Origin: an uncultured Candidatus Saccharibacteria bacterium
GTDB taxonomy: Bacteria; Patescibacteriota; Saccharimonadia; Saccharimonadales; Saccharimonadaceae
Direction of reading: 5' to 3'
Assembly: GCA_947428935.1 (NCBI GenBank)
Contig: CANENS010000012.1
Location: 1 to 40,764, forward strand
Length of the DNA: 40,764 nucleotides
The stretch's first letter is position 1; the number at the start of each line of letters is the position of its first letter. Shown here piece after piece: positions 1 through 40,764 of the stretch. Under the pieces are notes generated by a model. That model made no database searches, was not told the origin of the DNA, and worked only from the letters and a program-made list of their open reading frames with translations. The position numbers were made by a program, and so were the translations under genes.

Positions 1-52
1 TGTGCATTCCATCGTGTGAAGGCTTAGTTTATGGTAATTATGTAACAAGGCC

Positions 53-81
53 ATTCTTTTGCGTTTTACTTTTTGATCTGC
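53..81 (-). repeat. Conserved 3' tail motif of the hypervariable cassette family
   Basis: On the minus strand this stretch starts GCAGATCAAAAAG and ends CGCAAAAGAAT. Nearly the same 29-31 nt occur on the plus strand at 20910-20940, directly behind cassette copy C. The two differ by one substitution and a 2-nt length change in an A run. Here the tail lies about 190 nt downstream of cassette copy A, separated from it by a large inverted repeat. Its role is unknown; it may be the original 3' flank of the parent gene. Confidence 0.5.
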
Positions 82-200
82 TGTGGGGGGTAATAATAGA
101 GGACAGTGACACACTGAGTAATAGTTATGATAGGCATTAAGCTTTCACTCATTAATATACGTTTCTTCTAGTCGCTGTCTTCTATTATTACTCCCCCACA
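82..200. repeat. Imperfect 29-30 bp inverted repeat, 60-nt loop
   Basis: The left arm at 82-110 (starts TGTGGGGGG, ends GGACAGTGAC) is nearly the reverse complement of the right arm at 171-200 (starts GTCGCTGTCT, ends CTCCCCCACA). There are two substitutions and one indel. The loop has no recognisable gene. It sits downstream, in the coding sense, of cassette copy A. It could extrude as a cruciform, fold in RNA, or be the end of a small mobile element. There is no T-tract, so a simple terminator is unlikely. Confidence 0.5.
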
Positions 201-243
201 TCACAACCTAAAACTCAAGCATAAAAAACAGTTTATAAATTTA

Positions 244-615
244 TCAATTTATGCTTATTTTATATATTATATACTGTCTAGTTAGGCAGCGGAGGGGGAA
301 GGCGTAGTAATGTTCTTCTACACCATATGCTGACGTAAGATCTGTGGGATTAAAGTGCAATACATAAACATATTGTTTAGCAGATGTTTCTTTATGTGAA
401 GACCACCCGAAAGCATTTTGCCCCATTTCTACCAAAGCTCCGTTATTGATATAAACGCCCCCGCTGCGAACGAAATAAAGGGGCGCTTCGGCAATGTTAT
501 AGCTCTTCCCGTCCGTTCCAGTGCCAGTCACACTACCGCTATTAATTATGATGTCGGCCTTTTTGAGGACAAAACTGTAAAAATAGTTATAGTTAACAAA
601 AGAAAGCCCATTCAC
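244..615 (-). pseudogene. Hypervariable surface-protein C-terminal fragment (copy A)
   Basis: A 123-residue minus-strand frame with no signal peptide and no plausible complete N-terminus. Its middle carries a constant segment (GSVTGTGTDGKSYNIAEAP, then YFVRSG) that is almost identical in DNA to copy B near 7154-7232. After this comes the variable C-terminal domain ending FPLRCLTRQ. The pattern RSG, then xxGWS, then a YxY motif, then FPLRC matches the other four copies and resembles, from memory, the FISUMP-type repeats common in Saccharibacteria. Copy A is the most divergent, and its usual TAA stop has become TAT, so the frame runs on into flanking sequence. It is probably a remnant or silent cassette, not a complete gene. 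Confidence 0.55.
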
Positions 616-777
616 TTTTTAGACGCTATGCACGGTGCCTGAATAAATCGGGAAACACGCAGTAAACACTAAAAAAGCTATTGAAGGAAGGCTGCACAGC
701 GTATGAACGGATTGAAAATTGAACTCAAAAATAACAGTTTTCGAGATAAAACTAAAACCGGCAAAACACGAAAATAA

Positions 778-1368
778 TTATTCGTCTTCCTTCAGTTTTG
801 ATTCAGAGGCTAGGCCAGGATCACGGAATGGGTTGACGAAATTTGGCACGAAATTCGCCTGCGCCGTTTCTTTGATCTTGCGTTCTTCATCTTTGACCGT
901 CACCGTATAGTCGTCCACATTCACGACTTCGCTGCGCGCGATCGTCAGTTGGGGATCAATCAAAGATTTAATCATTGGCCGCTGTACAATTAGTTGTTGA
1001 ACCTGCCAAGCCTCGGGATCGACCGTGAAATCCGTCACTTTGCCTAATTTAGACTTTTTTCGGGTAATTACCCTTAGCCCCACTAAGGCGAAATTTAACT
1101 TGAGAATTTCTTGAATACGTACGATCTCAGTTTCGTTGACGAGGTCATCCACCGAATCAATAATCATACCCATTTGTGAATATTCGCGCACGCTTTTTAC
1201 CGGTAAGATATCACCAGTACTCGCATTTATCGTCGGACTCTCGATCCGAAAGGCAATAATCTCTAAAACATTTGGATCTACAATTGTCTGCGTCACCCGG
1301 CCAATCGGCGCACCAAGATGGAGGCTCAAAATTTGATTTCCTTTCAGCTTCGAATCGTATATCAGCAT
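778..1368 (-). CDS. PRC-barrel domain protein
   Basis: 196 residues with two PRC-barrel-like halves. The first is about residues 10-75 (LGAPIGRVTQTIVDP, then a DILPVKSVREYSQ-like strand). The second is about 90-155 (RKKSKLGKVTDFTVDPEAWQ, then IARSEVVNVDDYTVTV). PRC-barrels are small beta domains in RNA-processing and photosynthetic proteins; the partner here is unknown. The C-terminus is charged and probably disordered. There is no signal peptide or membrane segment. A minus-strand -10 box TATAAT at 1375-1380 leaves only 6 nt before this ATG, so the mRNA is probably leaderless and the start is well supported. It lies just downstream of the murA-like gene on the same strand but has its own promoter. 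Confidence 0.75.
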   Translation of the reverse strand: MLIYDSKLKGNQILSLHLGAPIGRVTQTIVDPNVLEIIAFRIESPTINASTGDILPVKSVREYSQMGMIIDSVDDLVNETEIVRIQEILKLNFALVGLRVITRKKSKLGKVTDFTVDPEAWQVQQLIVQRPMIKSLIDPQLTIARSEVVNVDDYTVTVKDEERKIKETAQANFVPNFVNPFRDPGLASESKLKEDE

Positions 1369-1374
1369 GAATAT

Positions 1375-1380
1375 ATTATA
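1375..1380 (-). promoter_or_regulatory. -10 box, leaderless promoter of PRC-barrel gene
   Basis: TATAAT on the minus strand ends 6 nt before the ATG. Transcription would therefore start at or next to the start codon. There is no Shine-Dalgarno sequence and no room for one. Confidence 0.6.
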
Positions 1381-1427
1381 TCATGTAGGTATTAAAGCTT
1401 AAAACCAACTCCACTAGCTTTTAGAAC

Positions 1428-3056
1428 TTACATTTCGGCGAGAGGGCGAATTTCGGCACCAAGTTTATTGAGGCGCGCGGCAAAATCTTGATAACCGCGA
1501 TTAATCGAATAGATATTGCGCAGTACCGAGGTCCCGGGCGCTGCTAGCATTGCGATTAAAACCACGACGGCTGGGCGCAGTGCTGGCGGCGCCACTAGCT
1601 CGGCCGCGCGCCAATTGGTTGGTCCTTCAACATAGACCCGATGCGCGTCCAGTAATTCAATCTTAGCGTTCAAATTCTCCAGATAAGTGACATAAACGGC
1701 ACGATTCTCAAACACCCAATCATGGATCAATGTGCGACCTTTGGCGGTTGCGGCGATCACCGAGAAAAACGGCAGATTGTCGATGTTTAGCCCCGGGAAT
1801 GGCATCGGTGCAATTTTGTCCGCTGGAGCCACCAAATGCGCCTTGTGTAATCGCAAATCGACCAGGCGGGTACGTCCATTTTCGCTATAATATTCTGGAG
1901 AACGCTCAATTCGCGCACCCATACTCTTCAAAACTTCCAGCTCAATTTCAAGGAACTCGATCGGCGCGCGCCGAATTGTCAGCTCGGATTTCGTCACTAA
2001 TCCCACCGCGATAAACGACATTGCTTCAATCGGATCCTCTGCCGGCGCATACTCAATCTCGGCATTGATTTCGGCCTGGCCATGTACGACCAACGTGGTC
2101 GAACCGATTCCGCGAATTCGCACTCCTAATTTTTCTAAAAAGAAGCAGAGATCCTGCACCATATAATTGGAAGAAGCGCCAACGATTGTGGTTTCTCCGG
2201 GATAAAGCGCCGCCGCCATCAAAGTATTTTCAGTCACCGTATCCCCGCGCTCTATTAGTACGATGCGTTTGGGTGGGAAGGGCGACTCGACTTGCTCGAT
2301 TCGTCGCGGCAAATCATTGAGGCCGCGCTGAAAATTATGTTTCTCGGATCCTGACCATTCGGCCATCACTACGCGAGCATCATAAAATCCGCTACAGCTC
2401 GCCGCGTCCACCTTCAAACCAAAAGCGGAGAGCGCTCGCAAGTGCGGCTCGATCGTACGTGTACCGAGGGTGCAACCCCCAGCATAAGGCAGTCGAAACT
2501 GCTGAAATTTGTGTAGTAACGGACCCATTAGCATGAGAATGGAACGAGTCTTGCGCGCTGCTTCCACATCGATGTCTTCGATTTTGAGCTGCTCGGGCGG
2601 AGTGATTTCTAGGTCGCGATTCTGATTAATCCAGCGACAGCGCACCCCAATCGACTCGAGTACTTCGATAATTCGAAAGACCTCTTCAATGCGCGCAATA
2701 TGTTTTAGTCGGGTAACTCCGCTATTGAGTAGGGAGGCGCAAAGCAAGGCTACCGCCGCATTTTTACTAGTGTTAATCACGGCCTCGCCGTGCAATTCTT
2801 TCCCGCCGTAGATACAGTAACTCTGCGACCCTAGATCATTGACAAATAAAATTTGACTACCCAACACATCGGAGAGCTTACGAATCAAATCCAAGGAGAT
2901 ATTTTGCCCCCCCTTCTCTATCCGGTGGATGGCCGACTGACTGGTTCCGACAATCTCAGCAAGTTGCGTCTGTGTCCAACCCTTCTCGATGCGCAATTTT
3001 TCAATTACCCGCCCAATTGCGGTTTGATAGTTGGTCTCGTTCAAATTATTTTCCAT
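1428..3056 (-). CDS. murA: HTH-MurA fusion: UDP-GlcNAc 1-carboxyvinyltransferase with N-terminal XRE domain
   Basis: 542 residues, against about 420 for an ordinary MurA. Residues 12-70 are a Cro/C1-type helix-turn-helix (EKGWTQTQLAEIVGTSQSAI, then HRIEKG). From about residue 80 the EPT-transferase fold begins. It has the substrate-binding Lys-Asn of NTSKNAA (Lys98) and the loop GGCTLGTR with Cys195, which matches the catalytic Cys115 of E. coli MurA. MurA transfers enolpyruvate from PEP to UDP-GlcNAc, the committed step of peptidoglycan synthesis, in the cytoplasm. Catalytic residues look intact, so the enzyme is probably active. The DNA-binding domain could couple wall-precursor supply to transcription, but that is inference. 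A -10 box TACAAT at 3063-3068 ends 6 nt before the ATG, supporting this start and showing that the HTH belongs to the protein. Confidence 0.9.
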   Translation of the reverse strand: MENNLNETNYQTAIGRVIEKLRIEKGWTQTQLAEIVGTSQSAIHRIEKGGQNISLDLIRKLSDVLGSQILFVNDLGSQSYCIYGGKELHGEAVINTSKNAAVALLCASLLNSGVTRLKHIARIEEVFRIIEVLESIGVRCRWINQNRDLEITPPEQLKIEDIDVEAARKTRSILMLMGPLLHKFQQFRLPYAGGCTLGTRTIEPHLRALSAFGLKVDAASCSGFYDARVVMAEWSGSEKHNFQRGLNDLPRRIEQVESPFPPKRIVLIERGDTVTENTLMAAALYPGETTIVGASSNYMVQDLCFFLEKLGVRIRGIGSTTLVVHGQAEINAEIEYAPAEDPIEAMSFIAVGLVTKSELTIRRAPIEFLEIELEVLKSMGARIERSPEYYSENGRTRLVDLRLHKAHLVAPADKIAPMPFPGLNIDNLPFFSVIAATAKGRTLIHDWVFENRAVYVTYLENLNAKIELLDAHRVYVEGPTNWRAAELVAPPALRPAVVVLIAMLAAPGTSVLRNIYSINRGYQDFAARLNKLGAEIRPLAEM

Positions 3057-3062
3057 GACTTG

Positions 3063-3095
3063 ATTGTATCATAGATATATCATCATGTGAATATA
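3063..3095 (-). promoter_or_regulatory. Promoter and candidate operator of HTH-murA
   Basis: The minus-strand -10 box TACAAT (3063-3068) ends 6 nt before the ATG. Just upstream, 3076-3095 contains TATATCA...TGTGA.TATA, an imperfect version of the perfect palindromes at 4266-4283 and 4295-4320. Autoregulation by the HTH domain is possible but untested. Confidence 0.4.
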
Positions 3096-3233
3096 TATTC
3101 TTACTCAATATTTACCACGTGATATTAGAAAAACCACTAAATAGCCTGAAGATTAGTAAAGTCGACGAATAAGCAACTAAGAACCTCAAAACCTATTCGC
3201 CTAATGATATATTATGAGTATAAGATAATGCAA

Positions 3234-4079
3234 TTACTTGCCGGAATTACAAACTACATCGTTAGCGTGGCACCAGCCTTCCACGCTTCCGCCATCCAAA
3301 TACTCGCCTTCTGCCCTCGCTACACGCATAACACCCCCTTGTTGCAAATAAGTGTCGATCGGGTCGGTAATCAAATACTCCTGGTCTTTCGGCCCAAAAT
3401 CATGCTCGCTCACGTATTTCACGACTTCCTGGAGCAATTTCGGCGATAAGATGTATTTACTAACATTGATCAGATTGGAGGGCGCTGCATCTGTCTTGGG
3501 CTTCTCAATCACTTCGACTAATTTGTCGCCTTCCATACGAAAAACTCCATATTTTTCAACTTGGTCGCGCGGGATTTCGACTCCTAGCGTTGCTGAATCA
3601 TTCGTGTCCTGTACCGCCTCCAACAGAGATTCGGCTGCGCTCTTTCCGCCTGGATTCCAGATAAAATCATCGCCCATGAAAACCAAAACTGGTTCATCGA
3701 TGTTATACTCCTCCACTGCCATTGCTACCGGCACCGCTGTACCGTACTTCCCAGCAGGATCCTGTTGGATATAGTGGATTTTAACATTGCTGGGCAAAGT
3801 CTTGGCTAGCTCCAGCCGATTCTCCTTACCACGGTCGATTAGGTATTGATTCAGGGCTAAATTATCTTGATAAAAAGCCTTGACTTGGCAGGGCTCAACG
3901 TTCGAAATCACCATATAAATATCCGTAACGCCGACTTTCACTAAATCCTGGACCGAATAATCGACTAAGGGACGATTCCCAACCGGCAGCATCGATTTCT
4001 CGATGATTTTCGTGATTGGTAAGCGGCGAGTCCCCCAGCCGGCTACCGGTATAATTGCTTTCGTAATCTTTGCTAACAT
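3234..4079 (-). CDS. galU: UTP-glucose-1-phosphate uridylyltransferase
   Basis: 281 residues, close to the family's usual 290-300. It makes UDP-glucose from UTP and glucose-1-phosphate in the cytoplasm, feeding glycolipid and surface-polysaccharide synthesis. The N-terminal nucleotide-binding signature reads IPVAGWGTRRLPITK, followed by EKSMLPVGNRPLV, the usual G-x-G-T-R and K-x-M-L-P pattern. MGDDF near residue 140 is the metal/sugar-binding DD, and YLDGGSVEGW near the C-terminus matches the usual YFDCGSKLGY-like strand. A -10 box TATAAT lies about 33 nt upstream on the minus strand, so this gene has a short leader, unlike its neighbours. It faces away from lepA across a 300-bp gap holding two strong palindromes. 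Confidence 0.88.
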   Translation of the reverse strand: MLAKITKAIIPVAGWGTRRLPITKIIEKSMLPVGNRPLVDYSVQDLVKVGVTDIYMVISNVEPCQVKAFYQDNLALNQYLIDRGKENRLELAKTLPSNVKIHYIQQDPAGKYGTAVPVAMAVEEYNIDEPVLVFMGDDFIWNPGGKSAAESLLEAVQDTNDSATLGVEIPRDQVEKYGVFRMEGDKLVEVIEKPKTDAAPSNLINVSKYILSPKLLQEVVKYVSEHDFGPKDQEYLITDPIDTYLQQGGVMRVARAEGEYLDGGSVEGWCHANDVVCNSGK

Positions 4080-4265
4080 AAGCTTATTTAAACTCCACTA
4101 TAAGTTAGGAAGATTATAGCACGGCCAAAAATAAAAAAAAGTCTTGACCTTGGCGAGAAAAGAGCTAAAGAGCTGAATATGTTTCAAAAGTGTTATTCGT
4201 ACTGTGATATGTTATTTTGCAAATTATCTGTAAAAAGTGGGTAAAGAGGACTTTCATTAATATAA

Positions 4266-4320
4266 TATATCATATATGATATAAAAATACATACGTATTA
4301 TATCACATGTGATATAATAC
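4266..4320. promoter_or_regulatory. Two palindromic operator-like sites between galU and lepA
   Basis: Site 1 (4266-4283) is a perfect 18-bp palindrome with core TATCATATATGATA. Site 2 (4295-4320) is a perfect 26-bp palindrome with core TATCACATGTGATA. Both fit TATATCAyrTGATATA-type symmetry, and their centres are 33 bp apart. They lie 45-100 bp upstream of the lepA -10 box and in the galU upstream region. A weaker relative precedes the HTH-murA gene. They are probably binding sites for a dimeric regulator; which one is unknown. Confidence 0.55.
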
Positions 4321-4364
4321 TAAAGAAGCATCAGATGAGAAGTCAAATAATGGCTGAACTATGG

Positions 4365-4370
4365 TATAAT
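4365..4370 (+). promoter_or_regulatory. -10 box, leaderless promoter of lepA
   Basis: TATAAT ends 7 nt before the lepA ATG. There is no Shine-Dalgarno sequence. The -35 region is poor, which fits activation or control through the palindromes just upstream. Confidence 0.6.
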
Positions 4371-4377
4371 TATAGAT

Positions 4378-6174
4378 ATGGAGCTTGGAAAAATTCGCAA
4401 TTTCTGTATCATCGCGCATATTGATCACGGTAAGTCAACAATTGCTGATCGGATGATGGAACTGACGGGGACGGTCTCGCAGCGCGAGATGAAATCGCAG
4501 CTGCTCGATTCCATGGAGCTGGAGCGTGAAAAGGGGATCACGATTAAGCTTGCACCAGTGCAGATGGAATGGCGTGGATTTACGCTGAATCTGATTGATA
4601 CGCCCGGGCACGTCGATTTTTCGTACGAAGTTTCGCGTTCGCTCCAAGCGGTCGAGACCGCGGTTTTGGTTGTGGATGCTACGCAGGGGATTCAGGCGCA
4701 GACCTTAGCCAATGTTTACCTGGCGCTAGAGCAAGATTTACAGATTATACCGGTAATTAATAAGGTGGATCTACCGGCAGCCGAGGTTGAAAAAGTCACT
4801 ATGCAAATTATAAACTTGCTAGGATGCAGGGAAAGTGATATAATAGCAGTATCTGCCAAAACTGGGTATAATGTTGACAAAGTGCTGGATCGACTGGTTG
4901 AAGAAGCGCCCGCCCCAGCCGGTGATCCCCAAGCGCCGCTGCGCGCTCTGATTTTTGACTCTTATTTCGATGATTATCGTGGAGTTGTTTTGTATGTCCG
5001 TATTGTTGATGGCGTGTTGGAAAAAGGGCAGTCGATATATATGATGGCGGCAAAGTCGGAGAGTATTGCGCTCGAAGTGGGCGCTCTGACGCCCAAAATG
5101 ACACCAACGCCGAAGTTGGGAACGGGTGAGATCGGCTATATTGTTACCAATCTGAAGACCACGCGCGAGGCGAAAGTTGGCGATACAGTGACTTTGAAGC
5201 AGTATTTTAACCAAGAGAACGATACGAAAATTGAACCTTTGCCGGGCTATCGCGAAATCAATCCTTTTGTTTACGCTGGATTTTTCCCGGTTTCAAATGA
5301 TCAGTATCAGGACTTAAAGGACGCGATCGAAAAGCTCGCGCTCTCCGATTCGGCCTTGGCCTTCGAACCAGAGAATTCGCCGATTTTGGGCTTTGGACTG
5401 CGAATTGGTTTTCTCGGGTTACTGCATCTCGATATTATCAAAGAGCGCCTGGAGCGGGAATTTGGTCTTGATCTCGTCATTACTAATCCCTCGACTAATT
5501 ATGTAGTATCTCTGAATGACGCCTCGGAGCTCAATATTCGCTCGGCGGCGGATTTGCCGGACCAAGCGCTGGTGGCAGAAATCCGCGAGCCTTGGGCGAA
5601 GGGGGAGATTATTCTGCCGCAGTCGATGATCGGCGGAGTGCTTGGGTTGATAAACGAAAAACGCGGGCGCCAGACGAACTTGAGCTACATCGAGGACCGG
5701 GCGGTGATCGATTTCGAAGCACCGATGGCGAATTTGCTGACCGATTTTTATGATCAACTGAAGTCTCTAACTTCCGGTTATGCGAGCTTTAATTATGAGT
5801 TGGCGGATTACCGGGCTGAGGACCTAGTGCGGCTAGACTTTTTGGTGGCGGGGCAGAGAATTGACGCACTCAGTATTATGTGCCATCGCACAGAAGCGGA
5901 GGCACTGGGGCGCAGTATTACCAAAAAGTTGAAGGAAGTCATTCCGCGCCAGAATTTCGAGGTGGCGCTGCAGGCGGCGATTGGCGCGAAGATTATTGCG
6001 CGCGAGACGATTGGCGCTTATCGCAAAGACGTGACGGTAAAGATCCATACCGGTGACCGCGATCGCAAAGCCAAACTGCTCGAAAAGCAGAAGAAAGGTA
6101 AAGCGCGCATGAAGCGCTTCGGGAAGGTCGACATCCCGTCCGAAGCTTTCACGGTAATGCTGAAGAGAGATTGA
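4378..6174 (+). CDS. lepA: Elongation factor 4 (LepA), ribosome back-translocase GTPase
   Basis: 598 residues, the normal length of EF4. The order is G1 AHIDHGKST (about 14-22), an RGITIK-type switch seen as GITIK, G3 DTPGH, G4 NKVD and G5 SAKTG. These are followed by the EF-G-like domains and the LepA-specific C-terminal domain rich in basic residues (KKGKARMKRFGKVDIP). It binds the ribosome and helps recover stalled or mistranslocated complexes. The start is fixed by the leaderless -10 box and by the N-terminus beginning only 8 residues before the IIAHIDHGK motif. It is transcribed alone; downstream lies a decayed gene on the other strand. Confidence 0.95.
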   Translation: MELGKIRNFCIIAHIDHGKSTIADRMMELTGTVSQREMKSQLLDSMELEREKGITIKLAPVQMEWRGFTLNLIDTPGHVDFSYEVSRSLQAVETAVLVVDATQGIQAQTLANVYLALEQDLQIIPVINKVDLPAAEVEKVTMQIINLLGCRESDIIAVSAKTGYNVDKVLDRLVEEAPAPAGDPQAPLRALIFDSYFDDYRGVVLYVRIVDGVLEKGQSIYMMAAKSESIALEVGALTPKMTPTPKLGTGEIGYIVTNLKTTREAKVGDTVTLKQYFNQENDTKIEPLPGYREINPFVYAGFFPVSNDQYQDLKDAIEKLALSDSALAFEPENSPILGFGLRIGFLGLLHLDIIKERLEREFGLDLVITNPSTNYVVSLNDASELNIRSAADLPDQALVAEIREPWAKGEIILPQSMIGGVLGLINEKRGRQTNLSYIEDRAVIDFEAPMANLLTDFYDQLKSLTSGYASFNYELADYRAEDLVRLDFLVAGQRIDALSIMCHRTEAEALGRSITKKLKEVIPRQNFEVALQAAIGAKIIARETIGAYRKDVTVKIHTGDRDRKAKLLEKQKKGKARMKRFGKVDIPSEAFTVMLKRD

Positions 6175-6228
6175 AAATCCTCGGCGCGCTGGCCAGGGTA
6201 GGTGTGGTCTATGCTCGAAGCGGTCAGA

Positions 6229-6484
6229 GTCTCAGATTTCGATCTCTTCGTCCATATATTGTTTCTTGCACCACCTTTTTAGGGTTAGTTTGGCGCCAAT
6301 TTTTGTTATATGGGACAATGTAATGTCTTCCCATTTGCCTGTTTTCTTGTTGCGTATTTGTTCCCAGTAGAGTCCATGGGGGGGTATTTCGATGTATTCT
6401 TTCCTTCAATTGTGACACCCCCTTATAGGTATAAGAATCAATAAGTCGACCTAAACTTTTTGCCGCTTGGCTCAGGATAAACAC
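6229..6484 (-). pseudogene. Decayed small gene, at least two frameshifts
   Basis: No single frame reads well, but three adjacent frames each look coding in turn. The first reads KSLGRLIDSYTYKG, the next GVTIEGK, and the last EYIEIPPHGLYWEQ followed by RNKKTGKWEDITLS and a TGA stop. Joined, they give a plausible small soluble protein of about 75 residues. The breaks fall at a G run and an A-rich stretch near 6390-6420. I do not recognise the family. It could instead be two sequencing errors in an intact gene. A GTG start near 6484 and a TATAAT on the minus strand around 6500 support a former gene. Confidence 0.4.
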
Positions 6485-6574
6485 ACCCTACTCTTCTCAT
6501 TATATCATACATTTGCGAAAAAAGCAATAGATTTTTGCGATTTTGACCACTTTACCAAGGATTTCTTCAGAAAA

Positions 6575-6595
6575 ATGTTGTAAAATTTACAACAT
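6575..6595. repeat. 10-bp-arm palindrome
   Basis: ATGTTGTAAA and its reverse complement flank a single A. It lies in a gene-poor stretch between lepA and copy B (6500-6960) in which I see no other strong signal. It could be an operator or a small hairpin. Confidence 0.35.
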
Positions 6596-6809
6596 CCGCT
6601 TGCGAAAGAATGAAATTTTCGCTAGAATGTAAAGGCTAACCTAGCATGAAGGTATAATTCTAGGGATTTTTTGAGAATTTACGCATTTTTCTTCACTCAA
6701 AATAGATTTTTTGAGGCTTCTGTCTTGGTGAAGCTGGTCTAGGATGTGGACTTATGGGGCCAACTCAAGATAATAGAAATAACAGGAAAAGCAAACGGAG
6801 AAAGGGAAA

Positions 6810-6887
6810 ATGCAAGCAGAAAATAAAATGCTGGGGCAGGAAAAAATCGTGCGGGCGGTGGTGAAAATGGTGCGCGAAAATAAATAA
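6810..6887 (+). CDS. Possible 25-residue peptide
   Basis: ATG at 6810 follows GGAGAAAGGG with good ribosome-binding spacing. The reading frame is MQAENKMLGQEKIVRAVVKM plus five residues, then TAA. It is basic and could form one amphipathic helix. There is no recognisable family and no promoter that I can name. It may be the end of a lost gene or chance. Confidence 0.25.
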   Translation: MQAENKMLGQEKIVRAVVKMVRENK

Positions 6888-6961
6888 TGTAATATGCGCA
6901 TCGGACATGTTTTGCAAAAACTATTAGGGGGCGTTCAGCAAAATTACGCTACTCCATATTA

Positions 6962-7360
6962 TTACTGTCTAGCTAGGCAGCGGAGGGAGAAGCCATGCCA
7001 GCGATGGTAGTAGTGGGACGGGTAGACGTCAGATGCATTGAAGGCGAGATAGTATGCATAATGAATATGAGAATTGGTCCGCGTAGACCATCCGAACCCG
7101 GCGATGCCGGTCTCATTAAAACGACCGCTATTGATATTAACGTCCCCGCTGCGAACGAAATAAAGGGGCGCTTCGGCGATATTATAGCTCTTCCCGTCCG
7201 TTCCAGTGCCAGTCACACTACCGCTATTAATTCCCGTAGCAATGCCATATGGAGCAAGCAGTGCATAGAACGACCCATTATCCGTGGTGTTGCTGGTAGG
7301 CAGTTGCCGAAGCGCCCCTTTAGTTTGTGGTAAAGAGTCGTATTTAGTTGATCGCATCAC
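6962..7360 (-). pseudogene. Hypervariable surface-protein gene, truncated, with own promoter (copy B)
   Basis: A 132-residue minus-strand frame. The N-terminal 50 residues (KYDSLPQTKGALRQLP, then SFYALLAPYG) join the same constant segment as copy A (GSVTGTGTDGKSYNIAEAP). Then comes the variable domain from YFVRSG to CLARQ and a TAA stop. Unlike the other copies it has a clear promoter and leader directly upstream (7358-7422). It lacks any signal peptide or transmembrane anchor, so an internal deletion of a longer surface protein is likely. Variable codons are mostly NNC/NNT. It might still be expressed as a short protein; without an export signal, surface display is doubtful. Confidence 0.5.
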
Positions 7361-7422
7361 TACAGATCCAGCCGAAACTAGCAGCTTATCTCTATCCTAT
7401 CACACTTATGCTAAAAAGTCAA
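7358..7422 (-). promoter_or_regulatory. Promoter and structured leader of copy B
   Basis: The minus-strand -35 is TTGACT (7417-7422) and the -10 is TAGGAT (7394-7399), with 17-bp spacing. The leader contains AAGCTGCT, then CGGCT, then GATCTGTAGT. These can form a 5-bp stem AGCTG/CGGCT with a 7-nt loop. The same promoter-leader arrangement appears at 20945-21015 behind copy C, where the stem is kept and the loop sequence differs. Confidence 0.6.
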
Positions 7423-7536
7423 GCATTTTTTGGGAGGCAAAGTCTTGCTGCATAATTCAATTATAACCTTAATAACACGACATTAACATAATAAAACTGG
7501 GAGGCAACAAACATCAACAGTTCTATAAAAATCAAT

Positions 7537-7546
7537 CCCGACAGGA
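7537..7546. other. Candidate left attachment core of the integrated element
   Basis: CCCGACAGGA here is repeated at 15468-15477 inside the tRNA-Arg gene next to the recombinase. The interval of 7.9 kb would enclose all the accessory genes. The repeat is only 10 bp, and excision across it would damage the tRNA acceptor stem, so the call is weak. Confidence 0.25.
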
Positions 7547-7566
7547 AGCGGATTCTCTAAACGAGA

Positions 7567-7599
7567 ATTTTTAGTCAATTTTTAGTCAATTTTTAGTCA
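7567..7599. repeat. Three tandem copies of an 11-bp repeat
   Basis: AATTTTTAGTC occurs three times head to tail, next to the candidate left end of the accessory block. It could be a recombinase or replication-protein site, or simple slippage. Confidence 0.5.
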
Positions 7600-7817
7600 T
7601 AATTCGTAGCGCCCAAAATAAAACATATTTTTATTTTGCCCTACAGCCACTCTTGCGATTTGCTTCCTATCCGAATAACGCTATCAATAAACCTAAGAAC
7701 AAAATGGAGCTAATTCGCATTCTATCAAGCGAGACGCATCTTATAGACGAGTAAGCACAGATAGAACTTACAAAGTAGTCTATTTTGGTTTGGATTTTGG
7801 CACACCTTAGGAGGAAA

Positions 7818-7961
7818 ATGTTACACAATGAAACAGATTCTGTCCCTGTTACTTCCAATAAAATTTACGATTTCGATATGAATGAGATAGAAGCTGAACT
7901 CGATAGATGGCGAGATATTCTCTTTACAGATTATAATCTCTGGCTTCTTAATAATTCATAA
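7818..7961 (+). CDS. Small acidic protein, 47 residues, unknown
   Basis: ATG at 7818 follows a near-perfect ribosome-binding site AGGAGGAAA. The frame reads MLHNETDSVPVTSNKIYDFD, then an acidic helical part with ELDRWRDILF and the end NLWLLNNS before TAA. It has no signal peptide or membrane segment. It is the first gene inside the accessory block and points the same way as the PIN gene 140 bp downstream, so the two may be cotranscribed. I do not recognise the family. The strong ribosome-binding site and sensible composition make it likely to be translated. Confidence 0.5.
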   Translation: MLHNETDSVPVTSNKIYDFDMNEIEAELDRWRDILFTDYNLWLLNNS

Positions 7962-8102
7962 TCGCCCAAGTGGAGGTACACCACTAATATTATATCACTG
8001 AAACCTTGGGCTAACAAGATAAGAGGGTATTTCTAGCACTTAACCTTTACGAGTGCCAAAATGTGTGCTATCATAACTCTGAGTAGTATTAAAGGAGGCA
8101 GT

Positions 8103-9068
8103 TTGACCGAAAAACCCAAGGTATTCTTAGATACCAATGTTATCAATAATATTTCCCCGACTGGTGGGTTGTTGGGCTGCTGCAAACAACTAGAGTGTCT
8201 TGACTCAAAAGTAGATTTTATTATCCCCAGTATAGTTGTCGAGGAACTAATCGAACATAAGAGGAAAGCCTTTGATAGAAAAAAGCAACAACTTCTTGAC
8301 AATGAGCTATTTGATAACCCCGAGGAACGAGCAAAAATTGAAACTAAAGATTTCTGTGAGGAATGTATTTTTAAAGATGAGAGTATTAAATATACTACCG
8401 AAGGAATCAGTAATCTAGAAAAACGTTTTCACGACATGTGCTCGCTCGCATTGCAAAACAAAGCTCCTTTTGACAACAAAACCGATAAGGGTTTTAAAGA
8501 TGCTATCATTGCTTTTACTATCGACGATTATCTAGAACGTAACCCAAAAATTAATCGGGTATTCCTAGTGAGCAAAGACGGAAGGCTTGGTGAATATTTT
8601 GAAGAGCGACAAGATGTTATTGTCATAAAGGAATTCAGTGAGCTAAACCAGTATCTAGATATATGCAATGACGCTTCTCAGTCTAGCCAAGCCAACGATG
8701 AATGTAGGGCAATTTGCCACGAGGACAAGCCCTCTCCGAAATTGTCGGAAGCGAGAAAACTGCTCACAGAATTACGCAATAGCGGTAATTTTGCCTCGAC
8801 ACATCAAACTATTGAAAAGATACAGCCTTATATTACACTGCTCACAGATGATGACTTCATAGATATTCTATTATCAGCTATTGAAAATGACCAAGTAATG
8901 TGGATTATTGATGACCCAGATGTAAAAGGATTTATTCAGCCAATTTTTGATAAATACAAAGATCGATTAGAGATTTCAAAATATAACGACTTCGTAAATA
9001 AATCTAGGTGGCAATACCCAATTAAACAAGTTTTAAGTGAAGCTAATTTAGACGATTTACCTTTTTAG
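8103..9068 (+). CDS. PIN-domain nuclease-like protein (DUF4935-like)
   Basis: About 321 residues from a TTG start at 8103, which sits 4 nt behind AAAGGAGG; the upstream ATG at 8061 has no such site. The N-terminal half is a PIN fold: VFLDTNVINN gives the first acidic residue (Asp10), then IIPSIVVEELIEH, then KTDKGFKDAIIAF, and VSKDGRLGEYF gives the last acidic strand. Such PIN proteins are metal-dependent RNases, often toxins or defence effectors. The C-terminal 130 residues are helical and unrecognised. No antitoxin is obvious next to it. It lies alone on its strand, facing the leftward operon, so it looks like cargo of the element. A defence or maintenance role is inference. Confidence 0.65.
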   Translation: MTEKPKVFLDTNVINNISPTGGLLGCCKQLECLDSKVDFIIPSIVVEELIEHKRKAFDRKKQQLLDNELFDNPEERAKIETKDFCEECIFKDESIKYTTEGISNLEKRFHDMCSLALQNKAPFDNKTDKGFKDAIIAFTIDDYLERNPKINRVFLVSKDGRLGEYFEERQDVIVIKEFSELNQYLDICNDASQSSQANDECRAICHEDKPSPKLSEARKLLTELRNSGNFASTHQTIEKIQPYITLLTDDDFIDILLSAIENDQVMWIIDDPDVKGFIQPIFDKYKDRLEISKYNDFVNKSRWQYPIKQVLSEANLDDLPF

Positions 9069-9085
9069 CCATGACAACCTGTACC

Positions 9086-9307
9086 TCATCTGCCGTAAGC
9101 CCTCATGAACCGATCTATAGAGCCATAGCGAATCTCTGCTATTCTCCGTAAATGTCCATATTCAAGAATAATCTTGCGGTAAGTAATCATATCTAAACCA
9201 GCAGATTCAGCTGCGAGTTTAGCTTCTGTGATCATATTATACTTGCCACTCCTGCGAACCAACTCGTAATGGTAGAAATTGAGCAATCCAGTAGTTTTCT
9301 CAACCAT
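9086..9307 (-). CDS. Small phage/plasmid-type protein, unknown
   Basis: 73 residues with ATG at 9307 preceded by AAGGGG at good spacing. It is mostly helical and basic (YHYELVRRSGKYNMITEAKL, then DMITYRKIIL). There is no signal or membrane segment. Similar short proteins with a V-R-R-S-G-x-Y/F-N-M pattern occur in phages and integrative elements, from memory, but their function is unknown to me. It is the last gene of the leftward operon, 125 bp after the DnaB-like gene. Confidence 0.45.
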   Translation of the reverse strand: MVEKTTGLLNFYHYELVRRSGKYNMITEAKLAAESAGLDMITYRKIILEYGHLRRIAEIRYGSIDRFMRAYGR

Positions 9308-9432
9308 TTAACCCCTTAACTGTACTAAATAATAAAATGATTATATAGACTTAGTTAAGATAATGCACGAGAGAAATTTACGTGAGCAAATAGTTCACGT
9401 AAAAATAGGCAGGTGTAGAAAAACATGAGTTA

Positions 9433-10035
9433 CTAATGCTTAAAATAATCTTCGTTCAGAAGAAGTCCAGCAGTAATAGTTTCGCCGAAAGAATTCTTAA
9501 GCACCTTAAGTTCAAGAAATGGTGATTCAAAATTTGAGCGATGGATATACATAAGGATATCAGCTTTATCTAAATTTCTAACGGTTTCTCTAAACTCTGC
9601 CAAAGCAGGACAAATAATCTCATCTGTATCTTCCGAGTGTCTAACAGATAGACAAGTTACTACCATTATGGGCATGTTAAGTTTGGAAGCAACCTTTTGC
9701 ATAGCCGATAAATCAACAGGTGTTTCAAAATTCACGATAATTAACTTGGCATTATAGGCTAATGCTTGGCTCTGTATAGTATCTGCCAAAATTGGGCTAT
9801 TATCAGCTTTTATTATTTTAAAAACCTTATTATTTCGGTAATACTTATCAGTAAAAAGAAGGGCAGAATCTGAGTAACCAAAATCAGAGGCAACATTGCG
9901 AGCAATATCTTCCACAAAAGTCATGCGTCCATTTCCGGGACGAGCACCGAGTAGAATCAAACTGCCCTTTCTTAAACCACCAATTTCTTTGTCGAAATCG
10001 GTAAACCCAGTTTTGATATAATCGTCTGCTTTCAT
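9433..10035 (-). CDS. DnaB-like RecA-fold protein with altered P-loop
   Basis: 200 residues. The start TGFTDFDKEIGGLRKGSLIL plus LGARPGNGRMTF matches the C-terminal RecA-like domain of DnaB replicative helicase (TGFxDLDxxxGGLxxGxLxxx-ARPxxGKT). The P-loop Lys-Thr pair is replaced by Arg37-Met38, so normal ATP hydrolysis is doubtful. The end also fits DnaB (LELKVLKNSFG, then ETITAGLLLNEDYF). The DnaB N-terminal domain is absent, and the length is about 80 residues short of a full helicase domain. It may be a loader, a regulator or an inhibitor of the host helicase, or a decaying gene. It belongs to the leftward operon of the element. Confidence 0.6.
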   Translation of the reverse strand: MKADDYIKTGFTDFDKEIGGLRKGSLILLGARPGNGRMTFVEDIARNVASDFGYSDSALLFTDKYYRNNKVFKIIKADNSPILADTIQSQALAYNAKLIIVNFETPVDLSAMQKVASKLNMPIMVVTCLSVRHSEDTDEIICPALAEFRETVRNLDKADILMYIHRSNFESPFLELKVLKNSFGETITAGLLLNEDYFKH

Positions 10036-10089
10036 TTGACTATTTCCGTTTACCTAATTATACGGTTGCCACCCTATCTAATCAACAGA

Positions 10090-10650
10090 TTAGAATTCGC
10101 TCTTGAAAAACCTTTGGTGCTTTTCTTTTGCTTTCTTAATCTGCCTTGTGAGTTCTGCTACGAATTCATTAGTGCGAACTTGAGCTTGTTCAGGAGTTTC
10201 ATTGCTTGGAAATACTTCCTCAAAATCAAAACCTGCGTGTTGATAATAAAAGTCGGGAAATTTTTCGCCTTTCGCCTCAAGCACGATAAAACCATAGCGA
10301 AGATGAGGAAAGACATTTTTGTGAGCTTTGGCTTTTTCGGTATAGGTAATAATGTCGTGGGTAGTTTGAGTTTTGATTTTACCTTCCAAAACTACGAGCG
10401 GTATTCTATCGCCATTTGCTAGCGGCTCGTAAATTAGAGCATCAGTTACGTAAGCCTTTTGACCTTTAGCATAATCTAAACCTTTGCCAGCTTCGTTAAT
10501 TTTGTCGCAAAAATTAGTGTAAGGTAAAACTGCTTGAGTAGTGATTTTGTAGCCTAGGTTTTCAATCTCGGGACGAATTAAGTCCACGAACTTTTTGATT
10601 TCGTATTGCTCTGTACCCTCTTGTTCTTCTACTTTGAGGTTAATTGCCAT
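10090..10650 (-). CDS. PD-(D/E)XK nuclease-like protein (restriction endonuclease-type)
   Basis: 186 residues. Asp70 in VTDALIYEP and Glu89-Gly-Lys91 in LVVLEGKIKT form the D...E-x-K active site of the PD-(D/E)XK fold, on two neighbouring strands. The rest (HDIITYTEKAKAHK, then YGFIVLEAKG) fits the core alpha-beta order of that fold. The start follows AAAGGAAA. It lies 20 bp downstream of the membrane-protein gene and 54 bp before the DnaB-like gene, so it is part of one operon. It could cut DNA in defence or in element processing. No methyltransferase partner is adjacent; the type IIG-like methylase at 30 kb is far away. Confidence 0.6.
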   Translation of the reverse strand: MAINLKVEEQEGTEQYEIKKFVDLIRPEIENLGYKITTQAVLPYTNFCDKINEAGKGLDYAKGQKAYVTDALIYEPLANGDRIPLVVLEGKIKTQTTHDIITYTEKAKAHKNVFPHLRYGFIVLEAKGEKFPDFYYQHAGFDFEEVFPSNETPEQAQVRTNEFVAELTRQIKKAKEKHQRFFKSEF

Positions 10651-10670
10651 ATTTTTCCTTTCTTTTAATG

Positions 10671-11228
10671 TTATTCTTTCGAGTAGTCGACTATATCGTG
10701 AGCATGACCTTTTGCCTTATCGGATTCTAGTCGTTCTATATTGCTTTCGTAGTATTTGTTAAAGGGGTTGACACAGATAGTTGTTTCGTTAAGGCTAGTA
10801 GACCTGAAGAATATGCCGTCATAATACTGACATTCGGCTCGGGTGTAATTAGCATAGTCATAATTTGGGTCTCGCGGCCACTCCTTATACTTGCCAAGTT
10901 CTTCCAGGTATTTCTGATATTCTTCATCGGTGCCATTGGGGTTTTGAGCTACACACTCCCAACGATGATATGATCCCTCCGATTCAGGTGCGTCAGAAAT
11001 ACGAACTACCTTAATTTCTACACCTTCTTTGAAATCGCTTTTGCACCCATCTAGCATGGTAGCTTCGGCAATTCCGTCAATAGCTGGTGTTGGAATGCTG
11101 TTGATAACTGGAACTTTGCCAACCAACCCACTAATGCCGGGAAAGGAATTAGCGATCGTAAGCCCAACATAGCCAACCACCCCGATACCTACTACCCAGC
11201 AGATGATTTTGATAATAACTGGTTTCAT
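10671..11228 (-). CDS. Membrane-anchored protein of the element, unknown
   Basis: 185 residues. Residues 5-25 are one hydrophobic helix (IIKIICWVVGIGVVGYVGL) after a short Lys-containing start, so it is probably inserted with the rest outside. The outer part is acidic and has four cysteines (DGCKSD, WECVA, AECQYY, TICVN) that could form two disulfides. I do not recognise the family. It is the first gene of the leftward operon and lies directly behind a structured leader with an intrinsic terminator (11250-11392), so its expression is probably attenuated. ATG follows AAAGGG. A role in contact, entry exclusion or host interaction is possible but unproven. Confidence 0.55.
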   Translation of the reverse strand: MKPVIIKIICWVVGIGVVGYVGLTIANSFPGISGLVGKVPVINSIPTPAIDGIAEATMLDGCKSDFKEGVEIKVVRISDAPESEGSYHRWECVAQNPNGTDEEYQKYLEELGKYKEWPRDPNYDYANYTRAECQYYDGIFFRSTSLNETTICVNPFNKYYESNIERLESDKAKGHAHDIVDYSKE

Positions 11229-11249
11229 AACACCCTTTCTGCCGCAACT

Positions 11250-11392
11250 AAAAAAGCGACCACATGTTTAGTCGCTAAACTTTGACAAACGGAGTTTTGA
11301 AACCCTATCTGCTACACATGGTCGCATTTCTGATTTCAAAACACCTATCAAAGGTGTAGTCCGAATATCAAAGTTTAGCTAACACCACTATA
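11250..11392 (-). ncRNA. Structured attenuator-like leader of the leftward operon
   Basis: Read on the minus strand, a -10 box TATAGT (11387-11392) is followed by a closed structure. P1 pairs GCTAAACTTTGA (from 11379) with TCAAAGTTTAGC (to 11274), 12 perfect bp. Inside it are hairpin ACACCT-TTGAT-AGGTGT and a 9-bp stem GTTTTGAAA/TTTCAAAAC. After P1 comes AGCGAC, a 10-nt loop, GTCGCT and six T, an intrinsic terminator (11250-11276). P1 and the terminator share AGC. A second segment GCGACCA (minus strand, 11325-11319) could pair with the terminator's TGGTCGC. These exclusive pairings suggest attenuation or a riboswitch-like control. The terminator ends about 20 nt before the membrane-protein ATG. 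Confidence 0.6.
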
Positions 11393-11561
11393 CCATAAAA
11401 ACCATAATTGTGAAAGACTATTTTAACTATTACGGGGAAGCCGTTAGAAAACCATGCGATATTTGCGACATACAAGCGGTTTAAACAAGCGATCAGGCTC
11501 AAACCGACCAACTATGTATGGTTACCCTAAACCCTGCGAAATTTTGCGAATTTAAAAGCCC

Positions 11562-11590
11562 TTGACGGCAGGGCGAAAGTGCGATAAGAT
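11562..11590 (+). promoter_or_regulatory. Promoter of the replication-ATPase transcript
   Basis: TTGACG (11562-11567) and TAAGAT (11585-11590) with 17-bp spacing. The first downstream gene starts more than 300 nt later, so the leader is long. Confidence 0.55.
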
Positions 11591-11921
11591 AAGAATGTCA
11601 GATTAAGAAATCTGAATCAAGATTTAGAACGTTATTTAATGACTGACAAACCAGTACGAAAGCGAGCAGGTTCAAATCCTTGTCTATTTAGACTAAATCG
11701 GTAAGCAAATTGTATTGTGCGATAATACAACCTAGTGCCACAGTCAAAGCCTATTCTATAGGGATGGTCTTTGTTTGGTTGGCACTAGGATTTCGTAATT
11801 TCTAGGCTTTGTCAAAAGAATAGAGGTCAAAATAATATCAGTTTTCCCATTAGATTATCTTTGGCTGTGGAGAGCTAACACATGAGACACTCTCCGTCCA
11901 AAAACGGAAAGCATATTTGTA
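11591..11921 (+). ncRNA. Long structured leader upstream of the replication ATPase
   Basis: This has several strong stems. TGTATT/AATACA is at 11711-11729. A nested hairpin at 11731-11789 is closed by CCTAGTGCCA/TGGCACTAGG (10 bp), with inner pairs CAAAG/CTTTG and CCTAT-TCT-ATAGG. GGAGAG/CTCTCC and TCCGT/ACGGA lie just before the start codon. The inner strand CAAAGCCTA can also pair with TAGGCTTTG about 60 nt downstream, so alternative folds exist. It may control copy number or expression of the replication gene, or be a separate RNA. There is no open frame of note. Confidence 0.5.
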
Positions 11922-13661
11922 GTGGCAAAACGTCAATACGAAGAAAAATCCCTCCAAACAAAAACTAATAAAAATCAAACTCCAACTACCGACTATCTCG
12001 TAAAAGAGTTAGTTCAGCAAAATGTTTTATTCCAAGACAAATACGATGAGCCTTGGTTCTCGCCGTATGACAATGGATCAGAGCTATATCGAATTAGGTC
12101 GAAAAAATTCAAGAGTTGGCTAGGGGCTTATGTGTACGATAAATACAATTTTGCCCTCAAGAATAACCAAATCAGAGACATTAGCGAAGCCCTTAGTGGT
12201 GTGGCCCTCTATTCAGGTGCTGGTGAGAAGAATCTAGAGGTTCGTTCTTGTTTGGTTGATAACGTACTTTGGTATGACCTCGGAGGTTCAGCTGTCCGAG
12301 TTGATAAGAATGGTTGGGGAATTATCGAGAAACCACCTATTCTCTTTAAACCATGCGACCACCAAGAAAAACAGGTTATCCCAAGCAAGAATGGAGATAT
12401 CCGAGCCTTAAGGCAGTTCATCAACATTAGCTCGGATGAAGACTGGGCATTATTCTTAGTCTTTGCCGTCTCTGCGTTTATTCCAAGTTTTCCGCAACCA
12501 GTTTTAGTTTTGACTGGTTCGCAGGGAGCTGGAAAAACCACCCCAATGAAAATGCTTAAAAAGTTGATTGACCCATCTCAGCTTCCGAGCAACAGTACTC
12601 CTAGTAACCAAGAGGAGATGTCGAGAGTTGCTGACAAGCATTTGTTATTGTTTTTCGATAACCTATCAAGTTTAACCCCCAAAGTTTCGGATATGCTTTG
12701 TAAGTTAGTTACTGGAGACGGTTTTTCTCGTCGCACCAAGTACACCGATGACGACGAAACTATTTTCGTTTCTAAGCGAGCCATTATGATGAATGGCATT
12801 AACTCCTTCATCGCAAGAGCAGATTTGCTCGATAGAACAATTATTTTGGAGTTGGAACGCATTCCTGATGAAAAGAGGCTGCCCGAAGACGAATTATGGC
12901 AAAGATTTGAAGAAGCACGACCAGTAATTCTCGGTGGAATCTTTGACGTATTATCTAATGCTATGTCTCTTTATGGGCATAACGTGCCTGCTAAGTTGCC
13001 TCGTATGGCTGACTTTGCTAAGTGGGGAGTTGCTATCAACTCTGCCATTAAGCAAGTTGATGAAAGTTGGGTAGTTGACTTCATTGAAGCCTACGAAAAG
13101 AACATTGGGCTTCAGAATGAGGAGGCGATTCAAGCTAATCCAACTGCGGCAGCCGCACGAATGTTAGCTCAAGAAAAAATTGTATGGGAGGGGAGTGCTA
13201 GCGAACTCTTACATGAGTTTGAGACATCTACCGATATTGAAATGACTTACCTCACCCGTCACACTCTGTGGCCAAAAGATGCCTCTGGACTTGGTCGATG
13301 GTTAGAGCGTGCGAAAACAAATTTGAAACAAGTTGGTATTTCGATTGACAATTCACGAAAAGGTCATATTCGCATTGTTGACGAAAACCGCAAAGACGAG
13401 CATGAGGCTTTTCAAGCATTACCCAAGACAGAACAGGTCAAAATCGAACAAGCTAAATATTATAAAACTTCATGCGATAACAGCGTGGAGAAACGAGCAG
13501 AAAGACAGCGAGCAGAGAAATGTTGGCGAGATTGGAACGCTCGACTTGAAAACTGCACACCCGAAGACAGAGAGAAGCTGAACGAAATTCACGACAAAAT
13601 GCTTCGGGGAGAAGACCTTACGTCTGACGAGGAGTTTACTTTGTCATGCGGTCTCTGTTAA
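11922..13661 (+). CDS. Replication ATPase/helicase of the element (D5/SF3-like)
   Basis: 579 residues from a GTG start at 11922. The centre is an AAA-like helicase core: Walker A TGSQGAGKTT (about 198-207), Walker B HLLLFFDNLSS (about 240), then a sensor-type strand KRAIMMNGI followed by DLLDRTIILELERI. This is the layout of phage and plasmid replication ATPases that follow a primase domain. The N-terminal 150 residues (SELYRIRSKKFKSWLGAYVY) resemble the usual D5-type N-terminal region. No primase catalytic motif is visible, so a partner primase is probably supplied by the host. It is the main replication gene of the accessory block and sits in one direction with the small gene and recombinase. 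Confidence 0.75.
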   Translation: MAKRQYEEKSLQTKTNKNQTPTTDYLVKELVQQNVLFQDKYDEPWFSPYDNGSELYRIRSKKFKSWLGAYVYDKYNFALKNNQIRDISEALSGVALYSGAGEKNLEVRSCLVDNVLWYDLGGSAVRVDKNGWGIIEKPPILFKPCDHQEKQVIPSKNGDIRALRQFINISSDEDWALFLVFAVSAFIPSFPQPVLVLTGSQGAGKTTPMKMLKKLIDPSQLPSNSTPSNQEEMSRVADKHLLLFFDNLSSLTPKVSDMLCKLVTGDGFSRRTKYTDDDETIFVSKRAIMMNGINSFIARADLLDRTIILELERIPDEKRLPEDELWQRFEEARPVILGGIFDVLSNAMSLYGHNVPAKLPRMADFAKWGVAINSAIKQVDESWVVDFIEAYEKNIGLQNEEAIQANPTAAAARMLAQEKIVWEGSASELLHEFETSTDIEMTYLTRHTLWPKDASGLGRWLERAKTNLKQVGISIDNSRKGHIRIVDENRKDEHEAFQALPKTEQVKIEQAKYYKTSCDNSVEKRAERQRAEKCWRDWNARLENCTPEDREKLNEIHDKMLRGEDLTSDEEFTLSCGLC

Positions 13662-13831
13662 ATCATCAAAATGCCCATGACGAGACAGTAAAGACAGTAA
13701 AAAAGTCAACAAATTTAATTACTGAAGAAATGGCAGATGATTATGCAGCTTTTCTGCTTGACCTCTGGCATTATGGGCAAATGGTTCATAAAATTAACAA
13801 AAAGGGTGAGGTATCTATGGACGAAGAATAA
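13646..13831 (+). CDS. Small acidic protein, unknown
   Basis: 61 residues, overlapping the end of the ATPase gene by 16 bp, which suggests translational coupling. The middle is helical (EEMADDYAAFLLDLWHYGQM) and the end is charged (KKGEVSMDEE). There is no signal or membrane segment. It lies 60 bp upstream of the recombinase and is probably cotranscribed with it. It could be a recombination directionality factor by position and size, but no HTH is visible. Confidence 0.55.
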   Translation: MRSLLNHQNAHDETVKTVKKSTNLITEEMADDYAAFLLDLWHYGQMVHKINKKGEVSMDEE

Positions 13832-13893
13832 TTTTTAAAAAGGGTGGGCAAAAACAACTTTTATTACTTAAACATTTTTGAAAAAGGAGCAAT

Positions 13894-15645
13894 ATGAAAA
13901 CAACCGAAGAATGGGCAATCGCTAACTGTCGTGTTTCTACGAAAGAGCAGGAAGTTAACGGTAATAGCCTAAATCGGCAAAACGAGGTCGTCCGTAAATA
14001 TGCCGAAAAGCATGGTTATCGTTTAGTTAGAACTTGGTCGGGAGCTCGTTCAAGCAAGCGAGGTAAAAATATTTCACGCAAAGACCTTCAAGAAATGCTT
14101 GATTATTGTAAGCAACACAAAAAGATTAAGCACCTCATTATTGACGAACCCGACCGTTTCATGAGGTCTCTCAAGGAAGGTATTTATTTCTCGGTACGTT
14201 TTGAACAACTGGGAGTTAGAGTAGAATATGCCTCGGACGAAAGCCTAAATGGTAATGACGCACTTTCTGAGCTACAACAATGCGTAAAATTCTTTACTGC
14301 AGAAGGAAGCAATGAAGAACGTATGCGTAAAGCAATTGCTGGTGGACAAAAAGCCTTACGGGAAGGTCGCTATCCATATCCAGCCAAATTAGGTTATATG
14401 CGAGGCACTACTCCCGGAGTTCACATTATCAACCCCGAATCAGGAGAGATTCTAAAAAGCCTACTAATCAAAATTGCTAGTGGTCTAATTGATGTCTCCG
14501 CAGCAATGACAGAATTCAATAATTCGCCTTATGTCAAGTCAGGTAAGCACAAACCCTACCGTAGCGATAATTGGAAAGTTGTAGTAACCGACCCATATTA
14601 TGCTGGTATCGTAGAAATCAAGGCTCAAATTAACGAGCGAAACGAAAATGGATTACACGAACCACTAATTAGCAAGCAACAACACGAGAAAATTGTAGAA
14701 ATTGTTAACGGTAGAAAAAGAAAACATGGTGGACCTCGCAAAAATGGTAATCCTGATTTCCCCTTAAACACTATCGCTTTTTGCGAAAAATGCTATGCCG
14801 AAGAAGTTGCGTTAGGTAGAGAGGGCATTCATAACCGAGCTAAATTTGTCGGTGCAAACTCAACAAATGGTAAAACCAACAAACTCTACTCTAAATATAA
14901 GTGCCGAAAATGTGGTCGTTTAATTAACAAAACCGAGCTACACGAGCAGGTGCAAGACGAATTATCTAACTTAGAAATGACAAACGAAGGCAGAATTAAG
15001 TTAACAAAAGCCTTGCGTAAGATTTGGAATTTAGAAGAAGATAATAAAGCTTCCGAAGTTATCAAACTAAAAACCCAAGCCAATAATATAAGAAAAGAGA
15101 AAGAACGTTTATTGGATAATATCGGCAATTTCTCAAATCAAACCGTCCTTGCCGAGATTGAACGCAAAGTCGAGGAACGAGTTGCCGAAATTAGCGATAT
15201 TGAGGCTAAAATCGAGAAAATCGAAACTAGCCGTAATGACGATCGTGAACGTTTTATGCGGTTTGCTCTAGAATTTGCCGATAATTTAGGGTGTCAGTTC
15301 TTCAGTCTCCAACCCAATCAAGTTAAAAAGTGTAAACTTTTGCTCTTTCCAAACGGTTTTATCGTGGACGCAAATAAAAAAGTTTACATCCCGAAAATCA
15401 GCCCATTTTACAGATATAGAACCAACAAAAAAGGCTCCGAAGAGACCGATTTTGCCAATATGGTACGCCCGACAGGATTTGAACCTACGACCTTTGGTTC
15501 CGGAAACCAACGCTCTATCCAGCTGAGCTACGGGCGCAAAACATCGCCGAAACGACATATATATTATAACATGTTTTGCGCGAAATGGGGCGCAAAACTG
15601 ACAGTCTATTTCAAACTAGAGATGTATGTTACAATGAAGGGAGTT
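13894..15645 (+). CDS. Large serine recombinase (integrase), no stop codon of its own
   Basis: The start follows AAAAAGGAGC. NCRVSTKEQ holds the nucleophile Ser15. The resolvase domain spans about 1-145 (DEPDRFMRS, then EGSNEERMRKAIAGG). The recombinase domain follows (GRYPYPAKLGYMR, then WKVVVTDPYYAGIV). Next comes a zinc ribbon of two CxxC pairs (FCEKC near 297 and KCRKC near 340) and a coiled coil (about 390-445). It catalyses site-specific integration and excision. The family sequence appears to end near residue 520. No stop follows: the frame continues through the antisense tRNA-Arg and joins murB in frame, so the whole open frame is 13894-16746. The coordinate given is an upper limit; the true C-terminus is uncertain. 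Confidence 0.85.
15461..15537 (-). tRNA. tRNA-Arg (CCG)
   Basis: 77 nt on the minus strand. Acceptor GCGCCCG pairs with CGGGCGT (one G-U), the discriminator is A, and CCA is encoded. The anticodon stem TGGTT/AACCA region holds the loop TTCCGGA with anticodon CCG. The T arm has GGTTCAAATCC. A minus-strand TATAAT at 15563-15568 is a likely -10 box. The 3' end touches the recombinase side, so this tRNA may be the integration site. Confidence 0.95.
15468..15477. other. Candidate right attachment core in tRNA-Arg
   Basis: CCCGACAGGA, at the junction of T stem and acceptor stem, matches 7537-7546. See that entry for the limits of this call. Confidence 0.25.
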
Positions 15646-16746
15646 ATGAAAGAACAACGTCAAAATCCAGAATTAGCGATTCGGGAGCATGTATCGATCG
15701 CGGAGTTGACCACCATGCGCTTAGGTGGGGAAGTGTCTTATGTTATTGAGCTGCGGCAATTAGCTGATCTTGAGCCGGCGCTCGAATTCGTGAAGTCTCA
15801 AAATCTGCCGGTTTGGATTATGGGCGGAGGTGCCAATACGATTGGTCGCGACGATGGTTTCCCGGGAGTGATTTTATTAAATCGTCTCAAAGGTATCTTT
15901 GTCGAAAAAGCTGGGCGACGCCTTCCGCTCTCTAGTCTTGATCAGTCCGAACTTGGCGATGAGCTGGTTTTGACCGGTATGGGCGGAGAGATTTGGGATG
16001 ATTTTGTGATGACTGCCGCTGGGCTTGGTTACTCTGGCATTGAGGCTATGAGTATGATCCCGGGCACTCTAGGCGCGGCGCCGGTGCAAAATATTGGCGC
16101 TTATGGTCAAGAAATCGGACAGGTGATTGAATCGGTCGATGCTTACGATTTGCGCGAAGGTCGCTTCGTCACGCTGGAGAGGAACGAAATGAATCTCGGC
16201 TATCGCAAAACTCGCTTCAATAGTGGCGCGGATGCTGGTAGGTTTTTGATCACGGCGGTGACGGTGAAACTGAAAAAGGGGCAGATGGAACGACCTTTTT
16301 ACCGGTCGCTAGAGCGATACATCGAGCAGCATAATGAAACCGATTTTTCGCCTCAGAATATTCGCAAAATGGTTATGACTCTACGCAGTGAGAAATTGCC
16401 CGATCCGGAGGTCGAAGCCAGTGCTGGTAGTTTTTTCAAAAATGTCTTGCTGAAGTCGTCCGAAATTGAGGAAGCTGAGCAGCGTGGCATCCCAGTTTGG
16501 CACAATCCAGACGGCACTGGCAAAATTAATACCGGTTGGCTGATTGAGCAGGCCGGCCTCAGCGGGCAAAAAATTAACGGTTTCGAAGTGAGCGATAAGG
16601 CGGCGCTAGTCTTGATTAACCGGTCTGCGCGACAGTATGCAGATTTAGCTGCGGCACGCCAGAAAATTCGCGAGACGGTTGATCAAAAATTTGGGTACCA
16701 GATCGAACAAGAGCCTGTTGAGCTGATCGCCCAGGAAGGTGCCTAG
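15646..16746 (+). CDS. murB: UDP-N-acetylmuramate dehydrogenase
   Basis: About 366 residues from ATG 15646. MurB reduces enolpyruvyl-UDP-GlcNAc to UDP-MurNAc with FAD and NADPH, the step after MurA. FAD-binding motifs are TTMRLGG (about 22-28), IMGGGANTIG (58-67) and IPGTLGAAPVQNIGAYG. The proton donor is Ser262 in ASAGSFFKN, and the C-terminal acidic residue is in IEQEPVEL. All key residues are present and the type I length fits. In-frame ATGs at 15622 and 15634 are alternatives; AAGGGAG lies just 2 nt before 15646. The frame is open upstream into the recombinase, so a fused product is formally possible. folD starts 3 nt after the stop. Confidence 0.9.
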   Translation: MKEQRQNPELAIREHVSIAELTTMRLGGEVSYVIELRQLADLEPALEFVKSQNLPVWIMGGGANTIGRDDGFPGVILLNRLKGIFVEKAGRRLPLSSLDQSELGDELVLTGMGGEIWDDFVMTAAGLGYSGIEAMSMIPGTLGAAPVQNIGAYGQEIGQVIESVDAYDLREGRFVTLERNEMNLGYRKTRFNSGADAGRFLITAVTVKLKKGQMERPFYRSLERYIEQHNETDFSPQNIRKMVMTLRSEKLPDPEVEASAGSFFKNVLLKSSEIEEAEQRGIPVWHNPDGTGKINTGWLIEQAGLSGQKINGFEVSDKAALVLINRSARQYADLAAARQKIRETVDQKFGYQIEQEPVELIAQEGA

Positions 16747-16749
16747 ACT

Positions 16750-17604
16750 TTGACGAAGATTTTGGACGGAGCCGAGCTGGCAGGGTATTTGAAGGAAAAG
16801 CAGGCGCGTACCGTGCGCCGGTTGCGCGCACAAAAAAAATGGCCGAAACTGGTAATTATCCGGGATAATGATTCGCCGGTGATCGAGAAATATGTCACAT
16901 TGAAGAAAAGTTATGGCGAGGATATTCGGGTTGCGGTTGAGGACTGGCATAGCAGTCGGATCGGTGAATTAATTTTGCAAGCTAACTCTGATCGAAGCGT
17001 TCACGGTATGATTGTGCAGCTGCCTTTGCGCGATCAAAATCAGCTTGCATTTTTATCCAATATCAGCCCACAGAAAGACGTCGACGGATTGACTTTTACG
17101 CCATTTTATTATACCGCTGTGGATTTTAACAAGGGCAACGCAGCTGGAGCTTCTGTTGCGAGCTATTTTGACTCGGCCACCGCTACGGCTATTAATTGGC
17201 TTTTGGCTGGATATGGTGTGGATTTGCAAGGGAAGAGAATCGCGATTGTCGGCTACGGCAAGTTGGTTGGCGCACCGCTGGCGGAGATGTGGCGAAATTC
17301 CCATCTAGACGTAACCGTTTTTGATAAAGGCGATGATTTAGGTGAATTGGTAAAATATGATGTAGTAGTCAGTGCTACTGGAGCACCACATTTAATTAAA
17401 CCGGATATGATTAAGGGGGGGGCGATCGTGGTTGATGCCGGAACCGCTAGTGAAGACGGCGTGCTAGTAGGTGATCTCGATGATTCGGTCCGAAAGCGTC
17501 AGGATCTTGTTGCGATCACGCCCAAAATCGGCGGGGTTGGCCCTATGACTGTGGCCATGCTTTTTGAACATGTCCTAATGGCTGCCGAGCTAGACGCTGA
17601 ATAA
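16750..17604 (+). CDS. folD: Bifunctional methylenetetrahydrofolate dehydrogenase/cyclohydrolase
   Basis: 284 residues from a TTG start at 16750, 3 nt after the murB stop, so the two form an operon. FolD interconverts 5,10-methylene-THF, methenyl-THF and 10-formyl-THF with NADP in the cytoplasm. Tyr48 and Lys52 in KYVTLKK match the catalytic Tyr and Lys of the family. MIVQLPL, KDVDGLT and PKIGGVGPMTVAMLFEHV are the standard signatures, and the Rossmann motif is IVGYGKLVGAP where GRSxxVGxP is usual. The S-x-x-Y pattern is slightly changed (SPVIEKY). The protein is probably active. Confidence 0.9.
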   Translation: MTKILDGAELAGYLKEKQARTVRRLRAQKKWPKLVIIRDNDSPVIEKYVTLKKSYGEDIRVAVEDWHSSRIGELILQANSDRSVHGMIVQLPLRDQNQLAFLSNISPQKDVDGLTFTPFYYTAVDFNKGNAAGASVASYFDSATATAINWLLAGYGVDLQGKRIAIVGYGKLVGAPLAEMWRNSHLDVTVFDKGDDLGELVKYDVVVSATGAPHLIKPDMIKGGAIVVDAGTASEDGVLVGDLDDSVRKRQDLVAITPKIGGVGPMTVAMLFEHVLMAAELDAE

Positions 17605-17729
17605 TCAAACAAGTTAAGACAGAAATCCTATTTTACAATGTAAACAACTATCTCAAACTACGTGGTTGTTCCAAATTGTTTAAATGAGCCTAGACGACCC
17701 GGATTTAGGGATTGATGTATTCAAAAAAT

Positions 17730-17989
17730 TGACTTTTAACTTTTGTATGCTATAATGAAAGGATGAACCGGTTTTAGACTAAAACAGGGCGGGTACATTT
17801 GGCAAATAGTGACAAAAAGAAGAATTCAGCGTGAATCTGAAGAACCTCGTTAGTGGATAGAAGACGGAGATAGGTAGCATTAGTATCATGATGATTATGC
17901 TTAGGCAGAGGCATGAAAATCGTGATACGAATGCTACCTGTCTAAGGCAGCGGGAACTCGGAGGTACTTTTATGGTAAAGGAGGAATCT
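17730..17989 (+). promoter_or_regulatory. Promoter and long hairpin leader of the 17990 gene
   Basis: A TTGACT near 17730 and a TATAAT about 16 nt later form a good promoter. The leader of over 200 nt holds a 20-bp hairpin with two mismatches: 17873-17892 (GGTAGCATTAGTATCATGAT) pairs with 17919-17938. AAAGGAGG at 17977-17984 lies after the hairpin. There is no T-tract behind the stem, so translation control or mRNA protection is more likely than termination. Between folD and this promoter I see nothing else. Confidence 0.5.
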
Positions 17990-18595
17990 ATGATGTTTGT
18001 ACCAAAAGCGACACCAGGAGCGCAGAAAATTTTAGAGGAATATCTTCGTAAAAAGAAATTAGAAGCGCATCAACTTTCACCGGAGCAACGCAATGAGTTG
18101 CAGCAGATATTGCTAGCCGAAGGGATCACCTCGAAAAAAATTGCTGAAGAAACGCTAAAGGTGAGGTTTTGTCCGATAGCGGAGCTGATGGGAGGTAAGC
18201 TGGAGTTCTTTTCGGATCATGCTATGGTCACCTTTGTAGACGAAGATGATCCAATGCGAATCAATTTTATCGATAACGGGCTGACGCGAGATGCAAAAAA
18301 TCCAGGCATCGCAGATCTACGCTGGAAACTTTGCGAGTTAGAGAAGCAATATGGCGCGGAGATCCAGGGTGATACCGTTTGGAATGCATATCGGGATGCC
18401 GCGTATGCTTTACGCAGCTTCGACTGGAACGTCCCGTTTGAGCTGAAGTTCTTCGGCGATTTTTTCTTAGTCATTTTGGAGCGGACCGAAGAGCGCTATG
18501 AAATGACGTGGAATGGGGTGCGCCGCTTCAAGACCTTCGCTAAAGCTGCTACAAAAAGCGACAGTGGACTGACACGAAAAATGAATAGTCACTAA
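17990..18595 (+). CDS. Conserved-looking soluble protein, unknown
   Basis: 201 residues from ATG 17990, which sits 5 nt behind AAAGGAGG; upstream in-frame ATGs lie inside the leader hairpin and have weaker sites. The N-terminal 60 residues are helical and charged (LSPEQRNELQQILLAEG). The rest alternates strands and helices (LEFFSDHAMVTFVDEDD, then ELKFFGDFFLVILER, then YEMTWNGVRRF). There is no signal peptide or membrane segment. I do not recognise a family. It is a single-gene unit with its own long leader and a strong terminator, which suggests tight control. Confidence 0.55.
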   Translation: MMFVPKATPGAQKILEEYLRKKKLEAHQLSPEQRNELQQILLAEGITSKKIAEETLKVRFCPIAELMGGKLEFFSDHAMVTFVDEDDPMRINFIDNGLTRDAKNPGIADLRWKLCELEKQYGAEIQGDTVWNAYRDAAYALRSFDWNVPFELKFFGDFFLVILERTEERYEMTWNGVRRFKTFAKAATKSDSGLTRKMNSH

Positions 18596-18601
18596 AACGA
18601 T

Positions 18602-18637
18602 CCCGGCTACGTCTTAGGAGGCGTGCCGGGAATTTTT
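18602..18637 (+). terminator. Intrinsic terminator of the 17990 gene
   Basis: CCCGGC (18602-18607) pairs with GCCGGG (18625-18630), followed by AATTTTTA. It begins 6 nt after the stop codon. Confidence 0.7.
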
Positions 18638-18796
18638 ACTAGCTTTAGCTAATTCCAGATGCGTAAGCGAATCATTAACTATGCGGGCACGCGTCGAATG
18701 CTATACGAATCATTGTTATAAAATTATCTACAATCAATATTACAAGAGTTACCAAAAAATAGAATAAACAAAACTCCTGGCGGAGACTTCTTTCTA

Positions 18797-18814
18797 TGGT
18801 GAGTCAGGAGGGGC
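18797..18814 (-). repeat. Duplicated 3' end of tRNA-Lys
   Basis: TGGTGAGTCaGGAGGGGC matches the tRNA-Lys 3' end at 18972-18989 in 17 of 18 positions and in the same orientation. The two copies are 175 bp apart. A tRNA 3'-end duplication of this kind is the usual trace of tyrosine-integrase insertion. Chance is possible but unlikely at this distance. Confidence 0.5.
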
Positions 18815-18840
18815 CGGCTTTTCTGAAGAAAATCCTTGAC

Positions 18841-18904
18841 CGCAGGAGTGGCTGTAGCTCAAAAAGCAAACAAGTTTTCTTTTTGAGCTACAGCCACTCC
18901 TGCG
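18841..18904. repeat. Perfect 26-bp inverted repeat with 12-nt loop
   Basis: Arm 18841-18866 (starts CGCAGGAGTGGCTGTAGCTC) is an exact reverse complement of 18879-18904. The loop is CAAACAAGTTTT. It lies between the two tRNA-Lys 3' ends. Part of the arm, CTACAGCCACTCyTGCG, recurs at 7641-7657 with one mismatch. It may be a miniature element, a phage or plasmid remnant, or a replication/recombination site. There is no T-tract. Confidence 0.65.
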
Positions 18905-18971
18905 TTACGCACACATGTTGATTTAATCCGCCTACAAAACAAAATAAAGTCCCAAAGGACTTATTTTATTT

Positions 18972-19048
18972 TGGTGAGTCGGGAGGGGCTCGAACCCTCG
19001 ACACCGGGCTTAAAAGGCCCGTGCTCTAACCAGCTGAGCTACCGACCC
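18972..19048 (-). tRNA. tRNA-Lys (TTT)
   Basis: 77 nt on the minus strand. Acceptor GGGTCGG pairs with CCGACTC (one G-U), then A and encoded CCA. The anticodon stem CGGGC/GCCCG closes the loop CTTTTAA, anticodon TTT. A minus-strand TATAAT at 19101-19106 is a likely -10. Between it and the tRNA is a GCGC-TTCG-GCGC hairpin with TTTT (19062-19077). Confidence 0.95.
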
Positions 19049-19262
19049 AAATTATTAAAACAAAAGCGCCGAAGCGCATATTCAAGACGAATACCCTTCC
19101 ATTATATCACTTTCGGTCGAAAAAGGGAAGAAGAAAAAATGAATCCTGCCTCCATCTCGTAATATTAGACAATAAGTTATCAAAAGCTTGCTAACTTATT
19201 CTCGTTTTTTAACAAAACAAAATCATTACTGAACAGGTAAACCTGATTTTGTAAAAATATAG

Positions 19263-19372
19263 TTGACAAAATTAAAAATCTATGCTAGTATAAAGGTATG
19301 GGGGGCTCGTTTTTGACGTAACAAATTTTATTCGGACTGGTTCCAATACCCCGCAGCTTGCTGCGGGGTAGT
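19263..19372 (+). ncRNA. Candidate small RNA with strong promoter and terminator
   Basis: TTGACA (19263-19268) and TAGTAT (19286-19291) with exact 17-bp spacing predict a start near 19298. A perfect 8-bp GC-rich hairpin CCCCGCAG-CTTG-CTGCGGGG (19349-19368) with a weak T-rich tail ends the unit after about 75 nt. No convincing reading frame lies between. The hairpin also works as terminator for the leftward muramidase gene, so the RNA may be shorter-lived or absent. I see no match to a known class; it contains GGACTGGTTCCAATACC, a T-arm-like stretch. Confidence 0.45.
19349..19368 (-). terminator. Bidirectional hairpin terminator
   Basis: CCCCGCAG and CTGCGGGG form an 8-bp stem with a CTTG loop, 4 nt after the stop of the leftward muramidase gene. 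The minus-strand flank has TATT rather than a long T run. Confidence 0.55.
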
Positions 19373-20626
19373 TTATTCGCCCCTATCATACATAATATCG
19401 ATATCGACCGCACCGTTAATGCCGTCGATCCGTCCAGTGTCGCAAATCTGCCAAAGCGTATAGTCGCCCTCGTAAGTCACGCGGTCATAATATTGCGCCA
19501 CCCAAGTCTCATGTTCGGGTACGTCCCAAAATAGCTTCAAATAGTTGGTACTGCCGTAGAGCAGACTACGATAGCCGGCCTTTTGAACCGTATCGAGGAA
19601 AGTTTTTGCGCTCTTGTTTAATGTCCAAAAACTCATACCCGCTTCGTTAAAATTTGTCCAATTTTCCCAGTCGAAAGTTACGCCTAATTCAACTCGATAG
19701 CCTCGGATCTTCTCCAAAACCCATTTTGCTTGCTTTTTAGCTTCGTCAGCACTATTGGCGTAAGAGTAAAAATACACACCGACCGGTAAACCGACCACAT
19801 TCGCCTCTTCCACATTGCGTTCAAAATAACGATCGAGCTCGTATGCGCCGTCATACCCATCTTGATAACCCAAACGAATGATCGCAAACTCTGCTCCGGC
19901 TTGCTTAACCTTAGTCCAGTCCACTCCTCCCTGCCAAGCCGAGACATCAATCCCGATTTTGGTCGCATCAGTTTTATGCTGTTTAACGATCTCGGCGAAT
20001 TCTGTTCTCTCAACCTCGGCGCCATCGGCTGGTGCGGTCGCCGTATTCGAGTTTTGCGCAGGCGTAACTACATTCAGAGTGAAAGGCTTACGGCTTTCGT
20101 TGCCGCTTTCATCCACCGCCACGTACTCAACGTCGTAGCTCCCGGTTTTGCTCAGATCGTAATCTCCTTCCACGCTCCGCTTTGGGTGATCATCGATATC
20201 ATCGCCGCTCAGCATCAAGCTCCCTAAATCACCATCGTAATTCTCGTAAACCGTATAAGCCGAGCGACCGTGGATCTGCGGCGCAGTCACATCGACCACC
20301 TCAACTTTAAAATGTGCCTTACGATGCCTATTCTTTACGTTGATATATTCGAAGCTGGCCTCAGTCTCTCCTAATTCGTCAGTCTTGATCTCGAAGTCAT
20401 CGGACAAAGTCCCGTTCAAATTCTCCACGAAATCCGAAGCTTTCGCCGTGGTGCCAAAAGGAACCGTCAAGTCATTTTTGTAAGTAACCGCCTCCGCATC
20501 AATCCGCTTATTCTCGGCGATATCCCTCAAAACCCAAATGGCAGAAAACAAAAACAACCCGAGCGACACCACCATTGCGCAAATCACTAGTCGCCTTTTC
20601 CCCACCAAAAATGTTCTCGGATCCAT
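19373..20626 (-). CDS. Membrane-anchored GH25 muramidase with Ig-like (DUF5011-type) domain
   Basis: 417 residues. Residues 12-34 are one membrane helix after a basic start, so the rest lies outside. About 45-110 and 110-190 look like bacterial Ig-like/DUF5011 strands (VEVVDVTAPQIHG, then YTVYENYDGDLGSL, then GSYDVEYVAVDESGN). From about 218 comes a GH25 domain: GIDVSAWQGGVDW, FAIIRLGYQDG, VGVYFYSYA, FDWENW and DIDIMYD. GH25 lysozymes cut MurNAc-GlcNAc bonds; the Asp and Glu of FDWEN and the first Asp are the usual catalytic residues and all are present. For an epibiont this could remodel its own wall or attack the host's. The start has AGAGG 5 nt upstream. Confidence 0.85.
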   Translation of the reverse strand: MDPRTFLVGKRRLVICAMVVSLGLFLFSAIWVLRDIAENKRIDAEAVTYKNDLTVPFGTTAKASDFVENLNGTLSDDFEIKTDELGETEASFEYINVKNRHRKAHFKVEVVDVTAPQIHGRSAYTVYENYDGDLGSLMLSGDDIDDHPKRSVEGDYDLSKTGSYDVEYVAVDESGNESRKPFTLNVVTPAQNSNTATAPADGAEVERTEFAEIVKQHKTDATKIGIDVSAWQGGVDWTKVKQAGAEFAIIRLGYQDGYDGAYELDRYFERNVEEANVVGLPVGVYFYSYANSADEAKKQAKWVLEKIRGYRVELGVTFDWENWTNFNEAGMSFWTLNKSAKTFLDTVQKAGYRSLLYGSTNYLKLFWDVPEHETWVAQYYDRVTYEGDYTLWQICDTGRIDGINGAVDIDIMYDRGE

Positions 20627-20732
20627 GACACCTCTTTCTATCTTAATTATATCAAAATTCTCACAACATGCAAAATTTGGTAGCGTAATTCCTAAATTCG
20701 CGTCTATTTTATTTTTTGCGAAGTCATCGTCA

Positions 20733-20905
20733 GTTCGCAGCGGGGCCGTCTATATCGGTTACGGTCGTTTGAGAGTCTCTGGCATCGACGGTTACGGGTG
20801 GTCTACGCGGGCTAATTCTTCTGATGTTCGTTATGCATACGGCCTCGGCTTCAATGCGTCTGGTGTCGTCCCGTCCTACAACGGCAATCGCTGGTACGGC
20901 TTCCC
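20733..20905 (+). pseudogene. Hypervariable surface-protein cassette (copy C), 3' end fused to the tail motif
   Basis: Reads VRSG, then a variable stretch, IDGYGWSTRANSSDVRYAYG, then GVVPS and RWYGFPP. It starts abruptly at GTTCGCAGCGGG, where the other copies also share a boundary, and has no start codon of its own. After GGCTTCCCCCC the family sequence is replaced by the GCAGATCAAAAAG tail (20910-20940), so the usual LRCLARQ end is lost. A deletion between two C-runs, using the arrangement still present near copy A, explains this. It lies just upstream of the muramidase promoter on the other strand. Confidence 0.6.
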
Positions 20906-20909
20906 CCCC

Positions 20910-20940
20910 GCAGATCAAAAAGCAAAAAACGCAAAAGAAT
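20910..20940 (+). repeat. Cassette 3' tail motif (second copy)
   Basis: GCAGATCAAAAAGCAAAAAA and CGCAAAAGAAT; the partner is on the minus strand at 53-81. Confidence 0.5.
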
Positions 20941-20944
20941 AATA

Positions 20945-21060
20945 TTGACAAAAAGCATAAGCTGTGCTAATATAGAAGTTAAGCTGCTTGCGACGGCTAG
21001 ATCTGTAGTTGTATTAACGTTATCAAAAAGCTACTTCAATTGAAAATGTCGCGCCTGTAT
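20945..21060 (+). promoter_or_regulatory. Orphan promoter and leader of the cassette family
   Basis: TTGACA (20945-20950) and TAATAT (20968-20973), spacing 17. The following AAGCTGCT...CGGCTaGATCTGTAGT matches the leader of copy B (7358-7422), and the AGCTG/CGGCT stem is kept with a different 7-nt loop. Here no cassette gene follows; the next gene is the ABC-F ATPase with its own promoter. This is probably the 5' end of a deleted family member, still able to make a short RNA. Confidence 0.5.
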
Positions 21061-21085
21061 CAGGTAGTAAATGTTAAAGTTATGT

Positions 21086-21091
21086 TATAAT
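21086..21091 (+). promoter_or_regulatory. -10 box, leaderless promoter of the ABC-F gene
   Basis: TATAAT ends 6 nt before ATG 21098. Confidence 0.6.
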
Positions 21092-21097
21092 ATAACG

Positions 21098-22747
21098 ATG
21101 AATGCAAAGCATCTCCATTTAGCTTATGGCCAGAATGTAATCTATGATGATTGCAGTTTTGAACTGGAGGTGGACGCGAAAGTGGGTGTGATCGGCGTGA
21201 ACGGTGCGGGCAAAACGACGCTTTTTCGGGTAATTTTGGGCGAACAGCCGCTGGACGATGGGGAATTAAAATTGCCAAAAACACGCCTGGGCTATTTACC
21301 GCAGGAGATTTTGATCCCGGACGATCAAACCGCAATCACGGTTTGGGACTACGTGGCGGCCGGGCGTCCAGTTGATGAAATACAGGAAAAATTGAATAAA
21401 GAATACGAGAAATTGGCGCAATATCCAGAGAGTGTGGCGATTCTGGAGCGGATTAATCAACTGCAGGAGCTGCTTGATTCCTACGATTTGGCAAATTTTG
21501 ACCGTGAACTCTTGCGGATTTTGGAAAAAATGCAGCTCTCCGACCTCTGTGATCGTAAAATGACTGAACTTTCCGGTGGGCAGAAATCAAAGGTGGCTTT
21601 CGCCAAGGTTCTGTTTGAAAATGCAGGACTTTTGCTGTTGGATGAGCCGACCAATCACCTTGACGTGCAAACTAAACAATTCGTGGTGAATTATTTGCGT
21701 AATTATCGTGGGATGGTGTTAGTGATTTCGCATGATGTCGATTTTTTGGATGCAGTGACTAATCGCACGCTTTTTCTGGACAAAGCTAGCCACCAGATGA
21801 AAGTTTATAAGTTGAATTATTCCGGTTTTCGGCGTCAATATGCAGAAGAAAAAGCGGCGGCTGAAGCAAGAATTACGGAGCAAGAACGTGAAATTAAGCG
21901 TTTGCAAGAATTTGTGGCGCGGGCGCGCGCCGCTAAACGCTCGAATACGGCGTTGATCGGGATGGGGCATCAACGCGAAAAAGTCCTAGCGAAGAAAATC
22001 GCCGAATTAGAGCAGCGCGCGCCCGCCTCTGGGCGCGTCGAGATGCGGATCGATCCGGCCAAACCTAGCGGCAAAGTTCCGCTTGAAGTCCAAAATCTCT
22101 CTTTTGCTTATCCCGACGCGCCCGCGCTATATGATCGATTAAGTTTCGGGTTGACGCGGGGCGAGAAGTTCCTCATCGTGGGCGAGAATGGCGTCGGCAA
22201 GTCAACCTTACTCAAATTGATTGTAGGTCAACTTACTCCCAGCTCTGGTTCCGTCATTTTGAATAAAAACACCACAATTGCTTATTATGCGCAAGAATTG
22301 GAGATCCTCGACCCGCGCCGTACGATTTTGGAAAATATTACTTCTTATGATTTTACCGACACCGAGTTACGCGCTATGCTGGCGAATTTTCTCTTTACGG
22401 GTGACGATATTGATAAAAAAATTGCGGTGCTTTCCCCTGGCGAAAAGGCTCGCGTCGCCCTTTGCAAGATTCTGCTCCAGCGTGCGAATTTAATCATTCT
22501 TGACGAGCCGACCAACCACTTCGACCCCGAAACACAGAAAATCATCGGTGAAAATCTGCGCGATTACTCTGGCACCATGATTATGGTGAGCCACAACCCA
22601 GCTTTCGTTGAGCAAATCGGGATCACGCGCATGCTGGTCATTCCGAAACGTAATCCGGATACTACACATCCCGAGCTCGCCGTGATCAAAAATTATTCGC
22701 ACGAGCTCTTGGAATATTATTACTATCTCAATTCCGATTTAATCTAA
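21098..22747 (+). CDS. ABC-F family ATPase (ribosome-associated, EttA/Uup type)
   Basis: About 549 residues with two nucleotide-binding domains and no membrane part. Domain 1 has Walker A GVNGAGKTT (about 33-41), signature LSGGQ and Walker B LLLLDEPTNHLD. A linker of about 80 residues, rich in charged helices (EEKAAAEARITEQEREIKRL), is the P-site tRNA interaction motif of the family. Domain 2 has VGENGVGKST, the signature LSPGEKARV (Gly-Gly changed to Pro-Gly) and LIILDEPTNHFD. ABC-F proteins bind the ribosomal E site and ease stalled translation or antibiotic action. ATG 21098 is chosen over 21071 because the -10 box lies between them. Confidence 0.9.
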   Translation: MNAKHLHLAYGQNVIYDDCSFELEVDAKVGVIGVNGAGKTTLFRVILGEQPLDDGELKLPKTRLGYLPQEILIPDDQTAITVWDYVAAGRPVDEIQEKLNKEYEKLAQYPESVAILERINQLQELLDSYDLANFDRELLRILEKMQLSDLCDRKMTELSGGQKSKVAFAKVLFENAGLLLLDEPTNHLDVQTKQFVVNYLRNYRGMVLVISHDVDFLDAVTNRTLFLDKASHQMKVYKLNYSGFRRQYAEEKAAAEARITEQEREIKRLQEFVARARAAKRSNTALIGMGHQREKVLAKKIAELEQRAPASGRVEMRIDPAKPSGKVPLEVQNLSFAYPDAPALYDRLSFGLTRGEKFLIVGENGVGKSTLLKLIVGQLTPSSGSVILNKNTTIAYYAQELEILDPRRTILENITSYDFTDTELRAMLANFLFTGDDIDKKIAVLSPGEKARVALCKILLQRANLIILDEPTNHFDPETQKIIGENLRDYSGTMIMVSHNPAFVEQIGITRMLVIPKRNPDTTHPELAVIKNYSHELLEYYYYLNSDLI

Positions 22748-22772
22748 GAAGTCGTTTTTTTGAGTATTGTGA

Positions 22773-22910
22773 TATAATAAAAGTGTCTCATTTTGAATAA
22801 TTATTTGTATGCGTAAGTATCTCTTAACGCTTTTAAGCGGCATCGCATAAGTAATCGTTAAGAGATACAAATGATTATGAATGGAAATGAGACACCTTGC
22901 GGTGTCGCTT
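22773..22910 (+). ncRNA. Attenuator-like leader of the 22958 membrane-protein gene
   Basis: A TATAAT at 22773-22778 starts a transcript that can fold into a long hairpin. GTGTCTCATTT (22783-22793) pairs with AAATGAGACAC (22885-22895), then an AT-rich stem, then TATCTCTTAACG (22818-22829) with CGTTAAGAGATA (22856-22867). The 3' arm's GACAC is also the left arm of a classic terminator GACACC-TTGC-GGTGTC followed by GCTTTTTG (22891-22913). The two folds exclude each other, which is the logic of an attenuator. The sensed signal is unknown. Confidence 0.55.
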
Positions 22911-22957
22911 TTTGTAGCTGGCATCTGGCGCAAATTTTTAAATAAAAAGGCAGTTAA

Positions 22958-23341
22958 ATGGAAAATCAAGAAAATTTGAGCGCACAAAATGCTCCCGACA
23001 ATCAAAATCTTAAAAATACCCAGGAAGTGGCTATGGATAATAACGCTAAAAATACCGAGGAGGAGCGTAAAAAGGCGTTGTCGCGTATTAGTACTATTCA
23101 GACTGGAGTCATTTTTTCTGCTCTGGTCATTGTTACGATTGTGCTGCTCCTTGCGTTCGATCCTCGCCTTGGGGGAGTAATCGCGCTAGTGTTCGGGCCA
23201 CTGATTCTGCTTGCTTTTCCGGTCGCTTTGGCCTTTAGTTGGAAACTGTTCTCCGAACAACGCCGCTTTCGCAAGGAGTTTGGTAAGCTACCATGTAATA
23301 CTATTTATATCATTAGCGACATCTGTGCCGTCGTTTTTTAG
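22958..23341 (+). CDS. Small membrane protein, two helices, unknown
   Basis: 127 residues. The first 45 are acidic, polar and probably disordered (NAPDNQNLKNTQEVAMDNNA). Two membrane helices follow, about 50-70 (TGVIFSALVIVTIVLLLAF) and 75-97 (GGVIALVFGPLILLAFPVAL), then a basic segment. I do not recognise a family. It is a single gene behind an attenuator-like leader, and a perfect 24-bp palindrome (23379-23402) follows its stop. An in-frame ATG at 23033 could be an internal start. Confidence 0.5.
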   Translation: MENQENLSAQNAPDNQNLKNTQEVAMDNNAKNTEEERKKALSRISTIQTGVIFSALVIVTIVLLLAFDPRLGGVIALVFGPLILLAFPVALAFSWKLFSEQRRFRKEFGKLPCNTIYIISDICAVVF

Positions 23342-23378
23342 TTTTGACGCATTAACGTCTGTTCCGGAACAGAATCAA

Positions 23379-23402
23379 GAGCCCTCCTAATTAGGAGGGC
23401 TC
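23379..23402. terminator. Perfect 24-bp palindrome after the membrane-protein gene
   Basis: GAGCCCTCCTAA and its exact complement TTAGGAGGGCTC. There is no T-tract, so termination would be weak or factor-assisted; it could also be an operator for the next gene. Confidence 0.4.
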
Positions 23403-23455
23403 CGCTCACTTATTGGTAGCGAATTTGACTTTTCAGCTTGAAAAGAGGCGATTTT

Positions 23456-23994
23456 GTGTGTTTAATATGTGATCGAATTTCGATGATTAAACAGGGTGAA
23501 AACCCATATTTCGTGCGGGAGCTGGAAACGGGGTATGTAGTGTTGGGCGACCATCAGCATTTTTGTGGCTATACCCTGTTTCTCTATAAAACTCACGGCG
23601 AAACGGAGTTGTTCGACTTGCCGCTCCCTGTACGCCAAAATATATGGAAGAAATGAGCTTGGTGGCGGAGGCGGCTATGAAGGCTTTCGGCGCAGAGAAG
23701 ATGAATTATGAGTTACTTGGTAACGGCGCCGCGCATCTGCACTGGCATTTATTTTCTCGACGGACTGGCGATTTGGGTAAATACGGAAATAATAGCAACG
23801 GACCAGTCTGGTGGTATCCGTGGCAAGAAATGTGTGATGACATTAACCGGCCAAGTGGTGTGCAACTAGCCGCAATGAAAAATAAGCTGCGACTGGAACT
23901 GGGGACAAAATATTCCAAAAACATCGTACTAAGCCGTCCTCGGGGCGGCTTTTTCGATGAAATATTACAAATCGCATTTTACGTAAAAGATTAA
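23456..23994 (+). pseudogene. HIT-family nucleotide hydrolase/transferase, frameshifted
   Basis: The first part (GTG 23456 with AGAGG upstream) reads VCLICDRISMIKQGENPYFV, then ETGYVVLGDHQHFCGYTLF. It then stops at 23654. The second part, in the -1 frame from about 23636, reads YMEEMSLVAEAAMKAFGAEK, then GNGAAHLHWHLFSRR with the catalytic H-x-H-x-H triad. One missing A in the CAAAAT run near 23636 would restore a single protein of about 165-180 residues. HIT enzymes act on nucleoside phosphates and related substrates. It is either a recent pseudogene or a sequencing error. A strong hairpin with TTTTT (about 23933-23955) lies inside the apparent 3' end, suggesting the true stop is earlier and a second slip exists. 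Confidence 0.65.
23933..23955 (+). terminator. Terminator-like hairpin at the end of the HIT gene
   Basis: AAGCCGTCC, a 2-nt loop and GGGGCGGCTTTTT. It lies within the last 25 codons of the open frame, which is odd for an intact gene. Confidence 0.5.
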
Positions 23995-24166
23995 GCTTAC
24001 TTCGCCAACTAAGTACAACACATAAACATTCTTAGGGAATTGAGTATTTCCCCACATAAAGTGCGCGTATTACTCCTTCTGGCTTGGTATAGCTATCGGA
24101 TAATGTTGCCTTTGTGTATATTTTAGGATAAATTCTAGCTTTTTCGACAAAAAAGCAGAAAAAGTA

Positions 24167-24195
24167 TTGACTTTTTACGTCATGTGTGCTACAAT
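24167..24195 (+). promoter_or_regulatory. Strong promoter of the three-way-junction RNA
   Basis: TTGACT (24167-24172) and TACAAT (24190-24195), spacing exactly 17. The predicted start is near 24202. From 24000 to 24166 I see nothing else. Confidence 0.6.
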
Positions 24196-24197
24196 GG

Positions 24198-24270
24198 AAT
24201 CATAAGCTTGATGAAGATGCAAATCTCCATCAAGGAGTGAGTAAAACCACTCCCGCTAAGGCTTATGGTT
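24198..24270 (+). ncRNA. Compact three-way-junction RNA, class unknown
   Basis: P1 pairs AATCATAAGC (24198-24207) with GCTTATGGTT (24261-24270), 10 bp with G-U. P2 follows with no gap: TTGATG, an A-C mismatch, AGAT-GCAA-ATCT, then CATCAA, capped by a GNRA tetraloop. P3 abuts P2: GGAGTG, loop AGTAAAAC, CACTCC (24234-24253). The strand CGCTAAG joins P3 to P1. All helices are perfect apart from the noted mismatch and G-U pairs. This looks like a selected fold such as a riboswitch aptamer or a stable small RNA. I could not match it to a class I know. It starts right at a strong promoter and lies about 315 nt upstream of the next good ribosome-binding site. Confidence 0.55.
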
Positions 24271-24274
24271 GTAC

Positions 24275-24348
24275 GGTTATATGAATATAACCCCTAATTC
24301 CTAGAATTAGGGGTTATATGAATATAACCCCTAATTCCTAGAATTAGG
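24275..24348 (+). repeat. Two perfect tandem copies of a 37-bp palindromic unit
   Basis: The unit is GGTTATATGAATATAACC followed by CCTAATTCCTAGAATTAGG. Each half is a hairpin (GGTTATAT/ATATAACC and CCTAATTC/GAATTAGG). The copies are identical, so the duplication is recent or maintained. It lies directly behind the three-way-junction RNA and could end that RNA or act as an expression platform. Confidence 0.65.
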
Positions 24349-24370
24349 CTACCACCTTAGAGGCTTAAGT

Positions 24371-24739
24371 ACATTATATTAGCAAATTCCAGGATTTCGT
24401 CTGACGTTTTCTGGAGTACGAAACAGCTGATTTCCGATACTCTGCAGTTTGGAATGAGCATGAATACGAGATTGGTGCTTATTCTGAACTGCGGAGACGT
24501 CCGCGGGTGGTTGCACAGGCATTCCGCTATGCAGCAAATTTGACGCCGACGGGCGAACGGGTGAAATACCCAGAGAGGAGTCAGGATGATGTACTCAAGA
24601 AAATCGAAATTAGATCGCAGAAACTCAATCATGGTAGCAGTGAAAAAGGAGTTGAAGGCGCACAATGCCTTCGTTGCTCCAGAACTGCTCCACCAGCTGG
24701 CCGAGTCGCTCGACACGGCGCAGTATTACCGGATTGAGG
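24371..24739 (+). pseudogene. Coding-like stretch without start, one in-frame TGA
   Basis: One frame reads HYISKFQDFV, a TGA near 24400, then RFLEYETADFRYSAVWNEHE, YEIGAYSELRRRPRVVAQAF and YAANLTPTGERVKYPERSQD before losing sense and ending at 24739. Composition and codon use are protein-like for about 70 codons. There is no ATG at the beginning. It overlaps the 24586 gene in another frame. It may be the N-terminal part of an older, longer gene whose frame was shifted near 24600. Readthrough of TGA is unlikely because Saccharibacteria use the standard code. Confidence 0.35.
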
Positions 24740-25128
24740 TAATTCGCGACGCCGATGGGGCTGCTCAGCGGTTGCGCCTTAAGGATCAGTGTTTCGAACA
24801 CTCCTGGGCAGGTAGTTACGGCGAGGTAGAAACCGGCACGAAGATTTTCGGTCAGATTGTGTGCGGAAAGGACTACTCGTATGAGTTTTCTTGCAACGGT
24901 AATTCCGATGGTCCGGATACTGAGGTTGTGGAGGCGGAATTTGATATCAATCGCCCATTCTGCATGCTAATCGAGTCTCGCGACTGGCGCAATATGGAAA
25001 ATGATGGCTGTAACCATGATTACACATGGCTTACGCTCGTGATTTATTCGCCAGAGTCGGTTATTGACGAAGACGAATATGCGGCCCAGAAGGCGGCGGA
25101 ACTTGACGAGCTGTGTCAGCTCCGTTAA
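24586..25128 (+). CDS. Soluble protein, unknown
   Basis: 180 residues from ATG 24586, placed 5 nt behind GAGAGGAG; ATG 24631 is an alternative that fits the folded part better. After about 20 basic residues the protein is acidic and mixed alpha/beta (ELKAHNAFVAPELLHQLAES, then YYRIEVIRDADGAAQRLRLK, then YTWLTLVIYSPESVIDEDEY). There is no signal or membrane segment. I do not recognise a family. It lies downstream of the three-way-junction RNA and the 37-bp repeats, which may control it, and is closed by a strong bidirectional terminator. Confidence 0.55.
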   Translation: MMYSRKSKLDRRNSIMVAVKKELKAHNAFVAPELLHQLAESLDTAQYYRIEVIRDADGAAQRLRLKDQCFEHSWAGSYGEVETGTKIFGQIVCGKDYSYEFSCNGNSDGPDTEVVEAEFDINRPFCMLIESRDWRNMENDGCNHDYTWLTLVIYSPESVIDEDEYAAQKAAELDELCQLR

Positions 25129-25155
25129 TTTTCCTCTTCCGGAATTTGCAAACTC

Positions 25156-25185
25156 AAAAGGCGGTCATTCGGGACCGCCTTTTTC
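25156..25185. terminator. Bidirectional intrinsic terminator
   Basis: AGGCGGTC (25159-25166) pairs with GACCGCCT (25173-25180), flanked by AAAA and TTTTT. It serves the 24586 gene on the plus strand and the convergent YhgE-like gene on the minus strand. Confidence 0.8.
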
Positions 25186-25200
25186 TCATGTCTATCAATT

Positions 25201-26697
25201 TTAGCTTTGGCGTTTCTTTTCGTCTAGCATGAGGATGAACTTAGTTGAGCCGGACGTATCCTCGGCAATCCCCGCATAATTATCATATTCTTCGGCCAAT
25301 TTGACGAGGCGTTCGATTTTGTCGGCGGTCACCTTCACCTTACCAGTCACGAAATCCGCCAACGGTTGAATGCCTTCGGTGTCGAAACGCGTCATACCGT
25401 TGCTGAGTTCGGAGGCCCCACCGAGCAGCTGGTCGACGCCGGAGAGCATAGTGCTAAGCGAGACTGAAACTTTTTCCGTAAAAATGGACTGGATGGTGTT
25501 TGCGACTTGGAGCGCCACGCTTTCGGCGGTGGCTTCGGCAGTCTGCACAGCTACGCTCTGCGCGAGTCCATAGGAGCTCTGGAAGAGTTGTTCTTCGATG
25601 CCTTGTTGAAGTTTCGCTTGGTATTGCGCCACCGCTTCGTCGGGGCAAGCGGGAATCTGGAGATCGGCGGCGCAAAGGACCGCGGCTTCGCGATTTAGAG
25701 CATCAAGCAAGAGGCTGTTTCCGGCGAGCTGCTGCTTCACCGACGTGCGTATGGCTTCGCTCTGTGTGGCGATTTTTTGTTCGGCGGCAGCATGCGCGGA
25801 CTGCTTGATTTTCGCAACCAAGTCTGCGTTCATGGCTGGAGCCTGACTCTCAAGCTGACTCTTGGCGATCGCGATGCCGTTACGGAGCTCGACTACGCCA
25901 GCGAGTAGGGAATTTGAACCAGCCACGAGCTGCTGACTACTGTTTGAAAGCTGGTCGGCCTGCGCATAGAGACTATCCAGCTCGGAGAAAGTTTCGAGAT
26001 CTGCCTTGTCGAGTAATTTTGGCGTTACGATCGAATAAACATCACCAAGTTCGAAATTTTCAGTCTGGAATTCTAGCGTAATTTGGTCGCTATCCTTCAA
26101 TTCTTCCAGCCCGAGGCTCTCGTAAAGTCCAGGTGCCGCCACTGCCGCTACTGCAATTTTCTTACCATTGCTCGAAACTTTGCCGTTCGTAACTTGGACG
26201 TGCTGGACTTTCGATTCATCTAGAGTAGTGGCGAATGCGACCACAAACGGCGTATAGAGATCGTCGACGCGAGACAAATTATGATATTTAAAAATAATCT
26301 TCACCTTGCCATCAGCACCTAATAATCCGTCCAAGCTTTTTTGCTCACCATCCAATTCATATTTTACTTCGAGCTGGATCGGTAATTCCTTTTGAGTTTT
26401 GCCACGATAATAGATGTCTTTACCGCCAGCCGCCCAAGTAACATTTTCGCCGTCTACCACAAAACTTTCGAACCCATTCAAGTTTTCTAAATCCTGTAGA
26501 ATAGTCTGATCAAACAGCTCGCCTTCGCCCAGATCATTTTTTAGATGTTCAACGACCGAAATTTCCTCTGCAGTGCCGCTGGCTTGTAGTTTTACGTAAA
26601 CAGTTTCATCCTGACTTAGGGCGTAAACTGGAGCTGGTACTAAGGCAATAACTCCGGCTACCACCAAGCTTACGCTATTTCTCAAAATCTTTTTCAT
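25201..26697 (-). CDS. Secreted YhgE/Pip-like coiled-coil partner of the MMPL exporter
   Basis: 498 residues. Residues 1-27 are a signal peptide (KKILRNSVSLVVAGVIALVP, then PVYALSQ). About 30-230 is beta-rich, and 240-440 has long helices with Asn/Ser/Leu periodicity (QADQLSNSSQQLVAGSNSLL, then LLGGASELSNGM). This pattern is typical of the extracellular parts of YhgE/Pip and MMPL-associated proteins. Two cysteines (ADLQIPACPD and AVLCAAD) could pair. No C-terminal anchor is visible. It follows the MMPL gene by 67 bp on the same strand and is preceded by GAGGAAGAG. It probably forms the outer part of an export complex. Confidence 0.6.
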   Translation of the reverse strand: MKKILRNSVSLVVAGVIALVPAPVYALSQDETVYVKLQASGTAEEISVVEHLKNDLGEGELFDQTILQDLENLNGFESFVVDGENVTWAAGGKDIYYRGKTQKELPIQLEVKYELDGEQKSLDGLLGADGKVKIIFKYHNLSRVDDLYTPFVVAFATTLDESKVQHVQVTNGKVSSNGKKIAVAAVAAPGLYESLGLEELKDSDQITLEFQTENFELGDVYSIVTPKLLDKADLETFSELDSLYAQADQLSNSSQQLVAGSNSLLAGVVELRNGIAIAKSQLESQAPAMNADLVAKIKQSAHAAAEQKIATQSEAIRTSVKQQLAGNSLLLDALNREAAVLCAADLQIPACPDEAVAQYQAKLQQGIEEQLFQSSYGLAQSVAVQTAEATAESVALQVANTIQSIFTEKVSVSLSTMLSGVDQLLGGASELSNGMTRFDTEGIQPLADFVTGKVKVTADKIERLVKLAEEYDNYAGIAEDTSGSTKFILMLDEKKRQS

Positions 26698-26763
26698 CTC
26701 TTCCTCGCAGTTTGTGATAAATTAATATTTTATTATGCGGATATTTTTAGCCAGTTATTTTAC

Positions 26764-28836
26764 TCACTTTTTTGCCTCCTTCATTCCTAACGTTGTGCGG
26801 ATTACTAGCGGGTCAAAAGCCACTAATAGGGCTGGAATCACTGTCGCTACGACTATCATGCTAATAATCGCACCTCGCGCAATCAGTGTACAAAGCGTAC
26901 CGATCATATCGATCTGGGAAATCACGCCCACACCAATTGTTGCGGCGAAGAAACACATTGCGCTGACTAAAATCGATTGCAGCGAATGCCCTAAAGCTTC
27001 TTTTGCCGCTTGTACTGGTCGAGAACCTGTGCGCCTCTGCTCTAGATATTTCGTGGTCAACAAAATTGCATAATCGATGGTTGCGCCCAGTTGAATTGTC
27101 CCAATGACAATCGAGGCAATGAAGGGGATCGGCGTATTTGTCAAGAATGAAGCCCCGAGATTGAGAAAAATTGCAAACTCAATCGCTGCCATCAGTAACA
27201 CTGGCAGGGAAATTGACTTCAAAACCAAAGCCATAATCACGAAGATCACGCCAATTGAAACAAAATTAACGTTGATAAAATCACGATTTGAAATTTCCAC
27301 CAAATCTTTCATGAGTGGACCTTCACCTGCCACGATCGCCTCGGCATTATAAGATTTGACGATTGTATTGATCTGGTCAATTTGCCGGTTCAGCTCGTCG
27401 CTAGCAATACTGTAATCCGATAAGACTAAAGTCGCTGTGTAATTTTCGGTTTCGAAAGTATCCTGTAATGATTCGCTAAGGATCGCCTGGGATAATCCGT
27501 ACTGCTCCAGTAGATTGGGTGACAAAACCGCCTGCACGCCATCTACTGCATCAATCTCTCGCATCAGTGCACTAGCCGTAGCCGAACTAACTGGCTTTTT
27601 CGCTAGAATAATCATCTGCGATTCCATTCCAAAATTCTCGCGCAATTTAGTGGTAGCTTCGGTGTATTCGTAGTTCTCCGGAATCGAGGAGTCTAGTTTA
27701 TAATAAACCTCAGTCTTGGTCTGCAAAAGGTAGACCGGAATCAATAGGATAGTGAACAGAATTAGAAAAACTTTCCGATGTTTGATAATTGAGTTTTGCA
27801 GTTTGTTGAAACGCGGCAGAATCGTACGGTGTTTGGTTTTCTCAATGGCACCGTCGCAGACCAAAAGGATTGCCGGAAAAATCGTAATCGCACAAATTAC
27901 GCCTAGTACTACGCCTTTCGCCATAACGATTCCAATATCGGTTCCGAGCGTCAGGCTCATGGTACAAAGCGCTAGAAATCCCGCGAAAGTAGTTAGCGCG
28001 CTGCCTACTACAGATGTAGCCGTTGCCTCAATCGCCGTTGCCATAGCCTCTAGTTTATTTTTCTGGGATTTTTTTGCTGTCTCATACTTATGATAAAGGA
28101 AAATCGAAAAATCCATTGTTACGCCAAGCTGCAGGACTGCGCTAATCGCCTTGGTGATGTAAGAAATTTCGCCCAAAAAAACGTTTGTACCCATGTTAAA
28201 AATCAGAGCAATGCCGATACTACCGATCATCAAAAACGGCACGAGGTATGAATCCAGTGACAATAAAAGCACGAGCAGCGAAAGTCCCACCGCGATCAAA
28301 ACATAAATCAAGGTTTCGGAGTTAAACAAGGTTTTGGTATCTAATACCATCGCACTCATGCCACCTAGTTTGCATCGCTGATCAGCCTTATTTCGAATCT
28401 CGGCCACTGCGTCCAGAGTTTGCTCGTCGCTCGTACCCTGTCGAAAGGCAATCATCATCATTTGCGAGCCATCATCCGCAAAAGCTTTTTCTCGCACTTC
28501 GTTGGGTAAAAAATCTAGCGGCAAAGTCGTGCCAGTAAGATCGCTCAAAGTCAAGACGTCGCGCACGCCTTCAACCGACCGAAAATCCTCCTCGAGTGCC
28601 AAAAGATTTTTTTGCGGCATATCTTCTACTACTGCCACCGCGAAAGCCCCTAGACCAAATTCTTCGGTCAAAACCTCCTGGCCTTTAAGGGTTTCGATCT
28701 CGGATGGCAAATAAACCAGTAAGTCGTAATTAATCTTGGTTGCAAAATAGCCTAGTGTCGCTGGGACCATCAAAACCAGCGCGGCAATCACAATTAAAAC
28801 TCGATGTTTACAGACAAATTCGCTAAATTTACGCAT
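26764..28836 (-). CDS. MMPL/RND-family exporter
   Basis: 690 residues in two similar halves. Each has one membrane helix, an outer domain, then five helices (about 12-32 and 170-330; 355-372 and 525-675). Sequence marks are GVTMDFSIFLYHKYE and GATIDYAILLTTKYLE, the paired G-x-x-x-D-Y/F motifs of proton-driven MMPL transporters. The family exports lipids, drugs or surface molecules across the membrane. It is first in a two-gene operon with the YhgE-like protein. A divergent TetR gene lies 470 bp away, and paired operators overlap the promoter (28915-28971). The substrate is unknown; a membrane lipid or antimicrobial is plausible. Confidence 0.85.
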   Translation of the reverse strand: MRKFSEFVCKHRVLIVIAALVLMVPATLGYFATKINYDLLVYLPSEIETLKGQEVLTEEFGLGAFAVAVVEDMPQKNLLALEEDFRSVEGVRDVLTLSDLTGTTLPLDFLPNEVREKAFADDGSQMMMIAFRQGTSDEQTLDAVAEIRNKADQRCKLGGMSAMVLDTKTLFNSETLIYVLIAVGLSLLVLLLSLDSYLVPFLMIGSIGIALIFNMGTNVFLGEISYITKAISAVLQLGVTMDFSIFLYHKYETAKKSQKNKLEAMATAIEATATSVVGSALTTFAGFLALCTMSLTLGTDIGIVMAKGVVLGVICAITIFPAILLVCDGAIEKTKHRTILPRFNKLQNSIIKHRKVFLILFTILLIPVYLLQTKTEVYYKLDSSIPENYEYTEATTKLRENFGMESQMIILAKKPVSSATASALMREIDAVDGVQAVLSPNLLEQYGLSQAILSESLQDTFETENYTATLVLSDYSIASDELNRQIDQINTIVKSYNAEAIVAGEGPLMKDLVEISNRDFINVNFVSIGVIFVIMALVLKSISLPVLLMAAIEFAIFLNLGASFLTNTPIPFIASIVIGTIQLGATIDYAILLTTKYLEQRRTGSRPVQAAKEALGHSLQSILVSAMCFFAATIGVGVISQIDMIGTLCTLIARGAIISMIVVATVIPALLVAFDPLVIRTTLGMKEAKK

Positions 28837-28914
28837 TTTGGCTTTCTCTCCCGTCCTTTAAACTCTGAAATTAGCATAATTATTTTTCAAAACTAACCGA
28901 CGATTTTATAAAAA

Positions 28915-28971
28915 TGACCAATGGTCAGTTTTTCTACCCCTGAGTATAGCGCAAAAATGACCAACGGTCAA
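28915..28971 (-). promoter_or_regulatory. MMPL promoter with two TetR-type operators
   Basis: Minus-strand -35 TTGACC (28966-28971) and -10 TATACT (28943-28948), spacing 17. Operators TGACCAACGGTCA (28958-28970, over the -35) and TGACCAATGGTCA (28915-28927, downstream of the -10) are palindromes with starts 43 bp apart. The same arrangement recurs at 38593-38649. The TetR at 29309 is the natural candidate. Confidence 0.7.
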
Positions 28972-29009
28972 TAATTTTGTGTTTGATTGTTTAAGCCAAG
29001 TCCCAGTTT

Positions 29010-29031
29010 GAGAAGTAATATGCTATTGCTT
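29010..29031. other. Small hairpin downstream of copy D
   Basis: GAAGTAAT and ATTGCTTC pair with one G-U around a 5-nt loop. It lies just beyond the 3' end of cassette copy D. There is no T-tract on either side. Confidence 0.3.
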
Positions 29032-29044
29032 CTATTCTATATTA

Positions 29045-29272
29045 TTACTGTCTAGCTAGGCAGCGGAGGGGGAAGCCGTCCCAGCGATGGAAGTCGTCGT
29101 TGGACGGGTAGACGCCAGACGCACTGAAGGCGAGGATGTATGCATAACGAAGATCAGAAGAGCTAGCCCGGGACGACCATCTGTAACCGTTGAGGCCAGA
29201 GCTCCACAAACGACCGCTATTGATAGCAACGAGCCCGCTGCGAATTTTTTGGTATATCAGAATCATTTCCAA
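29045..29272 (-). pseudogene. Hypervariable surface-protein cassette (copy D)
   Basis: Minus-strand frame from IRSG through NGYRWSSRASSSDLRYAYIL and SGVYPS to RWDGFPLRCLARQ and TAA. The homology begins at CGCAGCGGG near 29244; upstream residues belong to unrelated flank, so there is no real N-terminus. The variable codons against copies C and E are GCC/CTC/TTC, TAT/GCT/AAT, GAC/AAC/ATC, AAT/AGT/TAT and similar, nearly all ending in C or T. It sits between the MMPL promoter and the divergent TetR gene. Confidence 0.6.
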
Positions 29273-29296
29273 ACTGGATTTTTTATAAAAAAAGCA

Positions 29297-29302
29297 TATA
29301 AT
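29297..29302 (+). promoter_or_regulatory. -10 box, leaderless promoter of TetR gene 1
   Basis: TATAAT ends 6 nt before ATG 29309. No TGACC operator is near it, so the regulator is probably not autoregulated. Confidence 0.6.
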
Positions 29303-29308
29303 ATAGAC

Positions 29309-29965
29309 ATGTCGACTTTATCGCCCATGCAGCAGTCTCATGATAAACAAGTTGCGAAGTATGCCGGTATTTTGGAGGCGGCTTTTGAGCTTTTTCTGGA
29401 GCGAGGCGTCGACGAAGTATCGGTGCAGGAAATTACGGATCGGGCCGGTGTAGCTAAAGGAACATTCTACATCTATTTTCGCGATAAGGAAGAGCTGCGT
29501 GAGTGTCTGGTGACTCAAAAATCGCACACGCTTTTTCAGCGCGCCCTGCGCGTTATGCATCAAGCTCAGATTGAGAATTTTGAGGATCAGATTATCTTTG
29601 TGATCGATTTTATTATCGATACGTTGGCGGAGCAGCCGGCGTTTTTGCGACTGATCACGAAAGATTTATCGTTTGGCGTTTTTAATCGTAAGGTGAATGG
29701 CTTGTTTGCTGATAGTCAGGACAATATTTTGCGCGCCATGCTGAGCGGCGCTAAGAAAAACGGCATCCGCTTGCGCGATCCACGGATTTTGCTGTTTATG
29801 ATTATTGAGTTGTCTAGCTCGACTTGTTTTTCTTGCATCTTGGAGCACGAGCCGATGGATATTGCGGAGTTCAAACCGCATCTTTTCGCAGCAATCCGAG
29901 AACTAATCCAGGCTGCAATTATCCCGGAGGCGGATGGTGACGAAGCAACATCGGGATTACATTAG
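29309..29965 (+). CDS. TetR/AcrR-family repressor, probable MMPL regulator
   Basis: 218 residues. The N-terminal HTH is VSVQEITDRAGVAKGTFYIY followed by FRDKEELREC, a textbook TetR pattern at about residues 32-65. The rest is helical, as expected for the ligand-binding and dimer domain. The start ATG 29309 is set by the -10 box 6 nt before it; the open frame extends upstream only through antisense of copy D. Its divergent position to the MMPL operon and the palindromes at that promoter suggest it represses export until a ligand binds. A cysteine pair near the C-terminus (STCFSCIL) is unusual and might sense redox state or metal. Confidence 0.85.
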   Translation: MSTLSPMQQSHDKQVAKYAGILEAAFELFLERGVDEVSVQEITDRAGVAKGTFYIYFRDKEELRECLVTQKSHTLFQRALRVMHQAQIENFEDQIIFVIDFIIDTLAEQPAFLRLITKDLSFGVFNRKVNGLFADSQDNILRAMLSGAKKNGIRLRDPRILLFMIIELSSSTCFSCILEHEPMDIAEFKPHLFAAIRELIQAAIIPEADGDEATSGLH

Positions 29966-30035
29966 CAAAAACTGCTGATTATGCTATAATAAAAATACTA
30001 GTCGTGTAAAATGTAAAATATGCGCCTGATCAGTG

Positions 30036-30041
30036 TATAAT
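30036..30041 (+). promoter_or_regulatory. -10 box, leaderless promoter of the methyltransferase
   Basis: TATAAT ends 6 nt before ATG 30048. This excludes the upstream in-frame ATG 30033, which lies before the -10 box. Confidence 0.6.
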
Positions 30042-30047
30042 AATAGC

Positions 30048-32852
30048 ATGCTGCTTGACGATCAAGAGTTGCGTACTCGGCTAGCCGTAATAACTCAGCG
30101 CACTTACCACGATGATGTCTTTTTGCGCGATTTATTACGGACTTATGGCTTTTCGGCCAGTGATTTAGTTACAGTGCAAAACCAAGCTACGGAAAAAGAT
30201 GAAATTTTGTATCAAAACGTAGTTTTTTTCAAAATCGTTCCGCAGCCGACTAGCTTCGCGCGCTTGAACTCTTTGGCTTCGGCTCTAAAATACCATCTTT
30301 TGACCGAGCTCTATGCGCCGAAATACTTAATCGCGACCGATTTGGAGAAAATGGTGGCGATTCGCATAGGTACGGGGCAAAAGCTAGTTGCTGAAATTAG
30401 CGCGCTGGAGCAGCATGGCGAGTTCTTCAAGGATTGGCGCCCTGAGTTGAGTTCTGGCAATTTTGTTACCAGTACCGAATCGAGCGTGACGCTGGACCGA
30501 CGGGCGGCGGATTATACCAAGGTGCTCTATGATGTGCTGGCAGGCAAAGGAGGCAGGGAAAAACCGTATCAAGCAATCAACCGTTTTTTCTGTATTTTGC
30601 TGTTTGGTTTTTTCGCGGAGCATTTGGGGATTTTTGCGCCGCAGAGTTTTTCGCGGCTCTTGGAGCAGGAAACGAAAACCGATGGCAGCGACTTGGCAGA
30701 ATTTTTTGCGCAGCTCATCCCCTTTCTAACAGCGGGGAATTTCGAACCTACCGATTCCCCTTTAGCCACGTCGAGACGAGGCGACCAGCAGCGCTTTCGG
30801 TCGCTGGAACCGATCCCGGATTTCGCGGCTTTATTTGGGCCTTTCTTGCACGATTTATGCGGTGAAACACCCCTCGAAATCCCCACTTTTGACGCCGAAA
30901 CTCGGAAGCTGCTTTTGCGTTCGTCAAAATTCGATTGGAGTTTGATCAATCCGGACATCTTTGGTACCATTTTTCAAAGCATCACCGCTAAGCGTCAGCG
31001 TAATGTACATGGCATGGATTATACTAGTGTCAAAAACGTCTTAAAAGTGATTGAGCCGCTATTTCTGAATCAACTCTGGCAGGAATTTTGGCAAAAATTC
31101 TCCGACGTCACTGCATTGCAAGAACTTTGGCGGAAACTGAGCCTAATCCGAATTCTCGATCCGGCCTGTGGTAGCGGAAATTTCCTGATCGTAAGTTACA
31201 AAAAACTGCGCGAGCTGGAGTTGGAGATAATTCTACGCCTCCGCGAGCTGTTGCCCGATAATTTCGGCGGACCGGGTTATGAAAGTCGGGTTAGACTCGG
31301 TAGTTTTTGCGGCCTGGAGCTCGAGGATTTGCCGTGTCTTCTCGCGAAATTATCCTTGGTGCTAGCGAGATATCAGATCGAACATCTTGCTCGGCGCCAG
31401 GATTTGTCTTTCCGTCCTAATCCTCTGCTGGAGTTGCCACGGATTATCCGCGGTAATGCGGCGCGTCTCGACTGGGAGCTGATTTGCCCCGGCCCGGACG
31501 CAGCGCCGAATTTAAAAATTTACCTAATCAGCAATCCGCCCTACAAAGGCGCCACTAAGCAAACTTCGCAGCAAAAAGCTGATTTTGCCGCCTATTTTGG
31601 CGATGAAGTTTATTCGAAAAATTTGAATTACGCGGCGCTCTGGCTGATCAAGGGCGCGCGTTATCTTGCTTCGCAGACCGCGCTCGGGAATCAGGCTGAG
31701 CTAGCTTTTATCACGGTGGACTCAATTTGCCAAGGCGAGCAAGTCGGCCTCATTTTTCCGAAAGTCTTTGCGACTGGCGCCGAAATCAGCTTCGCTCATC
31801 GTCCTTTTCACTGGTCGAATGATGCAAAGGCACAGGCCGGCGTCGACGTGATCATTCTTGCTCTGCGGCTCAAAAGTGCCAGCCATCAAGCGCCGAAATA
31901 TCTTTTTACCAATAATCGTGCTGAAGAGGTCGAATCAATCAATCCTTATCTCGCCGCTTCAAGTCAAGGCACAATCGTGACGCGGCGCGCGCAGCCGCCA
32001 GCCTTGCTGCCGCCGCTGTTGGTTGGCTCTATGCCGCTCGACGGCGGTAATTTGACCCTCAGTCAGCCTGAGTATGCAGAACTACGTGCTCAGTCAATTC
32101 CCTCACGCTGGTTGCGCCCGTTGCTGGGCGCCGAAGAAATCTTGAGACTGCCTAGTGATTTTTGCTCCGGGGAAAAGGCCGACGAGTTCAACATGCAGAA
32201 TATCCGCCATTGTCTCTGGATCGAAGATGCGGACTATTTGCATGTAAAAGCATATCCCACCCTCGCTACGCGCTTTACCAAAGTCGCCGAATATCGCGCA
32301 CGCAGCCGTCGCTCAACTACGCAAAAAGCCGCGCGCTTCCCCTATCGCTTCGCCGAAAACCGTCATCAATCGGCTCAGGCAATGCTTGTTATCCCCAGCC
32401 TTTCTTCGAAAAACCGCCCTTATTATCCGATGGCTTATCTCGAAGTAGCGGACCTTATTATTTTGAATACGGCGTTAGTAGTTTATGATCCGCCGCTCTG
32501 GTTGTTTGCGCTTTTGCAGTCGCGCCAGCACCAGTCTTGGCTGCAGGCGGTAAGCGGCGCGCTCGGTAATTCTTACCGCTATACCGCGAGCTTGGCTTAT
32601 AATACTTTTCCGCTGCCTCCGCTTTCGACCAGTAATCAAAAGCATCTCACTGCCTCAGCTAAGCAAATTATGCAGTTGCGGCGTAAATACCATGAGAAGA
32701 CCCTAGCGCAGATTTACGACCAAATGCCGGCGGAACTACGAAACGTCTATGCTAAAAATGACCAATTAGTTGACCAGATTTATAGCCAGAATTTTGACGA
32801 CGATGCAGTACGTCTCAGTCACCTTTTCCGGCTTTACGAACAGGGGAAATAA
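30048..32852 (+). CDS. Type IIG/MmeI-like adenine-specific DNA methyltransferase
   Basis: 934 residues. A helical spacer (YTSVKNVLKVIEPLFLNQLW) leads into SAM motif I LDPACGSGNFLIVSY (about 370-384) and the catalytic motif IV NPPY (about 495). From about 650 a target-recognition region follows (RWLRPLLGAEEILRLPSDFC, then LWIEDADYL), and a C-terminal region (GNSYRYTASLAYNTFPLPPL) is typical of MmeI/YeeA-type enzymes. They methylate N6 of adenine at an asymmetric site. The N-terminal D...E-x-K nuclease of MmeI is not visible; residues 80-110 instead show YLIATDLEKMVAIRI, the spacer strand. It may be an orphan methylase that protects the genome. It is transcribed alone. Confidence 0.8.
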   Translation: MLLDDQELRTRLAVITQRTYHDDVFLRDLLRTYGFSASDLVTVQNQATEKDEILYQNVVFFKIVPQPTSFARLNSLASALKYHLLTELYAPKYLIATDLEKMVAIRIGTGQKLVAEISALEQHGEFFKDWRPELSSGNFVTSTESSVTLDRRAADYTKVLYDVLAGKGGREKPYQAINRFFCILLFGFFAEHLGIFAPQSFSRLLEQETKTDGSDLAEFFAQLIPFLTAGNFEPTDSPLATSRRGDQQRFRSLEPIPDFAALFGPFLHDLCGETPLEIPTFDAETRKLLLRSSKFDWSLINPDIFGTIFQSITAKRQRNVHGMDYTSVKNVLKVIEPLFLNQLWQEFWQKFSDVTALQELWRKLSLIRILDPACGSGNFLIVSYKKLRELELEIILRLRELLPDNFGGPGYESRVRLGSFCGLELEDLPCLLAKLSLVLARYQIEHLARRQDLSFRPNPLLELPRIIRGNAARLDWELICPGPDAAPNLKIYLISNPPYKGATKQTSQQKADFAAYFGDEVYSKNLNYAALWLIKGARYLASQTALGNQAELAFITVDSICQGEQVGLIFPKVFATGAEISFAHRPFHWSNDAKAQAGVDVIILALRLKSASHQAPKYLFTNNRAEEVESINPYLAASSQGTIVTRRAQPPALLPPLLVGSMPLDGGNLTLSQPEYAELRAQSIPSRWLRPLLGAEEILRLPSDFCSGEKADEFNMQNIRHCLWIEDADYLHVKAYPTLATRFTKVAEYRARSRRSTTQKAARFPYRFAENRHQSAQAMLVIPSLSSKNRPYYPMAYLEVADLIILNTALVVYDPPLWLFALLQSRQHQSWLQAVSGALGNSYRYTASLAYNTFPLPPLSTSNQKHLTASAKQIMQLRRKYHEKTLAQIYDQMPAELRNVYAKNDQLVDQIYSQNFDDDAVRLSHLFRLYEQGK

Positions 32853-32868
32853 AATCTTTACTTATACT

Positions 32869-32912
32869 ATAACATTTGTTATAATAACTTAAGATATAAT
32901 AACAAACGTTAT
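32869..32912 (+). promoter_or_regulatory. Promoter and twin operators of the ABC-2 operon
   Basis: Palindromes ATAACATTTGTTAT (32869-32882) and ATAACAAACGTTAT (32899-32912) flank a -10 box TATAAT (32895-32900). Both share ATAACnnnnGTTAT. Sites of the same form lie inside the operon at 35405-35433. TetR 2 is the likely binder, repressing its own operon. Confidence 0.65.
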
Positions 32913-32926
32913 GAAGGGACCGGAAA

Positions 32927-33580
32927 ATGGTCAAAAATCGCAAAATTTCTAAAGCAGAGGTGGTCAAAGCGGCTCTCGAAGTCCTCAAAACTACTTCTAT
33001 CGACGACCTTACCGCTCGTCGAGTTGCTCAGCAACTCGATTCCTCAGTTCAACCGATTTTTTATAATTTCGAGAGTATGGACGAGCTGAAGCAAGTCGCG
33101 CGCCAAACTATTTATAATTTTTATCAGCAGTGTATGCTGGAAGGCGCGCAGAACGAGCCAGCTTATCGCGGCATGGGGCTGGCGTATATTAAGTTTGCGC
33201 AGAATTATCCGAATTATTTTAAAATCCTCTTTATGTCGCATACGAATCTAGACCCCAATCTAGTGATTAGCCGTGACGACCAGACAAATCGTATCCTAGA
33301 GGCGGGAATGCGGATGACGGGTTTCGATCCAGAAACGCAACGTCAATTCCATCTTAAAGTTTGGATTTTTACGCATGGGTTGGCGACCCTGGTGGCGACG
33401 CAGACGATCGAGATCAGCGACCAGGAGATTGAGCGGCTCTTGACCGAGACGGTTTGGGCTATGGCGATCGGCCAGGGCGATAAACCGTCGGACGAGCTGT
33501 TGAAGAAGCGGCAGCGCAGCTTTAGTCGCTTTGGATTGCGTAATCATCAGAATAAAATGGAGCAAAATGATGAAGCATAA
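32927..33580 (+). CDS. TetR/AcrR-family repressor of the ABC-2 exporter
   Basis: 217 residues. The HTH is SIDDLTARRVAQQLDSSVQP followed by IFYNFESMDELKQ (about 22-55). The C-terminal part resembles the TetR_C-type (WHG-like) domain, with GLAYIKFAQNYPNYFKILFM and WIFTHGLATLVATQTIE. It is first in an operon with an ATPase and two permeases; its stop overlaps the ATPase start by 14 bp. The operator pair around its promoter points to autoregulation. The inducer is probably an exported compound. Confidence 0.85.
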   Translation: MVKNRKISKAEVVKAALEVLKTTSIDDLTARRVAQQLDSSVQPIFYNFESMDELKQVARQTIYNFYQQCMLEGAQNEPAYRGMGLAYIKFAQNYPNYFKILFMSHTNLDPNLVISRDDQTNRILEAGMRMTGFDPETQRQFHLKVWIFTHGLATLVATQTIEISDQEIERLLTETVWAMAIGQGDKPSDELLKKRQRSFSRFGLRNHQNKMEQNDEA

Positions 33581-34358
33581 GAAAAATTCCACGGCCAAGC
33601 TGAATGTGCTGGAAGTGACGCATTTAACTAAAAACTATCGTGAGCAAAAGGCAGTGGATGATTTGAGCTTTGCGGTTAGCGAGGGCGAGATCTTGGGTCT
33701 GCTTGGTCCGAACGGCAGCGGCAAATCGACCACGATCAACTGTATTTTGGCGCTGCTTAAATATCAGCAAGGCGAAATCCGGATTTTTGGCGAGCCCATG
33801 ACGCCGGCGAGCTATGATCTGAAGCGGAAGATTGGCGTGATCTTCCAAGAAGTGGCGGTGTTTGACGAGCTGAGCGTTTACGACAACATTGACTTTTTCT
33901 GCGGACTATACATTACGGATGCGGCTGAGCGTAAGGCCAAAGTCGAAAAAGCTCTCCAGTTGGTCGGCTTGACGAAATACCGCAAGTATTTGCCGAAGCA
34001 GCTTTCGGGCGGGCTACTCAGGAGACTAAATATCGCCTGCGGGATTGCGCACGAGCCAGAGCTGATCTTCCTCGACGAGCCGACGGTGGCGGTCGATCCG
34101 CAAAGCCGGCGGCGGATTCTCGACAACATCAAGAAATTGCGCGACCAGGGCGCGACCATCGTCTATACCTCGCATTATATGGAGGAGGTGGAGGAACTTT
34201 GCGACCGGATTATCATCTTGGATCATGGCAAAATTATTGCCAGCGGGACCACGGCGGAGCTGAAGCAGCTGGTGAAAGACCGGTCAGTGAAACAAGTGGT
34301 CGGGCCGACTCTGAATGATGTTTTTCTGGAGCTAACTGGACGGGAGCTGCGCGACTAA
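33567..34358 (+). CDS. ABC-2 exporter ATPase
   Basis: 263 residues from ATG 33567, behind TGGAGC and overlapping the TetR stop. Walker A is LGPNGSGKSTT (about 44-54), the signature is LSGGLLRRL, and Walker B is LIFLDEPTVAVD, followed by the H-loop TSHYMEE. The signature has GGLLRR where GGMKQR is usual, which is common in drug-type ABC-2 ATPases. It energises the two permeases downstream, exporting an unknown substrate. An extra ATG 3 nt later is an alternative start. Confidence 0.9.
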   Translation: MMKHKKNSTAKLNVLEVTHLTKNYREQKAVDDLSFAVSEGEILGLLGPNGSGKSTTINCILALLKYQQGEIRIFGEPMTPASYDLKRKIGVIFQEVAVFDELSVYDNIDFFCGLYITDAAERKAKVEKALQLVGLTKYRKYLPKQLSGGLLRRLNIACGIAHEPELIFLDEPTVAVDPQSRRRILDNIKKLRDQGATIVYTSHYMEEVEELCDRIIILDHGKIIASGTTAELKQLVKDRSVKQVVGPTLNDVFLELTGRELRD

Positions 34359-35485
34359 TGTTTTGGCAAAATTTTAAATATAATCTGAAATTGATTTTGC
34401 GGGATCGATCTTTGATCTTCTGGACTCTGGCTTTTCCGTTGATTATGGCACTACTTTTCAATCTAGCGTTTTCTAATATTGAAAATAGTGAAAAATTTGA
34501 ACCGATGGCAATTGCAGTGGTCGAGAATGCGGAGTGGCAAAAGCAGGAAATTTTTCAGAAGGCTTTCGCAGCTTTGAGCGCGGAAGGTGAGGAGCAGCTT
34601 TTTCATACGGAATATCTTTCAGAAACGGGGGCGGCGACGGCGCTCGAAAACGAAGAAATTACCGCTTACCTCGAATTTCAGAATGGGCAGCCAAAAATCA
34701 CCGCACGCGAAAACGGCATCAACACCACAATTCTTAAAACTGTGGTTGAGCGTATTGGTGAGCAGAGCCAAGTTGTCCAAGAAATTCTGCGCAAAAATCC
34801 CGCCCAGCTTGGCGAGCTAGTTCGGCAGGAAGCACCGAATCTGAAAGACGCCTCGCGCCCGCATCTTAGCTATACTATGGTCGAATATTATACGTTGATT
34901 GCGATGACTTGTCTTTATGCTGGGATGATTAGTATGACGGCGGTGAATCGCTTTTTGGCGAATATGAGTTTGAGTGGGCGGCGCGTAGCGGTTAGTCCAA
35001 CGCCAAAACGGTGGCTGATCCTGAGCGGGCTTTCTGCGAGCTATCTGGTACAAGTTTTTGGGCTCGCGCTGCTTTTTACGTTTACAATTTTTGGGCTAAA
35101 AGTTGACTACGGCGAAAACTTCGCGTTAGTTTTATTGCTGTCATTAGTAGGTTGTTTAGCGGGGACGGCATTTGGGGTTTTTGTAGCGAGCAGTATTCGG
35201 GTGAGCGAAAATGCTAAAACAGGCCTGATGATCGCCCTAAGCATGTTTGGCTGTTTTCTGGCGGGGATGATGGGAATTACCATGAAATATGTGGTCGATA
35301 CGAATTTGCCGCTACTGAATCAGCTCAATCCGGCGAATTTGATTACCGACGGGCTTTATGCGCTGTATTATTACGATGTCTGCGAGCGCTACTGGAGCAA
35401 TATTATAACGCTCGTTATTATAACGCTCGTTATAATATGTATTTCGATATGGAATTTACGAAAGGAACAGTATGACAATCTTTAA
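34358..35485 (+). CDS. ABC-2 type permease 1
   Basis: 375 residues; its ATG overlaps the ATPase stop by 1 nt. The N-terminal helix is about 20-40 (LAFPLIMALLFNLAFS), followed by an outer domain of about 130 residues (NAEWQKQEIFQKAFAALSAE). Five more helices follow in 175-370 (TLIAMTCLYAGMISMTAV, then LVLLLSLVGCLAGTAFGVF, then MIALSMFGCFLAGMMGI). This is the layout of ABC-2 membrane proteins with a periplasm-type loop. The 3' end of the gene is made of a tandem repeat that encodes ITLVIITLVII and doubles as two operator-like palindromes. Confidence 0.85.
   Translation: MFWQNFKYNLKLILRDRSLIFWTLAFPLIMALLFNLAFSNIENSEKFEPMAIAVVENAEWQKQEIFQKAFAALSAEGEEQLFHTEYLSETGAATALENEEITAYLEFQNGQPKITARENGINTTILKTVVERIGEQSQVVQEILRKNPAQLGELVRQEAPNLKDASRPHLSYTMVEYYTLIAMTCLYAGMISMTAVNRFLANMSLSGRRVAVSPTPKRWLILSGLSASYLVQVFGLALLFTFTIFGLKVDYGENFALVLLLSLVGCLAGTAFGVFVASSIRVSENAKTGLMIALSMFGCFLAGMMGITMKYVVDTNLPLLNQLNPANLITDGLYALYYYDVCERYWSNIITLVIITLVIICISIWNLRKEQYDNL
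35405..35436. promoter_or_regulatory. Two operator-like palindromes and -10 box inside the permease 1 gene
   Basis: ATAACGCTCGTTAT occurs at 35405-35418 and 35420-35433. The second extends to a perfect 18-bp palindrome with 8-bp arms (TTATAACG/CGTTATAA, 35418-35435). TATAAT at 35431-35436 could be a -10 for permease 2. The form matches the operators at 32869-32912. Confidence 0.55.
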
Positions 35486-36617
35486 GGCCTTTTTGCAGAT
35501 TTTGAATCGGAATAAAATTATTTTGATTTTGTATAGTGTAATTTTGATCTTTTTTGCCATTTTCAATACTCAAAATAGCGACATTGCGACGAATTTTGAA
35601 TCAGTGAAACCGGATTTGCATATCATCAACCATGACACTGAACAGGGGATTACAGGAAGTTTGGTGAAATATCTTGGCGAGCAGAATAATATCGTTGAAC
35701 TAGCGGAAGACGCAGAGAGTGTCGATGACGCGCTGTTTTATCGGAAGGTGAATTATGTGGTGGAGATTCCGGGGAATTTTCGTGCGGATTTTTTGGCGGG
35801 GAAAAATCCGGAAATTACCACGCGGAGTACGGGTGATTATAATGCAAACTTGGCAGAGATGAGCCTGACGCGGTATCTCGAGTTGGCGAAGGCCTATCGC
35901 TTGGTTGATGACGAAACGGGAATGCTGGCGGATTTGGAAAAGACGCTGGCGACGGATGTGGAAGTTGAGCTGGCGCGCCAAAATCCCGTTAATGGGCTGG
36001 AACGGGCAGTTTTTTATTACAACTTTTTAAACTATCCTATGCTGGCAGGAGGGATTTTTATGATTTGCCTCATGTTGTTGAGTTTTCGCGAACAAAAGGT
36101 GGCGCGCCGGATTATGGTTAGCAGCACGAGCCCGGCGCGGGTGAATCGGATTTTAATGCTGGCAAATGGGCTGTTTATGCTGTGGCTTTGGCTGATTTAT
36201 GTCATGGTGAGTTTTGTAATTGATTTCCACGCCATGCTATCGGTGCCGGGGCTTTGGCTAGTTCTAAATTCTGGTGTTTTTACAATTTGTGTGACGGCGC
36301 TGGCGTTCTTGCTTGCAAATTTGGTGAATAATCGCGGGGCGATGAACGGGATTGTGAACGTTGTGGCGCTGGGCAGTAGTTTCCTCTGCGGGGCTTTTGT
36401 CCCACTCGAATGGCTGCCAGACGCAGTACGGAATTTTGCCCACGTTTTGCCGTCGTATTGGTATATCGACGCAAATGAGAAAATCGGGCAAGCCGAGGAG
36501 TTTTCCTGGTCGAACTTGGCGCCGATTTTGGCGAATATAGCGGTGGTACTGGGTTTTAGCATCCTTTTTGTCATTTTGACGAATCTGCTGAAGTATGCGC
36601 GCCGGCGCGAAATTTGA
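35472..36617 (+). CDS. ABC-2 type permease 2
   Basis: 381 residues; the start has AAAGGA upstream and overlaps permease 1 by 14 bp. One helix is at about 14-33 (IILILYSVILIFFAIF). An outer domain follows to about 175, then five helices (PMLAGGIFMICLMLL, then LMLANGLFMLWLWLIYVM, then GIVNVVALGSSFLCGAFVPL, then LAPILANIAVVLGFSILFVI). Its arrangement mirrors permease 1, so the two probably form a heterodimer with the ATPase. The end is basic (LKYARRREI). A weak TATAAT about 35 bp upstream may give it separate expression. Confidence 0.85.
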   Translation: MTIFKAFLQILNRNKIILILYSVILIFFAIFNTQNSDIATNFESVKPDLHIINHDTEQGITGSLVKYLGEQNNIVELAEDAESVDDALFYRKVNYVVEIPGNFRADFLAGKNPEITTRSTGDYNANLAEMSLTRYLELAKAYRLVDDETGMLADLEKTLATDVEVELARQNPVNGLERAVFYYNFLNYPMLAGGIFMICLMLLSFREQKVARRIMVSSTSPARVNRILMLANGLFMLWLWLIYVMVSFVIDFHAMLSVPGLWLVLNSGVFTICVTALAFLLANLVNNRGAMNGIVNVVALGSSFLCGAFVPLEWLPDAVRNFAHVLPSYWYIDANEKIGQAEEFSWSNLAPILANIAVVLGFSILFVILTNLLKYARRREI

Positions 36618-36639
36618 AACGCTTTTCTGAGAAATATGC

Positions 36640-36645
36640 TATAAT
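36640..36645 (+). promoter_or_regulatory. -10 box of the pilus ATPase gene
   Basis: TATAAT about 42 nt before the ATG, leaving a leader of about 35 nt with AAGGA. Confidence 0.5.
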
Positions 36646-36687
36646 CAATATTAAAAGAAAAGCTTAAGGAAAATCAAAGATTGCAAA

Positions 36688-38295
36688 ATGGATGAACAAG
36701 AAATTCAGCGCAAACGCCGTGATGGCGAGGAGGCGGCGACCAAAAATCGAGCCCGGATTCTCGGCTTGCCGTATCTAGACACGCGGGCTTTTGAGAATAC
36801 TATTCCGTTGATTCCAGATCTGATCCCGGTGGCGGACATGCGCCAGAATTTCATTGTGCCACTTAGGGAGGGGAACGATGATTCGCCGTACCATTTTTTG
36901 ATTACTAGCCAGACGCCAAATACACTGCTCAACAAAATGCGCAAGGATTATGGCGACCGTGGTTTGCATATTGGGTTCTCGTTGATTTCTGGCTCTGCCT
37001 ACCATGCCTTTATGCTGCGCTATGATCCGCCGAAGGAAATCCATTATGATGATATCAAGATTTCGCGAGAGGGCGATTCGGAGACCATTGCCGAGGTTAG
37101 CCGGACGCTCGAATCGGTCTCGACCGACAAAGTTTTTGATTTTTTGATCGAGCAAGCTGATAAGCTTAATTCTTCGGATATCCATATTGAGAATCTGCGC
37201 CACGAGATTCGTATCCGCATGCGCGTCGACGGTATGCTGCACCCAGTTGCTCACCTTAGCCGCGATCGTTACCGGATTCTCATGGGCGAACTTTCTGCGC
37301 GAGCCGACGTCTCGGCGGCCGCCACTACGCCGCAATCCGGGCATATGCAACAGGATATTTACCGCGATGGACATTCGCATCTTCTCAATATTCGCGTCGA
37401 AACCGTACCCACTATGTATGGACAGGACGCCGTATTGCGTTTATTTAATTTTGACGAATCTCTGCTTAATCTCGATCTGTTGGGCCTTTCGGAAGGAGAA
37501 ATGGCCTCGATTCGTGAGATTATCTCGCATCCGCGCGGGCTGGTGCTGATGGTCGGTCCCACTGGCTCTGGTAAGTCCACCACGCTCTATTCGATTTTGA
37601 ATGCGCTCAATACGCCCGAACGCAAGATTATCACGCTGGAGGATCCGATTGAATATGGCATCACCGGTATTACCCAAATCCCAATCAACACCACACAAGG
37701 CGGTTCTTTTGCTGACGGACTGCGTTCGGTCTTGCGTCTTGACCCGGACGTCGTTATGGTTGGCGAGATTCGCGATGCCGATACTGCTCGCACCGCGATT
37801 CAGGCTTCGATCACTGGTCACTTGGTGCTTTCGTCTTTTCATGCTAATTCGACTTCGGCTGCTTTTGCTCGTATGATTGACCTGATCGGTACCAACCCGA
37901 TTTTTGCCAGTTCGATTCGTATGCTGATTGCGCAACGCTTAGTGCGTAAATTAGCTGATACAAAGGAGCCCTACGAACCGGACGAAGCCACTAAACAATA
38001 CATATACACCGTCATGCAGGGCGTTGATGGCGTAGATCTTGACAATATCGTGCTTTACAAGCCGGTATCGACCGACGAAGTGCCCTTCGGCTATAAAGGG
38101 CGCACTGTCCTTATGGAACAAATGATCGTAGCGGAGGATATTCAGGCTTTTCTGCGCGGAGATGTGCGCGATGTTAATACGCAGGCGATTGAATACACTG
38201 CCCGCGAATACGGCATGTTGACACTGGAGCAAAAGGGTGTCCTGGCGGCACTGCGTGGCGATACTACGCTTGAGGAAGTTTCACGGGTAATATAG
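36688..38295 (+). CDS. pilB: GspE/PilB-type secretion ATPase (type IV pilus)
   Basis: 535 residues. An N-terminal MshEN-like part runs to about 130 and an N2 domain to about 270 (LNSSDIHIENLRHEIRIRMR). The ATPase core has Walker A GPTGSGKST (about 290-298), Asp box TLEDPIEYG, Walker B PDVVMVGEIRD and His box GHLVLSSFHANSTSAA. Hexamers of this ATPase drive pilus assembly at the inner membrane. The tetracysteine zinc site usual for PilB/GspE is absent (KLADTKEPYEPD and FGYKGRTVLM lack the CxxC pairs). No other pilus gene lies in the window. The symbol is given for the family and could be gspE. Confidence 0.8.
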   Translation: MDEQEIQRKRRDGEEAATKNRARILGLPYLDTRAFENTIPLIPDLIPVADMRQNFIVPLREGNDDSPYHFLITSQTPNTLLNKMRKDYGDRGLHIGFSLISGSAYHAFMLRYDPPKEIHYDDIKISREGDSETIAEVSRTLESVSTDKVFDFLIEQADKLNSSDIHIENLRHEIRIRMRVDGMLHPVAHLSRDRYRILMGELSARADVSAAATTPQSGHMQQDIYRDGHSHLLNIRVETVPTMYGQDAVLRLFNFDESLLNLDLLGLSEGEMASIREIISHPRGLVLMVGPTGSGKSTTLYSILNALNTPERKIITLEDPIEYGITGITQIPINTTQGGSFADGLRSVLRLDPDVVMVGEIRDADTARTAIQASITGHLVLSSFHANSTSAAFARMIDLIGTNPIFASSIRMLIAQRLVRKLADTKEPYEPDEATKQYIYTVMQGVDGVDLDNIVLYKPVSTDEVPFGYKGRTVLMEQMIVAEDIQAFLRGDVRDVNTQAIEYTAREYGMLTLEQKGVLAALRGDTTLEEVSRVI

Positions 38296-38340
38296 GGACT
38301 TCGCAAGTTCTCTTCTATAGTTGCGCTTATGTATATATTA

Positions 38341-38559
38341 TTACTGTCTAGCTAGGCAGCGGAGGGGGAAGCCATGCCAGCGATCGTCGTCGCCGGACGG
38401 GTAGACGACAGTCGCATAGAAGCTGAAGCTGTACGCATAACGAGGATCAGAAGAATTAGCCTTAGGCGACCATCCGTAGCCGATGACGCCAGAGTTTCTC
38501 AAACGACTGCTATTGATATTGACGAACCCGCTGCGAACGTGTAGCAAAAATAGGAACAT
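38341..38559 (-). pseudogene. Hypervariable surface-protein cassette (copy E)
   Basis: Minus-strand frame from VRSG through GVIGYGWSPKANSSDPRYAY and VYPSGDDDRW to HGFPLRCLARQ and TAA. The start of homology is at CGCAGCGGG near 38534; only nine unrelated residues precede it. Variable positions again use NNC/NNT codons. It follows the pilus ATPase stop by about 45 bp and is convergent with it. Confidence 0.6.
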
Positions 38560-38592
38560 CTAAATCCAAGCCCCACTGAGTATGCCAGATTA

Positions 38593-38649
38593 TTGACTAC
38601 TGGTCATTTTTGCACTATGTTCAGAGGTGAAATTAATGACCGTTGGTCA
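38593..38649 (+). promoter_or_regulatory. Orphan promoter with paired TetR operators
   Basis: TTGACT (38593-38598) and TATGTT (38616-38621), spacing 17. Operators TGACTACTGGTCA (38594-38606) and TGACCGTTGGTCA (38637-38649) start 43 bp apart, exactly as at the MMPL promoter. The sequence between them also matches (TGGTCATTTTTGCrCTAT). Only an 8-codon frame and tRNA-Leu follow. Confidence 0.6.
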
Positions 38650-38758
38650 ATATACATGAGAGCCACATCTTTGACAGAATAGCGATTGATTTTTGTGAAA
38701 TTTTTGGTATAATCTAGATACGCCTTTTTGTATTAGAAGGCAGCGGTTTTTAAATGAT

Positions 38759-38847
38759 GCGCTCGTGGTGGAATTGGTAGACACGCTACCTTGAGGTGGT
38801 AGTGGCGATTTTAAGCTGTGCTAGTTCGAGTCTAGTCGAGCGCACCA
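38759..38847 (+). tRNA. tRNA-Leu (GAG)
   Basis: 89 nt with a long variable arm, as expected for Leu. Acceptor GCGCTCG pairs with CGAGCGC, then A and encoded CCA. The anticodon stem CTACC/GGTAG closes TTGAGGT, anticodon GAG. A TATAAT about 50 nt upstream with TTGATT 16 bp before it is the likely promoter. Confidence 0.95.
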
Positions 38848-38964
38848 AGATAGTTTTATTGTTTTGAATAGCCCATTGGACTCCGACTTACGGAAGTAGA
38901 TGAGGCTATTTTATCTGGCTAGAACGCATCGAGAGCTAGACGAGAACTATCTGCGAAGCGGATA

Positions 38965-38989
38965 GTTCGTTCTTCGTAGGAGCCAAACA
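38965..38989. other. Hairpin between tRNA-Leu and the surface operon
   Basis: GAACTATC and GATAGTTC form an 8-bp stem around TGCGAAGCG. It may end the tRNA transcript, though no T run follows. Apart from the promoter at 39058-39086, I see nothing else in 38850-39129. Confidence 0.35.
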
Positions 38990-39057
38990 AAACTAGAATA
39001 CTCTCTTTAAACGAAGAAACTCGCAAAGATTGAAACTGATTTTTCAGAAAAAAGCTC

Positions 39058-39086
39058 TTGTCAAAAAAGATGGATTGGTGTAACAT
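39058..39086 (+). promoter_or_regulatory. Promoter of the secreted surface-protein operon
   Basis: TTGTCA (39058-39063) and TAACAT (39081-39086), spacing 17, about 45 nt before ATG 39130. Confidence 0.5.
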
Positions 39087-39129
39087 AAGGATTAATAAAA
39101 CATGTATTAGAAACAAAAAGGAATTGAAG

Positions 39130-39735
39130 ATGGAAAAGATGGTCCGAAATTTGCTGGGGGTTACTGGAATTCTAATCGGAGCTTCAGTAGTGGGCTTGCC
39201 CTTGATGAGTACTCATGCTGCTCCTCAGACCTTCGTTTGTCAAGATGGTACTGAAGGAGTTGGCCCGTTGCTCTGTCGCGCTTCGGACGAAGATGAATCG
39301 AACGTTCGTTTGAATGTGGACCATACGATATCTCTCGACGCCGTAGCGACTGGCGGTATTGTGCAGGTGAACGCCGAGGCGGCCAGGCAGGGCACGATCT
39401 CAGCTACGGTTAGCAGTAGCGCTCCATATACGGTGTCGTTGAGCGCAGCGCAACCTAACCTTTCTAATGCGGACAAAACTCATAGTATCCCGGCGAAGTC
39501 GACGGTTCAAGCCGGCACCAGCGCGTGGGGAATTAAGAAAATCACCGAAACTGACGGTACTCTCGCGAACGCGGCTAACTATACCGCGATCACGACTAAG
39601 CCAGAAGTGTTTTATGAAAGCACAAAATCTGCAGATAAACAGAAGATTGATTTCGAGGCTGGTGTATCTGTTGATGCGGGCGTACCAGCTGGTTTATATA
39701 GCACAGAGGTGACGGTAACAGCCGCAATAAAATAA
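39130..39735 (+). CDS. Secreted beta-rich surface protein (WxL-like)
   Basis: 201 residues from ATG 39130 with AAAAAGGAA upstream. Residues 1-31 are a signal peptide (KMVRNLLGVTGILIGASVVG, cleaved near THAA). The mature part is Ser/Thr/Ala-rich, with strands (GTISATVSSSAPYTVSLSAA) and a closing PAGLYSTEVTVTAAIK. This fits the fold seen in WxL/DUF4402-type surface proteins that end in a GxYxxxxTVTxxx strand, but the W-x-L motif itself is missing. Two early cysteines (FVCQDG, LLCRAS) may pair. The next gene, 9 nt downstream, encodes a membrane-anchored DUF916-like protein, the usual partner. Confidence 0.6.
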   Translation: MEKMVRNLLGVTGILIGASVVGLPLMSTHAAPQTFVCQDGTEGVGPLLCRASDEDESNVRLNVDHTISLDAVATGGIVQVNAEAARQGTISATVSSSAPYTVSLSAAQPNLSNADKTHSIPAKSTVQAGTSAWGIKKITETDGTLANAANYTAITTKPEVFYESTKSADKQKIDFEAGVSVDAGVPAGLYSTEVTVTAAIK

Positions 39736-39744
39736 GGAAAATTA

Positions 39745-40689
39745 ATGTTCAAAAAAATCGTTCTGGCAGTCTGTCTTGCCCTAATTTCCTGCCTACCCGC
39801 TGCGCCAGTTTCGGCTCTCGAGGCCGGTGATGTTGTAGTCCGGGTCAATCCAGCGGAGCAAAAAATCACTCTTGAGCCGGGAACGATTCTGACCGGGGGC
39901 GTTAAAGTCCAGAATATTGGTCGGAAGGCTTTTACTTTTCGACCGCTAACCGCACCATATTGGGTGAAGGGCGATGACTATTTGCCGGATTTTGCTACTG
40001 AGACCGCTTATACCAAAATGCACAATTGGATTAGCTTTGAACAGGAAGAATATCATTTGGAACCGGGCACAGAAGTTGAAGTCCCTTTTCGGGTCCGAGT
40101 GCCGCAAGACATTCCTGGCGGCGGCCAATATGCGGCGATTATTTTTGAGACTCGCGATAGTGTTGATGAGCAACAGTCGTTTCAGGCCGTGAATCGGGTC
40201 GCGTCGCTGCTATATGCGAAAGTCAAAGGTGAAACGCGCGAGAGCGGTCAAATCACTTCGCAAAGCTTGCCGAGCTTCTTCCTAGGAAAGCCAATTTCGG
40301 CTGATATAACCATCCATAATGACGGCAATCTAGACTTCCCAGTCACACATACTCTGTCGGTCAATGATTTTTTCACCGGTCGTAGTCTGCTCGACCCTAT
40401 GAACGATGACCCTCACGAAGAACGCCCTGGCTATTCCTATGCTGTTATTTTGCCAGATACTTCGCGGCTTAGTACACTAACTTGGGATGGCTCGCCGCGC
40501 TTCGGATTATTTAGGGTACGCGAAACCGCCTCGTTTTTAGATCGCGAAGAAGTGTTTGAACGGGTAGTATTTGTTTGTCCGATTTGGTTGCTCGCATTGG
40601 TAATTTTCTTTATCGTCCTGGCGGTGATTTGGATTATCTTGCGGATAGTATCGAGGAAAAAGAAACGACACGTTAAATATACGGTCTAA
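39745..40689 (+). CDS. Membrane-anchored DUF916/WxLIP-like surface protein
   Basis: 314 residues, starting behind AAGGAAA. A signal peptide covers 1-25 (KKIVLAVCLALISCLPAAPV, then SALEAG). Two Ig-like domains follow, about 28-140 (VNPAEQKITLEPGTILTGGV, then VPFRVRVPQDIPGGGQYAAI) and 145-265 (ADITIHNDGNLDFPVTHTLS). One membrane helix is at about 280-303 (LLALVIFFIVLAVIWIIL), with a basic tail RKKKRH. This order is that of WxL-interacting proteins (DUF916 plus DUF3324), which hold WxL proteins at the cell surface. It is cotranscribed with the secreted gene upstream. An adhesion role is inferred. Confidence 0.65.
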   Translation: MFKKIVLAVCLALISCLPAAPVSALEAGDVVVRVNPAEQKITLEPGTILTGGVKVQNIGRKAFTFRPLTAPYWVKGDDYLPDFATETAYTKMHNWISFEQEEYHLEPGTEVEVPFRVRVPQDIPGGGQYAAIIFETRDSVDEQQSFQAVNRVASLLYAKVKGETRESGQITSQSLPSFFLGKPISADITIHNDGNLDFPVTHTLSVNDFFTGRSLLDPMNDDPHEERPGYSYAVILPDTSRLSTLTWDGSPRFGLFRVRETASFLDREEVFERVVFVCPIWLLALVIFFIVLAVIWIILRIVSRKKKRHVKYTV

Positions 40690-40709
40690 AAACGATCTTA
40701 ATATTCCAA

Positions 40710-40764
40710 TCTATCTTGCTGGCGCATCGCTGAATTAGCTCTCTATCTTGCTGGCGCATCGCTG
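40710..40764. repeat. Direct repeat of 23 bp with 32-bp period, cut by window end
   Basis: TCTATCTTGCTGGCGCATCG (then CTG) occurs at 40710-40732 and again at 40742-40764. The spacer is AATTAGCTC. Only two copies are visible because the window ends inside the array. It may be a tandem repeat or another type of array. Confidence 0.5.

Follow-up and report, generated by a model that had tools for sequence, protein, structure and literature searches.

Our results indicate that the structured RNA at positions 24198-24270 of the window (the whole stretch of DNA analyzed, 40,764 nt, from contig CANENS010000012.1 of an uncultured Candidatus Saccharibacteria bacterium) forms the 5' domain of a leader, 384 nt long, on the mRNA of an orphan 180-aa ORF. 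It is very likely the 5'-terminal domain of the leader of a single-gene accessory unit in a gut saccharibacterium; the unit consists of a promoter, the leader, an ORF (24586-25128) and a terminator, and which represents an uncatalogued family of leaders that precede unrelated genes. The initial annotation had described 24198-24270 as a complete element, a compact three-way-junction RNA of the kind found in small-ligand riboswitches. The element is indeed folded, but its 3' end was misplaced, as structure continues through the region 24198-24600 (403 nt, reaching the ORF start; folding z -10.6). Because more structure, a Shine-Dalgarno (SD) sequence and an ORF follow without a terminator, we regard the feature as the beginning of an extended mRNA leader; no intrinsic terminator with a T run was found on the plus strand between 24270 and 24586. 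The features of the unit are as follows.

24167-24195, plus strand: promoter, with -35 TTGACT, a 17-nt spacer containing TG (extended -10) and -10 TACAAT (10 of 12 consensus positions).
24202, plus strand: probable transcription start, an A preceded by a pyrimidine, placed by its constant spacing from the -10 box in family members.
24198-24207/24261-24270, plus strand: P1, closing helix of the initial annotation (10 bp in the local fold).
24203-24209, plus strand: 5' strand of helix X, UAAGCUU, from complementarity and folding from +1.
24210-24231, plus strand: stem-loop P2 with a GCAA loop (24219-24222); the stem, but not the loop, is present in three further copies.
24234-24253, plus strand: stem-loop P3 (stem 24234-24239/24248-24253) with an 8-nt loop; the stem is present with altered sequence in three further copies.
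24256-24261, plus strand: 5' strand of helix Y, CUAAGG, pairing with 24355-24360.
24261-24267, plus strand: local competitor strand GCUUAUG, with which the 5' end pairs in the fold of the initial annotation and in short nascent RNA.
24275-24348, plus strand: double-palindrome unit, GGTTATATGAATATAACC plus CCTAATTCCTAGAATTAGG, in two perfect 37-nt copies inside Y; a single copy in relatives.
24355-24360, plus strand: 3' strand of helix Y, CCUUAG, pairing with 24256-24261.
24361-24367, plus strand: 3' strand of helix X (AAGCUUA-like), from folding and copy comparison, followed by the conserved linker AGNACATTAA at 24368-24377.
24378-24585, plus strand: second leader domain, with a long hairpin at 24440-24496; no sequence relative among the other leaders.
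24575-24580, plus strand: SD sequence GAGGAG.
24586-25128, plus strand: orphan ORF of 180 aa with ATG at 24586, from the ORF list and family searches.
25156-25183, no strand assigned: terminator-like GC-rich inverted repeat with a T run, downstream of the ORF, by which the unit probably ends.

The strong promoter that the initial annotation had seen at the start of the element was confirmed, and it is of the type that serves as the common strong promoter of the genus. Its -10 box (24190-24195) is separated by six bases from the A of ATAAGC in all copies, and the Y(-1)A(+1) pair at 24201/24202 is invariant across family copies, with C or T at -1; a pyrimidine followed by A is the usual initiator context. 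Based on the promoter position and this invariant dinucleotide at a constant distance from the -10 box, transcription most likely starts at A24202, in which case positions 24198-24201 and four of the ten P1 pairs would lie outside the transcript. The wider pattern searches described below demanded this fixed start spacing; the first copies were recovered by DNA similarity alone.

The helices, GCAA loop and 8-nt loop of the initial annotation are all found in the sequence, and 24198-24270 folds at -27.5 kcal/mol, compared with a mean of -12.5 kcal/mol for shuffled sequences (z -5.37; 0 of 200 shuffles as good). The 10-bp P1 exists in the DNA, but the four pairs upstream of the likely +1 are probably untranscribed, and in copies from other loci between 1/4 and 4/4 of the upstream pairs (24198-24201) are present, with 1/4 in G013C8 and G013C18. 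In predicted folding from +1, the 5' sequence AUAAGCUU prefers the distal strand 24361-24367. With +1 at 24202, the distal fold is better than the local one by 3.4 kcal/mol; with 24198 taken as the start, the local fold wins by 1.6 kcal/mol. For the growing transcript, the predicted probability of local pairing was 0.98 at 24270, 0.93 at 24345 and approximately 0 at 24366. Thus, P1 holds as a closing helix in short nascent RNA, but the distal partner is favored once it is included, and in these models the three-way junction would lose its dominance as the nascent RNA lengthens. The J3/1 strand of that junction is taken up by helix Y. An additional 10-bp helix between 24369-24378 and the region of the start codon, seen in the fold of the window copy, was dropped because the other copies lack it.

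Approximately 20 leaders begin with ATAAGCTT at the same position relative to the promoter and possess the same 5'-terminal closing helix. A DNA search of relatives revealed two more loci in this genome (C11 and C9) and four in G013 that have the same promoter and a ATAAGCTTGA-like start; at each of them a leader of 250-470 nt is followed by an SD sequence and an ORF, the ORFs being mostly unrelated. In total, 3 loci here and 4 in G013 have the start ATAA[AG]CTT at the fixed distance from the -10 box, and it also occurs in other species. Six to eight of the 8 closing pairs of helix X stand in 20 of 20 listed copies, with compensatory versions in two of them (AUAAACUU/AAGUUUAU and AUAAGGUU/AACCUUGU), and free folding from +1 yields helix X just upstream of the linker AGNACATTAA in nearly all copies. 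Helix Y stands in nine copies only. All nine of these also keep the local strand GCUUA, including G013C5, in which the inner sequence is otherwise different, and this retention supports either a folding path that covers the 5' end or a regulated switch.

Pattern searches covered 147 genomes of the genus and 84,980 species genomes, and the convincing further copies were all from Ca. Saccharibacteria, many of them from animal gut or rumen samples. The remaining exact matches among the species genomes had the appearance of chance promoters. Allowing one mismatch gave matches in 41 genomes, compared with one match for the reversed control, and most of these were ordinary promoters at which the terminal helix is absent. 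When one mismatch was allowed in the linker pattern AGCTTANRNACATTAA, the search was too loose to be informative, since control matches were also frequent. A DNA-level search of phage and plasmid records found no match, and five exact pattern matches in viral contigs were apparently due to chance. A covariance model, an approach proposed in the initial annotation and applied here to the X/Y domain, recovered the known copies but otherwise gave weak matches only. No earlier description of this family was found in the open-access literature on Saccharibacteria and structured RNAs. Altogether, the leader family is uncatalogued and modular.

Several related sequences were observed in the course of these searches. 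A contig binned as Mogibacterium (L131:1-80) is identical over its first ~55 nt to the saccharibacterial leader in L130 and then continues with unrelated sequence, which points to either chimeric assembly or transfer of a leader. In G156 and G105 (L061, L048), similar sequence is preceded by a different 5'-terminal hairpin, also located at +1 (AUAAGGUUAA/UUAACCUUAU in L061), which may be a further leader type. The leaders L073, L083 and L084 precede small homologous proteins; the one tested, that of L073, has a match to PADLOC 'Unk_01', which is in some cases fused to CARF.

The genes that follow the homologous leaders, which the initial annotation had proposed to check, are unrelated and have no pathway in common. 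They encode a 166-aa orphan, MYG1-family proteins, 451-aa and 124-aa orphans and small unknown proteins, and in gut Saccharibacteria related leaders precede over twelve genes that are poorly known and unrelated to one another. The 180-aa ORF of the window has no Pfam, NCBIfam, PHROGs or PADLOC match; a weak relative in G067:C7 carries a frameshift and is not preceded by such a leader. In a whole-leader comparison, the leaders of C11 and G013C9 had 66% similarity over 267 nt and those of G024C20 and G121C3 (L066a) 67% over 257 nt, and in both pairs the proteins are unrelated. Conversely, the C11 and G024C20 proteins are 57% identical and their leaders have no significant match, and L069 and L082 have the protein and the distal leader in common but not the 5' domain. 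Judging from these comparisons, leaders and ORFs are reassorted.

A second-domain type other than that of the window is common to four copies (C9, G024C20, G013C5 and G121C3) and contains 62 pairs, with 93.9% of cells paired and 17 pairs changed on both sides. This compares with 7.1 two-sided changes expected in shuffles (0 of 500 as high) and 1-5 in slid structures, a control that favors the four-copy structure because it was predicted on the same alignment. The compensatory changes show that selection acts on the RNA itself. Folding z scores of the leaders ranged from -1.6 to -11.0 (median about -4.7), with the window copy at -11.0, and those of eight control transcripts with the same promoter type from 2.0 to -4.3 (median near -1.4).

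Our leading interpretation, which we hold tentatively and put a little below an even chance, is that the leader stabilizes the mRNA from its 5' terminus and that its end folds in two steps. The common denominator of the family is a stem starting at the first or second transcribed base, paired in 20 copies according to prediction and complementarity from the inferred +1. The first transcribed bases, AUAAGCUU, would be locked in this helix from +1, which would hinder 5'-end-dependent decay (RNase J, pyrophosphohydrolase) and lengthen the life of the mRNA. When ~70 nt have been made, the 5' end may pair locally with 24261-24267, giving the junction of the initial annotation, and may later exchange to the distal strand 24361-24367 together with helix Y, so that it would be covered throughout synthesis. 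RNase J is encoded in this genome (G000:C25:3967-5640; 432.8 bits, cut-off 400). In Bacillus mRNAs, 5' hairpins confer stability on long regions downstream of them, and in E. coli mRNAs they interfere with RppH (PMC3997798). Stabilization is the simplest explanation in view of the stem at the transcript start, the presence of RNase J and these precedents. Several points weigh against it: a short 5' hairpin would be enough, so that the remaining 180-640 nt of structured leader are not accounted for; AUAAGCUU is conserved beyond what a generic helix needs, suggesting a recognized sequence; the local fold would be favored if transcription began at 24198; helix Y is confined to nine copies and P2/P3 to four; and, against the folding path, the GCUUA kept in nine copies could instead belong to a regulated switch.

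The strongest alternative, which we consider rather unlikely, is that a trans-acting factor (RNA-binding protein, nuclease or sRNA) recognizes the 5' end or linker and thereby co-regulates the accessory genes, with a switch formed by the two alternative partners available to the 5' end. Both the 5'-end sequence and the linker are conserved in copies with unrelated ORFs, and both partners are kept in the nine Y-type copies, including G013C5 with its unrelated inner loop. However, neither a terminator nor a consistently hidden SD sequence is coupled to such a switch. The predicted probability of the SD being unpaired varied from 0.08 to 0.99 across units, and a simple attenuator is disfavored because there is no plus-strand intrinsic terminator and no uniform burial of the SD. 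Slightly less probable is the broader proposal that exchangeable, sequence-conserved leaders form a genus-level control module for accessory genes of gut Saccharibacteria, in which a recognized 5' end would toggle between local and distal partners and thereby co-regulate many unrelated, shuffled genes.

We find it improbable that the whole unit is a mobile or exchangeable gene cassette, with the leader being mainly a by-product or serving as a substrate for recombination. In G024 (L172) the ABC-F and YhgE-like flanking genes directly adjoin each other, the whole of 22748-25200 being absent, and in G013 (L171) a short, apparently tRNA-bearing spacer occupies the same spot; therefore, the leader unit sits in a variable spot. 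Such single-gene units in variable spots, the reassortment of leader and ORF, the palindromes and the 37-nt duplication all speak for a cassette. Nevertheless, there is no recombinase inside the unit, no terminal repeats surround it and the genome lacks a reverse transcriptase, and the compensatory changes reflect selection on the RNA.

The small-ligand riboswitch proposed in the initial annotation, with the three-way junction as its aptamer, is very doubtful. The 5' fold is compact, stable and junction-rich, and P2 and P3 are kept in C11, G013C8 and G013C9 with compensatory changes (4 copies in all of ~20), P2 varying from UUGAUGAAG/CUUCAUCAA to UUGAUAAGG/CCUUAUUAA and P3 from GGAGUG/CACUCC to AGGAAC/GUUCCU and GGAGC/GCUCC. 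Hence the changes in these three homologues preserve the stems, but in most family members P2, P3 and their loops are missing or different, and the GCAA (GNRA) loop is confined to the window copy. Moreover, P1 lies partly upstream of the likely +1 and is supplanted in the predicted folds by the longer-range helix, J3/1 goes into helix Y, no Rfam match or expression platform was seen, and the downstream genes (orphans, the MYG1 family and small unknowns) have no common pathway. Least credible is an independent small RNA ending before the ORF. The leader's own promoter and its terminator-like palindromes would fit this reading, but no plus-strand intrinsic terminator with a T run lies between 24270 and 24586, and an SD sequence and ORF follow in every unit examined.

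Other parts of the window contain additional features. Partial copies of one coding cassette (EAPLYFVRSG..GFGWS..AFNASDVYPS..HGFSLRCLA) are located at 244-615 (minus strand), 6962-7360 (minus strand), about 20540-20950 and 29087-29260; two tested copies had no NCBIfam match and one of them also no Pfam match, and the genome is without a reverse transcriptase. The region 8061-15540 looks like an element integrated at the tRNA gene. Its ORFs encode a PIN-domain protein, an ATPase/primase-like product and a serine recombinase; the recombinase frame continues through tRNA-Arg (15461-15537) into MurB-like sequence. At 23438-23994, a frameshift apparently divides a HIT-like gene, recognized by eye, into two ORFs that overlap, and neither half has a Pfam match.

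To our knowledge, very little is known about gene regulation in episymbiotic Saccharibacteria. A leader common to unrelated accessory genes would provide a sequence handle on a gene set that is otherwise invisible and a testable RNA-stability or regulatory mechanism, and the family might supply ready-made expression parts for Saccharibacteria.

Finally, we compared the leaders with known classes. At the gathering cut-off, Rfam 15 identified only tRNAs in the window and in seven related loci, and a relaxed search of 601 bases gave only sub-threshold matches; the initial annotation was correct in recognizing a structured saccharibacterial RNA at a strong promoter that it could assign to no class. 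The best sub-threshold bacterial matches, RT-11 and psRNA2 (E 0.002-0.008), scored far under their gathering thresholds (25.7 of 143.5 and 20.6 of 65), with much of the score on palindromes. A retron or reverse-transcriptase-associated RNA was rejected, as genome G000 has no match to reverse transcriptase PF00078. Like the three-way-junction aptamers of purine, TPP, THF and c-di-GMP-I riboswitches, the local fold has three helices around a 5' junction and one GNRA loop; unlike them, the window leader has no Rfam class, conserved loops or junction, recognized expression platform or common gene function. The closer likeness is to the 5'-terminal stabilizing leaders of E. coli ompA and papA and B. 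subtilis aprE, in which a stem at or near the 5' end also precedes an ordinary SD sequence and ORF, and a 5'-end-dependent nuclease is present here as it is there. In contrast to those leaders, the saccharibacterial ones, for which stabilization is predicted, are much longer, are common to unrelated genes at many loci, are conserved in sequence from +1 and possess an extra, local partner for the 5' end.
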